Assembly: GCF_004360145.1 (NCBI RefSeq) | Contig: NZ_SAIT01000011.1 | Location: 1-64,000, forward strand | Origin: Aliiroseovarius marinus | Lineage (GTDB): Bacteria > Pseudomonadota > Alphaproteobacteria > Rhodobacterales > Rhodobacteraceae | Direction: 5' to 3' | Length of the DNA: 64,000 bases | Part shown: positions 1 through 64,000 of the stretch, in pieces | Layout: each line of letters begins with the position of its first letter | Position numbering within the stretch: position 1 is the first letter of the stretch | The notes under the pieces: generated by a model | Told to the model about the DNA's origin: nothing | Seen by the model: the letters and a program-made list of their open reading frames with translations, nothing else | Databases searched by the model: none | Translations under genes and position numbers: made by a program

Positions 1-1
1 T

Positions 2-637
2 ACGCCGCCCTACTGGCCCACTTTTGCGCCGCCCTTGACAATGCTGTTGATCGGGACCGGGTTGTATATCTGGTACTACGCGGTCGTGTCCGATGACCCG
101 CTTTGGTCGGCGATCTGGGCCAGTGCAGCCACTGGGATGGCGAACCTAATCGGCCTCAGCAATCTGTTGATCCGGAGATCCAGATGGATTTTGCCAAGGA
201 GGGACATTGATATCTACCCGTCGTTCAGCGCATTGCCCCCGGGAGACTTCCGGAAGCTCATGTTGCTGGCGCAGCGCGAAAAACTGATTAAGGGCAAAGT
301 GTTAACCACCGCCGGCGCTGCAGTGCCTGATCTGTACTATGTCATCTCAGGCTTGGTTGAAGTTCAGAAGCCGGATGGCAGTTTCTTCATGCACAGTGGC
401 AATTTCGTAGGGGAAGTCGCGTTTCTGACCAACAACAAGGCGTCAGCGACGGTCATGATGGCCGAAGACGGGGAGTTGCTGTTCTGGGATGTGAATGAGT
501 TGCGCGCACGGGCTGAGCGGGATGTGAGGTTTCGGTTGGCGTTGGATGCGATGATCTCATTGGATCTTGCGCGAAAGGTTGCGCAGGCTGGCGCACCGAA
601 AGAAGCCGCCGAAGACAGTCTGGAAGCTGTCGTGTGA
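2..637 (+). CDS. membrane-anchored cyclic-nucleotide-binding-like (Popeye-type) protein, 5' end possibly cut by window edge
   Basis: The frame is open to the left edge, so the true start may lie outside; in-window candidates are TTG at 35 and ATG at 41. Two hydrophobic segments (about LLIGTGLYIWYYAVV and LWSAIWASAATGMANLIGL) precede a beta-roll domain resembling the CRP/CNMP fold. Around the ligand loop it reads FVGEVAFLTNNKASATV: the Gly-Glu pair of a phosphate-binding cassette is present, but the usual Arg of the PRAATV motif is replaced. That is more like bacterial Popeye-domain proteins than a CRP regulator. No helix-turn-helix follows, so it is probably a membrane sensor or scaffold rather than a DNA-binding protein. 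Ligand binding is unproven. Confidence 0.75.
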   Translation, partial: TPPYWPTFAPPLTMLLIGTGLYIWYYAVVSDDPLWSAIWASAATGMANLIGLSNLLIRRSRWILPRRDIDIYPSFSALPPGDFRKLMLLAQREKLIKGKVLTTAGAAVPDLYYVISGLVEVQKPDGSFFMHSGNFVGEVAFLTNNKASATVMMAEDGELLFWDVNELRARAERDVRFRLALDAMISLDLARKVAQAGAPKEAAEDSLEAVV

Positions 638-639
638 TG

Positions 640-1152
640 TCACTGTGCGAAGCGAAGGTGAAGCGTTTCCAGCCCGGGATTCGGAATAGGATAGCTCAGC
701 TCTCCGTTTGACCGATGGTCCAGAGACACCCCAACCCGTTCGCCGGTTTCACGATAAACGCCGGCCTCGATGCCCGAGCGAAACTCTAGCGGATACCCTA
801 AGACGGGGCCGTTTTCCGAACGCATCCACCAGCCAGGCATGAAGCTGAGCTCGGCAAAGCCCGGTCCACTTGGCATGCGGAACTCGTTCACAGCCCCCGC
901 GCCAATCCAGACATCGCCAAGACTGTCGACAGACACGCCAACGACGGGTCGGAAGGGGCCGAAGCTGACGGGCAGGTCATGGCGATAGTACACCTCGCCG
1001 CCAATCGAATCTGCCTCGAAAATGACGCTGCCTGCGGACATGGTGTGGCGTGCAATTTCGATTGCGGGTTTCACGCAGCCGCGGTCGCAGTGATTGACCC
1101 ACATGTCAATCAGCCCGGTCAACAGAAACAGAATTGCCAGTGTGCCGTCCAT
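640..1152 (-). CDS. PagL-like lipid A 3-O-deacylase / acyloxyacyl hydrolase-type beta-barrel protein
   Basis: The 170-residue product begins with a short hydrophobic stretch (GTLAILFLLTGLIDMW) that may act as a secretion signal. It then shows alternating beta-strand-like sequence and ends in an outer-membrane-type terminus (LHLRFAQ). Near the C-terminus LDHRSNGEL gives His146 and Ser148, with Glu162 14 residues after the Ser; this matches the spacing style of the PagL His-Ser-Glu catalytic set. PagL removes the 3-O acyl chain of lipid A in the outer membrane. I chose ATG 1152 over 1203 because GAGGG lies 5 nt upstream. Its 3' end faces the CNBD gene with 2 bp between. Weak overall identity is likely, so the function is inferred from motif and length. 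Confidence 0.6.
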   Translation of the reverse strand: MDGTLAILFLLTGLIDMWVNHCDRGCVKPAIEIARHTMSAGSVIFEADSIGGEVYYRHDLPVSFGPFRPVVGVSVDSLGDVWIGAGAVNEFRMPSGPGFAELSFMPGWWMRSENGPVLGYPLEFRSGIEAGVYRETGERVGVSLDHRSNGELSYPIPNPGLETLHLRFAQ

Positions 1153-1253
1153 GAAACCCTCATTTGTTCCCAAAGACTTAGCGAACTGCGCGCGCGAAGT
1201 CATCCGTCCAGTGCATGGGATGCATTTTGTAACAGTTTTTTTGCCGATTGCGC

Positions 1254-1282
1254 TTGAGCTTCCCGAAACCCGGGACTATATA
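1254..1282 (+). promoter_or_regulatory. sigma70-type promoter of the initiator tRNA gene
   Basis: TTGAGC (1254-1259) and TATATA (1277-1282) are separated by 17 bp and end 14 bp before the mature tRNA 5' end. This is the geometry expected of a strong vegetative promoter. Confidence 0.6.
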
Positions 1283-1296
1283 CAGCACACTACTGG

Positions 1297-1373
<77 letters not shown>

Positions 1374-1397
1374 AAATAGCGATCTATCGCTTTGATC

Positions 1398-1424
1398 AAA
1401 GCCCGCCTTTTTGGCGGGTTTTGT
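1398..1424 (+). terminator. rho-independent terminator after tRNA-fMet
   Basis: GCCCGCC (1401-1407) pairs with GGCGGGT (1413-1419) around a T loop and is followed by TTTTG. Confidence 0.75.
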
Positions 1425-1452
1425 CATTTCTGGGGATGCGACCACGTCGGGC

Positions 1453-2469
1453 TCAGTTTTGCAAAATGGCGCTTTCCCATTCCGACAGAAAAGCGCGTTT
1501 CTTCAGCTGATCCAAGAACACCAGAAGTCCCGGACCGATCCGGATTCGATTTAAAGCGGCTTCGTTCTGGCTGAGATCTAGCGCGGGATTGGTCAGAAGC
1601 TGCGCATCTTGTCCATGCGATCGCGCCATCAGGTGATCCAGAAACAAGGCAGCCAGTTCAGACGATGGCGCATTGCTGGGAATCAGTGCGGTGCGCAGCA
1701 TGACCGTGGTGAAATCGGACGGCAGTATGATGGCGAACTCGTCCCGATCTGCGCGGTTGATGGCGTAGCTTCCAAGGACATTGTAGGCGATCAGCAGCTC
1801 GCCGGACTTTACCGCGTCGATCATGTCGGACGAACAGCAATACAGCTGTGCATCCAGCGCGCCCATGACCTCGGTCAGGCGCCAATAGATTTCTGAGGCG
1901 CGCGTGTCTTGTGTGGCGAACAAATAGCCAAGGCCGGACTGGCGCACGTCATAGGTGCCAACGCGGCCCCGGAATAGATCAGGGTGCTGGCGTAGAAGGT
2001 TGATCAGGTCATTTCTGCTGTCGGGCACGGGCAAGTCGCCAAGGCCGGATTTGGACACGACGATGGCCGCCGGTTCCTGTGTGAAAGCAAACAGCATGTC
2101 ATTCCACACGGCCCAGTCTGGTAGAGCGCTGTTGGCTGCGGGCGTGAAGCGTTGGGCCCAGCCGTCATTCGCCAGCTTGGTCTGTAGGTCCATCGCGCTG
2201 GACACAGCCACGTCAAACGCCTCGCCTTCATCCACAATCGCCTTTTGCAGTTCAGACGAGCTGACCACCGTGTACTCGATGGATGTGTTGGGGGCGGAGG
2301 CCAGAAAGGACGTGATCATCGGTTCAAAGAACGCGATGTCGGCGGTCGAGATGATCCGCAGTTCCCGGTCGCTATTCTCCGGGCCGAACCGAGCGACCTC
2401 TTCCGCCTCGAAGGCGCTGGCCCAGCCGGCCGCGAAGATCAGGACGAGGGAAAGACCAAACTGACGCAT
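1453..2469 (-). CDS. periplasmic ABC-type solute-binding protein of a two-component regulatory locus
   Basis: 338 aa with a clear signal peptide (MRQFGLSLVLIFAAGWASA). The mature part resembles the Fe3+/phosphoglycerate-type extracellular binding fold (LRIISTADIAFFEPMITSFLASAPNTSIEY near the N-terminus, VGTYDVRQSGLGY mid-protein). No ABC permease or ATPase lies nearby. Instead the gene overlaps the 3' end of the sensor kinase by 31 nt and is the last gene of the regulator-kinase-SBP operon. A role as periplasmic ligand receptor for the kinase, as in PgtC-type systems, is therefore more likely than transport. Start ATG 2469 has AGGAGG 6 nt upstream. The ligand is unknown, possibly a tricarboxylate or related carboxylate. 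Confidence 0.8.
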   Translation of the reverse strand: MRQFGLSLVLIFAAGWASAFEAEEVARFGPENSDRELRIISTADIAFFEPMITSFLASAPNTSIEYTVVSSSELQKAIVDEGEAFDVAVSSAMDLQTKLANDGWAQRFTPAANSALPDWAVWNDMLFAFTQEPAAIVVSKSGLGDLPVPDSRNDLINLLRQHPDLFRGRVGTYDVRQSGLGYLFATQDTRASEIYWRLTEVMGALDAQLYCCSSDMIDAVKSGELLIAYNVLGSYAINRADRDEFAIILPSDFTTVMLRTALIPSNAPSSELAALFLDHLMARSHGQDAQLLTNPALDLSQNEAALNRIRIGPGLLVFLDQLKKRAFLSEWESAILQN

Positions 2470-3815
2470 GCGCCGCCTCCTGGATTGTTCGTGATGTGCA
2501 GGGTGCCACCGTGGGCCTCGACCACCTCTTTCGCGATGGTCAGGCCAAGGCCGGACCCGACGATGTCTTGCGTGTTCGCACCGCGCGCAAAGCGTTTCGG
2601 AAGCACGTCCAATTCATCGGTCTGGAAGCCGGGTCCAGTGTCTTTGACGCTGATCTTTGCGCCGTCATCGGTGGTGGTCAGCGCCACATGGATTTCGGCC
2701 CCGGAGGGCGAATATTTTACCGCATTGTCCAACAGATTGTGCAGCGCGTTCTGTACAAGGATGGGGTCGCCTTTGATGGTCGCCGTCTCGACCTCGGTCG
2801 CTTCAAGCGTGACGTCCTTCAGTTCCGATGTCGGGCGCATGCGTTCCACAGTGTCCTGCACAAGGCGATGCAGGCTGATCTCTTCCCGCGCCAGATGGTC
2901 CAGCCGAAACGTCACCATCGCATGATCCAAAAGCTGCCCCGCTGTGCGCGAGCTGTCGTCGATGGCGCGGATCATTTCCCGCAGCGCTTTGCGGGTCTCG
3001 GGATCGTCGGACTTACGCTGTGCAACCTCGGCCTTGGTGCGGACCACGGCCAAGGGGGTGCGCACCCGGTGCGCGGCTTCGGCGATAAAGTCCTCGGACC
3101 GCATCAGGGATTGCTGCAAGCGTCGCATGAACGAATTCAGTGAGGCGACCAACGGCACCATCTCGGACGGGACGGGGGCGGCGACCGGGCGCAGGTCTTT
3201 CGGCCCCCTGCGCGACACTGAGCCCGTTAACCGATCTAGCGGACGGATCGTACTGCGCGAGATAAGCGCCGCCAGCAACACCGAGACCAAGAAGAACCCC
3301 GCCCCGATCCCCATTGACGTCCGCGAGATCCGCGCAAGCGCCTGTTTCTGCCCTGATAGTGTCTGCGCGACCGAGACCTTCAGGAAGCTTCGACCGGTAT
3401 CCGTCGACATCCGCCGTTTCACCAGCACGACACGGACGTCCTCGCCCAGAAACGTGGTTGAAAGAAAGCTAGAGGTGCCATTCGGATCACCTGTGGGCTC
3501 CGGCAGGTCGGCGTAACCGCTCAGGAACTCGTCCTCAAGACGGATGGCATAAAACACGCGCTCGTCCGAAATGCTGTCGAGCATCGAGAGCGCGGAATAG
3601 GGCAGGTCGATGCTGATCTCGCCTCCGCTTAGACGCGCGCTGTCCAGAATGGACAGGGCGGACGCGGTCAACACGTTGTCTTGGCTTTCCTGCGCTACCT
3701 GCCGCGCTACGGATTGCACCACGAAGTACACAACAATCGCCAAGACGGCTGCACTTGCCAGAAGCGATAACAACAACCTGCGGCGGATCGAGCCATGTGC
3801 GACCGGCGTGCTCAT
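2439..3815 (-). CDS. tctE: sensor histidine kinase, TctE-like
   Basis: 458 aa inner-membrane kinase. TM1 is about residues 14-34, an extracytoplasmic TctE-type domain spans about 35-165, and TM2 is about 168-190, followed by a HAMP-like linker. The H-box is FIAEAAHRVRTPLAVVRTKAE with phospho-accepting His249. The N-box is NALHNLLDNAVKYSP (Asn360, Asn364), and the G-boxes are DTGPGF and GSGLGLTIAKEVVEAHGG. It overlaps the regulator gene by ATGA, so the pair is translationally coupled. The location opposite tctCBA indicates control of tricarboxylate uptake. The symbol is by analogy with Salmonella TctE; the signal may be relayed by the downstream periplasmic binding protein. Confidence 0.85.
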   Translation of the reverse strand: MSTPVAHGSIRRRLLLSLLASAAVLAIVVYFVVQSVARQVAQESQDNVLTASALSILDSARLSGGEISIDLPYSALSMLDSISDERVFYAIRLEDEFLSGYADLPEPTGDPNGTSSFLSTTFLGEDVRVVLVKRRMSTDTGRSFLKVSVAQTLSGQKQALARISRTSMGIGAGFFLVSVLLAALISRSTIRPLDRLTGSVSRRGPKDLRPVAAPVPSEMVPLVASLNSFMRRLQQSLMRSEDFIAEAAHRVRTPLAVVRTKAEVAQRKSDDPETRKALREMIRAIDDSSRTAGQLLDHAMVTFRLDHLAREEISLHRLVQDTVERMRPTSELKDVTLEATEVETATIKGDPILVQNALHNLLDNAVKYSPSGAEIHVALTTTDDGAKISVKDTGPGFQTDELDVLPKRFARGANTQDIVGSGLGLTIAKEVVEAHGGTLHITNNPGGGACVSLVFPSS

Positions 3816-4477
3816 GCGACCTCGAGCTTATAGCCGAGCCCGCGAATGGTCGTGATCTTCACGGTTGAGGCATCAAGGTGGCGACGCAGCCGCCCGATAT
3901 AGACCTCGATCGCGTTTTCGGTGACGTCCTCGTCATAGGAAAACAGCCGGTCCACCAGCGTGGATTTTGAAAACACCTGCCCGGGCGCGTTGGCCAGAAC
4001 CTCAAAAAGTCGCAGCTCGCGGGTGCGCAATTGGATGTCCTGATCGGGCAGTTTCAGGGTCCCTGACAGCGAATCGAAGCGGAGATTACCGAGGGTCAGC
4101 AGGTTCTGCGCGGCGCCTCCGCGACGGCGCATGACCGCGCGGCAGCGTGCTTCGAGCTCGGAAAAATCGATGGGCTTCACCATGTAATCATCCGCGCCAA
4201 GATCCAGAAGACCGACGCGATCCGCGACTTCAGACCGTGCGGTCAGGACGATGACTGGCGTGCTTTCTTCCTGCTTGCGATGCTGCGCAAGAAAGGTACG
4301 ACCGTCGCCGTCCGGAAGCATAATATCAAGCAAAATCAAGTCGTAAGTTGTTGTAGCGGTGAAGTCATGCCCCGTCTGAATATCGGGCGCGTGGTCGACG
4401 ACATGGCCATCCAGCATCAGCCTGTCCACGACAGCCTCGGCCAGTTGTTCGTTGTCTTCGATCAGCAAGAATCGCAT
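3812..4477 (-). CDS. tctD: OmpR/PhoB-family response regulator, TctD-like
   Basis: 221 aa. The receiver domain has an acidic pocket (Glu7, Asp8), phospho-acceptor Asp51 in LILLDIMLPDGDG, Thr78 and Lys100 (YMVKP). A C-terminal winged helix of the Trans_reg_C type follows (LRTRELRLFEVLANAPGQVFSK, then ENAIEVYIGRLRRHLD and TIRGLGYKL). It is first in the operon with the kinase and binding protein and divergent from tctC across 118 bp that carry TGTCA repeats. It is expected to activate tctCBA when phosphorylated. The Shine-Dalgarno is weak. Confidence 0.88.
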   Translation of the reverse strand: MRFLLIEDNEQLAEAVVDRLMLDGHVVDHAPDIQTGHDFTATTTYDLILLDIMLPDGDGRTFLAQHRKQEESTPVIVLTARSEVADRVGLLDLGADDYMVKPIDFSELEARCRAVMRRRGGAAQNLLTLGNLRFDSLSGTLKLPDQDIQLRTRELRLFEVLANAPGQVFSKSTLVDRLFSYDEDVTENAIEVYIGRLRRHLDASTVKITTIRGLGYKLEVA

Positions 4478-4510
4478 GAAAGATTTTCTCTTTTTGCTCG
4501 TTTTTTAGTC

Positions 4511-4545
4511 GTGTCAGCTTTGTGTCAGCTTAGATTGTCACCTTC
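4511..4545 (+). promoter_or_regulatory. tandem TGTCA repeats, probable TctD operator between tctD and tctC
   Basis: GTGTCAGCTT occurs at 4511-4520 and again at 4522-4531, exactly 11 bp apart, and a related TTGTCACCTT follows about 13 bp further on. An 11-bp direct repeat is the signature of OmpR/PhoB-family head-to-tail dimers, and the regulator gene is adjacent. A Pho-box-like reading is also possible, because PhoB sites use TGTCA repeats with the same period. Confidence 0.6.
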
Positions 4546-4595
4546 TTCCGACATGAGCGGCAAGCGCCGCCAATGTCAAATGGGAGGACATAAAC

Positions 4596-5573
4596 ATGAA
4601 ATTCACATTGGGCCGTCGCGCCTTTATCGCTGCTGCTGCATCGCTCAGCCTTGCTGCTCCGGTTTTTGCTGATGACCACAAGGTCGTTGACAGCATTCAC
4701 TTCCTGATCCCCGGTGGCGCAGGCGGCGGCTGGGACGGCACCGCACGTGGCACCGGCGAAGCGCTGACCGGCGCAGGTCTGGTCGGCACCGCATCGTATG
4801 AGAACATGTCGGGTGGCGGCGGTGGTAAGGCCATCGGTTACCTGATCGAAAACGCTGATAGCCAGCACGGCACACTGATGGTCAACTCGACCCCGATCGT
4901 GATCCGCTCGCTGACCGGCGTGTTCCCGCATAACTTCCGCGACCTGACCTTGGTCTCGGGCACCATCGGCGACTACGCGGCCATCGTTGTGGGCAAGGAC
5001 AGCCCGCTGAACTCGATGGGCGACCTTCTGGCAGCGTTCGACGCGGATGCATCGGGCACCGCCATTGGTGGCGGTTCGGTTCCGGGCGGTATGGACCACC
5101 TGGTTGCAGCCATGGTGATGGAGGCCGCGGGCAAAGATGCGCTGGCCGTGAAGTACATCCCCTACGACGCAGGCGGTAAAGCCATGGCAGCCCTGCTGTC
5201 GGGCGAAATCGCAGCCCTGTCGACCGGGTTCTCGGAAGCCGTGGCCCTGGCCGAAGCCGGCGAGGTCAAGATCCTTGGCGTGACCGCGGACGAGCGTGTC
5301 GCCGCCTATGACGCCCCGACTATGAAGGAACAAGGGATCGATACCACCTTCGTCAACTGGCGCGGGTTCTTCGCAGCCCCCGGCCTGCCAGCCGACAAGC
5401 TGGCCATGTACCAAGAGGCCATCGCCAAGATGTATGACACCCCCGAATGGGAAGCCGTGCGCGCACGCAATGGCTGGGTCAACATCCACAATTCGGGCGA
5501 TGACTTCAAAACCTTCCTGGAAGGTCAGGAGCAGGTCATTGGTGACCTGATGAAGAAGCTCGGCTTCCTCTAA
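4596..5573 (+). CDS. tctC: tripartite tricarboxylate transporter substrate-binding protein
   Basis: 325 aa periplasmic receptor of the TTT/BugE family. The leader (LGRRAFIAAAASLSLAAPVFA, probable cleavage after Ala25) contains a twin-Arg pair and a long Ala run, so Tat export is possible. Family features include the N-terminal IHFLIPGGAGGGWDGTARGTG loop that contacts carboxylates and the mid-protein GSVPGGMDHL. GGGAGG lies about 8 nt before the ATG. It is first in the tctCBA unit, but a 264-bp hairpin-rich gap separates it from tctB, which would let the receptor be made in excess over the membrane subunits. Confidence 0.92.
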   Translation: MKFTLGRRAFIAAAASLSLAAPVFADDHKVVDSIHFLIPGGAGGGWDGTARGTGEALTGAGLVGTASYENMSGGGGGKAIGYLIENADSQHGTLMVNSTPIVIRSLTGVFPHNFRDLTLVSGTIGDYAAIVVGKDSPLNSMGDLLAAFDADASGTAIGGGSVPGGMDHLVAAMVMEAAGKDALAVKYIPYDAGGKAMAALLSGEIAALSTGFSEAVALAEAGEVKILGVTADERVAAYDAPTMKEQGIDTTFVNWRGFFAAPGLPADKLAMYQEAIAKMYDTPEWEAVRARNGWVNIHNSGDDFKTFLEGQEQVIGDLMKKLGFL

Positions 5574-5837
5574 AACACCGGGTGCGAGGGGCCAGCCCCT
5601 CGCGCTCCCCGAGGTATTTCGGGCAAGAGGAAGGGGAGAGCAAAGGCCCTCCCCACTGGAAGGAGACACCTTCCCCTTGCACGGTCATCGGCTCCTCAGC
5701 CTGTACCGTGCGGGGAGCTTAGCGGAAGAATGGTTAACAACCTCTTTCCTCTTGCCCAAAATACCTTGGGGTGAATTGAGCCGCAGGCTCAAGAGGGGCA
5801 ACGCCCCTTCCCAACTATCGGAACAAGGAGGAACCTG
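5574..5837. repeat. hairpin-rich spacer between tctC and tctB with an inverted pair of a dispersed element
   Basis: No ORF. A perfect 9-bp stem with a 2-nt loop (GCGAGGGGC/GCCCCTCGC, 5584-5603) lies just after the tctC stop. GCACGGT (5679-5685) pairs with ACCGTGC (5705-5711). Copies of the dispersed element sit at 5607-5632 and, inverted, at 5746-5771 (24 of 26 positions agree). Small stems GAGCC/GGCTC and GGGGC/GCCCC precede the tctB Shine-Dalgarno. Partial termination or mRNA stabilisation of tctC is the likely role. Confidence 0.7.
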
Positions 5838-6320
5838 ATGGCTTTGGATCGCTGGGTATCATTCATCATTCTATGCGCCGCGCTGGCCTATGGCTATGCC
5901 GCCTTCTTCACAATGGACGCGTCTTTGCCGCCATTTATGCAGCGCAACCCGATCTGGCCAAGCACCTTCCCCAAGGTTCTGGCCGTGCTAACGATCGCCA
6001 CGTCGCTGTTCATTCTGCTGGGGTTCGAAAAAGCTCCGGAAAGTGACCAAGAGCCGGACATCGATTATCGGCGTCTGGGGGACTATCACCTGGGCCAAGC
6101 GCTGACGCTCTTGGGCTTGATGGTGGCCTATGCGCTGCTGTTGCGTCCTGCGGGTTTCCTGTTCGCGACCTTCGCTTTCCTGTGCTGCGGCTCTTTCGCC
6201 TTGGGGGAACGCAAGTTTCACATCCTGCTGCCCGTCGCTGGCCTTGCCAGCTTTGTCGTCTGGTATCTGGTGGACGAGGTGCTGGGCATCTTCCTGCGCC
6301 CCTGGCCGTTCTTTATTTAA
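5838..6320 (+). CDS. tctB: tripartite tricarboxylate transporter small membrane subunit
   Basis: 160 aa with four predicted transmembrane helices: WVSFIILCAALAYGYAAFF; VLAVLTIATSLFILLGF; ALTLLGLMVAYALLLRPAGFLFATFAFLCCGSFAL (counted as one long or two helices); and the C-terminal VAGLASFVVWYLVDEVLGIFL. The LRPAGF-FxF-x3-C pattern and the final Gly-Ile-Phe-Leu-Arg-Pro motif are typical of TctB. AAGGAGG precedes the ATG by 6 nt, and tctA starts 11 nt after the stop. It is the small subunit that pairs with TctA in the inner membrane. Confidence 0.9.
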   Translation: MALDRWVSFIILCAALAYGYAAFFTMDASLPPFMQRNPIWPSTFPKVLAVLTIATSLFILLGFEKAPESDQEPDIDYRRLGDYHLGQALTLLGLMVAYALLLRPAGFLFATFAFLCCGSFALGERKFHILLPVAGLASFVVWYLVDEVLGIFLRPWPFFI

Positions 6321-6331
6321 GGAGCTGAGAC

Positions 6332-7846
6332 ATGATCGAAGGACTTCTGATCGGCCTTAGCGCCGCATTCTCAATCCAAAACCTTCTGATGGTGATTGCG
6401 GGCTGTCTGATCGGCACGTTCATTGGCATGTTGCCCGGTTTGGGCCCGATGTCGATCATCGCCATTATGATCCCGGTTGCCATCACCATCGGGGATCCGT
6501 CGGCTGCCATCATCCTGTTGGCCGGTGTGTACTACGGCGCCATTTTCGGCGGCTCGACCTCGTCCATCCTGCTGAACGCACCGGGCGTGGCTGGGACCGT
6601 GGCATCCAGTTTTGATGGCTATCCGATGGCCCGAAAAGGGCAGGCCGGTAAGGCGCTGACCATTGCGGCCATCGCCTCGTTCGCGGGGGGCAGCATCGGG
6701 GCGCTGCTTCTGATGATCTTTGCCCCCATGCTGTCGACTGTCGCCCTGCTGTTCCACTCGGCCGAGTACTTCGCCCTGATGGTCGTAGGCCTGTCGGCCA
6801 TCGCGGCCTTCGCGGGGACCGGCAACGTGGGTAAGGCGATCCTGATGACCTTGCTGGGGCTTGTCATGGCCACAGTGGGCGAAGGTGCCTTGTTCAACAT
6901 GCCGCGGTTCACCATGGGGCTGATGGATCTGCAGTCGGGTTTCAGTTTCATTACGCTGGCGATGGCGATGTTCGCTTTGCCCGAGGCGCTGTTTCTGGTC
7001 CTGAATCCGAAACGGTCGGCCCAAGGTGCTAGCGGCAAGATCGAGAACCTGCGCATCACCAAAGAAGAGGGACGCAAGATCGCGCCGGTCATTGGCCGTC
7101 AGTCGATTCAAGGTTTCTTCATCGGGGTGCTGCCGGGAGCGGGGGCGACCATCGCATCATTCCTTGGCTATGCGGTTGAACGCAACATCGCGACCAAGGA
7201 AGAGCAGGAGGAGTTCGGCAAGGGTGCCATCAAGGGTCTAGCCGCGCCGGAAACCGCCAACAACGCGGCCTGCACCGGCTCGTTCGTGCCGCTTCTGACG
7301 TTGGGCATTCCCGGTTCGGGCACGACGGCGATCCTGCTGGGTGCGCTAATTGCGCTGAACGTCACGCCCGGTCCGCGCCTGATGATCGACGAGCCGCAGA
7401 TTTTCTGGGCGGTCATCATCTCGATGTATATCGGCAACCTTGTGCTGCTGATCCTGAACCTGCCGCTGATCCCCTATATCGCCAAGGTTCTGGCCATTCC
7501 GCGTAACTATCTGATTCCGTTCATCCTCTTCTTCACGCTGATGGGCAGCTATATCGGACAGAACAACGCGACCGAGTTGTTGATCCTTGTGGGCATGGGC
7601 ATCTGTGCGACGGTTCTGAAGTTTGCGGATTACCCGCTGGCGCCGCTGCTGATCGGCTTCATTCTGGGTGGGATGTTGGAGGACAACTTCTCGCGCTCGA
7701 TGCAGCTGTATGATGGGATCGGGTTCATCTTTGACCGTCCGATGACCCTAGGCTTGCTGGTGATCGCGGTTCTGCTGGTGGTCATCCCAAGCTACCGCGC
7801 CCGCCGTGCGAAAGCGCGTCAGGAAGGCGTGGCAGAAGGGGATTGA
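6332..7846 (+). CDS. tctA: tripartite tricarboxylate transporter large permease
   Basis: 504 aa polytopic permease, usual family length. It contains the two Gly-rich signature motifs of TctA (GTFIGMLPGLGPM near residue 30, and GVLPGAGATIASFLGYAVER near 265), the segment GSTSSILLNAPGVAGTVASSFDGYP, and the segment GIPGSGTTAILLGAL. It drives secondary, ion-coupled uptake of the ligand handed over by TctC. It lies 11 nt after tctB and 32 nt before the AbrB-family gene, so all three are likely co-transcribed. The substrate (citrate, tartrate, or a xenobiotic carboxylate) cannot be read from sequence. Confidence 0.95.
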   Translation: MIEGLLIGLSAAFSIQNLLMVIAGCLIGTFIGMLPGLGPMSIIAIMIPVAITIGDPSAAIILLAGVYYGAIFGGSTSSILLNAPGVAGTVASSFDGYPMARKGQAGKALTIAAIASFAGGSIGALLLMIFAPMLSTVALLFHSAEYFALMVVGLSAIAAFAGTGNVGKAILMTLLGLVMATVGEGALFNMPRFTMGLMDLQSGFSFITLAMAMFALPEALFLVLNPKRSAQGASGKIENLRITKEEGRKIAPVIGRQSIQGFFIGVLPGAGATIASFLGYAVERNIATKEEQEEFGKGAIKGLAAPETANNAACTGSFVPLLTLGIPGSGTTAILLGALIALNVTPGPRLMIDEPQIFWAVIISMYIGNLVLLILNLPLIPYIAKVLAIPRNYLIPFILFFTLMGSYIGQNNATELLILVGMGICATVLKFADYPLAPLLIGFILGGMLEDNFSRSMQLYDGIGFIFDRPMTLGLLVIAVLLVVIPSYRARRAKARQEGVAEGD

Positions 7847-7878
7847 TGTCTATGTCGATTAAGGCGAAAGGCTGACGC

Positions 7879-8895
7879 ATGTCGCGTGCCATGACCTTTC
7901 TGATCGCAGGTGCAGGCAGTCTGGGGTTCTTTATCCTTGGGCTGCCTTTGCCGTTCCTGCTTGGGCCAATGTCCGCCTGCCTGATTGCCGCCCTTGCGGG
8001 GATGCAGCTGAAGGGCGCTGGGCAATTCGGGCTGTTCATGCGGACCTTTCTTGGGGTCGCGGTTGGCAGCTCAATCACGCCCGAGCTTTTGGGCCGCATG
8101 CCCGAGATCGCAAGCTCGTTGGCCTTCGTGCCGCTATTCATCGCGACCATTGCGGTAGTGGGGTATCCCCTGTTGCGCCATGTCTTCGGCTTTGATCCCG
8201 TCACGTCGTGGTACAGCGCCATGCCCGGTGGGCTACAGGACATGCTGGTCTTTGGTGAGGAAGCGGGCGGCGACCCGCGCGCGCTGTCCTTGATCCACGC
8301 AACCCGCGTCGTCGTGCTGGTCAGCTGTGCGCCTGTCCTGATGCAGTATGTTTGGGGGCTGGACCTGAGCGTCGCGCCGGGGCAGCCGATGTCGGCCATC
8401 TCGCCCGCGCAGATTGCGATCATGGTCGCGGCCGGATTGTTTGGCTGGAAGTTTTTCGAACGGATCGGCCTGTTTGGTGCGTCCATTCTGGGGCCGATGA
8501 TCGTGACCACCGCCTTGTCCTTGGCGGGCGTAATCGAGACGCGCCCCCCGGCCGAGATCATTCAGGCCGCACAGTTCTTCATCGGGATCGCCGTGGGTGT
8601 GAAATATGTCGGGATCACCAGCCGGGAAATCCGCGTGAATGTCTTTGCCGGCGTCCTCTATTCCGTCCTACTTGGCGCAATCTCGTTTGGATTTTTCATC
8701 CTGATCACCCGCTTGGAGCTTGCCCCGTCCCTTGATGCGCTTCTGGCCTTCCTGCCCGGCGGTCAGGCCGAGATGGTGGTGATCGCGATTATCGCGGGAT
8801 CGGATCTGGCCTATGTCGTCACGCACCACATCCTGCGGATCGTGATTGTCGTGCTGTTTGCACCGGTAATCGGGCGCAAGTTTCCGGGGCGCTGA
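7879..8895 (+). CDS. AbrB-family (PF05145-type) integral membrane protein
   Basis: 338 aa containing two copies of the AbrB-duplication repeat, each about 155 residues: GSLGFFILGLPLPFLLGPMSACLIAAL at the start and GWKFFERIGLFGASILGPMIVTTAL in the middle. About ten hydrophobic helices are present. Database names such as ammonia monooxygenase or AbrB regulator are historical and unsupported. The family is often linked to TctA operons, as here, and the protein probably acts in transport. AAAGG lies 8 nt before ATG 7879. No DNA-binding segment is visible. Confidence 0.8.
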   Translation: MSRAMTFLIAGAGSLGFFILGLPLPFLLGPMSACLIAALAGMQLKGAGQFGLFMRTFLGVAVGSSITPELLGRMPEIASSLAFVPLFIATIAVVGYPLLRHVFGFDPVTSWYSAMPGGLQDMLVFGEEAGGDPRALSLIHATRVVVLVSCAPVLMQYVWGLDLSVAPGQPMSAISPAQIAIMVAAGLFGWKFFERIGLFGASILGPMIVTTALSLAGVIETRPPAEIIQAAQFFIGIAVGVKYVGITSREIRVNVFAGVLYSVLLGAISFGFFILITRLELAPSLDALLAFLPGGQAEMVVIAIIAGSDLAYVVTHHILRIVIVVLFAPVIGRKFPGR

Positions 8896-8931
8896 AACGC
8901 GCCGGAGCCAATCTGGTCAAGTTTCGGGGGG

Positions 8932-9990
8932 TTAGCCTTCGGACGAGGTATCCATCAAGCCACGCATCTTCTCGATTGCGGATTGCATGGCACCTTCCAG
9001 CCAAAGCCGGACGCTGTCGCCCATCGCGGTGTATTGGTCAAGCACGCCCTGCGCCTGCGGGAAGCGTTCAGCGATCTGCGGGGCCAGCACGTAAAGGCTG
9101 ACCAGAAGCACGGCCAGCAGGATGGTCAGGCTGAAGCCGCGACGGAATCCTTTGCCGCCAGATGCGGTTTCACCGGCCATGGGGCCAAGATCGATGCGCG
9201 TGTCATCCGCGCCATCCGGGGCATCGAGGGTCGAGTTGATCTCTTCAATATCCGGCAGCATGTCGCGGCTGCGCAGGTCTTTCTCTTCGACCTCTTCCAG
9301 CGCGGCGTTTGCCTCGTCTTCCATTTTTTGAAGGCGGGCTGCAAGTTCGGCGTCATTGTCCCGTTGGGCCGCGTCCAGCCCAAGATCCGGCTGGGTTTCA
9401 ATCCCTTGTTGGTCTGCCTCGCGGGCGCGCAGCTCTTGCTCGGCTTCTTCCTGCAGGATCTGTTTGACTTCTTCGCTGACCTCTTTGCGGGGCGTAGCGG
9501 CGACGGCGGGCATCGGAGTGTCCGCGTCGTCTTCATCATCGCCATCGTCTGCGTCGTCGGATTGGTCTGGTTCGACCTCTGCTTCGGCCTCGGGCTCGGC
9601 GTCCGCTTCTTTTGGCTGGTCTTCGGCTTCTGCCGCCTCGACTTCGGGTTCTTCGGGGGCAGCTTCGGGCGCGTCGGCTTCCTCAGCCTCGGCGACTTCT
9701 TCGCGGACCTCTGGATCGGCGCTGGGCGTCTCGTCCGGGGTGGGTTCGGGATCGGGTGTCGACGCGGGTTCCGGGGCGGATTCGGGCGCCTCTTCTACGT
9801 TTGCTGCAGCCGGTGCCGGGATCTCGATCTTCGGTTCAGGAGCTTCTTCGGCTTGGGCGGTAGCAGGCTTGGGTGGAGTGAAAAACCACGCGTGACCACA
9901 ATTCGAACACTGAACATCACGGCCCTCTTCGGGCATCACGCGATCATCAACTTCGTACTGAGCACCGCAATTGGGGCAAACCAAACGCAT
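8932..9990 (-). CDS. MJ0042-type zinc-ribbon protein with acidic linker and C-terminal membrane helix
   Basis: 352 aa. The N-terminal zinc ribbon (MRLVCPNCGAQYEVDDRV, then VQCSNCGHAWFF) has two CxxC knuckles. A roughly 200-residue low-complexity Ala/Glu/Pro/Asp linker follows, then one transmembrane helix (FSLTILLAVLLVSLYVLAP) and a periplasmic tail of about 50 residues. The start was moved to ATG 9990, since the ribbon begins immediately and homologues start MRL. It is divergent from ftsE, a common arrangement in Rhodobacteraceae. The role is unknown; the layout suggests an envelope-anchored adaptor. Codon bias in the linker explains the long spurious frames on the opposite strand. Confidence 0.85.
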   Translation of the reverse strand: MRLVCPNCGAQYEVDDRVMPEEGRDVQCSNCGHAWFFTPPKPATAQAEEAPEPKIEIPAPAAANVEEAPESAPEPASTPDPEPTPDETPSADPEVREEVAEAEEADAPEAAPEEPEVEAAEAEDQPKEADAEPEAEAEVEPDQSDDADDGDDEDDADTPMPAVAATPRKEVSEEVKQILQEEAEQELRAREADQQGIETQPDLGLDAAQRDNDAELAARLQKMEDEANAALEEVEEKDLRSRDMLPDIEEINSTLDAPDGADDTRIDLGPMAGETASGGKGFRRGFSLTILLAVLLVSLYVLAPQIAERFPQAQGVLDQYTAMGDSVRLWLEGAMQSAIEKMRGLMDTSSEG

Positions 9991-10148
9991 TTTGTACCTA
10001 TTCCCCTCAGACTGGCTGGAAATCTTCCGCCTCAATCAAGAGTAATATGAGCAAAAAGCTTGTGGAAATCAAACACTCGTGTGTCGCACATTGAAACAAT
10101 CCGCTAGCTGAGGCACAACTGGCGCCAAGCAAGCACGAGGGCATCACA

Positions 10149-10823
10149 TTGATCGAGCTGGAACAGGTCGCTTATGGCTATGGCACCGGGACGTTGTTGT
10201 CCGATGTGACCATGTCCTTGGCGCAGGGATCGTTTCATTTTCTGACGGGACCGTCGGGCGCGGGTAAAACCACGTTGATGAAGCTGTGCTATGGAGAGCT
10301 GGTCGCGGAACAGGGCAGTGTTGCGTTGTTTGGCCAGAATGTGCGCGAGATGCAGCGCGATGACGTGGCCGAGGTTCGCCGCCGCATCGGTGTCGTGCAT
10401 CAGGACTGCCAGTTTCTGGATCACCTGAGCCTTGCGGAAAACATCATGCTGCCGCTGACCGTGTCTGGTCGCGCGTTGCACGACCCGTCCGAACTGCAAG
10501 AGCTTCTGGCGTGGGTCGGGCTGCAACAACAGGCCAACGCCAAGCCACCCGAGCTGTCCGGCGGGGAACGTCAGAGGGCGGCGCTGGCGCGGGCTGTGAT
10601 CATGTCCCCGGATGTCATTTTGGCGGACGAGCCGACGGGCAACGTGGATTGGGACATGTCGGTGCGTCTGCTTCAGTTGCTGGTTGAACTGAACCGCATG
10701 GGCAAGACCGTGATGATCGCCACCCACGACATGAACCTGATCCGGTCGGCCAAGTCGCAAGTGCAGGCGCGGGTGCTGCGGATTTCGAACCATCAGGTAA
10801 CAGCAGCGGGGGCAAATCTGTGA
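10149..10823 (+). CDS. ftsE: cell division ATP-binding protein FtsE
   Basis: 224 aa ABC ATPase. Walker A is GPSGAGKTT (residues 34-42), the signature is LSGGERQ, and Walker B is VILADEPTGNVDW. With FtsX it forms the FtsEX complex, which controls periplasmic peptidoglycan hydrolases at the division site. The start is TTG with GAGGG about 7 nt upstream. The stop overlaps the ftsX start. Length is normal. Confidence 0.93.
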   Translation: MIELEQVAYGYGTGTLLSDVTMSLAQGSFHFLTGPSGAGKTTLMKLCYGELVAEQGSVALFGQNVREMQRDDVAEVRRRIGVVHQDCQFLDHLSLAENIMLPLTVSGRALHDPSELQELLAWVGLQQQANAKPPELSGGERQRAALARAVIMSPDVILADEPTGNVDWDMSVRLLQLLVELNRMGKTVMIATHDMNLIRSAKSQVQARVLRISNHQVTAAGANL

Positions 10824-11725
10824 TGACCCTTCTGTCCAACATCCTTCGATTTCTGTCTGGCGATGCGCAAGCCGACCGCGTGGTGCCGCCCACCGGGTTT
10901 ACCGCGCGCCTGACGGTCTTTGCCTCGGCCGCGATGGCGTTTCTGGCGGTGTTTGCCTTGGCCTTTTCGCTGGCGACCGGACGTCTGGCCGACCGCTGGG
11001 GCGATGCCTTGGCGAAAAGCGCGACGATCCGTATTTCGGCCCCGGCGGACCAGATGGATGCCCAGCTGCTGGCCGTGACCGAGATCTTGGCAACCACCCC
11101 CGGCGTGAAAGAGGCGCGGCCCTTGGGCGAGGACGAACAGCGCGCATTGTTAGAGCCGTGGTTCGGCCCGGATCTGCCGCTGGATCGTCTGCCGATCCCG
11201 CGTTTGGTCGAAGTGATTGAAGATGACGAGGGCTTTGACGCCGCCGGGCTGCGTGCCCGTCTGGCGGGCGAAGCCCCCGGCGCCATTCTGGATGACCATG
11301 CCCGCTGGCGCGAGCCTTTGGTGAAAGCCGCCACGCGACTGCGGTCGCTGGGACTGGTGGCAATTGTGTTGATCACGGCACTGGCGGGCGTGGTGATCAC
11401 GCTGGCGGCCTCGGCTGCGCTGTCGGCCAATGAACAGGTGATCCGCGTGCTGCGTCTGATCGGTGCGCGGGACAGCTATATCGCCCACGCCTTTGTGCGC
11501 CGCTACACGCTGCGCGCGCTTGCCGGTGCAGCGGTGGGCACTGTGATGGGCGCGCTGGCGCTGTTCCTGCTGCCCTCGGCCGGGGCCGAAGGCGGCTTCC
11601 TGACCGGGCTTGGCCTTCAGGGCTGGCAGTGGCTGTGGCCCCTTGTGATCCCCCTCTTCGCGGCACTGGTGGCGTTCCTGGCCACCCGCCAAGCCGCCCT
11701 GACAACCCTGCAGGAGAAACGCTGA
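10820..11725 (+). CDS. ftsX: cell division protein FtsX (permease-like)
   Basis: 301 aa. TM1 (VFASAAMAFLAVFALAFSLATG) is followed by a periplasmic loop of about 120 residues and then three helices in the C-terminal half (LVAIVLITALAGVVITLAASAALSA, GAAVGTVMGALALFLLPSA, LWPLVIPLFAALVAFLATRQAAL). This is the four-helix FtsX topology. GTG 10820 or ATG 10823 could start it; both couple to the FtsE stop. The stop TGA overlaps the acyltransferase ATG (TGATG). Confidence 0.9.
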   Translation: MMTLLSNILRFLSGDAQADRVVPPTGFTARLTVFASAAMAFLAVFALAFSLATGRLADRWGDALAKSATIRISAPADQMDAQLLAVTEILATTPGVKEARPLGEDEQRALLEPWFGPDLPLDRLPIPRLVEVIEDDEGFDAAGLRARLAGEAPGAILDDHARWREPLVKAATRLRSLGLVAIVLITALAGVVITLAASAALSANEQVIRVLRLIGARDSYIAHAFVRRYTLRALAGAAVGTVMGALALFLLPSAGAEGGFLTGLGLQGWQWLWPLVIPLFAALVAFLATRQAALTTLQEKR

Positions 11726-12459
11726 TGCGTCACGCAATTCAATGGCTGCGCTCGCTTCTGTTCATCACCCAGATGTACATCATGCTGCCGATCGTCGGCT
11801 TTATCGGTGTCCCACTTGTCTGGATCAAGCGCGACAATGCGTTCAAGGTGATCCGCTTTTACTGCAACTGGGTGCGCTGGACCGCGTCATGGATGGTCGG
11901 GCTGAAAAGCGAAATCCGGGGCGAGGTGCCGACGGGCGAGGTTCTGATCGCCGCAAAACACCAGTCGTTCTTCGACATCTTGCTGCTGGCCTCGGTCCTG
12001 CCGCGCTTGAAGTTCATCTATAAAAGCCAGCTGAAATGGGCGCCGATCATCAACATCTACGCGGTCTATACCAACTCGGTCCCGGTGAACCGCGGCAAGA
12101 AGGGCGCGGCGATCAAGCAGATGGTGGCCGCCGTGAAGGACGGGCAATCGAAACCGGGGCAGCTGGTGATTTTCTCGCAAGGGACGCGCGTCGCGGCGGG
12201 GGCCAAGAAACCCTATAAGGTTGGCACGGGCGTGCTGTATCGGGAAACTGGGCAGACTGTCATTCCCGCCTCGACCAATGTCGGCGTGTTCTGGAAGCGC
12301 CACGGGATCATGCGCCATCCGGGGCTCGCAGTGTTGGAGTTTCACGACCCGATTGAACCGGGCCTTGAGCTGAACGAATTCATGGAACGGATCGAAGACG
12401 TGGTGGAAAGCGGCTCGGACGCGTTGATGGAAGAGGCCGGATTTAAGCTGGAGAAATAA
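11725..12459 (+). CDS. 1-acyl-sn-glycerol-3-phosphate acyltransferase (PlsC-like)
   Basis: 244 aa. After an N-terminal hydrophobic anchor, AAKHQSFFDILLLAS supplies the HX4D catalytic motif (His79, Asp84). VPVNRGKKG forms the glycerol-phosphate-binding block and FSQGTR is a variant of the usual PEGTR motif. It transfers an acyl chain to lysophosphatidate or a related lysolipid at the inner membrane. The start is fixed by 1-nt overlap with the ftsX stop, and the stop overlaps the next gene by 1 nt, giving a four-gene coupled unit. It may be one of several PlsC paralogues, so no symbol is assigned. Confidence 0.88.
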   Translation: MRHAIQWLRSLLFITQMYIMLPIVGFIGVPLVWIKRDNAFKVIRFYCNWVRWTASWMVGLKSEIRGEVPTGEVLIAAKHQSFFDILLLASVLPRLKFIYKSQLKWAPIINIYAVYTNSVPVNRGKKGAAIKQMVAAVKDGQSKPGQLVIFSQGTRVAAGAKKPYKVGTGVLYRETGQTVIPASTNVGVFWKRHGIMRHPGLAVLEFHDPIEPGLELNEFMERIEDVVESGSDALMEEAGFKLEK

Positions 12460-13064
12460 TGGACTTCATCAAGACGACAGAGGCGCTCGAGGCGCTGTAC
12501 GGAACGCCCAGCAAAGGCTCGCAGGTCAAAGTCGCACACGAGCTGACGCCGACCTATCGCCAATGGATCATGGCCTCGAAGTTTTGCATTCTGTCCACGG
12601 TTGGTCCTGACGGTACAGATGGCACCCCGCGCGGGGATGATGGCCCGGTGGTGACCGAACTGGACGCCCGCACGCTGGCGATGCCGGATTGGAGCGGTAA
12701 CAATCGCATCGACAGCCTGCGCAATATTGTCCAAGACCCGCGTGCGTCGTTGATGTTCATGGTGCCCGGATCCGACAACGTGGTCCGCGTGAACGGAGAG
12801 GCGCGGATCACTGCAGACGACGCCTTTTGCGCCCGGTTCGAGAAATCCGGAAAACGCCCCCGCACCGTGCTGATCTTCCGCATTCACGAGATCTATGTGC
12901 AATGCGCCAAGGCCCTGATGCGCTCCAAACTGTGGAGCGCCGGGGATCAGAGCGGCGCGCTGCCCACCATCGGGGACATTTTGAAGGAAATGAGCTCGGG
13001 CGAGTTTGGCGGCGAAGACTATGACCGCGCCTGGCCGGAGCGTGCAGAACGGACCTTGTGGTAA
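12459..13064 (+). CDS. pyridoxamine 5'-phosphate oxidase-family flavoprotein
   Basis: 201 aa split-barrel FMN protein. The N-terminal part aligns in style with the PPOX class: FCILSTVGPDGTDGTPRGD, then WSGNNRIDSLRNIVQDPRASLMFMVPG and VVRVNGEARIT. The C-terminal segment IYVQCAKALMRSKLW is typical of the subfamily of uncharacterised 200-aa PPOX proteins (DR_2398-like). It probably binds FMN or F420-like cofactors; the substrate is unknown. The ATG overlaps the acyltransferase stop (TAATG). It is the last gene of the ftsE operon. Confidence 0.82.
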   Translation: MDFIKTTEALEALYGTPSKGSQVKVAHELTPTYRQWIMASKFCILSTVGPDGTDGTPRGDDGPVVTELDARTLAMPDWSGNNRIDSLRNIVQDPRASLMFMVPGSDNVVRVNGEARITADDAFCARFEKSGKRPRTVLIFRIHEIYVQCAKALMRSKLWSAGDQSGALPTIGDILKEMSSGEFGGEDYDRAWPERAERTLW

Positions 13065-13067
13065 GGC

Positions 13068-13403
13068 TTAGGCGCTGAACTGCTCATACGCCTCCCGCGC
13101 CTTGGCGCTGTAAGCCAGCGACGGGCCGCCGCCCATATAGGTCGTCATGGCCAACGCCTCGTTCAGCTCATCCAGCGTGGTTCCCAGTCGAACCAGAGAC
13201 CGCACATGAAAGCCAATGCAGCTGTCGCAGCGGGTCGAGATCGCGATGCCGAGGGCAATGAATTCTTTGGTCTTTTCGCTGAGCGCGCCGTCGGTCTTTG
13301 CCGCAGCACCCATCTGGCCAAAGCCTTTCATCGTGGCCGGAACGTCCTTGGCCAGATGTCCAATATTACCTTCGGTTTCTGCAAGAAATGCTTTCCAATC
13401 CAC
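13068..13403 (-). CDS. carboxymuconolactone decarboxylase / AhpD-family protein
   Basis: 111 aa helical protein with the AhpD redox motif CDSCIGFH: Cys59-x2-Cys62 and His66. Such proteins reduce peroxides by a disulfide relay or are of unknown activity; true gamma-carboxymuconolactone decarboxylases lack the CxxC. The start is GTG 13403 with AGGAGGG 6 nt upstream. It is convergent with the PPOX gene (3 bp between stops). Confidence 0.85.
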   Translation of the reverse strand: MDWKAFLAETEGNIGHLAKDVPATMKGFGQMGAAAKTDGALSEKTKEFIALGIAISTRCDSCIGFHVRSLVRLGTTLDELNEALAMTTYMGGGPSLAYSAKAREAYEQFSA

Positions 13404-13489
13404 GGGGAACCCTCCTGATCTGTGGTCCCGTGAATATTGTGCATGCGGGCCGGGCTTCCAACCCGCCCCACGAAAGCGTGAATCTGGTG

Positions 13490-14455
13490 TTAGGCGGCCA
13501 GACCTTTCGAACCCATCTTCAGGAACTTCTCGCGGCGTTCCTTCAACAGCGAATCTCCATCCTGACGCTTCATCAGCGCTTTCAGCTCGGCTTCGATGGC
13601 CTTGCCGACGGCTGCGATGGTTTCATCCCGACCGCGCTGGGCGCCGCCCATCGGTTCGGGGATGATGTTGTCGATCACGCCCAACTGCTTCAGGTCCTGC
13701 GCGGTCAGGCGCAGTGCTTCGGCAGCTTCGCGCATCTTCTCGGCGTCTTTCCACAGGATCGATGCGCAGCCTTCCGGCGAGATCACCGAATAGACCGAGT
13801 GTTCCAGCATCATGACCGAGTTCGCCGTGGCCAGTGCAACCGCACCGCCCGAGCCACCTTCGCCGATGATCACCGAGATCACGGGCGATTTCACGTTCAG
13901 GCAGCGTTCGGTCGAACGGGCGATCGCCTCGGACTGGCCGCGTTCTTCCGCACCTTTGCCGGGATAGGCGCCGGGGGTGTCGACCAGCGCCACGATGGGC
14001 AGGCCAAAGCGGTCGGCCAGATCCATCAGGCGGATGGCTTTGCGATAGCCCTCGGGGCGGGCCATGCCGAAATTGCGTTCGATGCGGGTTTTGGTGTCGT
14101 GGCCCTTTTCCTGACCCATGACGACAACCGGGATGTCACCGATGCGGCCCAGACCACCCATAACCGCGTGGTCATCAGCAAAGTTTCGGTCGCCTGCCAG
14201 CGGCGTGTATTCGGTGAACAGCGCGTTGATGTAGTCGCGGCAATGGGGGCGATCCGGGTGACGGGCCACCTGACATTTGCGCCACGGGCTTAGGCCTTCA
14301 TAGAGTTCTTTCAGAAGCTTCTCGGCCTTGGCGTCCAGCGCTTGCGCTTCGCCTTCGACATCCATCTCTTCGTTGTTGCGGGCAAGTGCGCGCAGTTCTT
14401 CTGCCTTGCCTTCGATTTCAGCCAGCGGTTTTTCGAACTCGAGATAGTTGGTCAT
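13490..14455 (-). CDS. accA: acetyl-CoA carboxylase carboxyltransferase subunit alpha
   Basis: 321 aa, standard length. The N-terminal helices ([20 protein letters not shown]) are followed by the crotonase-like carboxyltransferase core with [37 protein letters not shown] and [19 protein letters not shown]. With AccD (encoded at 40466-41416 here) it transfers carboxyl from carboxybiotin to acetyl-CoA, committing carbon to fatty acids. It is monocistronic in appearance. ATG 14455 is the family start. Confidence 0.96.
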
Positions 14456-14648
14456 GGGCCTGCCTGATTACACAATGTTCATGACTATATGACGCTTGGG
14501 AAGCGGCTTTGCAACGGGGGGCGGGAAACCAGCCAGGCGGAATTGTCGATTCCAGCGACGGGAATCCTTGGCTCGCGCGTTTGTAGATCAGGTGGCCGCT
14601 TAAGCCATTTGGATCACGCCACGCCGAAAACGCGAAAGGAGCAGACGC

Positions 14649-14771
14649 ATGACACACGCCGTATTCTCGAAACGCAGCGCTTTCCGGGCCTTCACGGCCA
14701 GCTATTTGGTCTTGCTGATGACCCTAAGCTTCGCCGCAGTTGCGACGTCCGAGGTGCTGGTCGGGCTGTAG
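14649..14771 (+). CDS. small membrane peptide (40 aa), unrecognised
   Basis: A 40-codon ORF with AAAGGAG 7 nt before the ATG. The product has a basic N-terminus (THAVFSKRSAFRAF) and one hydrophobic helix (ASYLVLLMTLSFAAVATSEVLVGL). The Shine-Dalgarno and topology favour a real gene. It is divergent from accA across 193 bp. Function unknown; candidates are a small membrane regulator or a stress peptide. A GC-rich stem without a T-run follows the stop. Confidence 0.5.
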   Translation: MTHAVFSKRSAFRAFTASYLVLLMTLSFAAVATSEVLVGL

Positions 14772-14814
14772 GAACAGTGAGGGCGGCAACACGCCGTGCC
14801 GCCGCCCTGCAAGA

Positions 14815-15243
14815 TCAGGACACGCCTGCGATTTCCAGCAGTTTGGCGAACTGCTCTTCAGTCAGAACCACGCGCCAGTGATCGGCGCAGTTTGACCGCA
14901 TCATCACCAAATTGACCTCGTTCGCGCCGATCTTGTCGGCGATGGCCTGACGCTCGGCGGTGGGTTTGCCGTCCACGATGGCTTGGCGCAGGGCTGCGCG
15001 CAGCTCGACCGTCTCGGCCTCGAGCGCCTTGCGGTTCGCAGGCATGGTGGCGACCCAGTTCTTCACGTCCGCACGCTGTTCGTCGTTCAGCGCGAGCGCG
15101 TCCATGTTTTTGGCCAAAATGCCAGTCAGTTGGATCACCGGACGCGACAGGCCGGTCTGCGCGGGGTTGGAGGGTTGCATTTGCGCCAAAGCAGCCCCGG
15201 ACAGGCCAAGGGTGAGCGCGGCGGCGATTAGAAGCGGTTTCAT
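14815..15243 (-). CDS. periplasmic Spy/CpxP-like (LTxxQ-type) protein
   Basis: 142 aa with a typical signal peptide (MKPLLIAAALTLGLSGAALA). The all-helical mature part carries two LTxxQ-like stretches (LNDEQRADVKNW and LTEEQFAKLLEI), which resembles Spy/CpxP periplasmic chaperones or metal-response proteins. The start was moved from 15330 to ATG 15243, where the signal peptide begins. It stands alone. Homology is suggestive only. Confidence 0.7.
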   Translation of the reverse strand: MKPLLIAAALTLGLSGAALAQMQPSNPAQTGLSRPVIQLTGILAKNMDALALNDEQRADVKNWVATMPANRKALEAETVELRAALRQAIVDGKPTAERQAIADKIGANEVNLVMMRSNCADHWRVVLTEEQFAKLLEIAGVS

Positions 15244-15349
15244 CTCTGTGTCTTTCAGTTTGGGATGCGTCCCCAAACGGGCCTCGTCATGACCCGCGCC
15301 CACCTTAGCCCCCGGCACGCGATTGCCCATGCGACCAGTTGACCGCGCA

Positions 15350-15377
15350 CAAAAAAAGCCCCGCGTAAACGCGGGGC
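15350..15377 (-). terminator. rho-independent terminator of mcl1
   Basis: Read on the minus strand, GCCCCGCG and CGCGGGGC form an 8-bp stem with a TTTA loop (15358-15377), followed by seven T. Confidence 0.85.
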
Positions 15378-15399
15378 CAGTCGGGGAATATTCTTATGT

Positions 15400-16359
15400 T
15401 TAGCTGCCAGCGATCAGTTCGGACTGTGCCACGATCACCTCGGCCTGTTTGATCGACGCGATGTCGACCAGACGGCCTTTATAGACAGTTGCGCCTTCGC
15501 CATTGGCTTTCGCCTGTTCCATGGCGGCAAGGATCTCGCGGGCTTCTGCGACGGCTTCTTCCGACGGGGTGAAGACCTCGTTCGCCAGCGCGATCTGCTT
15601 GGGGTGGATGGCCCATTTGCCCACCATACCCAGCGTGGCCGAGCGTTTGGCCTGTGCGATATACCCTTCGTCATCCGAGAAGTCGCCGAACGGGCCGTCG
15701 ACCGGCAGGATTCCGTGGGTGCGGCAGGCGGCGACGATGGCGGCTTGCGCCCAGTGCCACGGGTCGGACCAATGCTTCTCGCCGTCGCGCAGCATGTAAT
15801 AGTTTTCCTGCGTGCCGCCGATTCCGGTTGTTTGCATGCCCATCGAGGCTGCAAAGTCAGCAGCACCCAGCGACATGGCTTGCAGGCGGGGGCTCGATGC
15901 AGCGATGGCTTCCACATGGGCGATACCGGCGGCGCTTTCGATGATCACTTCGAAGCTAACCGGCTTGGTGCGGCCCTTCGCGCGCTCGATCGCAGTGACC
16001 AGCGCGTCCACGGCATAGACGTCTTCGGCGCAGCCCACTTTCGGGATCATGATCTGGTCGATACGGTCGCCAGCTTGTTCCAGCAGGTCCACAACGTCGC
16101 GGTACCAATAGGGCGTGTCGAGGCTGTTGATGCGCACCGACATGTATTTGTTGCCCCAATCAATGGTGTTCAGCGCTTCGATGATGTTTGCGCGGGCTGC
16201 GTCCTTGTCCGACGGCGCCACCGAATCCTCGAGGTCGAGGTTGATCACGTCAGCGGCCGAGGCGGCCATTTTCGGGAACAGCTTGGTGTTCGAGCCCGGG
16301 CCAAACAGTTGGCAGCGGTTCGGGCGGGACGGGGCGGCGGGTTGCAGTCGGAAGGACAT
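15400..16359 (-). CDS. mcl1: L-malyl-CoA / beta-methylmalyl-CoA lyase
   Basis: 319 aa HpcH/HpaI (CitE-like) TIM-barrel enzyme. Its sequence strongly recalls Rhodobacter Mcl1: SFRLQPAAPSRPNRCQLFGPG at the N-terminus, NLDLEDSVAP, EVIIESAAGIAHVEAIA and the Mg-binding LGAADFAASMG. It cleaves (3S)-malyl-CoA and beta-methylmalyl-CoA, feeding glyoxylate, acetyl-CoA and propionyl-CoA in the ethylmalonyl-CoA pathway. ATG 16359 was chosen because GAGAGG lies 6 nt upstream and homologues start MSFR. It is divergent from dgcN across 270 bp with palindromes, so shared control is possible. Confidence 0.93.
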   Translation of the reverse strand: MSFRLQPAAPSRPNRCQLFGPGSNTKLFPKMAASAADVINLDLEDSVAPSDKDAARANIIEALNTIDWGNKYMSVRINSLDTPYWYRDVVDLLEQAGDRIDQIMIPKVGCAEDVYAVDALVTAIERAKGRTKPVSFEVIIESAAGIAHVEAIAASSPRLQAMSLGAADFAASMGMQTTGIGGTQENYYMLRDGEKHWSDPWHWAQAAIVAACRTHGILPVDGPFGDFSDDEGYIAQAKRSATLGMVGKWAIHPKQIALANEVFTPSEEAVAEAREILAAMEQAKANGEGATVYKGRLVDIASIKQAEVIVAQSELIAGS

Positions 16360-16472
16360 AGCGAGCCTCTCGGTAATGATGTTGCGATTTCTTGGATGCA
16401 ATCGTTATTAAATTGCTGCGTCGCCCGCAAGGTTATTTTGCGCGCGCAGCATCTTGGGAGATTCTGGCGGAT

Positions 16473-16489
16473 TTCGACATTGTGTCGAA
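16473..16489 (+). promoter_or_regulatory. palindromic operator candidate in the mcl1-dgcN divergon
   Basis: TTCGACA (16473-16479) and TGTCGAA (16483-16489) form a perfect 7-bp inverted repeat with a 3-bp spacer, typical of a dimeric regulator site. Downstream, GGATAATC is directly repeated at 16572-16579 and 16596-16603, 24 bp apart. No regulator gene is adjacent. Confidence 0.45.
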
Positions 16490-16629
16490 GAAACTTGCTT
16501 GAAAGTGTCAATCCAACGCAAAATCTTGTGCATTTGTCGTGTAATGGAGTGAGTTCGCAAGAAAATCCGCTGGATAATCGTCAAAATGACGCGACGGATA
16601 ATCCACCACTCATCGAAAGGGCCACGGCC

Positions 16630-17631
16630 ATGATCAAGACACCGTATCTTCTGTTCCTGGGCGACGCGCCCGACCAACTGGCTGCTAAAGTGGCCATCGG
16701 CATCCGTGACTGGCGCCCTGAAAACGCCGTGGGTCAGTTCCGCATGGAAGGCTGTGGTGCCGATCTGGGGCTGACCGACATGACGTTGGCCGAAGCCAAA
16801 GCCGCTGGCGCGAAAACGCTGGTTGTTGGCGTGGCCAACCGTGGCGGCGTGATTTCCAAAGAGTGGAAGAAGGTGCTGGTCACAGCGCTTGAGGAAGGCT
16901 TCGACCTGGCCTCGGGCCTGCACAACCTGCTGCGCGACGAGCCTGATCTGGTTGCCGTGGCCGAAGCCACCGGACAAGAGCTGCACGACGTGCGCATCCC
17001 CGAGGTCGAGTACCCGATCGCCAACGGCAAGAAGCGCACCGGTAAGCGTTGTCTGGCCGTGGGCACCGACTGCTCGGTCGGCAAGATGTACACTGCGCTG
17101 TGCATGGACGCCGAAATGCGCAAGCGCGGCCTGAAGTCGACCTTCCGCGCCACCGGTCAGACCGGCATTCTGATCACCGGCGACGGCGTGCCACTGGACG
17201 CCGTGATTGCCGACTTCATGGCCGGTTCGGTTGAATGGCTGACCCCCGACAATGACGAAGACCACTGGGATCACATCGAGGGTCAGGGTTCGCTGTTCCA
17301 CGTGTCCTATTCGGGTGTGACCATGGCGTTGATCCACGGTGGCCAGCCGGATGCCTTGGTTCTGGCGCACGAGCCAACCCGCGAGCATATGCGCGGTCTG
17401 CCGGAGTACACCCAGCCGTCGCTGGAAGCGCTGCGCGAAACTGCGCTGAACTTGGCGAAGGTGGCAAACCCGGATTGTCAGGTGATCGGCATCTCGGTCA
17501 ACACGCAGCACATGTCGGATGACGACGCCAAGGCCTATCTGGCGAAGGTTGAAGCTGACATGGGCCTGCCCGCGACCGACCCGTTCCGCTATGGCGCGGG
17601 CAAGCTGGTGGATGCGCTGGAAGCGATCTGA
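16630..17631 (+). CDS. dgcN: DUF1611-family protein, probable D-glutamate N-acetyltransferase DgcN
   Basis: 333 aa. The N-terminal Rossmann-like part (YLLFLGDAPDQLAAKVAIGIRDW) is followed by a P-loop NTPase-like core with GTDCSVGK (residues 145-152) and then KMYTALCMDAEMR. Family members described in marine bacteria as DgcN acetylate D-glutamate, and their partner DgcA epimerises the product to N-acetyl-L-glutamate. The next gene here is exactly such an epimerase, which supports this assignment over a generic NAD-binding label. ATG 16630 follows AAAGGG; the long upstream open frame lies antisense to mcl1 and is spurious. Confidence 0.8.
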   Translation: MIKTPYLLFLGDAPDQLAAKVAIGIRDWRPENAVGQFRMEGCGADLGLTDMTLAEAKAAGAKTLVVGVANRGGVISKEWKKVLVTALEEGFDLASGLHNLLRDEPDLVAVAEATGQELHDVRIPEVEYPIANGKKRTGKRCLAVGTDCSVGKMYTALCMDAEMRKRGLKSTFRATGQTGILITGDGVPLDAVIADFMAGSVEWLTPDNDEDHWDHIEGQGSLFHVSYSGVTMALIHGGQPDALVLAHEPTREHMRGLPEYTQPSLEALRETALNLAKVANPDCQVIGISVNTQHMSDDDAKAYLAKVEADMGLPATDPFRYGAGKLVDALEAI

Positions 17632-17675
17632 TAGTTCGTTAGCGGCTCTCGTGGCTGGGGGCTCTGCCCCCAGAC

Positions 17676-17702
17676 CCCCGGGATATTTGTGACAAGAAAA
17701 AG
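17676..17702 (+). repeat. dispersed intergenic element, copy 3
   Basis: CCCCGGGATATTT followed by GTGACAAGAAAAAG, preceded by GGGGGCTCTGCCCCC. It matches the pair in the tctC-tctB gap and the copy near 36266-36290. It lies between the dgcN stop and the dgcA Shine-Dalgarno. Confidence 0.7.
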
Positions 17703-17713
17703 AGGGCAGGCGC

Positions 17714-18679
17714 GTGAAGATTTCCGTTACCCCTGATGTGTTCAAACTGGCGCAGGTGTTCACCATCTCGCGCGGGTCGCGGACCGAAGCGAAGGTTCTG
17801 ACCGTTCGGGTTCAGGATGGCGATCATGTGGGCTGGGGCGAATGCGTGCCCTATGCGCGCTATGACGAGAGGCTCGAGAGCGTGACGGACGAGATCATGG
17901 GCCTGCCAGCCGACATCACTCGCGCCGCGTTGTATGATCTGTTGCCTGCTGGGGCTGCTCGGAACGCTGTCGACTGCGCGCTGTGGGATCTGGAAGCAAA
18001 GCGCGCGGGCAAACGCGCGTGGGAGCTGGCCGGGCTGACCGCGCCGGGTCCCGAGATCACCGCCTATACGCTGTCTCTGGACGAACCGGCTGCGATGCAG
18101 GCGCAGGCCGCGAAGAACGCGCATCGTCCGCTGTTGAAGATCAAGCTTGGCACGCCGGACGATATGCCTCGGCTCGAGGCGGTTCGTGCTGGGGCGCCCA
18201 AATCGCGCATCATCGTTGACGCCAACGAAGGCTGGTCGGCCGAGGTCTATGCTGATCTGGCCCCGCATCTGGTGCGCTTGGGTGTCGATCTGGTCGAGCA
18301 GCCTTTGCCTGCGGGTGAAGATGATGCGCTGATCGGGATGGACCGCCCCGTGCCCGTCTGTGCCGACGAAAGCTGTCATGACCGCTCCAGCCTGCCCAAG
18401 CTGAAAGGCAAGTATGATGTGGTGAACATCAAGCTGGACAAGACCGGTGGTCTGACCGAGGCGTTGGCCCTGCGTGAGGCCGCCTTGGCCGAGGGCTATC
18501 AGGTGATGGTTGGCTGTATGGTCGGCTCGTCGCTGGCGATGGCACCCGCCACGCTGGTCGCGCAGGGGGCGATGGTCACCGATCTGGACGGCCCGCTGCT
18601 GCTGGCCGAGGACCGCGAGACGCCGCTTTTGTTCGACGATGCGGGCGTACACCCGCCCAGCGCCGCGCTTTGGGGCTGA
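17714..18679 (+). CDS. dgcA: enolase-superfamily dipeptide epimerase-like enzyme, probable N-acetyl-D-glutamate racemase DgcA
   Basis: 321 aa. The capping domain comes first, then the barrel with the muconate-lactonizing subgroup catalytic set: KIK (Lys142, Lys144), metal ligands Asp169 (VDANEGW), Glu195 (VEQPLP) and Asp218 (ADES), and the second-side lysine in NIKLDKTGG (about 238-246). This set fits 1,1-proton transfer, as in L-Ala-D/L-Glu epimerase. Beside dgcN the better reading is N-acetyl-D-glutamate racemase rather than muropeptide epimerase. It begins 82 bp after dgcN, separated by a dispersed repeat. Confidence 0.82.
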   Translation: MKISVTPDVFKLAQVFTISRGSRTEAKVLTVRVQDGDHVGWGECVPYARYDERLESVTDEIMGLPADITRAALYDLLPAGAARNAVDCALWDLEAKRAGKRAWELAGLTAPGPEITAYTLSLDEPAAMQAQAAKNAHRPLLKIKLGTPDDMPRLEAVRAGAPKSRIIVDANEGWSAEVYADLAPHLVRLGVDLVEQPLPAGEDDALIGMDRPVPVCADESCHDRSSLPKLKGKYDVVNIKLDKTGGLTEALALREAALAEGYQVMVGCMVGSSLAMAPATLVAQGAMVTDLDGPLLLAEDRETPLLFDDAGVHPPSAALWG

Positions 18680-18681
18680 TG

Positions 18682-19131
18682 TCAGCCACGTCCTGCAATC
18701 TGGGTCAGAAAGACGCCCACGCCCATGACCGCAATCCCGGCAATGCGCCAGAAGGTCAGCGGCGTGACATTTGCGCCGAACAGACCGAAATGGTCGATGG
18801 CGGCAGCGGCGATCAACTGTCCGATCAGCACAAAGAACACGGCATTGCCGACGCCAAAGCTGGGCGCGACCCATGTGATGGTCAGCACGTAAAACGCCAC
18901 AAGGCAGCCCGCGAAGAACAGGTGCGGCGGAGACCCCACCGCGCCTTTCAGCGACGCGCCGGACAAAAGGAACACAACGCCGGTGGTCAGAAATGCCACC
19001 ACGAACAGGATCAAACCCGCCGCAATCGGCGACCCCATCCGCTGGCCCAAAGCGGCGTTCAGCGCGGCCAGAACCGGAATGCCAATTCCGGCGGTCAACA
19101 TGATGGCGGCGGATTGCGTGGCGCTGGGCAT
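18682..19131 (-). CDS. DMT-superfamily (DUF606/YdcZ-type) membrane protein
   Basis: 149 aa with five hydrophobic helices (IMLTAGIGIPVLAALNAALGQ, AGLILFVVAFLTTGVVFLLSG, LFFAGCLVAFYVLTITWVAP, AVFFVLIGQLIAAAAIDHFGLFG, IAGIAVMGVGVFLTQIAG). This is half-size DMT/DUF606 architecture, which dimerises to form a transporter. The start is ATG 19131, with AAAGGAAA upstream. It is convergent with dgcA (2 bp between stops) and divergent from the D-amino-acid transaminase. The substrate is unknown; the context suggests an amino-acid-related solute. Confidence 0.8.
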   Translation of the reverse strand: MPSATQSAAIMLTAGIGIPVLAALNAALGQRMGSPIAAGLILFVVAFLTTGVVFLLSGASLKGAVGSPPHLFFAGCLVAFYVLTITWVAPSFGVGNAVFFVLIGQLIAAAAIDHFGLFGANVTPLTFWRIAGIAVMGVGVFLTQIAGRG

Positions 19132-19248
19132 GGGGTTTCCTTTGACTCTGGCGTCGGTATTTGTATCAACACCCCAAACAGGAAATGCCGCGCGGGTCAA
19201 ATGGCCCGCAGCGTCACATGCCCGAGCGTCACATGAAGGAGACCTGAC

Positions 19249-20103
19249 ATGACCCGCACCGTTTACGTGAACGGAGAATACCTGCCCGAGACCGAAGCCA
19301 GCGTCTCGATCTTTGACCGTGGTTTCCTGTTTGCGGACGCGGTGTACGAAGTGACCAGCGTTCTGAATGGCAAGCTGATTGATTTCGAAGGTCACGCCGT
19401 GCGCTTGGCCCGTTCGCTGAACGAGCTGGGGATGGAGAACCCGATCTCGAAAGAGGATCTGTTGGAAGTGCACCGCGAACTGGTGCGCGTGAACGAGATC
19501 GATGAGGGTCTGGTCTATCTGCAAATCTCGCGCGGCGCCGACAGCGACCGTGATTTCGTGTTCCCGGACCCCGAGAAGGTGAAGCCGACCGTGGTGCTGT
19601 TTACCCAGAACAAGCCGGGTTTGGCCGCGACCGTGAAGCCGATGAAAGTGATCTCGATCGAGGATATCCGCTGGGGTCGTCGCGACATCAAGACCGTACA
19701 GCTGCTGTACCCGTCGATGGGCAAGATGATGGCCAAGGCCGCCGGTGCCGACGATGCGTGGCTGATCGAAGATGGCTATGTGACCGAAGGCACCTCGAAC
19801 AACGTCTACATCGTGAAAGACGGCAAGATCATCACGCGCGGTCTGTCTAACGACATCCTGCACGGCATCACCCGTGCTGCCGTTCTGCGCTTCGCTGAAG
19901 AAGCCCAGATGGAGATTGAAGAGCGTAACTTCACCATCGAAGAAGCACAGAACGCCGATGAAGCTTTCTTTACCTCGGCCTCGGCTTTCGTGATGCCGGT
20001 TGTGGAAATCGACGGCCAAGCGCTGGGCGATGGCGCGCCGGGCAACGTGGCCCTGCGCCTGCGCGAGATTTATCTGGATGAGAGCCTGAAGAAGGCTGTG
20101 TAA
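19249..20103 (+). CDS. dat: D-amino-acid transaminase (PLP fold type IV)
   Basis: 284 aa branched-chain/D-AAT-family enzyme. SIFDRGFLFADAVYE is the N-terminal motif; the PLP lysine is expected at Lys148 in RRDIKTVQLL, the position equivalent to the catalytic Lys of Bacillus D-AAT; VTEGTSNNVYIV binds the cofactor phosphate. The lack of branched-chain-specific motifs and the overall resemblance to D-alanine transaminase favour D-amino acids. It would convert D-alanine plus 2-oxoglutarate to D-glutamate, the DgcN substrate. GAAGGAG precedes the ATG, and a terminator follows. Confidence 0.85.
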   Translation: MTRTVYVNGEYLPETEASVSIFDRGFLFADAVYEVTSVLNGKLIDFEGHAVRLARSLNELGMENPISKEDLLEVHRELVRVNEIDEGLVYLQISRGADSDRDFVFPDPEKVKPTVVLFTQNKPGLAATVKPMKVISIEDIRWGRRDIKTVQLLYPSMGKMMAKAAGADDAWLIEDGYVTEGTSNNVYIVKDGKIITRGLSNDILHGITRAAVLRFAEEAQMEIEERNFTIEEAQNADEAFFTSASAFVMPVVEIDGQALGDGAPGNVALRLREIYLDESLKKAV

Positions 20104-20123
20104 GCCACAGGCAAATGAAATCC

Positions 20124-20153
20124 GAAGGGGCTGCAGTCGCGGCCCCTTTTTCG
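20124..20153 (+). terminator. rho-independent terminator after dat
   Basis: AAGGGGC and GCCCCTT pair around an 11-nt loop with a T-run (CCTTTTTCG). Confidence 0.75.
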
Positions 20154-20171
20154 TTGCGAGTTGGCTCGGTT

Positions 20172-20837
20172 CTAAGCCAGTTGGCGCGCGGCGGTGGGTT
20201 CGAGGTTTAGGATAGCGGCCACTTCGTCAGCGAGCGCTCGTACTTCGTCTGCTGCGGGACCCGTCCTTTTGGCCTCAATCACACCTAGACCGCGGCCCAG
20301 TGCCTCGGCATAGATCACGCGGTGGGTAAGCGTGGATTGCAGCGATGTTGCCCCAAGTTCGACCACGGCGGCGGCGACTTGTTCGCCAACCCGCGTGCCG
20401 TTGCGGGTGCGGTTCATGACGACCTGGGTGGGCTTGCCCGCCCGGTCGGCCAAGTCCAGTACGTCGTTGGTGGCCCAAACATCGGCCTGACTGGCCGAGA
20501 CGGGGACCAACACCAAGTCCGACTCACTTAGCACCCAGCGCACGTCGCTGTCGGCTTTGGGGGGTGTGTCGATCAGGATGATGTCGGCCTGTTCTTTGAC
20601 CCCGCGAACGGCGCGCGAGATGCCATAGGCGGTCGCGGTTGCGAACTGAAGGTTGTCATCCTCGCCCAGAGATTCCTCGCGGATATCCAACCACTTACCA
20701 AGACTGCCTTGGGGGTCGGTGTCCAGCAGGGCCACGCTTTTGCCCTGCGACAGGAACGCGATTGCCAGGTTCGAGACGAGCGTTGTTTTGCCCGCGCCAC
20801 CTTTCTGCTGCGCCACGCAGATGATCCGACTGCTCAT
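20172..20837 (-). CDS. orphan ParA/MinD-family ATPase
   Basis: 221 aa. The deviant Walker A is QQKGGAGKTT (Lys12 and Lys17), with LLDTDPQGSLGKW as switch I and IILIDTPPKADS as Walker B. These small stand-alone ParA proteins position cargoes such as plasmids, chemoreceptor clusters or carboxysomes. No ParB or centromere-like gene is adjacent, so the cargo is unknown. GGAGG lies 7 nt before the ATG. It appears monocistronic. Confidence 0.88.
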   Translation of the reverse strand: MSSRIICVAQQKGGAGKTTLVSNLAIAFLSQGKSVALLDTDPQGSLGKWLDIREESLGEDDNLQFATATAYGISRAVRGVKEQADIILIDTPPKADSDVRWVLSESDLVLVPVSASQADVWATNDVLDLADRAGKPTQVVMNRTRNGTRVGEQVAAAVVELGATSLQSTLTHRVIYAEALGRGLGVIEAKRTGPAADEVRALADEVAAILNLEPTAARQLA

Positions 20838-20916
20838 TGGTCAAGCCTCCAAATGTCTTTTCTGCGGTGCAGCATACCACTTGGAAGGGATGAGCGATAG
20901 GATATATTGCAGGGAA

Positions 20917-20941
20917 GTTTCCGGGAAAATCACCCGGAAAC
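20917..20941 (-). terminator. stem-loop downstream of the DUF1244 operon
   Basis: GTTTCCGGG and CCCGGAAAC form a perfect 9-bp stem with a 7-nt loop. There is no T-run, so it may be a weak terminator or an mRNA 3' stabiliser. Confidence 0.45.
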
Positions 20942-20953
20942 CTCCGGTGATGC

Positions 20954-21268
20954 TTACTGCTTATCCGTCACGTTCTCCTTAAACGCCACTTCGAACGCGG
21001 CCTGCTTTTCGGGGCTGGCGTCGGTTTGATAGTTCGCCTTCCACTCGGCCATGGTCATGCCATAGAAGGCTTCGCGACCCTCGTCCTTCGACATCTCGAT
21101 GCCGCGTTCGTTGGCGGCTTCCTGATACCAGCGGGCAAGGCAGTTGCGGCAGAAGCCGGCAAGGTTCATCAGGTCGATGTTCTGGGCGTCGGTGCGGTCT
21201 TCCATCAGGTGCTTTTGCAGGCGGCGGAAAGCGGCGGCTTCGATCTCGATACGGGTCTGGTCGTCCAT
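20954..21268 (-). CDS. DUF1244-family protein
   Basis: 104 aa, predicted helical. The sequence DLMNLAGFCRNCLARWYQEAANERGI, with its paired Cys (FCRNC), is the hallmark of the DUF1244 family, which is conserved in proteobacteria without an assigned role. ATG 21268 is favoured because AAGGAG lies 8 nt upstream; a GTG nine bases earlier overlaps that signal. It is the third gene of an operon with N-formylglutamate amidohydrolase and a tautomerase-like protein. Confidence 0.82.
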   Translation of the reverse strand: MDDQTRIEIEAAAFRRLQKHLMEDRTDAQNIDLMNLAGFCRNCLARWYQEAANERGIEMSKDEGREAFYGMTMAEWKANYQTDASPEKQAAFEVAFKENVTDKQ

Positions 21269-21280
21269 GTGGGTCACTCC

Positions 21281-21616
21281 TTAGAGAACGTCTTTGGCAT
21301 AGGAAGGGCTGAGGTCTTCGACGTCAACGGATAGGTTGGCAATCTGCGGCAGATGGGTGCGCATGATGGCCACGATCAGCCCGGCAAGGTCGGATTTCAC
21401 GGCTTCCGAACGCCCGGGAAGAAGCGCGAATTGCGCGTGCGCAAAGCTTTGCGCCTCGGTGCCCAATACCGCATAGGCGACCGGAAGCGCCCGGATTTTG
21501 ATCGAGCTTGGATCGGGGATGGCGTCATGGGATGACAGCGCGTCAAGCAGCGCCTCGCACAGGGGTTGCATGCCCGTTTCGGCCTCGCCGGTATATTCGA
21601 TGCGGATATGCGGCAT
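21281..21616 (-). CDS. 5-carboxymethyl-2-hydroxymuconate isomerase-like tautomerase
   Basis: 111 aa, the size of CHMI (HpaF) proteins of the tautomerase superfamily. Pro follows Met (MPHIRIEY), supplying the N-terminal catalytic proline. The C-terminal EDLSPSYAK is family-like. There is no homoprotocatechuate pathway gene in the window, so the physiological substrate is uncertain. One nucleotide separates it from the upstream amidohydrolase stop. Confidence 0.78.
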   Translation of the reverse strand: MPHIRIEYTGEAETGMQPLCEALLDALSSHDAIPDPSSIKIRALPVAYAVLGTEAQSFAHAQFALLPGRSEAVKSDLAGLIVAIMRTHLPQIANLSVDVEDLSPSYAKDVL

Positions 21617-21617
21617 G

Positions 21618-22382
21618 TCAGAGCCCCGTTTCGGCCAGAGTTTCCATCAGCATCGGTGCGAGTCGTTCGGCCCAGGCGCGTTGCTGCTCTTCCGTTTCGA
21701 TCAGGTCGTTGCGGATCTCGATCAACACGTTGGGGCGCTTTTGTAGCACTGCGTGACGGTCGATGCTATCGCCATCCAGATGACCGCCGTAGGGTTCGTT
21801 CTCGCCGACGCACAGATCAGGCTCTTGCGCGAGCTTCGCGATCAGAGGTGTGGCAAGGCGGCTGTCTTTCTCGTGCAGAACCGCCACATGCCAAGGGCGC
21901 GGGTCGCGGCCGTTCAGCTGCGGCGTATAAGAGTGCATTGCCACGATCACTGTGTTGTCCTGACGGGCGGCCATATCGGCCAATGCATTGTGATAGGGGC
22001 GGTGGAACGCGTCCAGACGGCGGGCCTTCTCAGACGCATCCGCATGGCGGTTCGCGGGGATTACGGTGCCGTCATAGAGCTTCATCAGAAGCGTCGGATC
22101 ATCCTCGCCCCGGTTCGGGTCGATCACAAGGCGCGAAAAGTTGGATAGGATCGCAGGCGCGTCCAGAAGTTCGGCCAGATGGATGCTGACCCCAGCGGCG
22201 CCAACGTCATAGGCGATGTGGCGGTTCATATCTTCGGGCGCGATGCCCAGATCGCCGCCTCCGACGCAAGAGGGCACGGTGTTTGCAGCATGATCGCAGG
22301 TGATCAGCCAGCGCGAAGGCCGATCCGGCCCGTGAACGTGAAATGGAAGGTATGTCATGATGGTGTTGTTATTCTGATTCAT
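21618..22382 (-). CDS. N-formylglutamate amidohydrolase family protein
   Basis: About 254 aa. LITCDHAANTVP supplies a zinc-binding Asp-His pair, followed by AYDVGAAGVSIHLAELLDAP, IDPNRGEDDPTLL and VAMHSYTP. This is the HutG/FGase family, which releases formate from N-formyl-L-glutamate or hydrolyses related N-substituted amino acids. Start choice is uncertain: ATG 22382 has AAAGGGG unusually close, and TTG 22403 and ATG 22358 are alternatives. It heads the operon with the tautomerase and DUF1244 genes and is divergent from pyk. Confidence 0.8.
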   Translation of the reverse strand: MNQNNNTIMTYLPFHVHGPDRPSRWLITCDHAANTVPSCVGGGDLGIAPEDMNRHIAYDVGAAGVSIHLAELLDAPAILSNFSRLVIDPNRGEDDPTLLMKLYDGTVIPANRHADASEKARRLDAFHRPYHNALADMAARQDNTVIVAMHSYTPQLNGRDPRPWHVAVLHEKDSRLATPLIAKLAQEPDLCVGENEPYGGHLDGDSIDRHAVLQKRPNVLIEIRNDLIETEEQQRAWAERLAPMLMETLAETGL

Positions 22383-22407
22383 ATCCCCTTTAAGCGAGGT
22401 CAAAGCC

Positions 22408-22450
22408 GAGCGCTACATGTGAGCGCTAACATTTTGTTGTCAGCGCTAAC
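22408..22450 (+). promoter_or_regulatory. AGCGCTAAC repeats, LacI-family-type operators upstream of pyk
   Basis: AGCGCTAAC occurs at 22422-22430 and 22442-22450, exactly 20 bp apart, with a third partial copy (AGCGCTAC) at 22409-22416. The AGCGCT core is self-complementary, as in LacI/GalR operators. It lies between the divergent amidohydrolase and pyruvate kinase genes. A central-carbon LacI regulator of the CceR/PckR kind is a plausible binder, but I cannot confirm its consensus. Confidence 0.55.
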
Positions 22451-22519
22451 AAAATAGGGCATAGAGCGGCTAACCCCGCGTAAGAAATGCCCGTGCAAGA
22501 AAAGAAAGAGAGGTGCGCC

Positions 22520-23959
22520 GTGAGACGCCATCGTAATGTCAAGATCGTCGCAACACTTGGTCCGTCTTCCAGTGACTACGATACAATTCGTGCGCTGTTC
22601 GAGGCCGGGGCCGATGTCTTCCGCATGAATATGTCCCACGGCACCCATGACGAGCAGCGCGCGCGTCACGCCTTGGTGCGTCAGGTCGAGAAGGATCTGG
22701 ATCGCCCGATCGCGATTCTGGCCGACCTTCAGGGACCGAAGCTGCGCTGCGGTGTGTTCGCCGCGGGCGCTGCGGATATCGAAGAGGGGCAGGAGTTTCG
22801 TTTCGATCTGGACGAGACCCCCGGTGAAGGACACCGCGTCTGCCTGCCGCACCCCGAAATCTTTGAAGCGCTGAAGCCCGGATCGACCCTTCTGGTGAAT
22901 GACGGCAAGCTGCGCCTGAAGGTCAAGACCTGCGGCCCGGACTTTGCTGATTGCGAGGTCGAGGTTGGCGGAACGATCTCGGACCGCAAGGGCGTGAACG
23001 TGCCGGACGTGGTGCTGCCGCTGGCGGCGCTGTCCGACAAGGACCGCGCGGATTTGGAATTCGCCTGTCAGCTGGGTGTGGACTGGCTGGCGCTGAGCTT
23101 CGTACAGCGTCCCGAGGACGTGGAAGAGGCGCGCGATCTGGCCAAAGGGCGTGCCGCCGTGCTGTCGAAGATCGAAAAGCCCGCCGCCGTGGATGCCTTC
23201 GCCGAGATTCTGAAGGCCTCGGACGGGATCATGGTTGCCCGTGGCGATCTTGGGGTAGAGCTACCCGTGCACGCGGTGCCGCCGATCCAGAAGCGTTTGG
23301 TGCATGACTGCCGCCGCGCAGGGAAGCCGGTGATTGTTGCCACGCAGATGCTGGAAAGCATGATCGAAAGCCCGATGCCCACGCGGGCCGAGGTCTCGGA
23401 CGTTGCAAACGCGATTTATGACGGTGCGGATGCGGTGATGCTGTCGGCGGAAAGTGCCGCCGGCCAGTACCCGGTCGAGGCTGTGGCCACCATGAACGCC
23501 GTTGCGGTCGAGGTCGAAAGCGACGAGACCTATCTGGAACAGGTCGAGGCATCGCGCGTGGCGAGCCGCTCGGGCATCAACGACGCGATCGTCGCCGCCG
23601 CGCGTGAAATCGCGGAAACCACGGACATCAAGGCGATCTGCTGCTTTACCCAGTCGGGCACTACGGCGCTTTTGACCTCGCGGGAACGTCCCCGCGTGCC
23701 AATCATCGCGCTAACTCCGCTGCGCGGCACGGCCCGTCGTCTGTGCCTGTCCTGGGGCACCAACTGTTTCGTGACGGCTGGTGCGGTCGAACGCTTCAAA
23801 GCGGCCGTTGTGTCCGCAGCGCGCGCCGCCCGCAGCGCTGGTTTTGCCGAGGAAACCGACCAGATCGTTGTGACCGCTGGTGTGCCCTTCAACGTGCCCG
23901 GAACCACCAACATTCTGCGCGTAGCCCCTTGTGATGAAAGTATGATCTACGCAACCTGA
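22520..23959 (+). CDS. pyk: pyruvate kinase
   Basis: 479 aa, normal length. The barrel begins RRHRNVKIVATLGPSS; RMNMSHGTHDE, the K+/substrate region ILADLQGPKLR, FVQRPEDVEEARDL, SKIEKPAAVDAFAEIL, the active-site MVARGDLGVELP and KPVIVATQMLESMI are all present. A C-terminal allosteric-type domain follows. It converts PEP and ADP to pyruvate and ATP. GTG 22520 is preferred over ATG 22487 because GAGAGG is placed 6 nt upstream. The paired LacI-type repeats just upstream suggest carbon-source control. Confidence 0.95.
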   Translation: MRRHRNVKIVATLGPSSSDYDTIRALFEAGADVFRMNMSHGTHDEQRARHALVRQVEKDLDRPIAILADLQGPKLRCGVFAAGAADIEEGQEFRFDLDETPGEGHRVCLPHPEIFEALKPGSTLLVNDGKLRLKVKTCGPDFADCEVEVGGTISDRKGVNVPDVVLPLAALSDKDRADLEFACQLGVDWLALSFVQRPEDVEEARDLAKGRAAVLSKIEKPAAVDAFAEILKASDGIMVARGDLGVELPVHAVPPIQKRLVHDCRRAGKPVIVATQMLESMIESPMPTRAEVSDVANAIYDGADAVMLSAESAAGQYPVEAVATMNAVAVEVESDETYLEQVEASRVASRSGINDAIVAAAREIAETTDIKAICCFTQSGTTALLTSRERPRVPIIALTPLRGTARRLCLSWGTNCFVTAGAVERFKAAVVSAARAARSAGFAEETDQIVVTAGVPFNVPGTTNILRVAPCDESMIYAT

Positions 23960-24020
23960 CCGATCTGTGCTATCCTTGATGCAAGGGGCTCAAGGTGGTT
24001 TCATCGTTGGAGGTTATTGC

Positions 24021-24257
24021 GTGACCTATGATACCTTTTTCGTCGTCGGGCTTTTCATTTTGGTGTTGGCTGTGCCCGCAATCTTGGGCGCATTTCGGCG
24101 CGGAGAAGCCCCGCGCGTTCCGGCTATCTTGGTATTGATCGGCGGTGGGCTGATCGTTGTCGCAATCGGTGCGAAACCCAATGCCTATTCGATCAGTACG
24201 ATCCCGCAAGTCATCGACTCGGTGATTAGCCATTTTATTGCGTATTTGCGGACCTAA
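24021..24257 (+). CDS. small two-helix membrane protein, unrecognised
   Basis: 78 aa starting at GTG 24021 with GGAGG 7 nt upstream. It has two hydrophobic segments (FFVVGLFILVLAVPAILGAF and VPAILVLIGGGLIVVAIGA) joined by a basic loop (RRGEAPR), then an amphipathic tail. It lies 61 bp after pyk in the same direction and may be co-transcribed. Small proteins of this pattern are widespread in Rhodobacteraceae without a known role. Confidence 0.65.
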   Translation: MTYDTFFVVGLFILVLAVPAILGAFRRGEAPRVPAILVLIGGGLIVVAIGAKPNAYSISTIPQVIDSVISHFIAYLRT

Positions 24258-24286
24258 GTGACGGCCCATTTCCACGCAAAAAACGC

Positions 24287-24315
24287 TTGCGAGTCGGGCG
24301 ATCTGCCCCTATACG
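24287..24315 (+). promoter_or_regulatory. candidate promoter of rpmI-rplT
   Basis: TTGCGA (24287-24292) and TATACG (24310-24315) have 17-bp spacing and lie 75 bp before the rpmI start, leaving a leader of about 65 nt. Confidence 0.45.
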
Positions 24316-24389
24316 GCCAACTTCATGTGCGCGTGGGCTAGTGTGGCATGCCCGCCGTGCATCAACGTAACCTTTAATTGGAGACGAAA

Positions 24390-24590
24390 ATGCCCAAGAT
24401 GAAGACCAAATCGAGCGCCAAAAAGCGCTTCAAGGTAAGCGCGACCGGCAAGGTCCGCGCAGGTCAGGCCGGCAAACGCCACGGCATGATCAAACGTACC
24501 AACAAGTTCCTGCGTAACGCACGCGGCAACACCACCCTGTCCGCCCCCGACGCCAAGATCGTCAAGGGCTACATGCCCTACGACCGCTAA
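24390..24590 (+). CDS. rpmI: 50S ribosomal protein L35
   Basis: 66 aa, typical. [21 protein letters not shown] and the central [19 protein letters not shown] are diagnostic. ATG 24390 is chosen with GGAG 6 nt upstream rather than the in-frame ATG at 24378. It forms a pair with rplT; infC is not adjacent. Confidence 0.97.
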
Positions 24591-24604
24591 GAGGAGATAC
24601 TAAT

Positions 24605-24970
24605 ATGTCCCGCGTAAAAGGTGGAACCACAACCCACGCCCGTCACCGTAAAGTCGTCAAGGCCGCTAAAGGCTATTACGGCCGTCGTAAGAGCAACTTC
24701 AAAGTTGCCCGTCAGGCCGTCGACAAGGCGAACCAGTATGCAACCCGTGACCGTAAGAACCGCAAGCGTCAGTTCCGTGCGCTGTGGATCCAGCGTATCA
24801 ACGCTGCTGTCCGTTCGCATGACGAGGCTCTGACATATTCGCGCTTCATCAACGGCCTGAACCTGGCTGGTGTTGAAGTCGACCGTAAAGTGCTGGCCGA
24901 CCTGGCCGTACACGAGCCCGATGCATTCGGTGCAATCGTCGAAAAAGCGAAAGCTGCTCTGGCTGCCTAA
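24605..24970 (+). CDS. rplT: 50S ribosomal protein L20
   Basis: 121 aa. [27 protein letters not shown] and [21 protein letters not shown] are L20 signatures. It binds 23S rRNA early in assembly and may autoregulate the operon. It starts 14 nt after rpmI and is followed by a strong terminator. Confidence 0.98.
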
Positions 24971-24993
24971 GCCTGATTTCAGCGAAGAATTCG

Positions 24994-25027
24994 AAAGCCG
25001 CGAGGGGACACCTTCGCGGCTTTTTCG
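24994..25027 (+). terminator. rho-independent terminator of rpmI-rplT
   Basis: AAGCCGCGA (24995-25003) pairs with TCGCGGCTT (25014-25022), followed by TTTTTCG. Confidence 0.88.
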
Positions 25028-25146
25028 TATGATGGTGCGATTTTGCCGCTGCTGCTTACCCGAAGGGCTACTGTGATCAACTTAACATTGCGGCGGGTGG
25101 CATTCGCGCTAGGTTGCCAGTGGGCAGTGTATGTGAAGGCACATCT

Positions 25147-26688
25147 ATGTTGAGACGGATTTCGGGCGACACTCTTGCAGTTTTCGGTGCGCTTGCCGTG
25201 CTGGCCTATCTTCTGTCCAAGCACAGCGGCTTTTTTCACGATGATGCCTATATCACCCTACGCTACGCGCGCACCTTTGCGGAAACCGGCTTGATCCAGT
25301 GGAACCCCGGCGAATGGGCCGAGGGCTACACAAGCTTACTGCACGTGGTGCTGACCGGCTGGGTCATACGGCTTGGCGCTTCGGCAGTTGCGGCGGCGCA
25401 GGCGGTGAATGCCATTGCGGCTTTTGTCTTGCTGGCGGCGACGGCTGTCGCAGCGCGTGCGGTGCTGCCGGGCCGGGAAAACTGGCTGGGACGGGCGCTG
25501 ACAGTGCTGACGATTGCGGGTTCAACCCCGATTGCGCTCTGGGTGCTCGGCGGGCTCGAGGCGGTGGTCGTCGCAGCGCTGCTTGCCAGTGGCGTGGCCG
25601 CGTTGCTGACCTATCTACGCCAACCGCGCCCCGTTTTGCTGGCGTTGGCAGCCATCGCCTATGCGCTGGCCGTGCTGACGCGGTTGGATGCATCTGTGTT
25701 CATCGCGGGCTCGGGGCTGGGTCTGCTGGTGGCCGGGCCGGGGACCAAATCCGCCCGCGTGATGGGGGCTGCACTCGTTGTTGGCATCCCGGCGGCGGTC
25801 TCGTTCATTCAGATGGGGATCCGCTGGCAGATCTATGGAGAGCTCTTCCCCCTGACCTTTTATGCCAAAGCCGATCTGCCCCTGCCGGAAAAGCTTCTGA
25901 ACGGTGCCGAGTATCTGTCCGATATGCTGGTGACGATCCCGACCTTGGGCATTGCCTTGGGTGCTGCGGTGATCCTTCGGAAAACCGTACGGTCCAACCC
26001 GGCTGTGCCGTTCCTGCTGTGCGCGACGGTGTTGCAGCTGCTCTATATCTGTTGGGCCGGGGGCGATCATATGCCGTGGGCGCGGATGCTGGTGCCGCTG
26101 CTTGCGCCGCTGGCCCTGTTGCTTCTGGCCAGCCTGTCCGCGATGGCGCTGCGCACGCGGAATATCGTCGTCGGGGCCTCGGCTGCTGCGACCTTGGTTG
26201 TGGCCTTGGTCGAGCCTCCGAAAACGCGCGACCACGCCGCCCATTTCGGCGAGATCATCGGCCGCCACATCGACACCACATGGCCGGAAGGCATCACGAT
26301 TGCGGTGAATACGGCGGGCTCGACCCCGTTCTTTGCCGGTCAGAATCGTATCTTTATCGACATGCTGGGGCTGAATGATCCGGTGATCGCCAAACGCAAA
26401 AACGTCCCCGTATTGACCGAGCGCCAAAGCTGGCCGGGTCACGCCAAAGGGGACGGCGCCTATGTGCTGTCCCGCGCGCCCGACCGGATCATCATCGGCC
26501 CAGCCCACGGCGTCGAAGTCTCGGACGCGTGGTTCCTGTCAGGAAAGGAACTGGAAATCCTGCCCGAGTTCGCCCGGTGCTACCAGCAGGTGATCGAACC
26601 GGTCCACTATTCGAAAGAGCTTGCCGCAAGGGGCGAAGAGGCGCCGAACCCGCTTCGGTTCCTCTATTACACGCGGGTGTGTCCCTAG
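25147..26688 (+). CDS. GT-C-fold membrane glycosyltransferase
   Basis: 513 aa with roughly ten transmembrane helices. Right after TM1, FFHDDAYITLRYARTFAETG gives the Asp-Asp motif of GT-C enzymes, followed by WNPGEWAEGYTSLL, a block seen in polyprenyl-phosphate-sugar-dependent transferases. A soluble C-terminal part of about 130 residues contains NRIFIDMLGLND. Such enzymes transfer sugars from lipid-linked donors on the periplasmic side. The start was set at ATG 25147 (GAAGG 8 nt upstream). The gene is solitary; the acceptor is unknown. Confidence 0.78.
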   Translation: MLRRISGDTLAVFGALAVLAYLLSKHSGFFHDDAYITLRYARTFAETGLIQWNPGEWAEGYTSLLHVVLTGWVIRLGASAVAAAQAVNAIAAFVLLAATAVAARAVLPGRENWLGRALTVLTIAGSTPIALWVLGGLEAVVVAALLASGVAALLTYLRQPRPVLLALAAIAYALAVLTRLDASVFIAGSGLGLLVAGPGTKSARVMGAALVVGIPAAVSFIQMGIRWQIYGELFPLTFYAKADLPLPEKLLNGAEYLSDMLVTIPTLGIALGAAVILRKTVRSNPAVPFLLCATVLQLLYICWAGGDHMPWARMLVPLLAPLALLLLASLSAMALRTRNIVVGASAAATLVVALVEPPKTRDHAAHFGEIIGRHIDTTWPEGITIAVNTAGSTPFFAGQNRIFIDMLGLNDPVIAKRKNVPVLTERQSWPGHAKGDGAYVLSRAPDRIIIGPAHGVEVSDAWFLSGKELEILPEFARCYQQVIEPVHYSKELAARGEEAPNPLRFLYYTRVCP

Positions 26689-26705
26689 GGGCGGCGACGT
26701 GGCCG

Positions 26706-27041
26706 CTATTCCTTGATTGGGTATCGATCAGCCTCGGCAAAGACGTCGATGGCGCGCGTTCCAGCCTTAATGCGGCCGCCATGTACGACACCATCGGGGA
26801 TATTGTAGCTGTCACCGGCCCTGTAGGTTCGTGTCTCGCCGCCAATGGTCAGTTCGATCTCGCCTTCGACAACGGTGCCCCATTGCGGTCCGTGTGAATG
26901 CGGCGGAAGCTCCATGTCTTTCAGGAAGGTGAGGAAGGCAACCAAGCCGTTGTCTGATCGAACGGCAGATGTTTGCACCACATCTTCGGGGAAGGGGACG
27001 TCCATGCCGGGCAATTCTGTGATGAAATCTGGAAAGGGCAT
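26706..27041 (-). CDS. cupin-domain protein
   Basis: 111 aa single-domain cupin. PHSHGPQWGTVVEGEIELTIGG supplies the first motif (two His and a downstream Glu) and AGDSYNIPDGVVHGGRI the second (His). The metal-binding residues are intact. It may be an enzyme or a small-molecule sensor. It is convergent with the glycosyltransferase gene and divergent from the DGPF gene across 149 bp that hold the ECF-type promoter. Confidence 0.82.
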   Translation of the reverse strand: MPFPDFITELPGMDVPFPEDVVQTSAVRSDNGLVAFLTFLKDMELPPHSHGPQWGTVVEGEIELTIGGETRTYRAGDSYNIPDGVVHGGRIKAGTRAIDVFAEADRYPIKE

Positions 27042-27114
27042 AATGAATCCTTCTGATTAAATTGTTCCGTCAGGAGTTAATAATTACACGAATTTGAAAG
27101 AAACTCAGTCCAAC

Positions 27115-27141
27115 TGTCGATTTTGCCGATCCCCAAACGTC
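27115..27141 (+). promoter_or_regulatory. ECF42-type promoter of the DGPF-sigma operon
   Basis: TGTCGA (27115-27120), 17 bp, then CGTC (27138-27141), about 50 bp before the DGPF start. From memory, ECF42 sigma factors studied in Streptomyces recognise TGTCGA at -35 and CGA/TC at -10 upstream of DGPF genes. An ECF42-like factor is encoded in this operon, so autoregulation is expected. Confidence 0.7.
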
Positions 27142-27190
27142 TGGTACACAGAAAGGCATAGACCTTTCCCAACAGACGAAAGGAAAACCG

Positions 27191-27541
27191 ATGCAATATA
27201 TCTGTTTGATTTATAATGCCGAGGATAACGGCCCGCAGCCCGGCACCGACGAATTTGGCCCCTATATGCAGGCATATATGGACTATACGCAGGAAGTGCA
27301 GGACGCAGGCGTGATGGTCGGCGGCGAAGCCCTTAATCCGGTGGCGACCGCCACCACCGTGTCCGTGCGGAACGGCAAGACCGAGGTCGTGGACGGTCCC
27401 TTTGCCGAAACCAAAGAGCAGCTGGGCGGGTACTATATCCTCGATTGCAAGGACCTGGACGAGGCGCTGAAATACGCCGCCAAGATTCCAGATGCCCAAT
27501 ATGGCCGGGTGGAAGTCCGTCCGATCATGGTCTTCGATTGA
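27191..27541 (+). CDS. DGPF-domain (YciI-related) protein
   Basis: 116 aa. MQYICLIYNAEDN begins a YCII-like fold, and VVDGPFAETKEQLGGYYILDCKDLDEAL contains the Asp-Gly-Pro-Phe motif naming the family. DGPF proteins are the conserved genomic partners of ECF42 sigma factors. Their biochemical role is not settled; stress or antibiotic response has been proposed. The sigma gene starts 6 nt after the stop. Confidence 0.9.
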   Translation: MQYICLIYNAEDNGPQPGTDEFGPYMQAYMDYTQEVQDAGVMVGGEALNPVATATTVSVRNGKTEVVDGPFAETKEQLGGYYILDCKDLDEALKYAAKIPDAQYGRVEVRPIMVFD

Positions 27542-27547
27542 TCCCAC

Positions 27548-28795
27548 ATGCTGCCCCCGGTTGATGTTCAGGCGCAGGTCACGCGGTTGATCCGCGAAGA
27601 CTGGGGGCGCATCCTCTCGGCGCTTGTGTCGTCCATTGGCGACTACGCGCTGGCCGAGGATAGCTTGCAGGACGCGGTTATCAAAGCGCTTGAGGTCTGG
27701 CCCGAGAAAGGCGCGCCGCGTCATCCGGACGCGTGGATGATCTCGGTCGCGAAACGCAAAGCTCTGGATCGTCTGCGCCGCAGTGCCACCGCGACCCGGA
27801 AAGAGGCTGAACTGACCCTCTGGCTTGAACAGCACCAAAGCGATCCCGAGGACACGCCGATGCTGATTACCGACCACCGGCTGGAACTGATCTATACCTG
27901 CTGCCACCCCGCGCTCGAGGAAAAATCCCGCGTGGCCCTGACCTTGCGCGCGCTGGGCGGGCTGACCACGGCCGAGATCGCCCGCGCGTTTCTGGACAAA
28001 ACCGATGCCATGGCCGCCCGCCTGACCCGTGCCAAGAAAAAGCTCGCGGGCGCTGGTATCCCCTTCAAACTGCCCGAGCCCGAGGACCTGCATGACCGCA
28101 CCGATGCCGTGTTGCGCGTCGTCTATCTGATTTTCAACGAAGGTTATCAGGCATCCGACGGCCAGCTGACCCGTGGCGATCTGGTGGCCGAAGCGATCCG
28201 GCTGGGGCGCATCCTGACCGGCCTCTTGCCTGACCATGCGGAGGCGCACGGCCTTCTGGCCCTGATGCTGCTGGGCGAAAGTCGACGGTTGGCGCGGCAG
28301 GGGCAGGGTGGGGCCTTCATTCCGCTGGAGCTTCAAAACCGTGCCCGCTGGGACCGCGCCAAGATCGCCGAGGGGCTGGAGTTGGTTGAAACCACCCTCT
28401 CGATGGGCCGCGCGGGGCCGTATGCGCTTCAGGCGGCGATCAGCGCGGTGCACGCGCAGGCAGACGATTTTGCGTCGACCGACTGGGCGCAGATCGTGGC
28501 GCTCTATGACGTGCTTTATGCTCGCCAGCCCAACCCGGTCCTAAAGATCAATCAGGCCGTGGCGCTGTCCTATGCCGACAGCCCACAGGCGGGGCTGGCC
28601 CTGCTGAACTCGGTCGAAGCGGAGGGCAAATTCGCCCGCTACCAGCCCTTCCATGCCTGCCGCGCCGACCTTCTGGCCCGCCTTGGCCGCGACCACGATG
28701 CCGCCGAAAGCTATCGCACGGCCATCGCCCTGTCCGACGTCCCCGCGCAAGCAGCGTTCCTTGAAAGCCGCCTTCACGCATTGAACGCGCCCTGA
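27548..28795 (+). CDS. ECF-family sigma factor, ECF42-like with long C-terminal domain
   Basis: 415 aa. Region sigma2 (DYALAEDSLQDAVIKALEVWPEKG, then HPDAWMISVAKRKALDRLRR) and sigma4 (LTLRALGGLTTAEIARAFLDKTDAMAARLTRAKKKL) occupy the first 180 residues. A C-terminal extension of about 200 residues has TPR-like helices and VVYLIFNEGYQAS, which marks the ECF42 group. No anti-sigma gene is present; in this group the C-terminal domain is thought to control activity. Partner DGPF gene and promoter lie immediately upstream. Confidence 0.9.
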   Translation: MLPPVDVQAQVTRLIREDWGRILSALVSSIGDYALAEDSLQDAVIKALEVWPEKGAPRHPDAWMISVAKRKALDRLRRSATATRKEAELTLWLEQHQSDPEDTPMLITDHRLELIYTCCHPALEEKSRVALTLRALGGLTTAEIARAFLDKTDAMAARLTRAKKKLAGAGIPFKLPEPEDLHDRTDAVLRVVYLIFNEGYQASDGQLTRGDLVAEAIRLGRILTGLLPDHAEAHGLLALMLLGESRRLARQGQGGAFIPLELQNRARWDRAKIAEGLELVETTLSMGRAGPYALQAAISAVHAQADDFASTDWAQIVALYDVLYARQPNPVLKINQAVALSYADSPQAGLALLNSVEAEGKFARYQPFHACRADLLARLGRDHDAAESYRTAIALSDVPAQAAFLESRLHALNAP

Positions 28796-28809
28796 ACCCC
28801 TTCCCCCGC

Positions 28810-28838
28810 TTGCCATTTTGCCCTCTATTCGCTAGCTG
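28810..28838 (+). promoter_or_regulatory. possible pheS promoter
   Basis: TTGCCA (28810-28815) and TAGCTG (28833-28838) are 17 bp apart. The -10 is poor, so support is modest. Confidence 0.3.
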
Positions 28839-28865
28839 GAAGCGGTGCGAAGCAAAGGGACCGAG

Positions 28866-29939
28866 ATGGACGAGCTCAGAACAAAATATCTGGACGCAAT
28901 CGGTGGGGCTGCGGATGAGGCAGCGCTGGAAGATATCCGCGTGCAGGCGGTCGGCAAAAAGGGCGAAGTCGCCCTGAAAATGCGCGAGCTGGGCAAGATG
29001 ACGCCCGAGGAACGCCAAGTGGCCGGCCCCAAGCTGAACGCGCTGAAGGACGAGATCAACTCGGCCATCGCCGCCAAGAAATCCGCGCTGGCCGATGCCG
29101 CACTGGACGAACGCCTGCGCACCGAATGGCTGGACGTCACCCTGCCGGGCCGCCCGCAGCGCCAAGGCTCGATCCACCCAATCAGCCAAGTGACCGAGGA
29201 AATCTCGGCCATCTTCGGTGACATGGGCTTCTCGGTCGCGGAAGGTCCGCAGATCGAAAGTGATTGGTATAACTTCGACGCCCTGAACATCCCGCCGCAC
29301 CACCCTGCGCGGCAGGAGTTCGACACGTTCTACATGCACCGCGACGAAGGCGACAACCGCCCGCCGCACGTGCTGCGCACCCACACATCGCCGGTGCAAA
29401 TCCGCGCGATGGAGAAGACCGGCGCACCGATCCGCGTGATTGCACCGGGCCGCGTCTATCGCTCGGATTACGACCAGACCCACACCCCGATGTTCCATCA
29501 GGTCGAGGGGCTGGCGATCGACAAAGACATCTCGATGGCGAACCTGAAATGGACGCTGGAAGAATTCTGCCGCGCCTTCTTTGAAATCGACGGCATCGAA
29601 CTGCGCTTCCGCGCGTCACATTTTCCCTTCACCGAGCCGTCGGCCGAAGTCGACATCCGCTGCTCGTGGGAAGGCGGCACCCTGAAACTGGGCGAGGGCG
29701 ACGACTGGATGGAAATCCTCGGCTCTGGCATGGTGCACCCCAAAGTGCTGTCGGCAGCGGGCGTGAACCCCGACGAGTGGCAAGGCTTTGCCTTCGGTCT
29801 GGGCATCGACCGTCTGGCCATGCTGAAATACGGCATCCCCGACCTGCGCGCGTTCTTTGATTCAGACCTGCGCTGGCTGCGCCACTATGGCTTCAGCTCG
29901 CTTGATGTTCCAACTATGCGTGGAGGGCTGAGTAGGTGA
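28866..29939 (+). CDS. pheS: phenylalanine--tRNA ligase alpha subunit
   Basis: 357 aa. An N-terminal coiled-coil (residues 1-85) precedes the class II catalytic core: motif 1 region [25 protein letters not shown], then [10 protein letters not shown], motif 2 ([31 protein letters not shown]) and motif 3 ([18 protein letters not shown]). It charges tRNA-Phe as an alpha2beta2 tetramer with PheT. The start was moved to ATG 28866 (AAAGGGA upstream). Unusually, pheT does not follow directly; a hypothetical gene overlaps its stop by 4 nt. Confidence 0.97.
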
Positions 29940-30655
29940 TCGACGGACGTGATGCCTTACTTCTATTTGGGGGTATATTGGCTGCGGTTGTCGGTCGATT
30001 GCTCTGGAGATCAGTTGAAAAATGGCTGAATGGAGAAGCTAGGCTAATTTGGTTTCGAACCCACAATGACAGTTCAGGTATGGAAAGTGCTCTCCATATT
30101 ACTGTTGATCAACTGCTCGAAGATGCGAAGCAGGTGAACCAAGAAAAATGGGCTTCGTGGGGCTTCAAGGAGATCAGAGAGCGCTTCGATGACCCCATCA
30201 GATCCACCGCCGTCGTCGTATACAATGACGGGAAAGTGAATTCGGCAGAAGTCTCGATACTAGTTTCCCAGAAACCTCAAAGATTTAGCGTAGATCCAGA
30301 TGTTCCGGTTCAGTTTCGTGAGGTTGCAAACGGATCGTATGAATATCTTCTGCCCCCAATCGAACCGAAGAAGCAAACAAAGGCCACCTTTAGAGGGATC
30401 GACTTTAGTTCAGTTACATCTGTTACTTCGAGTGGGGGTGAAGTGGAAAGATACACCTACTCTGATCTCATACCGATAGCTTTCATTAAGCGCAAAAAGT
30501 CGGATTGGCAGTCGAGGTTGGGGAATGTTGTCGTGGCAAGTCTTGCTCTTGCGGCTGTTGTCATTTCGATAGTAGGCATCGGCACGAATAAATACGCAGC
30601 TGGTGGCCCTAAGTTAGAAGTGCAAGACAGCCGGATTTCGGAGAAAAGCGAATGA
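29936..30655 (+). CDS. hypothetical two-helix membrane protein inserted between pheS and pheT
   Basis: 239 aa, unrecognised. An N-terminal membrane helix ([18 protein letters not shown]) and a C-terminal one ([22 protein letters not shown]) flank about 150 soluble residues. The soluble part is beta-rich ([42 protein letters not shown]) and may be an immunoglobulin-like or sensor fold. The coding DNA is visibly AT-richer than its neighbours and uses rare-for-genome codons such as ATA, AGA and TTA. It starts with GTG overlapping the pheS stop (GTGA) and ends overlapping the pheT ATG (ATGA), so it is co-translated with both. Acquisition by transfer is likely; function unknown. Confidence 0.75.
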
Positions 30656-33048
30656 AATTCACAATCTCTTGGTTGAAAGACCACCTCGACACCGACGCGA
30701 GCGTCGATGAGATCGCCGATGCCTGCACCGATCTGGGGCTCGAGGTTGAGGATATCTTCAACCCCATGGACCGTCTGGGCGCCTTCACCATCGCCAAGGT
30801 GAAATCGGCCGAGAAGCACCCCGATGCCGACCGTCTGCGTGTCTGCACGGTCGAGACGAACGAGGGCGAAAAGCAGATCGTTTGCGGTGCGCCGAATGCG
30901 CGCGAGGGCATCACCGTGGTGCTGGCCAAACCCGGCGACTATGTACCCGGCATCGACGTGACGCTCTCGGTTGGTAAAATCCGCGGCGTGGAAAGCCACG
31001 GCATGATGGCCTCCGAGCGCGAGCTGGAGCTGTCGGACGAGCATGACGGCATTATCGAGCTGCCTTCGGGCGAGGTGGGCGAGAAATTCGTCGACTGGCT
31101 GGCCGCCAATGACCCGACCAAGGTGGACCCGGTGATCGAGATTGCGATCACGCCGAACCGCCCCGATGCGCTGGGCGTACGCGGCATTGCGCGCGACTTG
31201 GCCGCCCGTGGTCTGGGGACGCTGAAGCCTCTGAAAGAGCACAAGGTTGAAGGCAACGGCCCCAGCCCAATCAACGTAACCATTGATGACGACACCCGCG
31301 ATGATGCGCCCGTCTTCATGGGCCGTCTGATCAAAGGCGTGAAGAACGGCCCGTCGCCTGCGTGGTTGCAGGCGCGTCTGAAAGCGGTTGGGCTGCGCCC
31401 GATCTCGGCCCTTGTCGATGTGACCAACTTCTTCACCTACGACATGAACCGCCCGCTGCACGTGTTTGATGCCGACAAGGTCAAAGGCGACCTGCGCGTG
31501 CATCGCGCGAAGGGTGGCGAGACCCTGATGGGTCTGGACGAGAAGGAATACACCTTCCCCGAGGGCGCCGTCGTGATCTCGGACGCGGAAGGCGTTGAAT
31601 CGATTGCGGGCATCATGGGCGGTCTGCCCACGGGCTGTACCGAAGAGACTACGAACGTCTTCCTTGAGGCCGCTGTCTGGGACACGATCCAGATCGCGAA
31701 AACCGGCCGTGCGCTGAAGATCAACTCGGACGCGCGGTATCGCAATGAGCGCGGCATCGACCCGGAATATAACGCCCCGGCGATCGAGGCCGCGACCCAG
31801 ATGATCCTTGATCTCTGCGGGGGCGAGGCATCGGATGTTGTAGTCGCTGGCGAAGTGCCGGACGTCTCGCGCGCCTATAAGCTGGACACCGACCGCGTGC
31901 AGTCGCTGGTGGGCATGGACATTCCCGCCGATGAGCAGCGCAAGACACTAACTGCGCTGGGCTTCACGCTGGAAGGCGACATGGCCCATGTGCCGTCGTG
32001 GCGTCCTGACGTGCTCGGCGAAGCCGATCTGGTCGAGGAAGTCGCCCGTGTGGCATCCCTGACCAAGCTGGTCGGCAAGCCCCTGCCGCGCAGCCATGTT
32101 GGCGTGCCCAAAGCGATCCTGACCCCGATGCAAAAGCGCGAAGGCATTGCGCGGCGCACCGTGGCGGCGCTGGGCTACAATGAATGTGTGACCTACAGCT
32201 TCATTGATCAGGCCAGCGCGGAACGCTTTGGCACCGGTGGCGATGACGTAGCTTTGGCGAACCCGATCTCGTCCGAGATGAGCCACATGCGCCCGTCGCT
32301 GCTGCCCGGTCTGCTGCAAGCCGCCGCTCGCAACCAAGCGCGCGGTTTCATGGATCTGGCCTTGTTCGAGGTCGGCCCGGTTTTCCACGGTGGCGAGCCG
32401 GATGAGTACGAGCAGATGGTCACCGGTATCCTCGTCGGTCACACCGGCCCGCGCGACCGTTTCGGCGCGCGTCGCCCGGTCGACACCTATGACGCCAAAG
32501 CAGATGTCGAGGCTGTGCTGGCCGCCATAGGCGCGCCCGCCAAGCTGACCTTCGTGCGCGATATGAACGCGTGGTGGCACCCGGGCCGCTCGGCCAAGCT
32601 GGGTCTGGGTCCGAAGAACATCCTTGGCGCGTTTGGCGAGCTGCACCCGAAGACAATCGCTGAGATGGACGTGAAAGGTCCCGTCGTGGCCTTCGCAGTG
32701 CATCTGGCCAAAGTGCCGTTCCCGAAAGCCAAAGGCACGGGCCGCGCGGCGCTGGGCGCGTCCGATTTGCAGCCTGTCGAACGTGATTTTGCCTTCGTTG
32801 TTGACGCCAATGTGGAAGCCATCAATCTGGTGAATGCCGCCGCAGGTGCCGACAAGGCGCTGATCACGGATGTGAACGTCTTTGACGAATTCATCGGCGG
32901 ATCGCTGGGTGAGGACAAGAAATCCCTCGCCATCACCGTACGCCTGCAACCGCGTGACGCGACGCTGACCGACAAGGACATCGAGGCGGTTAGCCAGAAG
33001 ATCGTCCAGAAGGTCGAGAAAGCCACGGGCGGAAGCCTGCGCGGCTAA
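30652..33048 (+). CDS. pheT: phenylalanine--tRNA ligase beta subunit
   Basis: 798 aa, full length. An N-terminal OB/tRNA-binding domain (FTIAKVKSAEKHPDADRLRVCTVET) is followed by the B3/B4 editing region (NRPDALGVRGIARDLAARGLG; LVDVTNFFTYDMNRPLHVFDADKV), the B5 domain, the catalytic-like core (NPISSEMSHMRPSLLPGLL) and a C-terminal anticodon-binding fold (ERDFAFVVDANV, KSLAITVRLQPRDATLTDKDIE). The ATG overlaps the stop of the inserted gene. A GC-rich stem follows the stop. Confidence 0.97.
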   Translation: MKFTISWLKDHLDTDASVDEIADACTDLGLEVEDIFNPMDRLGAFTIAKVKSAEKHPDADRLRVCTVETNEGEKQIVCGAPNAREGITVVLAKPGDYVPGIDVTLSVGKIRGVESHGMMASERELELSDEHDGIIELPSGEVGEKFVDWLAANDPTKVDPVIEIAITPNRPDALGVRGIARDLAARGLGTLKPLKEHKVEGNGPSPINVTIDDDTRDDAPVFMGRLIKGVKNGPSPAWLQARLKAVGLRPISALVDVTNFFTYDMNRPLHVFDADKVKGDLRVHRAKGGETLMGLDEKEYTFPEGAVVISDAEGVESIAGIMGGLPTGCTEETTNVFLEAAVWDTIQIAKTGRALKINSDARYRNERGIDPEYNAPAIEAATQMILDLCGGEASDVVVAGEVPDVSRAYKLDTDRVQSLVGMDIPADEQRKTLTALGFTLEGDMAHVPSWRPDVLGEADLVEEVARVASLTKLVGKPLPRSHVGVPKAILTPMQKREGIARRTVAALGYNECVTYSFIDQASAERFGTGGDDVALANPISSEMSHMRPSLLPGLLQAAARNQARGFMDLALFEVGPVFHGGEPDEYEQMVTGILVGHTGPRDRFGARRPVDTYDAKADVEAVLAAIGAPAKLTFVRDMNAWWHPGRSAKLGLGPKNILGAFGELHPKTIAEMDVKGPVVAFAVHLAKVPFPKAKGTGRAALGASDLQPVERDFAFVVDANVEAINLVNAAAGADKALITDVNVFDEFIGGSLGEDKKSLAITVRLQPRDATLTDKDIEAVSQKIVQKVEKATGGSLRG

Positions 33049-33078
33049 ATCTTTCGCCGGGGCGCTTTGCGGCCCGGC

Positions 33079-33108
33079 ACACGCCCGCCCGCCCCATGGC
33101 GGGCGTGT
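33079..33108 (+). terminator. GC-rich stem-loop after pheT
   Basis: ACACGCCCGCC and GGCGGGCGTGT form a perfect 11-bp stem with an 8-nt loop. Only TTCC follows, so termination may be rho-assisted, or this is a 3' stabiliser. Confidence 0.5.
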
Positions 33109-33163
33109 TCCACGCCCACCCGTGCGGTCGCGTGCCTAACGTCTGGGGATGAAAGGACTTCCT

Positions 33164-33613
33164 ATGACTCTTTCCGTTTATCTTTCCGGCGAAATCCACA
33201 CCGATTGGCGCGAGCAGATCGTCGACGGCGCCAAGGATCTGGACGTCACCTTCTCGGCCCCTGTCACCGATCACGATGCCTCGGACGATTGCGGTGTGGC
33301 CATTCTGGGTGAAGAGCCCAACAAGTACTGGCACGACCACAAAGGCGCGATGATCAACGCCATCCGCACCCGGAAGGGGATCGAGGATGCAGACGTGGTC
33401 GTCGTCCGCTTTGGCGAGAAATACCGCCAGTGGAACGCAGCCTTCGACGCTGGCTATGCGGCTGCCAAGGGCAAGTCGCTGATCATCCTGCAAATGCCCG
33501 AACATGATCACGCCTTGAAAGAGGTCGATGCCGCAGCACTTGCCGTCGCCCGCGAGCCTGCGCAAGTGGTCGAGATTCTGGCCTATGTGCTGAACGGCAC
33601 CCTCCCAAGCTGA
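33164..33613 (+). CDS. YtoQ-family protein
   Basis: 149 aa. TLSVYLSGEIHTDWREQI and APVTDHDASDDCGVAILGEE are characteristic of the YtoQ family, which is related in fold to nucleoside 2-deoxyribosyltransferases (Rossmann-like, with ADVVVVRFGEKYRQWNAAFDAGYAAAKGK). Biochemical function is unestablished. ATG 33164 has AAAGGA 6 nt upstream; the in-frame ATG at 33149 is less likely. Confidence 0.85.
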   Translation: MTLSVYLSGEIHTDWREQIVDGAKDLDVTFSAPVTDHDASDDCGVAILGEEPNKYWHDHKGAMINAIRTRKGIEDADVVVVRFGEKYRQWNAAFDAGYAAAKGKSLIILQMPEHDHALKEVDAAALAVAREPAQVVEILAYVLNGTLPS

Positions 33614-33743
33614 CCCTGACGTCAGCTTGCGGTGACGTCAGTCAGATTTTTCCCCAGCAAAAATTCGCGGTCTCCGTGTATATTTGGCCCTAATGCGAAC
33701 AGGATCATGCATGGTGCACGATCACGAAACATACGGGGACAGT

Positions 33744-34172
33744 ATGCTTAAAGAATTCAAGGATTTCATCGCCAAGGGCAATGTCATGGACATGGCTGTT
33801 GGTATCATCATCGGTGCCGCCTTCACCGCGATCGTCAAATCTATGGTCGACGATTTGATCAATCCCTTTATCGGTCTGTTCACCGGTGGTGTGGATTTCA
33901 CCAACAAATATGCGGTGCTGGCAGGCGATGTCGCCGCAGGCGCGTCGCTTGAAGCCGCGCGCGAGGCGGGCGCTTCGGTCTTCGCCTATGGCGCCTTCCT
34001 CATGGCCGTGATCAACTTCCTGATCATCGCATGGGTTGTCTTTATGCTGGTTAAGATGGTCAACAAGGCCAAGGAGGCCGCCGAGAAGGAACAAGAAGCC
34101 GTGGAAGAGGCCCCCGCAGGCCCCAGCGAACTGGATCTGCTGACCGAGATTCGCGACGCTTTGAAGAAATAA
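33744..34172 (+). CDS. mscL: large-conductance mechanosensitive channel
   Basis: 142 aa, normal length. [43 protein letters not shown] is the N-terminal amphipathic helix plus pore-lining TM1. [27 protein letters not shown] is TM2. The C-terminal helix ends in TEIRDAL, the conserved cytoplasmic bundle motif. It opens under hypo-osmotic membrane tension. The ATG follows GGGGACAG; longer in-frame starts are not supported. A strong terminator follows. Confidence 0.96.
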
Positions 34173-34193
34173 AACGGGCCCAATTGGACCGCG

Positions 34194-34226
34194 AAAGGGC
34201 GTCGGAAAAACCGGCGCCCTTTTGTT
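34194..34226 (+). terminator. rho-independent terminator of mscL
   Basis: AAGGGCGTCGG pairs (one G-T) with CCGGCGCCCTT around AAAAA and is followed by TTTTG. Confidence 0.8.
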
Positions 34227-34268
34227 TGAAATTTCTGCGCCCGTTTGCCGATTTCTGGCGTTTTTCGT

Positions 34269-34297
34269 TTGACACTGGCAGCGTGCCGGAATATTCG
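34269..34297 (+). promoter_or_regulatory. promoter of tRNA-Met
   Basis: Consensus TTGACA (34269-34274), 17 bp, TATTCG (34292-34297), ending 18 bp before the tRNA. Confidence 0.65.
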
Positions 34298-34314
34298 GAC
34301 CTCCGATATGAGAT

Positions 34315-34391
34315 GGCGTGGTAGCTCAGCTGGTTAGAGCACAGCACTCATAATGCTGGGGTCGGCGGTTCAAGTCCGCCCCACGCTACCA
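34315..34391 (+). tRNA. tRNA-Met (elongator, anticodon CAT)
   Basis: 77-nt cloverleaf with encoded CCA. The acceptor stem is GGCGTGG/CCACGCT with a G-U at 1-72, the D-arm is TAGCTCAGCTGGTTAGAGC, the anticodon CAT is at 34349-34351 and the T-loop is GGTTCAAGTCC. The GGCG start argues for elongator Met; tRNA-Ile2 with lysidine at C34 uses the same DNA anticodon and cannot be fully excluded. Confidence 0.88.
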
Positions 34392-34404
34392 TCTCAATCC
34401 TGAA

Positions 34405-34436
34405 GTAAGCCCTGCCATCTGGCGGGGCTTCTTTCG
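34405..34436 (+). terminator. terminator after tRNA-Met
   Basis: AAGCCCTGCC (34407-34416) pairs with GGCGGGGCTT (34421-34430), followed by CTTTC and TTTT. Confidence 0.7.
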
Positions 34437-34461
34437 TTTTGGGGACCCATTGCGCCGAAAA

Positions 34462-34493
34462 CAAAAAGCCCCGCACAATGGCGGGGCTTTTCA
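34462..34493 (-). terminator. bidirectional terminator between tRNA-Met and ald
   Basis: AAAAGCCCCGC and GCGGGGCTTTT form a symmetric stem with a 7-nt loop. It has a T-run in either direction and lies just past the ald stop. Confidence 0.8.
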
Positions 34494-34513
34494 AAAGGCC
34501 TGGGAAGGGAGGA

Positions 34514-35632
34514 TCAGGCCTTCAGCGCCAAGGCTGGCGAAAGGACGTCAAGGCCAAGGGCCTCGCCAACGGCATAGTAGGTCAGCTTGCCCGCGTGCAC
34601 GTTCAAGCCGTTCAGCAGATGCGGATCGTCTTCACATGCCTGCTTCCAGCCCTTGTCGGCCAGCGACAGCATGAAGGGCAGGGTGGCGTTCCCCAGCGCG
34701 ATGGTCGAGGTGCGCGCAACTGCGCCCGGCATGTTGGCCACGCAGTAATGCATCACGTTATCGACCTCATAGATCGGGTCAGCGTGGGTGGTCGCCTTCG
34801 AGGTTTCGAAGCAGCCACCTTGGTCGATGGCCACGTCGACCAGCACAGCGCCCGGTTTCATGGTCGACAGCTGCGCCCGGCTGACCAGTTTCGGGGCGGC
34901 CGCGCCCGGGATCAGAACGGCGCCGATCACCATGTCAGCCTGCTGGACCAGCTCGGCGGTGGCCGCAGCGGTCGAGTACTGATTCTTGAAGGTGCCGCCA
35001 AAGACGTCATCCAGATAGCGCAGACGCGGCAGCGAGCGGTCCAGAACGGTCACATCCGCGCCCATGCCAGCCGCGATCTTGGCCGCGTGGGTGCCCACGA
35101 CACCGCCGCCAATTACAACGACCTTGGCCGGGCCCACACCGGGCACACCGCCCATCAGCACACCACGACCGCCATTGGCCTTCTGCAGGGTCCACGAGCC
35201 AACCTGCGGGGCCAGACGTCCGGCAACTTCCGACATCGGGGCCAGCAGGGGCAGGCCGCCATTGTTGTCGGTCACGGTCTCGTACGCAATCGCGGTACAG
35301 CCCGAGGCCAGCAGGTCATGGGTCTGCTCGGGATCGGGGGCAAGGTGCAGATAGGTGAACAGAAGCTGACCTTCGCGCAGCATCTTGCGCTCGACGGCCT
35401 GCGGCTCTTTCACTTTCACGATCATGTCGGCCTTGGCAAAGACCTCTTCGGCCGTGTCCAAGACGGTCGCACCAACGGCGCGGTAATCGTCATCCGAGAA
35501 CCCAGCGCCCATCCCGGCATTGGTTTCAACGATGACGGAATGGCCACGTCCGATGGCCTCGCCTGCGGCGGCGGGCGTCAATCCGACGCGGAATTCCTGT
35601 GGTTTGATCTCTTTCGGGCATCCGATCAGCAT
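34514..35632 (-). CDS. ald: alanine dehydrogenase
   Basis: 372 aa, family length. [22 protein letters not shown] opens the catalytic domain; Lys and His of the active site lie in MIVKVKEP and [10 protein letters not shown]. The NAD domain has [24 protein letters not shown], and [14 protein letters not shown] and [11 protein letters not shown] close the site. It reversibly deaminates L-alanine to pyruvate and ammonium. ATG 35632 has AAGGAGG 8 nt upstream. It is divergent from an Lrp/AsnC-family gene, the usual arrangement for substrate-induced ald control. Confidence 0.95.
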
Positions 35633-35739
35633 GGGGGTGTCCTCCTTCTCCCTAGCGCTGAAAAAATAGGCTGTTCTTCTTTGATCTTGGGGGTGTCCCG
35701 ACGCAATTGCTTTGAAAAGATGTGGCGTGTTGGGTATAG

Positions 35740-35751
35740 TTCTTCGAAGAA
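35740..35751 (+). promoter_or_regulatory. palindrome in the ald-lrp divergon
   Basis: TTCTTCGAAGAA is a perfect 12-bp palindrome 44 bp before the regulator start and about 110 bp before ald. It is a candidate binding site of the divergent Lrp/AsnC-type regulator. Confidence 0.4.
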
Positions 35752-35794
35752 ATCTGCGCCGATGGCGCAAACAGCGCAAGGAATGTGATCGAAA

Positions 35795-36253
35795 TTGGAA
35801 CTTGATAGCGTAGATCGTCGCATCTTGCGGGCATTGCAGCGCACTGGCCGCATCTCGAACGCAGAGCTGTCCGAGAAAGTGAACCTGTCTCCGTCCGCCT
35901 GCCATCGCCGGGTCCAACGACTCGAGGCCGAGGGCTTTATCAAGGATTACGTGGCGCTTCTGGATGCGCGTAAAATGAACTGCCCGACCACGGTCTTCGT
36001 CGAGATCACGCTGTCAGGTCAGGCCGACGAAGTGCTGGACGCCTTCGAACGCGAGGTTGCACGGGTGCCGGACGTTCTGGAATGCCACCTCATGGCAGGC
36101 ACAGCGGACTATATTCTGAAAGTCGTCGCCCAAGACACCGAAGATTTCGCGCGCATCCACCGCCAATACCTCGCCCGCCTACCGGGTGTTCAGGGGATGC
36201 AGTCCAGCTTCGCCCTGCGTACGGTGTTCAAAACCACGGCGCTGCCCGTCTGA
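35795..36253 (+). CDS. Lrp/AsnC-family transcriptional regulator (AldR-like)
   Basis: 152 aa. An N-terminal helix-turn-helix ([47 protein letters not shown]) is joined to an RAM ligand-binding domain ([49 protein letters not shown]). The start is TTG 35795 with AAGGAA upstream; no in-frame ATG gives a full HTH. Its position beside ald implies response to L-alanine. Length is typical. Confidence 0.9.
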
Positions 36254-36265
36254 AACGCGCCCGCA

Positions 36266-36290
36266 TTTTCTTGCCATAAATATCCCGGGG
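36266..36290 (-). repeat. dispersed intergenic element, copy 4
   Basis: On the minus strand CCCCGGGATATTT is followed by ATGGCAAGAAAA. It sits between the lrp stop and the MFS gene stop, followed by a GGGGC/GCCCC stem near 36323-36336. Confidence 0.7.
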
Positions 36291-36362
36291 TAGCATGAGC
36301 TTCCGAAGGAAACTCATGCAAGGGGCAGCGCCCCTCAGGCTCACGAAGTGAGCCACCGAAAC

Positions 36363-37604
36363 TTACGCCGTGCGCGCCGACAATGGCCGCTCTTTCACCG
36401 GCAAATGCACAATGGCCGAGAACGCCCCGACCCCCACACCGATCCACCAGACCAGCGTGTAATCGCCAAACGCGTCATACATCCGGCCGCCCAGCCAGAC
36501 GCCCAAAAAGCTGCCCAACTGGTGCGAGAAGAAGACGATCCCATAAAGCGTCCCCATGTAACGCAGCCCATAAATATGCGCGACAAGACCCGACGTCAGC
36601 GGAACGGTTGCCAACCACAGTGACCCCATCGCGATCGAGAAGATAATGACCGAGGTCGGCGTGATCGGCATCAGGATGAACAACCCAGCCACAATCGTGC
36701 GCCCGGCATAGATCGCCGCCAGCAGATATTTCTTCGAATAGGTCTTGCCCAGATAGCCCGCAAAGAGCGTGCCCGCGATATTGGCCAACCCAATCAGCGA
36801 GATCGAAATCGCCCCCAGCGCCGAAGTCGTCGAGACCCCAACCGCGGCCAGCGTGCCTGACGGATCAATCGCCCCGCACATCTCGGTCACGAAGGCCGGG
36901 AAGTGGGCGGTGATGAAGGCCAGCTGATAGCCACAGGAAAAGAAACCCAGGAAGATCAGCGTATAGCTGGGATCCTTGAACGCCTTGATCAGGATCTGTC
37001 CCATGCTTTCTTCCAGCTCGGACTTACTGGCGATGGTCTCGGTCTTTATCAGCGGCAGCAGGGCCAGCGTGGCCAGAATGGCGGCAGCAAAGACAACAAA
37101 AACGTTTTGCCACGTCATGAAACTCAGCAAGTATTCGGCCAGCGGAGCCCCGAAAACCTGACCGGCGGACCCGGCAGCGGTGGCAATTGCCAGAGCCATC
37201 GAGCGATTCTCGTCGCTCGAGGCTCGGCCCACGACGGCCAGAATGACGCCAAACCCGGTGCCCGCGATGCCGAAACCCACCATCACCTCAAGCATCTGGT
37301 GCGCTTCCGGCGTCACGGCCATCGAACTTGCGACCAGACCAACTGCATAAACAATCGCACCCATAATGATCGCCTTGCGGTCCCCGATCTTCTCGGCAAT
37401 CGCGCCGAAAATCGGCTGTCCGATGCCCCAGGCAAGGTTCTGGATCGCAATCGCCAGCGAAAACTCGGCGCGGGGCCAGTTGAATTCGGTGGCAATCGGG
37501 ATCTGGAACACGCCGAAGCTGGCCCGGATCGCAAAGCTGATCAGAATGATAAGACAACCAGCCACAAGGACCGGCGTGATAAGGGGCGCGCGCGTTTGTT
37601 CCAT
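36363..37604 (-). CDS. MFS transporter (monocarboxylate/oxalate-formate antiporter-like)
   Basis: 413 aa with twelve predicted helices. Between TM2 and TM3, GQPIFGAIAEKIGDRKAIIMGAIVY is the MFS motif A variant. FGVFQIPIATEFNWPRAEFSLA and GLVAHIYGLRYMGTLYGIVFFSHQLGSFLGVWLGG resemble OxlT/MCT-like members. It likely exchanges small carboxylates. ATG 37604 is chosen because the preceding 19 residues of the open frame lack family character. It has a divergent neighbour, zapE, with about 100 bp between starts. Confidence 0.85.
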   Translation of the reverse strand: MEQTRAPLITPVLVAGCLIILISFAIRASFGVFQIPIATEFNWPRAEFSLAIAIQNLAWGIGQPIFGAIAEKIGDRKAIIMGAIVYAVGLVASSMAVTPEAHQMLEVMVGFGIAGTGFGVILAVVGRASSDENRSMALAIATAAGSAGQVFGAPLAEYLLSFMTWQNVFVVFAAAILATLALLPLIKTETIASKSELEESMGQILIKAFKDPSYTLIFLGFFSCGYQLAFITAHFPAFVTEMCGAIDPSGTLAAVGVSTTSALGAISISLIGLANIAGTLFAGYLGKTYSKKYLLAAIYAGRTIVAGLFILMPITPTSVIIFSIAMGSLWLATVPLTSGLVAHIYGLRYMGTLYGIVFFSHQLGSFLGVWLGGRMYDAFGDYTLVWWIGVGVGAFSAIVHLPVKERPLSARTA

Positions 37605-37702
37605 AGCAGCAATGTCAGACAATAGCCGCACTGCGTCAATTCTTGCTTTTTGATGTGCCACTTAACCTTTCCTTATGTGACGCGGCGTTTTATCTGTCGG
37701 TC

Positions 37703-38788
37703 ATGGCGAATTTGATCCAAACCTATGATGCCCTTGCCCAATCTGGCGAGATTACCCGCGACCCCGCACAAGAGGCCTGCCTGCCGGGCCTCGAAGACAT
37801 CCGCGAACATCTGGACGCCGCCCCCAAGCGCAAGCGGGGCATTCTGGGTGGGCTGTTTCATTCCAAACCCGAAGAGGTGCCGCAGGGGCTGTACCTGTGG
37901 GGCGGCGTTGGGCGTGGCAAGTCAATGTTGATGGACCTGTTTGTCGACAGTCTGGAAAACACCGCCGCCCGCCGCGTGCATTTCCACGCCTTCATGCAAG
38001 AGGTGCACGAGGGCATGGCCGAGGCGCGCAAGACCGGCGTGGATGACCCGCTGGCGCCGGTCGCTGCGAAGATCGCCGCCGATGTAAAGCTTTTTGCTTT
38101 TGACGAAATGCAAATCACCGACATCACCGATGCGATGATTGTCGGGCGATTGTTCGAAAAGCTGTTCGACGCGGGTGTGGTTGTTGTCACCACGTCGAAC
38201 CGCCACCCGGATGAACTGTATAAAGACGGGCTGAACCGCCAGTTGTTCCTGCCTTTCATAGCACTTCTGAAAGATCAGATGGTGGTGCACGAACTGGTCA
38301 GTCCGAACGACTATCGCCAAGATCGCCTGGCGGGCGAGCAGGTCTATTTCAGCCCCGCGAATGCGGAAGCACGGCAGGCGATTGATGCGCTGTGGAGGGA
38401 TTTGACCGGCGGGCAGGCCGAGCCCTTGGTGCTGACCGTCAAAGGGCGCGAGGTCGTGTTGCCCGCCTATCGCAACGGGGCCGCGCGGGCGCGGTTCCAT
38501 GATCTGTGCGGCGCGATGTTGGGGCCGGGTGACTATCTGACCGTCGCCAATGCGGTGAAGCTGTTGGTGCTGGAAGACATTCCGCGCCTGAGCCGTCAGA
38601 ACTTCAACGAGGCGAAGCGCTTCGTCACGCTGATCGACGCGCTTTATGAGGCGAAGGTGCGCCTGATCGCATCCGCTGCGGCCCTGCCCGAGATGCTCTA
38701 TGTCGAAGGCGAAGGTTCGTTCGAGTTTGAACGCACGGCCAGTCGCTTGCGCGAGATGCAGGACAAAGACTGGGGAATGGACGACTAG
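37703..38788 (+). CDS. zapE: cell division protein ZapE (AFG1-like ATPase)
   Basis: 361 aa. Walker A is GGVGRGKSM (residues 67-75), Walker B is VKLFAFDEMQITDI, a sensor follows in VVTTSNRHPDELYKDGLNR, and the arginine-finger region is RLSRQNFNEAKRFVTLIDALYE. The AFG1/ZapE family acts on FtsZ rings in E. coli and on mitochondrial protein quality control. ATG 37703 starts the conserved N-terminus (IQTYDALAQSGEI); its Shine-Dalgarno is weak. Downstream lies the unusual 406-bp gap. Confidence 0.92.
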   Translation: MANLIQTYDALAQSGEITRDPAQEACLPGLEDIREHLDAAPKRKRGILGGLFHSKPEEVPQGLYLWGGVGRGKSMLMDLFVDSLENTAARRVHFHAFMQEVHEGMAEARKTGVDDPLAPVAAKIAADVKLFAFDEMQITDITDAMIVGRLFEKLFDAGVVVVTTSNRHPDELYKDGLNRQLFLPFIALLKDQMVVHELVSPNDYRQDRLAGEQVYFSPANAEARQAIDALWRDLTGGQAEPLVLTVKGREVVLPAYRNGAARARFHDLCGAMLGPGDYLTVANAVKLLVLEDIPRLSRQNFNEAKRFVTLIDALYEAKVRLIASAAALPEMLYVEGEGSFEFERTASRLREMQDKDWGMDD

Positions 38789-39194
38789 CGGCGGGACGAG
38801 GGGCCGCGCATCTGCGACCCCTCAGGTTTGCACCTGCCTGCCTAACTCGGATGGGGTCGGAATACCCCGAAGCGCCGCTGGGTTAGGCAAAGAGTCACGA
38901 TGTTAGTTTGTGATCACAAAGGCATAGGTAATTCTTGCCCCGTGCGAATCACTTTGCCGCCCCGGCGAAATGTACTGCTCGATAAGCCGTCCACTTATTG
39001 CGGACTTTGCCTATAGAATACTCTATTTATAGGCGCTAACCCCTTAAACCGTCAACGTTTTACATGGAATCACTGCCGATTCGCGAATCGGGTAAAAAAG
39101 TGATTCTTTTCGGGGGTTTGACTCGTGTTCTTGATGCGGTTGGGCGTGACCGTGCAAAATTAATTTTGTGATCACGCCCGTGAAATTCGCCGTC
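38789..39194. other. structured, AT-rich non-coding gap between convergent zapE and folC
   Basis: No plausible ORF. The following inverted repeats can be seen. TGCCTAAC (38839-38846) pairs with GTTAGGCA (38882-38889), enclosing GGGGT/ACCCC. TTTGTGATCACAAA is at 38907-38920. GCCTATA/TATAGGC is at 39009-39034. GAATCACT (39067-39074) pairs with AGTGATTC (39099-39106) around the 16-bp palindrome CCGATTCGCGAATCGG (39076-39091). GGGCGTGA/TCACGCCC (39142-39179) surrounds CAAAATTAATTTTG. Seven GANTC sites occur, five of them within 39067-39124. Candidates are an sRNA, a protein-loading or methylation-controlled site, or a replication-related locus. Confidence 0.7.
39142..39179 (-). terminator. large stem-loop just past folC
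   Basis: GGGCGTGA and TCACGCCC enclose the perfect palindrome CAAAATTAATTTTG (39155-39168). It lies 16 bp beyond the folC stop and could terminate the accD-folC transcript, though there is no T-run. Confidence 0.4.
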
Positions 39195-40469
39195 TTAGCC
39201 GTTTTCGCGCAGGATTGCGCCCGCCAGATACAAGGACCCGCAAATCAGGATGCGCGACTGCGGATCGGTTTGCGTGATGGCGGCAATCGCGGCCTCGACC
39301 GAGTCTGCGGTGCGCGCGGTCATCCCGACCTTCGCGGCTTCCTCTGCCGTGGTTTCGGCAGGTAGGGTGTTGGGCTCGTCCGGGATGGACACGGCGGTCA
39401 GGCTATCGGCCACACCCGCCAACGGGCGCAGATATCCCGCGATGTCCTTGGTGTTCAGCATCCCGCAGACCAGATGAGTGGGGCGCTTGGGCAGATCTGC
39501 CAGTACGCCTGCCAGCATCTCGCCCGCGGCGGGGTTGTGACCGCCATCCAGCCACAGCTCGGCGTCGCCTGCTGCGTCGATCAGCGGGCCATTGCGCAAA
39601 CGCTGCATCCGCGCGGGCCATGTGACGTCGCGCATCGCGGCCTCGCAGGCGGCTTCGTCAAAGCCCAACACGCGCAGGGCAGCGATTGCGGCGCCAGCAT
39701 TTTCGATCTGGTGCGGGCCGATCAGGGCGGGTAGGGGCAGATCCAGCAGCCCGTTTTCGTCTTGGAAGATCAGCCGTCCACGCTCTTCCCAGAAATGCCA
39801 GTGCTGGCCGTGCACGAACAGGGGGCAGCCCAGCTTGGCGGCACGCGCCTCGATCACCTCAAGCGCTTCGTCTTTCTGCGGGCCAACCACGCAGGGCACA
39901 CCGCGTTTCAGGATGCCTGCTTTCTCGCCTGCAATCTCGGGCAGGGTTTCGCCCAGAAACTGCGTGTGGTCGATCGAGATCGGGGTGATCACGGTCAGCG
40001 CGGGTTTCTCGACGACGTTGGTCGCGTCCAGCCGACCGCCCAGCCCGGTTTCCAGCAAAGTGAAGTCGGCAGGCGTTTCGGCGAAGGCCATCAGCCCCGC
40101 GACGGTTGTGATCTCGAAATAGGTGATGTTTTCGCCGTTATTGGCAGCATAGCAGCGGTCCAGCACCTCACTCAGGGCGTCTTCGCTGATCAGCTCACCG
40201 GCCAGGCGGATGCGTTCGTGGAAGCGCGCGAGGTGCGGCGAAGTGTAGGCGTGCACGGCCTTGCCCGCGCCCTCAAGCCCCGCGCGGATCATCGCTTGGG
40301 TCGAGCCCTTGCCGTTCGTCCCTGCCAGATGAATGACCGCAGGCAGTTTGTCCTGCGGGTTGTCCACGGCCCCCAGCAGCCGCCAAACACGATCAAGCGT
40401 CAGGTCGATGATTTTCGGGTGCAGCGACATCATCCGGTCAAGGATGACGTCCGAGCCTTGGGCGCTCAC
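39195..40469 (-). CDS. folC: bifunctional dihydrofolate synthase / folylpolyglutamate synthase
   Basis: 424 aa Mur-ligase-like enzyme. The P-loop is [15 protein letters not shown], with [15 protein letters not shown] and [12 protein letters not shown] forming the nucleotide/folate site, then [22 protein letters not shown] and the ligand segment DGGHNPAAG. It adds glutamate to dihydropteroate and to folates. The start is GTG 40469, whose GTGA overlaps the accD stop, so it is coupled to accD, as is usual in alphaproteobacteria. Confidence 0.95.
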
Positions 40470-41416
40470 GCTTTGTCGGCCTTGTCTGCGTCGGCCTTTG
40501 GGGCGGGCGCGGCCTCGTCTGTGGTCTCTTCCTGCGCCGGGGCAGGAAGATCGCCTTTCACCGCAGGCGGCTGGCCGGTCAGCATGCGCAGGATCGTCAC
40601 CAGCTCGTCCTTCATGTCCTTGCGGTGTGTCACGCGATCCAGCATGCCGTGATCCAGCAGGTATTCAGCGCGCTGGAAACCCTCGGGCAGTTTTTCGCGG
40701 ATGGTCTGTTCGATGACGCGCGGGCCAGCAAAGCAGATCAGAGCGTTGGGTTCGGCGATATGCACGTCGCCAAGCATCGCGTAGGACGCCGTCACGCCGC
40801 CCGTGGTCGGGTGGGTCAGGACGACGATGTAAGGCAGGTTTGCTTCTTTCAACATCTGCACGGCAACCGTGGTGCGCGGCATTTGCATCAACGACAGGAT
40901 GCCTTCCTGCATCCGGGCGCCACCGGCAGCGGAAAACAGAACCAAGGGGCGTTTCAGAGCCACAGCGCGTTCGGCAGCGGCGATGATCGCGTTGCCGACA
41001 TACATGCCCATCGAGCCGCCCATGAAGCTGAAATCCTGCGCGGCAGCGACGATCGGCGTGCGGCCAATTTCGCCCTCGGCCACCAGCATTGCTTCGCGTT
41101 CGCCGGTGCCTTTACGGGCGGACTTCATACGCTCGGGGTATTTCTTCTGGTCTTTGAATTGCAGCGGATCGTCGATCGGGGCGGGGACGTCTACCTCGGT
41201 GAAGATGCCGCCGTCGAACAGATGCGTAAAGCGGTCGCGCGGGGTGATCGCCATGTGGTGATCGCAGCTCGTGCAGACATTCTGGTTCTCGGCAAATTCA
41301 CGGTGGAACAGCATGGTTCCGCATTCACCACATTTGGTCCACAGATTTTCCGGCACCTCGCGGCGCGAGAAAAGCGAGTTGATGCGGGGGCGGACGTAGT
41401 TCGAGATCCAGTTCAT
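40466..41416 (-). CDS. accD: acetyl-CoA carboxylase carboxyltransferase subunit beta
   Basis: 316 aa. The zinc ribbon is [26 protein letters not shown] (two CxxC pairs), followed by the crotonase-like core with [33 protein letters not shown] and [16 protein letters not shown]. The C-terminal 35 residues are a low-complexity Ala/Glu/Asp tail. It partners AccA. The upstream trp genes common in related genomes are not adjacent; a CPBP protease gene is. Confidence 0.96.
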
Positions 41417-41447
41417 CGCCAGACTTCCTTTTTGCGTTTGGCCTTAG

Positions 41448-42374
41448 TTAGTCTGCCTTGGAGGCATTTGCAATTGGGGCTTGCCGCTGCGTGAGCTTCA
41501 ACCAGATCACAAATGCGACCAGAACCAGCACGGTTTGCAGAATCATTGCGGCCGTCGTGGTCCAACCTTTCAGATCAACTTCGGCCACGAAAAGGGAAAA
41601 ACCATCCAAACTTCCCGCATTGCCCACCAGCACCATCGCCATGTTGTTGCCGAAGTGCAGCCCTGCAGCCGCGCCGATATTGCCGGTGCGGATGGTCACA
41701 AAGCTAAGGACTATGCCCACGACGCTGGTGTGGATGACGTAAAACACCGCGTTGATGCCCCAAGTGGCATAGTCTCCGTGCATCAGGCCGAAGGCGACCG
41801 AGGGCAGGACCGCCCAGATCCAGACCGACTGAAACCGGGCGCGAAGTTGTTGGAGCATGTATCCGCGAAAGACCAGTTCCTCGGCAAAGGCCTGGATGAA
41901 GATCAGAATCAGGGCTGGAACAAGAACCAGCATCCATTCGTCCGTGGGCAGGTTGCGCTCAAGCTGGGTTTGATCTTGGGCGGCAATGAACAGCGGTTCG
42001 AACATTTGCAGCAGACCGGCAGCGAAGCTGATCCCCAGAGCAATCAAGAGGCCGATGCGGAACTGTCTCCACAGGACGCGTCTCTGAGGGCCAAGCAGCG
42101 TTAAGAAGCTGCGCTTGTGCAGGAAACGCACGACCAGCCACAGGCCAAGGTGATAGCCAAGGAAGGTCAGAAAGAAGATGCCAGAATGTGTGGCCGAACC
42201 ACCGCCAAAGATGATGGCAGGGTCTGTATCGATCAGCCACGCGCCGCCCATGAAGATCGCGAAGGTGGCTGTGAAAAAGACCACATGAATCAGGATGAAC
42301 CCAAGGATCGAGCGCCAGATTTGGCAGGAGTGCTGCGCAGGGGACCAGAAGTAAGACTGGGGGACGGGGGTCAC
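41448..42374 (-). CDS. CPBP-family intramembrane metalloprotease
   Basis: 308 aa with about eight transmembrane helices. The Abi/CPBP motifs are FAEELVFRGYMLQQL (EExxxR), SVAFGLMHGDY (FxxxH) and GLHFGNNMAMV (HxxxN). They coordinate the metal in Rce1/CPBP enzymes that cleave within or near the membrane. The start is GTG 42374, because AGGAG lies 7 nt upstream, rather than GTG 42392. It lies 31 nt upstream of accD in the same direction. Substrate unknown. Confidence 0.85.
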   Translation of the reverse strand: MTPVPQSYFWSPAQHSCQIWRSILGFILIHVVFFTATFAIFMGGAWLIDTDPAIIFGGGSATHSGIFFLTFLGYHLGLWLVVRFLHKRSFLTLLGPQRRVLWRQFRIGLLIALGISFAAGLLQMFEPLFIAAQDQTQLERNLPTDEWMLVLVPALILIFIQAFAEELVFRGYMLQQLRARFQSVWIWAVLPSVAFGLMHGDYATWGINAVFYVIHTSVVGIVLSFVTIRTGNIGAAAGLHFGNNMAMVLVGNAGSLDGFSLFVAEVDLKGWTTTAAMILQTVLVLVAFVIWLKLTQRQAPIANASKAD

Positions 42375-42557
42375 GGGGCGGCTCCTGTACACATCAACTG
42401 GATCGTCCTGACAAATGTGTCGTGGATCGCCAAAAAGGACAATCAGGTTTTCCGTGACTTGCGTCTGGCGGGGTAGGCTTGCTATCCGATCAGGGTCGAG
42501 GCGGGAATGGGTGTCCGAGTGTTAAGTAACGGAAAAAGCCGAGTTCGGAGGCAGCAG

Positions 42558-43229
42558 ATGCGTTGGGCGGCGGGGGTTGTTCTGACGGCGTTGCTTGCCG
42601 GCTGCTTCGGTGGGGCAGCGTCCGATGATGTACGCAATAGCCCTTTGTTTTCGAAACAAGCACCGTCCGCATCGCGCGATTTGGTTCGGAAGCGGACGGT
42701 CATGTCCGGGGCTGTGACCATCGCCGCGCCCAAGGGATATTGCGTTGATGTCAGTTCGCTGCGGGATCAGGCGTCGGGGGCATTTGTCCCGCTTGGCGCC
42801 TGTGCGGCCCTGACGCGCAATGCCGCCGATCCTAGCCCTAAGACACCAGCCTTTCTGGTGGCCAGTGTCTCGGCCCAGCCCGCAGGTGCGGTGACTGCAA
42901 AGGGTGATGCTGACGCGCAGATGGCGCAGGCGCGGCGTTTTCTGGAAAGCACCGCTGGCCGCGCGGCGCTCAGCCGGTCCGGCGATGCCGATACCGTGAC
43001 TGTCTTGGACCTAAAGACCGCGTCGGGCGTGGTGAAAGTGCTAACGCGTGACAGTTCGGGCAATCGTCCTGAATCCTTGTCAGACACGACCTGGCGTGCG
43101 TTCCTGCCGGTTGGTGACAAACTTGTCGTCGCCAGCGTCACCGGGTTCACAGAGCATCCGCTAAGCCCGCGCAATGGTCTGACGCAGTTGAATAAATTCA
43201 TCGCGGCGATCGAAAAGGCCAACCCCTGA
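42558..43229 (+). CDS. lipoprotein, unrecognised
   Basis: 223 aa with a signal peptide and lipobox (MRWAAGVVLTALLAGC), giving a lipidated Cys at position 16. The mature part is a mixed alpha/beta domain with a pair of Cys (YCVDV and GACAAL) and a C-terminal amphipathic helix (LTQLNKFIAAIEKAN). GGAGG lies before ATG 42558; the longer in-frame start lacks support. It is divergent from the CPBP gene. No family is recognised; similar small lipoproteins occur in Rhodobacteraceae. Confidence 0.78.
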   Translation: MRWAAGVVLTALLAGCFGGAASDDVRNSPLFSKQAPSASRDLVRKRTVMSGAVTIAAPKGYCVDVSSLRDQASGAFVPLGACAALTRNAADPSPKTPAFLVASVSAQPAGAVTAKGDADAQMAQARRFLESTAGRAALSRSGDADTVTVLDLKTASGVVKVLTRDSSGNRPESLSDTTWRAFLPVGDKLVVASVTGFTEHPLSPRNGLTQLNKFIAAIEKANP

Positions 43230-43349
43230 AACCGCGCTGCCAATGGTGGCGCGGCGTCAACTTTTCGTAAATTGCGAAATTAACGATTATCTGATTAAGT
43301 GCAGCCATCCTGACACCTGATCACCACCAGAACGGGCAGACACACAGAT

Positions 43350-44123
43350 ATGCAAAGCTGGATTACCTCGCTTTCGGATCGCTTGACCGACCGTCGGGCC
43401 CTGCGCCGTTGGACGCGTGCGGCGGGCGATGCTGGGGCGATCGACAAGCCCACACTGCGGCAGGCACGCGTGCGGGCGCGGCAGTTGCGTCAGCAGTTGG
43501 ATCAGGTGCTCTACACCGCTGACAGCCGCTTGGCGCTGCCAGCCCTTGGGTCCAACACGTTTCAAAAGCCACTCCATTCCGATTGGGCACACCGGCCCGA
43601 GGCATGGCGGGGCCCGCTCGAACCATCCGGCGTAGCGTCTGTGCGCAACGCGACGCAATTCGGGGACGAGGTGAAGCTGTTCCACGACTGTCCTCTGGCC
43701 GAGGTTGCCGTCCGCCAAGTGCGCAACACGCGCGAAGCGGACCTTGCGCCGTTTGGCGTCGCGCTTGAGGTCTTTGGCTTCGAAGGCTCGTTCTTGTCCT
43801 TCGCGGTCGAGCTGCCCGAAGGCGCAACCGACGGTCTGCACCGTAATCATATCGTGCGCCTGGCCGTATCCGCCGAGGCCGAACGCCCCATCGACGTCTT
43901 TGCACGTCTGAACATTCAGCATGGCCCGAACCACGAACAACTGCCCAATAAGCAGACCCTTGGCGAAGGTGAGACAAACTTCGAATTCGACCTCGCCTAT
44001 TCCAACATGAACGAAAAGCGGGTGCAGAAAATGTGGGTCGATCTGGTGTTTGGTGATCCCGCTATGAACCAAATCACGCTGCGCGATCTGACGCTGTACC
44101 GTTACCCCCGTGCCGAGATCTAA
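43350..44123 (+). CDS. DUF6478-family protein
   Basis: 257 aa soluble protein. The N-terminal helical, Arg-rich part (LRQARVRARQLRQQLDQVL) precedes a beta-sandwich-like half: DWAHRPEAWRGPLEPSGVASV, LKLFHDCPLAEVAVRQ-type strands and FGDPAMNQITLRDLTLYRYPRAEI. It appears to be a Rhodobacteraceae-restricted family (DUF6478 from memory). It heads a unit with a 126-aa partner and a DUF523 gene. Function unknown; the C-terminal half resembles a carbohydrate-binding sandwich in pattern only. Confidence 0.72.
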   Translation: MQSWITSLSDRLTDRRALRRWTRAAGDAGAIDKPTLRQARVRARQLRQQLDQVLYTADSRLALPALGSNTFQKPLHSDWAHRPEAWRGPLEPSGVASVRNATQFGDEVKLFHDCPLAEVAVRQVRNTREADLAPFGVALEVFGFEGSFLSFAVELPEGATDGLHRNHIVRLAVSAEAERPIDVFARLNIQHGPNHEQLPNKQTLGEGETNFEFDLAYSNMNEKRVQKMWVDLVFGDPAMNQITLRDLTLYRYPRAEI

Positions 44124-44147
44124 GGGCATCGCCAAGAAGGAGCACTC

Positions 44148-44528
44148 ATGGCCAACATGACGCTTGAAAAAGCCCGCATTCACGCCGGCATCTGGGAAGG
44201 TGTCCTGACCGCGCCCGTCGATGCCGCGCCCGCGCTTCAGGTGATGCATCAGGCGCAAGAGGTGCCGGGGGTCGAGGTCACCGCGCTGGACGGCCAGTCC
44301 GGTCAGTTCAGCGTGCGCGTGCCGATCCCGGCCGCGCTTTTGGCTGACGGTATTCAGACCTTCGTCATTCAGGACAAGGCCACCGGGCAGACGCTGGACA
44401 GCTTCGTGATTGTCACCGGCGAGCCGCTTCAGGCAGACATCCGGGCCGAGATGGATTTGCTGCGATCCGAGCTCGACATGCTGAAACGCGCCTTCCGTCG
44501 GCATTGTCAGGACGGCGACGAAGGATGA
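44148..44528 (+). CDS. hypothetical protein conserved beside DUF6478
   Basis: 126 aa. The N-terminal two thirds are beta-rich (IHAGIWEGVLTAP; VRVPIPAALLADGIQTFVIQD). A C-terminal amphipathic helix (ADIRAEMDLLRSELDMLKRAF) could form a coiled coil. AAGGAG lies 5 nt before the ATG, and 24 nt separate it from the upstream gene. The stop overlaps the DUF523 start (ATGA). Function unknown. Confidence 0.72.
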   Translation: MANMTLEKARIHAGIWEGVLTAPVDAAPALQVMHQAQEVPGVEVTALDGQSGQFSVRVPIPAALLADGIQTFVIQDKATGQTLDSFVIVTGEPLQADIRAEMDLLRSELDMLKRAFRRHCQDGDEG

Positions 44529-45010
44529 CCGCGATCCTCGTCAGTGCGTGTCTGCTGGGGCAGAAAGTGCGCTATGACGGGGCGGCGAAAACGCTGACAG
44601 ATGCGCGGTTAAGCCGTTGGGCGCAGAAAGGGTGGTTGCATCCGATTTGTCCCGAGCTTTTGGGTGGTCTGTCCGTCCCGCGCCTGCCAGCCGAGATCGA
44701 ACCGGGCCATGATGGTGCGTCGGTCCTGTCGGGGCAGGGGCGTATTTTGGACCTGCATGGCGGCGACGTGACGGATGCATTTCTTCAGGGCGCTAAGATT
44801 GCCGTGGACCATGCGCGAAAACACGGATGCCAATATGCTTTGCTGACCGAGGCCAGCCCGTCCTGCGGGTCACGTGTAATCTACAGTGGCCATCATGATG
44901 GGGAGCGACGTGCCGGGATGGGCGTTGTGACGGCGGCGTTGACGCAGGCCGGGGTGCAGGTGTTTTCGTCCGAGCAGATCGAGGAACTGGCATCCCTGAT
45001 TGAAACCTAG
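44525..45010 (+). CDS. DUF523-family protein
   Basis: 161 aa. TAILVSACLLGQKVRYDG and PICPELLGGLSVPRLPAEI carry the two Cys of the family, and LTEASPSCGSRVIYSG a third. This Cys set suggests metal or Fe-S binding, related to the N-terminal half of YbgA-DUF1722 fusion proteins. No activity is established. ATG 44525 overlaps the preceding stop; the upstream frame start 44504 lies inside the previous gene. Confidence 0.85.
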   Translation: MTAILVSACLLGQKVRYDGAAKTLTDARLSRWAQKGWLHPICPELLGGLSVPRLPAEIEPGHDGASVLSGQGRILDLHGGDVTDAFLQGAKIAVDHARKHGCQYALLTEASPSCGSRVIYSGHHDGERRAGMGVVTAALTQAGVQVFSSEQIEELASLIET

Positions 45011-45040
45011 GGCAACTAGATTACGCAGCGTTTCAGGTGA

Positions 45041-47122
<2,082 letters not shown>

Positions 47123-47147
47123 CAGCTGGGGCCTGAATGAGGGCCCT

Positions 47148-48068
47148 ATGCTATTCCTGTCGATCTTCTTGGGACTTCTGCCCAGCTTCCTTTTGATTGT
47201 GCTGGGCGGGCTGGTGCGTGGGCGTCTGTCGGATAACGCGTGGCAGGGGCTGGATCGCCTGAATTTTGAGATCCTATTCCCCGCTCTTTTGTTCGTCGCC
47301 GCCGCCAGCCGCCCAATCGAGATTGCACAGGTCATCACCATGGCCCCGGTGGTCTGGGCCATTCTGGGCATGGGGCTGGCGCTGGGCTGGCTGACGCGCG
47401 GCATCGGGCCGGACCGTTTTCTGGATTTCGCGGGTGCTTGGCAGGTCACGTGGCGCTTCAACACCGCGCTGGGTCTGGTGGCTGTAGGGTTGTTGCAGCA
47501 AGGCGGTCTGGGCGAGATGGCCGTGGCCGTTGGCATGGGCGTGCCCGTCGCAAATCTGTTTGCAGTCAGTGCTTTGTCCCGTGGCGGCGCGATGGGGCTG
47601 AAACAGACCCTTCTGAAGATCGCGCTGAATCCTTTCCTGCTGGCCAGTCTGTCCGGCCTGTGCGTCGGGCTTCTGAAAATCCAAATCCCGCAACCGATCA
47701 TGGCACCGCTGGATCTGCTGGCAAAAGCCGCCATTCCGATCGCGCTGTTGTCCATCGGGGCCACGATGGAGTGGAAGGCCTTGGCGCGGTTGAACCGGTT
47801 CAGCGCGGCGATCTCGGGCATCAAGCTGTTGGCGCTGCCCGCCTTCGCACTGGCTTGTGGCGTTATCCTGGGGCTGTCGCCGGGTGTGGCCTCGGTCCTC
47901 GTGGTGTTTGCGGCGCTGCCTACCGCGTCCGCCGCACACGTGCTTGCGTCCGCATTTGGCGCAGATCGCCGTCTTGTGGCCACATTGATTGCACAAACAA
48001 CCTTGCTGTCCGCCCTCAGTCTGCCCCTTTGGATTACAATCGCAGAGGTTGTATTTACCCTGCGTTAG
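47148..48068 (+). CDS. AEC-family (auxin efflux carrier-like) transporter
   Basis: 306 aa with about ten transmembrane helices in two repeats, separated near residue 150. SIFLGLLPSFLLIVLGGLVRGRL and NFEILFPALLFVAAASRPI open repeat 1, and IPIALLSIGATMEWKAL falls in repeat 2. AEC proteins in bacteria move malate, malonate or other small acids. The start is ATG 47148 with GAGGG 6 nt upstream. It begins 25 nt after the dienoyl-CoA reductase gene, so co-transcription is likely. Confidence 0.85.
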   Translation: MLFLSIFLGLLPSFLLIVLGGLVRGRLSDNAWQGLDRLNFEILFPALLFVAAASRPIEIAQVITMAPVVWAILGMGLALGWLTRGIGPDRFLDFAGAWQVTWRFNTALGLVAVGLLQQGGLGEMAVAVGMGVPVANLFAVSALSRGGAMGLKQTLLKIALNPFLLASLSGLCVGLLKIQIPQPIMAPLDLLAKAAIPIALLSIGATMEWKALARLNRFSAAISGIKLLALPAFALACGVILGLSPGVASVLVVFAALPTASAAHVLASAFGADRRLVATLIAQTTLLSALSLPLWITIAEVVFTLR

Positions 48069-48303
48069 GGTGAACACGCGTTCAGTTCGCTGTTCCTTAG
48101 TTGAGGTTTTGCAGTTCTCACGAAGGGGGCGGCGACCTCTTGCAGCTTGAAGTTGTGAAGCGCTTGGGATCTGTCAAATTATCTCGTTTCCAGATCGTGA
48201 ACATAAACCGAATTACCCCTGTAATGTCGGCAGGTCTTCACAGTCTTGCCCCAATTTGTGGCGATACAAATATGGCTGCGAGAATTTTTTTAGAGAGTGA
48301 GTG

Positions 48304-49209
48304 ATGGATCGATTGACCGAAATGGAGGCATTCGCAACTGTCGTGGATCAAGGGGGATTCACCGATGCCGCCAAGAAGATGGGGATCTCGAAGTCTGCCG
48401 TATCAAAGCATGTGTCCAGTCTTGAGGCGCGTTTGGGGGCGCGGCTTCTGAACCGCACGACACGGCGCGTCAGCCCGACCGAGATTGGACTTGCCTATTA
48501 CGACCGCGCGCGGCGCGTGTTGAATGACGCGGGCGAAGCAGATGCCTTGGTCACGTCTATGCAATCAGCCCCGGCTGGGATGCTGCGGATCTCGGTCGCG
48601 ACAGATTTCGGCGTTAACCACCTGAGCCCAGTTCTGGGTGAGTTCCTGAAGGATTTTCCAGACGTCACCGTGAACATGGAATTGGCAAACCGCTATGTCG
48701 AGCTGATCTCGGAAGGGTTCGACATGGCCATCCGTGTGGGCGAGCTTGAAGATAGCTCGTTGCGCGCGCGCAAGATCGCCGAAACCACGCGCAAGATGGT
48801 CGGCAGCCCCGCCTATTTCGAGCGCTACGGACGCCCGCAGCGCATTGATGATCTGAACAATCACAAGCTTCTACACTATTCCAGCCAAAGCTCGGGCAAT
48901 GTGTGGAAGATCCCCGCTCCGTCCGGCGAGCTCCGGCAGGTGCGTTCTGCTGGCTGGCTCAGCGTGAATGACGGGCAGTCGCTGTTGAACGCGGCGATCT
49001 CGGGTCTGGGCATCGCCTATCTGCCCAGCTTCCTCTACGCCGACGCGTTAGAGCAGGGCTTGGTGGAAGAGGCCATTCCGGATTTGCCCGCCGACATTCA
49101 GGGGATTTACGCGGTGTATCCTCCGGGACGGTTCACGCAGCCCAAAGTGCGGGCCTTCATTGATTTTCTGGTGCAAGCCTTTGCAAACAAAGGGCCAGAC
49201 ATCTGGTAA
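48304..49209 (+). CDS. LysR-family transcriptional regulator (CrgA-like subgroup)
   Basis: 301 aa. The winged HTH is MEAFATVVDQGGFTDAAKKMGISKSAVSKHVSSLEARLGARLLNRTTR, and the periplasmic-binding-like effector domain follows (GMLRISVATDFGVNHLSPVLGEFLKDFP; GLGIAYLPSFLYADAL). A 235-bp leader region without a recognisable gene lies upstream. The target is unknown; no divergent partner is present, which is unusual for LysR genes. GTG 48301 is an equally possible start. Confidence 0.9.
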   Translation: MDRLTEMEAFATVVDQGGFTDAAKKMGISKSAVSKHVSSLEARLGARLLNRTTRRVSPTEIGLAYYDRARRVLNDAGEADALVTSMQSAPAGMLRISVATDFGVNHLSPVLGEFLKDFPDVTVNMELANRYVELISEGFDMAIRVGELEDSSLRARKIAETTRKMVGSPAYFERYGRPQRIDDLNNHKLLHYSSQSSGNVWKIPAPSGELRQVRSAGWLSVNDGQSLLNAAISGLGIAYLPSFLYADALEQGLVEEAIPDLPADIQGIYAVYPPGRFTQPKVRAFIDFLVQAFANKGPDIW

Positions 49210-49237
49210 AGGCAGAGCAGTAAAAGCGAAGAGCATC

Positions 49238-49266
49238 TGCGGCGGGCTGGTCCCGCCGCTTTTTTG
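49238..49266 (+). terminator. rho-independent terminator after the LysR gene
   Basis: GCGGCGGG and CCCGCCGC form an 8-bp stem with a CTGGT loop and six T. Confidence 0.88.
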
Positions 49267-49272
49267 TTCGGG

Positions 49273-50196
49273 TTAGTTGGTGTTCAGCAGAACCGCTTCC
49301 ACGCGACGGTTCAGCTCGCGCCCTTCGGCTGTGGCATTCCCGGCCAAGGGGGACAGATAGCCAACGCCGTCAGCAGACACTTGGCCCGCGTCTACACCAT
49401 AGCCTGTGATCAGACGCTCCATTACCGACGTCGCACGTTTGCGGGACAGAGCGACATTGCCCTCAAGACTGCCCTCGGCATCCGTATGCCCGACCAGAAC
49501 CACCCGTCGGGCTGGGTCTGCGCTAAGATACGCGGCCAGATCGGACAGTGCGGGCACGTCGCCTTCGGCCAGCTGAGCTGATCCGGTGGCGAAGGACAGG
49601 CCGGACAAGACCACATGCCCAAGGGTCGACAGCTGAACATCCAGCGGGTCGCTGGGCTGGGGCGCAGCAATCGGCGCCGCCTCTGTCGTCGTCAGCACAG
49701 GCACGCTGTCTTTCGAGGGCGTCACAAAGGTGAGCTCGAAAAACGCGTCCTGCGCGCTGTGGCTGACCAGAATTTGCGCAAAGCTGTCATCCTTGCGGGC
49801 GCTCAGGAAGTGATAATCCGCCAGATCAACGAACATGTCGGGGGACTGAAAATGCCCTACCTGAAACCGGAAATCGAACCCGCCACAGGACACAGCCTGA
49901 CATTGATAGAGGAAGTTATAGCCGTCCTGAAGTAACTGCTCGCGCAGCGCGGTCAAAATCTGATAGCTGCGCGCGTTTTGGCCGGGGACGCGCCACGCCT
50001 GCCTGTTCACATGGCCAGTCGCGGTGATGGCCGGAACCGCCGCGCCGTCGAAACGGCTTGTGGCGATCTCGGCCTGACCGTTTTCCGAGACCTCGGCCTG
50101 AAGCCTGGCCCCGGCGGGCAGGTCCAGCGCCGCCGCCGAGAAGGGCAGCGTGGCGACCACACAGGCAAGGGCAAGCAGGCGGCGGGGTAAGATCAT
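49273..50196 (-). CDS. OmpA-family outer-membrane/periplasmic protein
   Basis: 307 aa. The signal peptide is MILPRRLLALACVVATLPFSAAA. A 170-residue N-terminal region of unknown fold has one Cys pair (YQCQAVSC). The C-terminal OmpA domain (residues about 200-305) has VLSGLSFATGSAQL, VVLVGHTDAEGSLEGNVALSRKRATSVMERLI and NRRVEAVL, with peptidoglycan-binding Asp and Arg. There is no transmembrane barrel, so it is a periplasmic peptidoglycan-binding protein. Its ATG overlaps the stop of the upstream peroxidase-related gene; it is the last gene of that operon. Confidence 0.85.
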   Translation of the reverse strand: MILPRRLLALACVVATLPFSAAALDLPAGARLQAEVSENGQAEIATSRFDGAAVPAITATGHVNRQAWRVPGQNARSYQILTALREQLLQDGYNFLYQCQAVSCGGFDFRFQVGHFQSPDMFVDLADYHFLSARKDDSFAQILVSHSAQDAFFELTFVTPSKDSVPVLTTTEAAPIAAPQPSDPLDVQLSTLGHVVLSGLSFATGSAQLAEGDVPALSDLAAYLSADPARRVVLVGHTDAEGSLEGNVALSRKRATSVMERLITGYGVDAGQVSADGVGYLSPLAGNATAEGRELNRRVEAVLLNTN

Positions 50197-50768
50197 CGGC
50201 TTTGGGCGTGGTATTCGTCGTTTGGCTTCATCCCAACGGCCGAGGCCATGCGGTTGGACATCGAGAAGAACCCGACCGTCGCCGCAATGTCCCAGATATC
50301 CCGATCTGAGAACCCAACATCACGCAGCGCCTGACGATCGGCTTCCGAGGTTTCCGAGGAGGCTTTGGTGATCTTTTCCGCGAAGGTCAGCATCGCGGTT
50401 TGGCGCGCATCCAGATCGGCCATGCGCCAGTTCATCACCATCGCCTCGCCCAGCATTGGATTGCCCGACAGCTGACGCACGGCGGCGCCGTGGGCAACCT
50501 GACAATACCAGCACCGATTGATCGAGCTGACGACGACCGCGATCATCTCGCGTTCCAGCTTGGACAGCCCGCTGTCGTCCAGCATCACCTCGTTATACAT
50601 GTCCATGAAGGGGCGCAGCTTGGCCATGTCGAAGGCGTAGGCCTGCAGCACGTTCGGGATCAGCCCCAGTTTCTCATCACAGATGTCGAAATACTTCTGA
50701 ATGTCTTCGGGCAGGGGGTCGACCATCGGCAGGTCAAGGGCGGTGACACCGTTTGTTTTGCGCGCCAT
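50193..50768 (-). CDS. peroxidase-related enzyme (AhpD/CMD superfamily)
   Basis: 191 aa. LSKLEREMIAVVVSSINRCWYCQVAHGAAVRQL holds the CxxCxxxH redox motif. The DPLPEDIQKYFDICDEKLGLIPNVLQAYA leader and IWDIAATVGFFSMSNRMASAVGMKPNDEY tail match the uncharacterised peroxidase-related family (TIGR01926-like). It probably acts in peroxide or thiol metabolism. It lies 12 nt after the GNAT gene. Confidence 0.85.
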   Translation of the reverse strand: MARKTNGVTALDLPMVDPLPEDIQKYFDICDEKLGLIPNVLQAYAFDMAKLRPFMDMYNEVMLDDSGLSKLEREMIAVVVSSINRCWYCQVAHGAAVRQLSGNPMLGEAMVMNWRMADLDARQTAMLTFAEKITKASSETSEADRQALRDVGFSDRDIWDIAATVGFFSMSNRMASAVGMKPNDEYHAQSR

Positions 50769-50780
50769 GCTGTATCCTTC

Positions 50781-51512
50781 TTAGCGTTTCACACGGTAAT
50801 GGTAGTGCCCAACCAGATGCATGCCAAGATTTGCATACAGCGGATTTGCAGCGTGGTTGCCTTGGGTCACGATCAGCGACAGGAACTTGGCGCCCTGATC
50901 CTCGGCCCACTTGGCGGCCTGTTTCAGCAGATTCTGACCAGTGCCCATCCGGCGCATCTTGGGATCCACATGCAGGGCGTGCGCCATCGCAATGCCGTCA
51001 TGGATGCCCACAAAGCCAACACCCGCGGGTGTGTCATCGGTGCGCGCCAGAAGGGCTGTCTTGGGGCAATCCGCGCGCTCCATCACGGCGCGGCGGTGTT
51101 CGTGGATGCCGCCAGCTTCCCACAGCTCGGTCATGATCGACAACATCGGCCAGATCGCAAAGGCCGAGACGGGCGGCAGCGGGTCGCGGGTCAGTTCGGC
51201 CACGGGAATGACCCAGATGTTGACCGGATCCACGATCTCGTACCCGTGTTGCGCCAGCATCTCGTCCAGATGCTCGTCACCTGCGCGGATTTGGAACAGC
51301 GGATCCATGCCCATGTCGCGCATCGCTTTTTCAGCGGCGGGCAGGTCGGCTTCGGTGGTCGGCCAGTTCTCGGTCGCGGCGGACACACGCTTGCCACCGC
51401 CTGCGCCGTCACGCACCACCCATGCGCCAACACGCTGCGTGGCGGCGGGGGGCCAGGTGGCTTCACAGACCTCGATCAGTTGTTCGGGGGAAGGAAGATG
51501 GGGCGTTGTCAT
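50781..51512 (-). CDS. GNAT-family acetyltransferase
   Basis: 243 aa. The C-terminal GNAT core has HALHVDPKMRRMGTGQNLLKQAAKWAEDQGAKFLSLIVTQGNHAANPLYANLGM, that is motif A (RRMGTGQ) for acetyl-CoA and motif B. The N-terminal 120 residues are divergent and may bind the acceptor. The ATG overlaps the cinA-like stop (ATGA). Substrate unknown. Confidence 0.85.
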   Translation of the reverse strand: MTTPHLPSPEQLIEVCEATWPPAATQRVGAWVVRDGAGGGKRVSAATENWPTTEADLPAAEKAMRDMGMDPLFQIRAGDEHLDEMLAQHGYEIVDPVNIWVIPVAELTRDPLPPVSAFAIWPMLSIMTELWEAGGIHEHRRAVMERADCPKTALLARTDDTPAGVGFVGIHDGIAMAHALHVDPKMRRMGTGQNLLKQAAKWAEDQGAKFLSLIVTQGNHAANPLYANLGMHLVGHYHYRVKR

Positions 51513-52237
51513 GTGGCCTCCTTGAACTGGTCTTGAAGCGAACGGGCGGCGTCACTTATCAGGGCCGCATCTGTGCCGCGAATAACAATGTTGACGCCGA
51601 ACGCGCCGTTTTCGATGAACGGGTAGGATCCAAAGCTGAGCGTAGCATAGTTCTGCACAAGCTGCCCCAACGGACCCGCAATATCGCCTTCCCCCCGGTC
51701 GATCCGCACGGTGCGCGACACCAAGGGCGCGCCGCCGGTCAGGCTGGGCAGGACGCTTTCGACCATGGCGTTGAAGACGGATGGGACGCCTGCCATGACA
51801 TGCACGTTTTCCAGCGTAAATCCGGGTGCGATTGAGACAGGGTTGTCGATCAGGGTGGCCCGATCCGGGATGCGCGCCATGCGCTGGCGGGCTGCGTTAA
51901 ACTCGCGGCCGTTCTCGGCGTAATAGGCGGCCAACAGATCACGGGCGTCGTCGCGAATGTCGATGTGGTCGTCAAAGGCACGAGCGATGCAGTCGGCGGT
52001 GATATCGTCATGCGTCGGACCGATCCCGCCGGACGTGAACACATGGTCATAGCCTGCGGACAGGGCTTTCACGGCGGTCACGATGGCATCGGCATCGTCG
52101 GACACCACGCGGACCTCTTTCAGGTCAATGCCGTGTTCGGTCAGGCGGCCTGCAAGGTGATGCATATTCGCATCCCGTGTCCGGCCCGATAGAATCTCGT
52201 CTCCGATTACCAGCATTGCGGCAGAGGGGTTGGGCAT
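51509..52237 (-). CDS. competence/damage-inducible CinA-type molybdopterin-binding-domain protein
   Basis: 242 aa MoCF-fold protein. AAMLVIGDEILSGRTRDANMHHLAGRLTEHGIDLKEVRVVSDD and VFTSGGIGPTHDDITADCIARAF are the MoaB/CinA motifs. It lacks the C-terminal NMN deamidase (PncC) domain of full CinA, so it is the COG1058-only form. Some members act as ADP-ribose pyrophosphatase. It heads the four-gene operon running down to the OmpA-like gene. Confidence 0.88.
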   Translation of the reverse strand: MPNPSAAMLVIGDEILSGRTRDANMHHLAGRLTEHGIDLKEVRVVSDDADAIVTAVKALSAGYDHVFTSGGIGPTHDDITADCIARAFDDHIDIRDDARDLLAAYYAENGREFNAARQRMARIPDRATLIDNPVSIAPGFTLENVHVMAGVPSVFNAMVESVLPSLTGGAPLVSRTVRIDRGEGDIAGPLGQLVQNYATLSFGSYPFIENGAFGVNIVIRGTDAALISDAARSLQDQFKEAT

Positions 52238-52275
52238 CGCTTGTTCCTTTCCTGTTTCCGGTATAGGCCCGAGAT

Positions 52276-52974
52276 ATGGAATTTCCCAGCCCTCTTATAC
52301 CCGCTACGCTTGTACGTCGTTATAAACGCTTTCTGGCCGACTGCCTGCTGACAGATGGTCGCGAAGTCACGGCGCATTGCGCCAATCCCGGTTCCATGAT
52401 GGGTCTGGCCGAGCCGGGGGCGAAAATCTGGCTGGAGCCTAACGACGATCCCAAGAAAAAGCTGAAATTTGGCTGGCGCTTGGTCGAACATGCGGACGGG
52501 CATTTTACGGGCGTCGATACCTCGGTTCCAAACCGCGCGCTGAAGGCCGCGCTTGAGGCACGTGCCGTGCCGGGGTTGGGCGACTACGACACCGTCCGGG
52601 CCGAGGTGAAATACGGCGAGAAGAGCCGCATTGATTTCCTGCTGGAAGGGGATGGCCTGACCTATGTCGAAGTCAAATCCGTCACCCTCTCCCGCCAACC
52701 CGGTCTGGCCGAATTTCCCGACAGCGTCACCGCCCGTGGCACTAAGCATCTGGGCGAATTGGCGAAGATGGTGGGCGAGGGCCACCGTGCCGTGATGCTA
52801 TATCTGGTGCAGCGCACCGATTGCGACCGGTTCGATTTAGCGCGGGACATTGATCCCGCCTATGGGCAGGCTTTTGATGCCGCCCGCGCGGCGGGGGTCG
52901 AGGTGATCGTTTTAGGCACCTCAATTTCGCCGTCTGGGGTCGATGTCGCAGCCCCTCTGGCGTCTTTGGCCTGA
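52276..52974 (+). CDS. sfsA: DNA/RNA nuclease SfsA
   Basis: 232 aa, family length. LVRRYKRFLADCLLTDGREVTAHCANPGSMMGL, RIDFLLEGDGLTYVEVKSVTL (a PD-(D/E)xK-like centre with Glu-x-Lys) and FPDSVTARGTKHLGEL are diagnostic. Sugar-fermentation-stimulation protein A binds DNA; a nuclease fold is inferred for the family. It is divergent from the cinA-like gene and followed 35 bp later by map, the common SfsA-Map neighbourhood. Confidence 0.93.
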   Translation: MEFPSPLIPATLVRRYKRFLADCLLTDGREVTAHCANPGSMMGLAEPGAKIWLEPNDDPKKKLKFGWRLVEHADGHFTGVDTSVPNRALKAALEARAVPGLGDYDTVRAEVKYGEKSRIDFLLEGDGLTYVEVKSVTLSRQPGLAEFPDSVTARGTKHLGELAKMVGEGHRAVMLYLVQRTDCDRFDLARDIDPAYGQAFDAARAAGVEVIVLGTSISPSGVDVAAPLASLA

Positions 52975-53009
52975 AGGCCCTATCTAGGGGGCAGAAGAAG
53001 GAAACCACC

Positions 53010-53858
53010 ATGGACGACAAGATGCGCGTAACCAAGGAAGGCATTCGCCTCTATGACCCGGCGGATTTCGCGGGGATGCATGCGGCAGGCAAGCTGGCGG
53101 CCGAGATTTTGGACCGCGTGGCCCCGATGATCGCCCCCGGTGTGACTACCGCCGAACTGGATGCTGCGATCGAAGCGATGGTCGACGAAGCGGGTGCCGT
53201 GTCGGCCACCATTGGCTATAAGGGCTACAAGCACGCGTCGTGTATTTCGCTGAACCATGTGGTCTGTCACGGCATTCCCGGCTCGAAAACGCCGAAGATG
53301 AAGAATGACAAGACCGGCCGCAAACATGACGAGCTGGTCGAGGGCGACATCCTGAACATCGACGTCACTGTGATCGTCGATGGCTGGTATGGCGACACCA
53401 GCCGCATGTACAAAGTGGGCAAGATCAAGTCCTTCGCGGATCGCCTGATCCAAGTGACCCATGACGCGCTGATGGAGGGCATCGCCGCCGTCAAGCCGGG
53501 CAACACCTTCGGCGACATCGGTCACGCCATCCAGAAATATGCCGAGGCACAGCGCATGTCCGTCGTCCGCGATTTCTGTGGCCACGGTCTGGGCCGCGTG
53601 TTTCACGCCCCGCCTAACGTGCTGCATTATGGCCGCCCGGGCACCGGTGCTGTGTTGGAAGAAGGCATGTTCTTCACCATCGAGCCGATGATCAATCTGG
53701 GCCGCCCGGAAACCAAGATCCTGTCCGATGACTGGACCGCGATCACGCGCGACAAGTCGCTGTCGGCGCAGTTCGAACACTCGGTCGGCGTGACGGCGGA
53801 TGGGTGCGAGATCTTCACCCTGTCGCCTGCCGGGAAGTTCCACCCGACCTGGGGGTGA
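53010..53858 (+). CDS. map: type I methionine aminopeptidase
   Basis: 282 aa pita-bread metalloprotease. SCISLNHVVCHGIPG supplies His, GDILNIDVTVIVDGWYGDTSRMY the two Asp ligands, FCGHGLGRVFHAPPNVLHYG a His, and MFFTIEPMINLG and FEHSVGVTADGCEIFT the Glu ligands. It removes initiator Met from nascent chains. ATG 53010 with AAGAAGGAAA upstream. It is slightly longer than the E. coli enzyme. Confidence 0.95.
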   Translation: MDDKMRVTKEGIRLYDPADFAGMHAAGKLAAEILDRVAPMIAPGVTTAELDAAIEAMVDEAGAVSATIGYKGYKHASCISLNHVVCHGIPGSKTPKMKNDKTGRKHDELVEGDILNIDVTVIVDGWYGDTSRMYKVGKIKSFADRLIQVTHDALMEGIAAVKPGNTFGDIGHAIQKYAEAQRMSVVRDFCGHGLGRVFHAPPNVLHYGRPGTGAVLEEGMFFTIEPMINLGRPETKILSDDWTAITRDKSLSAQFEHSVGVTADGCEIFTLSPAGKFHPTWG

Positions 53859-53871
53859 ACGCAAAGTTGAC

Positions 53872-53902
53872 TTAGGGGAAACTTTCTGAGGTTTCCCCCT
53901 AG
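53872..53902. terminator. stem-loop between convergent map and rsmD
   Basis: GGGGAAAC (53875-53882) pairs with GTTTCCCC (53891-53898), extended by flanking A-T pairs around an 8-nt loop. It may serve both directions. Confidence 0.5.
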
Positions 53903-53934
53903 TCACAGAATCTTCTTTGAAATCGTGGTGCCTG

Positions 53935-54495
53935 CTACGTTTCCGCGTACTCGCAGATCGTGATCACCGTGTCGCCATAGCGGCGGCTGTCCAGCTGGGT
54001 AACGCCTGCGGGCGGGATAACCGGCATGTTGTCCTCCCACACGATCAGTGCGCCGTCGGCAACCCAACCGGATTTGATTGCCGCCGCCAGCGCCTTTTCC
54101 CCCAGCCCTTTGCCGTAGGGCGGGTCCAGAAAGATCAGGTCATGGGGTGTGCCTTCGGGCAGGCGGGTAGCGTCGCGTTTCAGGATCGTTACCTCGTCCG
54201 CGCAGCGGCATTTCTGGATGTTCTCGCGGATCAGCGACAGCGCTTTGCGTCCGTCATCCACCAAGGTGACATGGGTCGCCCCGCGCGACAGCGCCTCAAG
54301 CCCCAGCGCGCCGGTGCCCGCAAACAGGTCCAGCACGCGGGCGTCCTCGATCGGGTCGCCAAAGCGTCCGCCGGTCAGCATGGAAAACAGGCTTTCGCGG
54401 ACGCGGTCGGTGGTGGGGCGCAAATGTGCGCCCGCGTCCCCCTTGCCGACACTCGCCAGCGCAAGCCCGCGAAAACGGCCTGCGATGATCCTCAT
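53935..54495 (-). CDS. rsmD: 16S rRNA (guanine(966)-N(2))-methyltransferase RsmD
   Basis: 186 aa. MRIIAGRFRGLAL, RPTTDRVRESLFSML, the SAM-binding LDLFAGTGALGLEALSRGA and the catalytic LIFLDPPYGKGL (DPPY) are complete. It methylates G966 of 16S rRNA during 30S assembly. The ATG overlaps the stop of the upstream flavoprotein gene, so it is the second gene of a two-gene operon. Confidence 0.94.
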   Translation of the reverse strand: MRIIAGRFRGLALASVGKGDAGAHLRPTTDRVRESLFSMLTGGRFGDPIEDARVLDLFAGTGALGLEALSRGATHVTLVDDGRKALSLIRENIQKCRCADEVTILKRDATRLPEGTPHDLIFLDPPYGKGLGEKALAAAIKSGWVADGALIVWEDNMPVIPPAGVTQLDSRRYGDTVITICEYAET

Positions 54496-55700
54496 GCCAG
54501 AAGGGCTTTCAACTCGGTCCCCGGATCGGCCACGGCGACTTTGTCGGGCGATTTGCCGCCTTCGACCAGCCGTTTGCCGACCATATAGGCGCGCGGGTCG
54601 TTCATTGCGTCCACGGCCAGAAGCGTGTCGCCCTGATAGTACCAGAAGCTGACGCTGCCATCCTTGTCGCCGGGGCGGGTGACGATGTTGTCATAGCCCG
54701 TATTCAGCCCCGCGATTTGCAGCTTCACGTCATACTGATCCGACCAGAACCACGGCTTGGCGACATAGTCGACGCCTTCGCCCAGCATGTTGCGGGCGAC
54801 GATCTCGGCCTGATCAATGGCGTTGGGGACGCTTTCCAGACGGATCCGCTCGCCGCGATAGGGGAAGGACGCGCAATCGCCCGCCGCCCAGATCGACGCA
54901 TCTGAAGTGCGGCCCTGCGCATCGGTCTTGATGCCGTTGTCCAGATCAAGCCCCGCGCTTTCGGCCAGCGCGCTATCGGGGGCGATACCCACACCGACGA
55001 TGGCGAAATCAATGTCCAGTTTGGTGCCGTCCGACAGGGTGGCGCCCGTTACGCGGTCCTCGCCGGTCAGACGGTCCAGTCCTACGCCCTCGCGAATGTC
55101 GACGCCGTGCCCGCCGTGCAGCGCGCGGAAATAGTCCGAGGTCTCGGGCGCGGCGACACGTTGCAGAATGCGGTCGGCCATTTCGACAAGCGTGACCTTC
55201 AAGCCCTTCTTGGCGGCCACGGCTGCAGCCTCCAACCCAATATAGCCGCCGCCGATGATCAAGACGCTGCGGCCTTCGGTGAACTCGGGCGCCATGCCGT
55301 CCACATCGGCCAAGGTGCGCACTACATGCACACCGTCCAAATCGCCGCCAATCGCTGCAGGTAGATAGCGCGGGGTCGATCCGGTGGTGATGGCCAGTTG
55401 GTCATAGGAGATACGTTCATCCCCGATCACAACCTCTTTCGCCGCCGCATCAATTGCGTCCACGCGGGTGTCCAGCCGCAGGGTGATGTTCTGGTCTGCA
55501 TAGAAATTTTCGGGGCGCAAATAGAGCCGCTCCAACTCCATCTCGCCCAGCAGATAGGCCTTGGACAGGGGCGGACGTTGATAGGGCGGCGCGCTTTCCG
55601 CGCCGATCAAAGTGACCTCTCCGTCGAAGCCCGCGTTGCGCAGTTTGGCGACCAGTGATGCTCCGGCCTGCCCGGCTCCGATCACGACGATATGGCTCAT
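54492..55700 (-). CDS. FAD-dependent ferredoxin/rubredoxin reductase-like oxidoreductase
   Basis: 402 aa. IVVIGAGQAGASLVAKLRNAGFDGEVTLIGAE (FAD), PPYQRPPLSKAYL, VLIIGGGYIGLEAAAVAAKKGLKVTLVE (NADH) and IWAAGDCAS are the signatures of oxygenase-coupled ferredoxin reductases (putidaredoxin/rhodocoxin reductase, also AIF-like). A C-terminal reductase domain with FWSDQYDVKLQIAG is present. It passes electrons from NAD(P)H to a ferredoxin or P450 not encoded here. The start is at ATG 55700. Confidence 0.9.
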   Translation of the reverse strand: MSHIVVIGAGQAGASLVAKLRNAGFDGEVTLIGAESAPPYQRPPLSKAYLLGEMELERLYLRPENFYADQNITLRLDTRVDAIDAAAKEVVIGDERISYDQLAITTGSTPRYLPAAIGGDLDGVHVVRTLADVDGMAPEFTEGRSVLIIGGGYIGLEAAAVAAKKGLKVTLVEMADRILQRVAAPETSDYFRALHGGHGVDIREGVGLDRLTGEDRVTGATLSDGTKLDIDFAIVGVGIAPDSALAESAGLDLDNGIKTDAQGRTSDASIWAAGDCASFPYRGERIRLESVPNAIDQAEIVARNMLGEGVDYVAKPWFWSDQYDVKLQIAGLNTGYDNIVTRPGDKDGSVSFWYYQGDTLLAVDAMNDPRAYMVGKRLVEGGKSPDKVAVADPGTELKALLA

Positions 55701-55852
55701 GGTTTTCTCCGCGTTTCTGTCAGGGGACGATAGGCCGAAAATAGTTGCTTTGGCAACGATTGGCATTCGTGCTCTACACAAGATTGTTGGATGACATGGC
55801 GCCGAAAGATGTCAAAAGTCAATTTGCTGAATCATAAGTAAGGAATGCGCGA

Positions 55853-56347
55853 ATGACCCTGAGTGTTGGTGACACGTTACCTGATGTAAATTTGCTGCGG
55901 ATGGGCGCGGAAGGTCCCGAATCTGTCAGCCTGTCGTCCCTGCTGGCAGGGCGCAACGTGGTGATCTTTGCGGTGCCCAGTGCGTTTTCCGGCACCTGCT
56001 CGACCGCCCATGTGCCCAGCTATATCCGTACCAAGCCCGCGTTGGATGAGGCTGGGGTGGACGATGTGATCTGTATCGCCGCCAACGATCCGTTCGTCAT
56101 GAGCGCGTGGGCAGACGCAACTGGCGCCGCCGAGGCCGGGCTGGTGTTCCTGTCGGATGCCTTGTCCGAGTACACCAAGGCGGTCGGCATGGATTTCACC
56201 GCGCCGCATGTGGGTCTGGTCAACCGCTCGAAACGCTATGGCGCCTATGTGGTGGATGGCGAGGTGAAGATCCTGCATATCGAGGATAACCCCGGCATGT
56301 GCGGTATCTCGGCGGGCGAGGCGATGCTCGAGGCCATTCAGGGCTAA
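55853..56347 (+). CDS. peroxiredoxin (Prx5-like)
   Basis: 164 aa. VVIFAVPSAFSGTCSTAHVPSYI holds the peroxidatic Cys (GTCS), in the position of the PGAFTPTCS motif of Prx5/AhpE-type enzymes; Ser replaces Gly after Pro, and Gly replaces Pro before Thr-Cys. VDDVICIAANDPFVMSAWADA and the C-terminal NPGMCGISAGEAML (possible resolving Cys) follow. It reduces peroxides with glutaredoxin or thioredoxin. AAGGA lies 8 nt before the ATG. Confidence 0.92.
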   Translation: MTLSVGDTLPDVNLLRMGAEGPESVSLSSLLAGRNVVIFAVPSAFSGTCSTAHVPSYIRTKPALDEAGVDDVICIAANDPFVMSAWADATGAAEAGLVFLSDALSEYTKAVGMDFTAPHVGLVNRSKRYGAYVVDGEVKILHIEDNPGMCGISAGEAMLEAIQG

Positions 56348-56352
56348 GCCCT

Positions 56353-57540
56353 TTAGTCGTGTTCCGACACGTCCACGGATTTGAACGGGCCGTAGGAGGT
56401 CAGGATGTCGATGTCCTGCGCCACGGCCCGTCGCTCTGACTGAAGAAACTGGTCGACGGCCTCGCGAAAACCCGGGTCGTTGATCCAGTGCAGCGAATGG
56501 GTGGTGACGGGCAGATAGCCGCGCGCCAGTTTGTGCTCGCCCTGCGCGCCGGCCTCGACCCGGTCCAACCCGTGCTGAATGGCATAGTCGATGGCCTGAT
56601 AATAGCACAGCTCGAAATGCAGGAACGGATGGTCCTCGACACAGCCCCAATAGCGGCCGAACAGCGTGTCGCGGCCGATTATGTTCAGCGCACCGGCGAC
56701 CGGGCGACCCTCGCGTTCGGCCAGCACCAGCAGCACATCGTCTGCCATCGTGTCATGGAGCTGATCAAAGAAGGCGCGGGTCAGGTAGGGGCGGCCCCAT
56801 TTGCGGGCGCCAGTGTCCTGATAGAAATGCCAGAAGGCATCCCAGTGTTGTGGTTGGATCTGGTCGCCGGTGAGCGACAGGATCTGTCCGCCAAAGCTTT
56901 GCGCAATGCGGCGTTCCTTGCGGATCTGCTTGCGCTTGCGCGAACTCAGCGCGCTCAAAAACGCATCGAAATCGGCGTAGCCGTCATTCTGCCAATGGTA
57001 CTGCAACCCTTCGCGCGCCAGCAGTCCCATCGCCTTACCCGCCGCAGCCTCGTCCCCCGTGCAGAAGGTCACATGGGCCGAGCTGATCTGGTTGTCCGCG
57101 GCGATCTGCACCATGCCCTGTACAAGGGCCGCTTGCCCGATCTGTGTGTGTCCGGGACGGGTCAGGAACCGGCGGCCCGTGACGGGCGAGAACGGGACGG
57201 CGGATTGCAGTTTTGGGTAATAGCTTCCCCCGGCACGCTCGTACGCATCCGCCCAGCCGTGATCGAACACGTACTCGCCCTGGCTGTGAGTCTTCACATA
57301 CAGCGGCATCACCGCGATGACCTGATCGCCCGCGTGGACCGTCAGGTGCTGCGGATGCCAACCCGTGCCTTCCCCGACAGATCCCGAATGCTCCAGCGCT
57401 GACAGAAAGGCGTGGGTGGTGAATGGGTCCAATGCCCGCCCGCCCGCGGCCCGTTCGGGGCTGGCGCAGGCATCCCAATCCTCGGCGCGGATGGCGTCGA
57501 GGGATTGGTGGGTGCGGATGTCGACTTGGGTTTCGCTCAC
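56353..57540 (-). CDS. FemAB-like (PF04339-type) GNAT-fold N-acyltransferase
   Basis: 395 aa. The first half has AFLSALEHSGSVGEGTGWHPQHLTVH and AVMPLYVKTHSQGEYVFDHGWADAYER, and the second FHFYQDTGARKWGRPYLTRAFFDQL and GARKWG-type strands ending in GAQGEHKLARGYLPV. This is the DUF482/FemAB-like family, labelled peptidoglycan biosynthesis by similarity only. The start is GTG 57540. It is convergent with the peroxiredoxin gene and downstream of the GDPD gene. Confidence 0.87.
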   Translation of the reverse strand: MSETQVDIRTHQSLDAIRAEDWDACASPERAAGGRALDPFTTHAFLSALEHSGSVGEGTGWHPQHLTVHAGDQVIAVMPLYVKTHSQGEYVFDHGWADAYERAGGSYYPKLQSAVPFSPVTGRRFLTRPGHTQIGQAALVQGMVQIAADNQISSAHVTFCTGDEAAAGKAMGLLAREGLQYHWQNDGYADFDAFLSALSSRKRKQIRKERRIAQSFGGQILSLTGDQIQPQHWDAFWHFYQDTGARKWGRPYLTRAFFDQLHDTMADDVLLVLAEREGRPVAGALNIIGRDTLFGRYWGCVEDHPFLHFELCYYQAIDYAIQHGLDRVEAGAQGEHKLARGYLPVTTHSLHWINDPGFREAVDQFLQSERRAVAQDIDILTSYGPFKSVDVSEHD

Positions 57541-57571
57541 GGTCCTATTGAGGGGCAGAGGGCAGGACGGG

Positions 57572-58339
57572 TCAAGCCAGATAGCCTTCGAACGTCACGT
57601 TGTCTGCGATCTTGCGGGCCTTGGCTTCGACCTCTTGTGATCGCACGGTCCAACACAATACCGGCACACCGCGATCCTTCAGGCGTGTGACCGCAGGATT
57701 GTCCAGATCGCGCACGTCGTGGCTGATGAAACTTGCGCCGACCCGGTCAAAATCGGGGATGTCGCGCAGGTGCGCGCGCGTGGCGGCGGGCAAAAGCGAG
57801 GTATCTTCGTCTGTGTAAGCCTCGGTCGTCAGGCCAAGGGGCAGAGTGGCGTTGTGCTTGCCAAATTCGGCAACCGAATGGGGGTTGAAGGACATGACGG
57901 CGACGTCGCCGGTGTAGCCTTCCAGCGCCTCGGCCGTGGCTTTCTCCATCACGCCCTCATGCGGTCCCATCGCGCCGTGCTGGTCTTTCAGTTCGACCAA
58001 CAGGGGCACGCGGCCGGCGACGATTTCCAAAACCTCGGCGAAGCTTGGAATGCCCTCGTCCCCGCCGGTCAGCGCAATGCCGCCCAGCTCGACCGCGCTG
58101 CGCTGGCGCACCGGGCCGGTGTCGCCGGTCAGGCGGGACAGGTCATAGTCGTGAAAGACCATGGCCTGCCCGTCTTTCGACATTTGCAGATCAATCTCGA
58201 TCCCATAGCCCGCGTCCACAGCGGCCCGAATGGCCGCGCGCGAGTTCTCGGGCCGGCCTGCCGACAGGTCGTGCAAGGCGCGGTGGGCAATCGGCCGGTC
58301 AAAGAAGCTTTGTGGCAGCGGGACGGGTTTGCGCGTCAT
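57572..58339 (-). CDS. glycerophosphodiester phosphodiesterase
   Basis: 255 aa TIM barrel. IAHRALHDLSAGRPENSRAAIRAAVDAGYGIEIDLQMSKDGQAMVFHDYDLSRLTG contains the catalytic HR...ENS...EIDL...HD set of GDPDs. LLVELKDQ gives a further Glu. It releases glycerol-3-phosphate from deacylated phospholipids; with no signal peptide it acts in the cytoplasm. The ATG overlaps the RidA stop. Confidence 0.93.
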   Translation of the reverse strand: MTRKPVPLPQSFFDRPIAHRALHDLSAGRPENSRAAIRAAVDAGYGIEIDLQMSKDGQAMVFHDYDLSRLTGDTGPVRQRSAVELGGIALTGGDEGIPSFAEVLEIVAGRVPLLVELKDQHGAMGPHEGVMEKATAEALEGYTGDVAVMSFNPHSVAEFGKHNATLPLGLTTEAYTDEDTSLLPAATRAHLRDIPDFDRVGASFISHDVRDLDNPAVTRLKDRGVPVLCWTVRSQEVEAKARKIADNVTFEGYLA

Positions 58340-58797
58340 TTGATCTGGAAGATGCCTTCGATTTCGACGGCCACGCCAAAGGGCAGGCTGGCGGCAGAGA
58401 CGGCGGAACGGGCGTGACGACCTGCATCGCCCAGTGCTTCGACCATAAAGTCCGAGGCGCCGTTGATCACTTTCGGCTGGTCGCCGAAATCAGCAGTCGA
58501 GTTCACGAAGCCCACCAATTTCACGACACGTTGCAGGCGGTCCAGATCGCCACCACAGGCGGCTTTCACTTGGGCCAGCAGGGCGATGGCGCAGCTGCGC
58601 GCGGCCTCGGCGCCGTCTTCGGCGGTCATGTCGTCACCCAGCTTTCCAGTCAGGAACGCGCCGTCCTTCATCGAGATCTGGCCCGAGACATGCACGAGGT
58701 CTCCGACCTGAACGTAGGGCACATAGTTGGCGGCAGGGGCAGGGGCGTCGGGCAGGGTGACGCCCAGTTCTGCAAGGCGGGTTTCAAAAGCGCTCAT
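58336..58797 (-). CDS. RidA-family (YjgF/UK114) protein
   Basis: 153 aa. VPYVQVGDLVHVSGQISMKDG, ALLAQVKAACGGDLDRLQRVVKLVGFVNSTADF and GRHARSAVSAASLPFGVAVEIEGIFQ follow the family. The usual catalytic Arg lies in GRHARSAVSAASLP. Members hydrolyse 2-aminoacrylate-type imines; this longer variant belongs to the YjgH/UK114-like branch. It is first of a two-gene unit with the GDPD gene. Confidence 0.9.
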   Translation of the reverse strand: MSAFETRLAELGVTLPDAPAPAANYVPYVQVGDLVHVSGQISMKDGAFLTGKLGDDMTAEDGAEAARSCAIALLAQVKAACGGDLDRLQRVVKLVGFVNSTADFGDQPKVINGASDFMVEALGDAGRHARSAVSAASLPFGVAVEIEGIFQIK

Positions 58798-58914
58798 CGG
58801 GCGATCCTTTCGTTTGACGTGCCTGACGGGCAGGCGTTGTTCGGACGCTAGCCCGCGTCCGGGATCAGGGGAAGGGGGAAACCGACGCCTGCGTGCTTTT
58901 CCCCGTCGCGGGGA

Positions 58915-60228
58915 TCAGGACTCGCGGAAGGCTTTCTTGAAATAGTCCCACAGCGGCTCGACCAGATACAGGATTGGGCTGCGATCCGTGGTGCGGATGA
59001 AGGCCGAGACCGGCATGCCGGGGATCAGCACCGCGCCTTGGGGCAGGCGGTCGATTTCGCCGTCATTCATCTGGATTTCGGTCAGATAAAAGGCCTGCCC
59101 GGTCACGTCATCCACGAAGGAATCCGCCGAAATGCGCGTGACATGGCCCAAAAGGTCCGGGGTTTCGCGGCTGTTGAAGGCTGGGAACTGCAGGTACACG
59201 GTCTGGCCGACATAGATCTGGTCGACATGCAGCGGTTCCACCCGCGCATTGATCACCAGATTGCGGTCTTGCGGAACGACATACAGCAACGGCTGTGCCG
59301 GTTGGATCACCGCGCGTTCCGCAAAGACCTGCAACCCGTGGATTACGCCGGTGACGGGTGCGCGGATTTCCAAACGGTCCAGTTGCTCCAGCAGGTTACG
59401 GCGCTGTTCGGCCAAATCGCGGGTGTTGGCGCGGGAATCGCGTAGTTCCGAGATCGCCTGCTCGCGCAAGTCGGTTTGCAGTCCAATGCTTTGCAGCTCG
59501 GTCTCGGTGATACGCAGCTCGGCCTCGGCGCGCGCGGCCGAAAGTTCGCCCAGCCGCCCGGATATGCCCGCTTCCTCGCGCTTCAGCCCTAACACGCGCG
59601 AGGCTTGCGACAGGCCCTTGTCCAGCAGGGCTTGCTGACTGGTCAGTTCCTCTTGGATCAGGGCCAATTGCTCACGCAGCGCAGTGGTTTGCGCGTCCAG
59701 CCCGTCCAGTTGGCGCGAGATCTGAGTCTTGCGTTTGTCGAGCTGTTCAAGCTGCGTCGACAGCCCGTCCATACGCGAGGAAAACAGACGGATTTGCCCC
59801 TGCATGAGGCTGTCGATTTCCGGATTTTTCGCGGCGACGTCGATCAGTTCGGGGTCAAATGCCAATATGTCCGTGCCGTCCCGCTCGGCCTCGAACCGGG
59901 CTTGGCGGGCCAGAAGCTCGAAGTACTGACCTTCGATGATGGTCAACTGCGAAGCTAGTTGCGCTGCGTCCAGACGCACCAGCACATCGCCCGCCTGCAC
60001 CGCGTCACCTTCCTTGATCAGGATCTGGGTGACGACGCCCCCGTCCGGGTGCTGAACGACCTTGCGGTTCTGTTCGATCTGCACCTGCCCCTCGGCAATC
60101 ACGGCGCCGGACAGTTTGCTGGCAACAGACCACGTGCCGAAGCCGCCGATCAGGACCAGCAAGGCGATAAAGCCAAGGATCAACGGGCGGCGGGCCGAGA
60201 AGTTTGGGGTGTCGGGTGCTTGTGTCAT
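58915..60228 (-). CDS. HlyD-family type I secretion periplasmic adaptor
   Basis: 437 aa. One N-terminal transmembrane helix (RPLILGFIALLVLIGGFGTWSVA) leads to a barrel-sandwich/lipoyl half-motif (GAVIAEGQVQIEQNRKVVQHPDGGVVTQILIKEGDAVQAGDVLVRLD). A long coiled-coil hairpin (about residues 110-270) follows, then the second lipoyl half (IRAPVTGVIHGLQVFAERAVIQPAQPLLYVVPQDRNLVI). It links the ABC exporter to TolC. The start was set at ATG 60228, overlapping the ABC stop; the upstream part of the open frame lies within that gene. Confidence 0.92.
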   Translation of the reverse strand: MTQAPDTPNFSARRPLILGFIALLVLIGGFGTWSVASKLSGAVIAEGQVQIEQNRKVVQHPDGGVVTQILIKEGDAVQAGDVLVRLDAAQLASQLTIIEGQYFELLARQARFEAERDGTDILAFDPELIDVAAKNPEIDSLMQGQIRLFSSRMDGLSTQLEQLDKRKTQISRQLDGLDAQTTALREQLALIQEELTSQQALLDKGLSQASRVLGLKREEAGISGRLGELSAARAEAELRITETELQSIGLQTDLREQAISELRDSRANTRDLAEQRRNLLEQLDRLEIRAPVTGVIHGLQVFAERAVIQPAQPLLYVVPQDRNLVINARVEPLHVDQIYVGQTVYLQFPAFNSRETPDLLGHVTRISADSFVDDVTGQAFYLTEIQMNDGEIDRLPQGAVLIPGMPVSAFIRTTDRSPILYLVEPLWDYFKKAFRES

Positions 60229-61952
60229 TGCGTGCCCCCGTTCGTCTGCGCTGTCTGGATTTGCTGCGCATTCTGAACATGCTTGTTCAGCACCTCGTCG
60301 CGCGGGCCAAAGCTGCGGGCGACGCCGTCGTCGATGATCAGCAGCAGCTCGCATTCCCGTATGGCGGCGGGACGGTGGGCCATGATCATCACGGCACCGC
60401 CTCGGTCCTTCACCGCACGGATCGCGTTGTTCAACGCTTGCGTCCCTTCGTTGTCGAGGTTCGAGTTCGGTTCGTCCAGCACCAGAATGACCGGTTCGCC
60501 ATAGATCGCGCGGGCCAGCCCGACGCGCTGCATCTGCCCGCCAGATAGGGGCGCGCCACCCGGTGCGAGGCGCGTGTCATAGCCATCGGGCAGCGACAGG
60601 ATCAGCTCGTGTGCGCCAGCCATCTGGGCCGCGGCCACGACGGCGGTGGCGTCTGGTTGCAGCTCAAGCCCAGCGATATTTTCGGCGATCGTGCCTTCGA
60701 ACATCTGCACGCGCTGCGGCAGATAGCCGATATACTGGCCCAAAGCCTCGGGCGCGTAATTGTCCAGCGACGCACCGCCCAAGCGCACCGTGCCGGCATC
60801 CGGCGCAATGACGCCCGTCAGTACGCGCGCGAGGGTTGATTTGCCCGATCCGGAGGGGCCGATCACGCCCAAAGCCTCGCCGGGGTTTAGGTCGAATGTG
60901 ACCTGCCGCAGAACCGCGCGGCTGGCCCCCTGTGGAATGACGGTCAGCTTGTCCACTTGCAGTTTTGCGTTCGGGCGCGGCAGCCGAGTGCGTTCCTGTT
61001 CAGTGGGCGTTTCGGCCAAAAGCTCGGCCAGCGCTTGCCAGCCCGCGCGTGCGCGTTGCACCAGTTGCCACTGGTTCACCGCCATATCGACAGGCGCCAG
61101 AGCGCGACCCAACAGGATCGACCCCGCGATCATCGCGCCCGGCGATATCTCGCCCTGCAACGCCAGATAGGCCCCAAGGCCCAGCATTGCCGATTGCAGG
61201 AACTGGCGGAAGGTCTTGGACATGGCCGAGAACTGACCCAGCCGATCCGAGGCGCGCAGGTTTTCATGCAGCGACACCTCGCGCGACCGATGCCAGCGCT
61301 TGTAGGCACCGCTGGACATGCCAAGGGCGCGTACCATTTCGGATTCTACCCGCATCTGCTCGGCCATCTGATCCGCGCGGTGTGTCGCGACGGTGGCCTT
61401 GGTCAACGGCCCCTTGGTCATGATCTGGTTCAGCACCGTGATGCCGATCAACACAGCCCCGCCCGCAATGGCCAAAATGCCCAGCCACGGGTGAAAGATG
61501 CTGATGGCGAGCAGGAAGACCGGGGTCCACGGAATGTCGAATGCCGCAGTGATGACCGGGCTTGAGAGCAGTTTTTGCACCGCCTCCAAGTCCTTCAGGC
61601 CCGCCGTGGTGCCGCCATCCTTGCTGGGTTGGCGCAGGACGGCCGAAAATACCCGATGGTCAAGCGAGGCCTGAAATTGCGCCCCGGCACGCGCCAGAAT
61701 GCGCGCACGGGCATAGTCGAGAATACCCATCATCAAAAACAGGAAGCTCATCAATAGGGTCAGGGCGATCAGTGTCGCCTCCGACCGACTGCCGAGCACG
61801 CGGTCGTAAAGCTGCAGCATATAGATTGGCGCCGTCAGCATCAGCAGGTTTACGAAGACCGAGAATAGCGCAACGCTCCACATCAGGCCCCGCAGTTTGC
61901 GGCGCTGAGATCGAAGCTCTTCCAGTCCTTGAATCAGTTGGTTCTGTTTCAT
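60225..61952 (-). CDS. type I secretion system ABC transporter, permease/ATPase (PrtD-like)
   Basis: 575 aa. Six membrane helices (residues about 20-310, including LTAPIYMLQLYDRVLGSRSEATL) are fused to an ABC domain: Walker A GPSGSGKST, signature LSGGQMQRVGLARAIYG, Walker B VILVLDEPNSNLDNEG. There is no N-terminal C39 peptidase-like domain, as in PrtD/AprD exporters of RTX proteins. No RTX substrate or TolC lies in the window, so the cargo is encoded elsewhere. Confidence 0.92.
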   Translation of the reverse strand: MKQNQLIQGLEELRSQRRKLRGLMWSVALFSVFVNLLMLTAPIYMLQLYDRVLGSRSEATLIALTLLMSFLFLMMGILDYARARILARAGAQFQASLDHRVFSAVLRQPSKDGGTTAGLKDLEAVQKLLSSPVITAAFDIPWTPVFLLAISIFHPWLGILAIAGGAVLIGITVLNQIMTKGPLTKATVATHRADQMAEQMRVESEMVRALGMSSGAYKRWHRSREVSLHENLRASDRLGQFSAMSKTFRQFLQSAMLGLGAYLALQGEISPGAMIAGSILLGRALAPVDMAVNQWQLVQRARAGWQALAELLAETPTEQERTRLPRPNAKLQVDKLTVIPQGASRAVLRQVTFDLNPGEALGVIGPSGSGKSTLARVLTGVIAPDAGTVRLGGASLDNYAPEALGQYIGYLPQRVQMFEGTIAENIAGLELQPDATAVVAAAQMAGAHELILSLPDGYDTRLAPGGAPLSGGQMQRVGLARAIYGEPVILVLDEPNSNLDNEGTQALNNAIRAVKDRGGAVMIMAHRPAAIRECELLLIIDDGVARSFGPRDEVLNKHVQNAQQIQTAQTNGGTQ

Positions 61953-62079
61953 ATTGGCCTGTTTATTCCCAAAATCGCCTGCCTGCAGCCCGGATCACGT
62001 GTGGCGTTCGGCGGGAATCTGCTTGCACCTGTCGCCAAATAGTCACATTCAATAGCTGCGGAAGCCTTAACATCTGTGC

Positions 62080-62097
62080 AATAGATCTGCATCTATT
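62080..62097 (+). promoter_or_regulatory. inverted repeat in the T1SS-mlaA divergon
   Basis: AATAGAT (62080-62086) and ATCTATT (62091-62097) with a CTGC spacer, 48 bp before mlaA and about 130 bp before the ABC gene. It is a possible operator; the regulator is unknown. Confidence 0.35.
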
Positions 62098-62144
62098 ATG
62101 TGTTGCCCGGATAAGCAGAAAAACCAAGTTCAGCGATAGTTCAC

Positions 62145-62888
62145 GTGAAGAAAAGAAATTCGAAAATTGTGGTGGCGTTGGCTGGTCTGGCGCTTATGGG
62201 GCTAAGTGCTTGTGCAACGGCGCCCGCACCGTCCGGTTATGCTGATCCGCACGAGGATCAGAACCGGTGGACGCACCGTGCTAATATCAAGTTGGATCGC
62301 GTGCTGGTGTCGCCGGCCTCCAACACCTACGGCACTGTGTTGCCTCAACCCGTGCGCGATTCGGTTTCGGCGTTTTCAGACAACGCGTCCTTGCCGGGCG
62401 TGGTGGCGAACAACCTGTTGCAGGGCCAGATTGAAGATGCGCTCCACAACACCGTTCGCTTCGTGTTCAACTCTACGTTAGGCCTGCTTGGCATCTTCGA
62501 CGTAGCGACCGATATTGGATTGGAAGAACGTAGCAGTGATTTTGGTGAAACCCTGCACGTTTGGGGTGTGCCGGAAGGGGACTATGTTGTTCTGCCCTTC
62601 TTTGGCCCATCGACCGAGCGTGATGGTATCGGGATCTTGGTGGACTTCGTGTTGAACCCGCTCAGCATGGCTTTGCCGACCGATGTAAAACACCTTCCAA
62701 AAGCGGCTTGGGTTCTGTCTAAGTTTGGTGATCGCTATCAGTTCAGCGACACCGTGGATGAGTTTTATGAGAGCGAAACCGGCTATGAGCTGATGCAACT
62801 CTACTATCTGGACTCGCGCCGTTACGAGCTGGGCGTTGAAGTGGAAGACGATGAGCTTGAGGATATTTATGATGCGTATGATGGGTAA
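62145..62888 (+). CDS. mlaA: MlaA/VacJ-family outer-membrane lipoprotein
   Basis: 247 aa. A signal peptide with lipobox (VALAGLALMGLSAC) starts at GTG 62145, whose Shine-Dalgarno is weak. FSDNASLPGVVANNLLQGQIEDALHNTVRFVFNSTLGLLGIFDVATDIGL and FGETLHVWGVPEGDYVVLPFFGPST are the MlaA core that forms the doughnut-like lipid channel. It extracts phospholipids from the outer leaflet of the outer membrane. The acidic C-terminus (VEVEDDELEDIYDAYDG) overlaps mlaC by 20 nt. Confidence 0.93.
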   Translation: MKKRNSKIVVALAGLALMGLSACATAPAPSGYADPHEDQNRWTHRANIKLDRVLVSPASNTYGTVLPQPVRDSVSAFSDNASLPGVVANNLLQGQIEDALHNTVRFVFNSTLGLLGIFDVATDIGLEERSSDFGETLHVWGVPEGDYVVLPFFGPSTERDGIGILVDFVLNPLSMALPTDVKHLPKAAWVLSKFGDRYQFSDTVDEFYESETGYELMQLYYLDSRRYELGVEVEDDELEDIYDAYDG

Positions 62889-63486
62889 CGAGACCTCGAT
62901 GACACGCCGCGCCTTTGTGGGCGGGCTGGCCGGGTTGAGCGTATTGGCCGCTATGCCGGGCCGCGCACTGGCCGCGATTTCGGCGTCGCAGGCGGAAAGC
63001 CTGATTGGCAAAGTCGTGCGTGACATCAACTCGATCATCAACTCGGGTGCGCCCGAGGCGACGATGATCAAACGATTTGAAGATGTGTTCGCAAAATACG
63101 CTGACGTGAACTTTATCGCGCTGTCCGCGCTGGGGCCGGATGGTCGGTCGGCAAGTGCGTCGCAGAAAAGCGCATTCGTCAAAGCGTTCCGCGCCTACAT
63201 TGCCCGCCGCTATGGCAGCCGCTTCCGCGAGTTCGAGGGCGGGCGCATTGATGTCGTCAGCACGACGCAGGTGAAAAGCCGCTATGAGGTTCTGACCAAG
63301 ACCACGCTGAAAGGACACGCACCGTTTGATGTTGTGTTCATCGTGGCGGCCAAGAATGGCAAGTTCATTGATATGCAGGTCGAAGGCATCTCGATCGTGA
63401 AGTCCGAGCGCAAGGAAATCGGCGCGATGCTGGACCGCCGTAAGGGCGATCTGAACCAGCTGATCGCGGATCTTCAGAAGGGCTGA
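62869..63486 (+). CDS. mlaC: MlaC/Ttg2D-family periplasmic phospholipid-binding protein with Tat-like signal
   Basis: 205 aa. MTRRAFVGGLAGLSVLAAMPGRALA, inside the N-terminus, is a twin-arginine-type signal. The mature part follows MlaC: LIGKVVRDINSIINSGAPEATMIKRFEDVFAKYAD, KSAFVKAFRAYIARRYGSRF and FIDMQVEGISIVKSERKEIGAML. It ferries phospholipid between MlaA and the inner-membrane MlaFEDB, whose genes are not here. ATG 62869 has GAGG 6 nt upstream; ATG 62899 at the Tat motif is an alternative. Confidence 0.9.
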   Translation: MMRMMGNETSMTRRAFVGGLAGLSVLAAMPGRALAAISASQAESLIGKVVRDINSIINSGAPEATMIKRFEDVFAKYADVNFIALSALGPDGRSASASQKSAFVKAFRAYIARRYGSRFREFEGGRIDVVSTTQVKSRYEVLTKTTLKGHAPFDVVFIVAAKNGKFIDMQVEGISIVKSERKEIGAMLDRRKGDLNQLIADLQKG

Positions 63487-63504
63487 CCTTCGCCCCCATA
63501 GAAT

Positions 63505-63540
63505 AAAGAAAGCCCCGGCCAATGTGCCGGGGCTTTTTCA
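63505..63540. terminator. bidirectional terminator between mlaC and the PBP1A gene
   Basis: AGCCCCGGC (63511-63519) pairs with GCCGGGGCT (63526-63534) and has a T-run on one side and an A-rich flank on the other. Confidence 0.88.
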
Positions 63541-63554
63541 TTCAAGTCGTTGGA

Positions 63555-64000
63555 TCAGTTTCCTTGGCCGAAGATCGATCGGAGCACCCCGATAAACACA
63601 TCCTCGACGGCCTCGCCCACGGAGCCGCCGCCCTGACCGTTCTGCGGAATGCCTTGGAAGCCGGGCTCGCCCGAGTTCATAATGCGACCGTCGAACTGCG
63701 GCACGAAATCCGGGCGGATCATCGGAAGAGGCGTGGGGACCAGCTGCGACTGGATGTTCACCATCGCCTCGCGCCACATCTCGGCCGGAAGGCCACCACC
63801 GGTTACGCCTTTCAGGGGCGTGTTGTCGTCATAGCCCATCCAGATACCCATCACGTAATCCGCGGTGAAGGCGATGAACCACGCATCGCGCGCGGATTGA
63901 CTGGTGCCGGACTTCCCTGCGATCTCAAGCCCCTCAATGCGCGCACGGGTGCCGGTTCCTTCTTCGACCACGCGGCTCATCATATAGGTCAGCTGCGCGG
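63555..64000 (-). CDS. mrcA: class A penicillin-binding protein (PBP1A-like), C-terminal part, runs off right edge
   Basis: The last 148 or so codons; the frame is open to the right edge. The transpeptidase KTG-type motif reads AGKSGTSQSARDAWFIAFTADYVMGIWMGYDDNTPLKGVTGGGLPAEMWREAM, typical of PBP1A family enzymes (KSGTSQ where E. coli has KTGTT). A Pro/Gly-rich disordered tail ends the protein (IPQNGQGGGSVGEAVEDVFIGVLRSIFG). It polymerises and cross-links peptidoglycan. The glycosyltransferase half lies outside the window. Confidence 0.9.
   Translation of the reverse strand, partial: AQLTYMMSRVVEEGTGTRARIEGLEIAGKSGTSQSARDAWFIAFTADYVMGIWMGYDDNTPLKGVTGGGLPAEMWREAMVNIQSQLVPTPLPMIRPDFVPQFDGRIMNSGEPGFQGIPQNGQGGGSVGEAVEDVFIGVLRSIFGQGN

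Follow-up and report, generated by a model that had tools for sequence, protein, structure and literature searches.

The gap between zapE and folC in Aliiroseovarius marinus is probably the non-coding shell of a folC-linked operon that has lost its genes, and is probably transcribed as a structured RNA. The window analysed here is a stretch of 64 000 nucleotides from this species, in which zapE (37643–38788, plus strand) and folC (39195–40469, minus strand) converge on a gap at 38789–39194. In the reading that we favour, the ancestral operon, linked to folC, would have comprised a promoter, a 5′ leader, a gene for a secreted rhodanese-domain protein, a LysM-type gene and a 3′ hairpin. The coding genes would have been lost in most Aliiroseovarius and the regulatory and untranslated part would have survived. 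Minus-strand transcription of this part probably yields a structured non-coding RNA of about 220 nt, which would act as RNA. Timing of the promoter within the cell cycle would come from CcrM methylation of a GANTC cluster, read by GcrA with sigma70. The promoter would be repressed by an AkgR-like GntR/FCD regulator of TCA genes, bound to the two flanking GTGATCAC operators and perhaps forming a DNA loop of some 258 bp. What is unexpected is that the shell would have outlasted the proteins; its promoter, operators and RNA each belong to a known kind.

An earlier note on the window had pointed to the convergent flanks, to seven GANTC sites with five in 58 bp, to an excess of inverted repeats and to a GTGATCAC box at each end of the gap, and all of these were recovered. 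The GANTC sites start at 38892, 38946, 39067, 39078, 39085, 39102 and 39120. Dinucleotide shuffles of the gap give a mean of 1.27 sites, and 0 of 1000 reach seven. In a survey of 798 938 of the 3 133 413 bases of the A. marinus genome (about a quarter), with intergenic DNA crudely defined as ORF-free, GANTC occurs at 0.77 per kb overall and at 1.49 per kb in intergenic DNA; the latter rate therefore predicts about 0.6 sites in the gap, and the expectation of about 1.6 per 406 bp given in the note was too high. The gap ranks first among 314 intergenic stretches by GANTC number, which places its density above the intergenic average of the surveyed part. The second and third stretches (G000:C2:322355–322668 and C2:302424–302933) carry four sites each and might be further CcrM/GcrA promoters. 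The gap holds eight inverted repeats (perfect arms of 7 or more, spacer of at most 40), where 100 shuffles average 0.88 and never exceed four, and those named in the note sit where it had placed them. The two GTGATCAC copies lie at 38910–38917 and 39168–39175.

No Rfam family reaches its gathering score in the gap, where the best weak match has an E value of 1.8, and a known RNA family was ruled out as its identity on this basis. Elsewhere in the window, RF02646 (Ruegeria cis8 sRNA) matches at 7370–7497 on the minus strand with 119.4 bits. No account of the zapE–folC locus, or of an sRNA with folC and zapE, was found in the literature covered, which takes in few subscription journals and the accessible parts of PMC11514494, PMC7987155, PMC7471390, PMC3667746, PMC8632094 and PMC8959179.

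On the minus strand, the gap can be laid out as a putative transcription unit behind folC, with a promoter, a leader and a 3′ hairpin. It begins with a putative upstream operator TTTGTGATCACG (39165–39176, no strand assigned), which matches TTGTGATCAC. The block of five GANTC sites (39067–39124, no strand assigned) comes next and precedes by 16 to 69 bp the −35 box of a predicted sigma70-type promoter, TTGACG-18-TATAAA (39026–39055, minus strand), whose 18-bp layout is shared behind folC in other genera. The note had held, wrongly on this reading, that no promoter is needed between convergent genes; this minus-strand promoter would be the heart of the region. The predicted 5′ leader (38975–39019, minus strand) has two stacked stems, then CGAGCAG, and is recognized by its conservation and by double changes in its stems. 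The site of the lost start codon is at 38950–38952 (minus strand): it reads GTG in the window, out of frame with the coding remnant, ATG in eight of nine sister species and TTG in the other one, and ATG in the intact rhodanese gene. A putative downstream operator TTTGTGATCACAAA (38907–38920, no strand assigned) follows, its centre 258 bp from that of the upstream operator. Next come GGCAGGCAGG (38833–38842, minus strand), also present in Shimia-type RNAs, and a GC hairpin GAGGGGTCGC..GCGGCCCCTC (38798–38823, minus strand) close behind the zapE stop, the presumed RNA end. Sequence comparison thus delimits a candidate non-coding RNA of about 220 nt at 38798–39019 on the minus strand. A scan of the gap with the consensus of E. 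coli found no promoter. A terminator scan of the gap found none either; the 3′ hairpin lacks a T run, and it could be kept as a terminator of zapE. At two loci (L195 and L206) the predicted RNA has GGGACAGGC close to its 5′ end, and a similar motif appears again further down.

A search of 61 genomes at the DNA level recovers the gap, or just its core (about 38960–39120), at E below 1e-20 in 16 of the 21 genomes of the genus, A. marinus included, and in all 16 the element lies between convergent zapE and folC. Outside the genus these 61 genomes yield no match better than E 0.001; position, promoter layout and the 3′ motif are the grounds for homology there. The 16 genus mates without a rhodanese gene at the locus (gene-less, A. 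marinus included) carry seven GANTC sites per gap in five cases, five in two, four in eight and three in one. Conservation of the gap and its GANTC sites had been named in the note as a point to check by alignment: the gap is conserved in the genus, the sites at 39067 and 39102 are kept in 16 of 16, and the full set of seven belongs to only five of 16. Both GTGATCAC boxes are kept in these 16 genus mates, the upstream operator in 16 of 16 (in L016 as GTAATCAC), and a stretch near TACTGCTCGA(C/T)AAGCCGT is kept in all or nearly all.

The promoter is also found in other Rhodobacteraceae. After removal of three duplicates of genus loci from 80, there are 77 zapE loci, and 13 of them have it: they belong to Shimia, Cognatishimia, Pseudooceanicola, Pseudopelagicola and one further lineage. 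Their gaps carry three to seven GANTC sites, although the DNA does not match the window. The test demands at least two GANTC sites nearby, and so passes over L041, L042 and the like as well as rhodanese-type loci that have a single GANTC. Each of the 13 has the same minus-strand layout: TTGAC, an 18-bp spacer, a −10 box, then a GC-rich hairpin that ends 95–139 nt further on. Counted from the start of the −35 box, and with promoters chosen partly by GANTC number and −10 match, GANTC sites occur at −11 to −13 in 13 of 13 loci, at +6 in 10 of 13 and at +11 or +16 in 9 of 13. Ten loci of a covariance model, R1, give 9 of 10, 10 of 10 and 7 of 10 for the same positions, and the pooled figures are 22 of 23 loci for −11 to −13 and 20 of 23 for +6.

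At E 0.01 the R1 model has matches in 63 of 394 family genomes. The nine best all adjoin folC, two of them being model members under other numbers (L178 as L083, L179 as L046), and folC is present in 14 of the 30 loci returned; those without folC align mostly at the hairpin end and are put down to chance. R1 finds no match in the A. marinus genome. The pattern TTGACYGATTCG-N12-TANNNT gives 23 matches, one each in 23 of the 394 family genomes (several shared with the R1 search), and its backwards control gives four. At 22 of the 23 loci folC lies within 1.5 kb, and zapE was for this reason dropped in favour of folC as the anchor of the element.

What stands behind this promoter differs between loci. 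At 10 of the 23 pattern loci it is an ORF for a secreted rhodanese-domain relative; the domain (PF00581) was confirmed for two of the ten proteins and for that of A. lamellibrachiae. A second, LysM-type gene follows the rhodanese gene at L041, at G019 and at the Lentibacter loci, and, weakly by NCBIfam, at L214. At two Lentibacter loci the LysM-type gene is followed by the GGCAGG version of GGCAGGCAGG and a hairpin, as in the gene-less RNAs. Within the genus, three genomes (G013, G007 and G019) have an open rhodanese gene at a locus with the same leader, and the G013 protein is identical to that of A. lamellibrachiae (L041). At these three loci the leader runs through a hairpin, CGAGCAGTAC and a G-rich stretch to ATG. 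In A. lamellibrachiae/G013 and G007 the downstream GTGATCAC forms the codons VIT of the rhodanese signal peptide; G019 has the gene and lacks both GTGATCAC boxes at the locus. A. subalbicans (L042) has a broken rhodanese copy and a decayed second GTGATCAC box. Nine gene-less species (L015–L023) still have the start codon, as TTG in L022, with a remnant of 37–43 codons (52 in L022). In the window clade of seven the start codon has gone from its old place, and L014 of this clade has another ATG upstream, with a 43-codon frame running through the operator. Comparison shows the promoter and leader to be homologous to those of the intact rhodanese gene, and the loci to form a series from intact gene through broken gene and remnant to no start codon. 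G001 and G010 were left out of this assignment of states. A distant rhodanese paralogue is encoded elsewhere in 21 of 21 genus genomes; G004 and G018 of the window clade (L234 and L235) have an extra rhodanese gene elsewhere, 48 per cent identical to that of A. lamellibrachiae and with no GTGATCAC in the 330 bases upstream.

In a FolC tree, A. subalbicans is outermost in the genus, followed by an unresolved fork of the gene-bearing (three), gene-less (seven) and gene-less (nine) groups, which leaves one or two gene losses in the genus. Over the family, the five state labels need 14 changes and the gene-less label alone 11, at least three of them forced by starred branches, on this quick, unrooted tree of 103 rows with states partly set by hand. 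The hand-set states are gene-less promoter for L010, L011, L013 and L181, LysM only for L115 and broken gene for L042; the state of L016 was set in a script. Loss of the rhodanese gene in Aliiroseovarius is well supported, because remnants exist; outside the genus, gain and loss cannot be told apart. The FolC of L047, labelled Nocardioides marinus, groups with Leisingera, and this entry is probably mislabelled or contaminated.

The operator motif points to the control of carbon metabolism. There are 19 matches to TTGTGATCAC on both strands of the A. marinus genome, against 0 for the backwards control, and they occupy 13 places, eight inside long ORFs and two in the zapE–folC gap. One place is ahead of a GntR/FCD gene, if that gene starts at the ATG behind the box; the gene is near one for a pyridine nucleotide-disulphide oxidoreductase (read as lpd). 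A pair of matches precedes an ATP-grasp/CoA-ligase gene (read as sucC), and a single one precedes genes read by eye as sdhCDA. The motif is thus common to the gene of the putative regulator and to TCA genes, a distribution that fits a candidate AkgR-like TCA regulator. The AkgR regulon of Rhodobacter sphaeroides was reportedly described by Imam in 2015, and the GntR/FCD gene and the GTGATCAC boxes may be counterparts of its regulator and motif. In all 16 gene-less species the two boxes are separated by 255–258 bp, and in A. lamellibrachiae by 260 bp, a constancy that suggests a loop around the promoter.

With the spacing so constant, the locus might work as DNA: promoter and operator pair would be a regulatory or titration site for GcrA, CcrM or the GntR/FCD protein, and the RNA a by-product. 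The 255–258-bp spacing in the gene-less species would suit this, and the leader dyads are DNA palindromes too, but two observations lead us to regard it as unlikely. The leader, which contains neither operator nor GANTC, is as conserved as the promoter, and a helix of the nine gene-less species, with arms 73 columns apart, is kept by double changes as it would be in RNA. This helix (62–71/145–155), which RNAalifold itself picks in the nine species, joins the old Shine–Dalgarno region to a downstream GAGACCGCCC. In it, 96.7 per cent of cells pair, against 42–70 per cent when it is slid, and none of 500 shuffles and no slid version attains its covariation score. The exchanges among the nine species are A-U/G-C 5 : 4 and C-G/U-A 5 : 4; the count of double-changed pairs, reached by 24 of 500 shuffles, is unremarkable. 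In the stacked stems of the leader, 93.0 per cent of cells pair across 19 species and the covariation score is reached by 0 of 500 shuffles, a score that kinship among species inflates; the double-changed pairs are ordinary there (279 of 500 shuffles reach their count). A pair-type measure is ordinary as well, being reached by 463 and 500 of 500 shuffles. The fold of the window clade is stable, with an unfavourable RNAalifold covariation term (+1.56) and both sides changed in three of 74 pairs. As to the covariation that the note had asked to be looked for, a helix is kept by compensatory changes in the nine-species clade; the fold of the window's own clade has no such support. Of the roles suggested there, the intergenic sRNA gains from the promoter layout, the conserved leader, the covarying helix of the sister clade and the 3′ hairpin, with the amendment that it seems to have descended from an mRNA.

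Selection on the shell after the loss can be judged from mean pairwise identities, given here for the window clade of seven and the nine-species clade, respectively. They are 0.94 and 0.94 for the leader, 0.95 and 0.82 for the promoter, 0.89 and 0.79 for the GANTC block, 0.95 and 0.90 for the upstream operator, 0.88 and 0.95 for the downstream operator, and 0.97 and 0.89 for the 3′ hairpin zone (38798–38848). Fourfold sites of zapE and folC are at 0.60 and 0.52, the coding remnant at 0.72 and 0.57, the upstream zone at 0.77 and 0.55 and the zone between at 0.75 and 0.51. In the window clade, where such non-coding zones are at 0.72–0.77, the contrast with the leader is therefore smaller than against fourfold sites. 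Promoter, leader, operators and 3′ hairpin are, by this comparison, conserved while the coding remnant drifts.

These values bear on the proposal that the gene died recently and that promoter, leader and operators are functionless remnants that have yet to decay. A broken gene and short ORF remnants do exist in the genus, as this would require, but leader, promoter and operators at 0.82–0.95 within clades, against 0.52–0.60 at fourfold sites and 0.57–0.72 in the remnant, and a gene-less state common to clades of seven and nine species, make it quite improbable. Still less credible is a small peptide made from the remnant ORF. It could draw on the ORFs that follow the old start, with 37–43 codons in eight of nine species and 52, from TTG, in L022, and on the 43-codon ATG frame of L014; however, differences in the remnant of the nine species fall at 0.52, 0.47 and 0.45 by codon position, a flat distribution without codon periodicity and hence no visible coding constraint, the ORF ends differ, and the window has only a 12-codon GTG ORF at the old start. 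A replication origin, terminus or segregation site, also raised in the note, was rejected on GC skew and has next to no likelihood: GANTC and palindromes in the gap and hemE about 49 kb away on the same contig (about 53–55 kb in three relatives) would agree with it, but the skew of the A. marinus contig has no switch at 39 kb, that of G011, coarsely sampled, is positive in nine of the 11 samples taken as far as 1.6 Mb, then negative in eight of nine from 1.77 to 3.05 Mb, so that its switches are not at the locus (2.82 Mb), and elsewhere such GANTC-rich gaps are promoters. One 12-kb sample of the G011 chromosome (L274, G011:C1:2880001–2892000) is at 33 per cent GC, the other 19 being at 55–60 per cent.

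The operon shell, transcribed as a structured RNA, thus remains our preferred reading of the gap. Within one genus it would supply a series from a working gene through a broken gene to a conserved gene-less RNA, which makes the birth of a regulatory RNA from an mRNA testable. A promoter with regularly placed GANTC sites is useful for learning how GcrA reads methylated sites outside Caulobacter, and the locus may tie carbon control to the cell cycle in marine Rhodobacteraceae. More tentatively, and with considerable doubt, it might exemplify a recurrent route to regulatory RNAs, in which an operon drops its protein genes and keeps a methylation-read promoter, a structured leader and a 3′ end, the Aliiroseovarius RNA joining CcrM/GcrA-marked replication to the TCA state through an AkgR-like loop.

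The closest known promoters are the GcrA/CcrM-dependent sigma70 promoters of Caulobacter, such as ctrAP1 and mipZ. The A. marinus genome encodes GcrA (PF07750 at C6:162817) and a RAMA-domain protein (PF18755 at C1:595882, a 376-aa frame), read as CcrM from that domain alone, so that both partners would be available. According to PMC7987155, GcrA peaks in Caulobacter are defined within −40 to +40, and YGAKTCK is proposed there as the GcrA-activating motif, with no such extended motif in Brevundimonas. On hemimethylated ctrAP1, GcrA covers the −35 box and the adjacent GANTC (PMC3667746). The promoters of the other genera resemble these: their GANTC touches the −35 box in TTGAC[CT]GATTCG, as on ctrAP1, and their sites fit YGAKTCK. 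The Aliiroseovarius promoter differs in having GANTC only upstream, TTGAC(C/T)GATTCG being absent from the window and the spacer GANTC of other genera from Aliiroseovarius; the nearest site is 16 bp upstream of the −35 box and about 50 bp upstream of the predicted start. The folC-linked promoter also differs from the Caulobacter ones in preceding a non-coding RNA or a rhodanese gene. A methylation-timed switch, one of the earlier suggestions, is plausible, GcrA and the RAMA-domain protein being encoded and GANTC keeping fixed offsets in and around the promoter in other genera.

Among RNAs, CcnA is a cell-cycle ncRNA of Caulobacter that lies in the origin and is presumably activated by CtrA (PMC8959179). 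The two would be alike as short ncRNA genes of an alphaproteobacterium with links to cell-cycle regulators; the predicted RNA of the gap, by contrast, lies between folC and zapE. The AkgR regulon would be similar in having a GntR-family gene with sites at TCA-cycle genes; a difference is that the operators in the gap are 258 bp apart and those at sucC about 22 bp. Small RNAs derived from the untranslated regions of mRNAs are a known kind, and the candidate RNA shares with them ends inherited from an mRNA. It differs from them in that the coding genes between those ends have gone, so that the RNA would no longer be a by-product of an mRNA.
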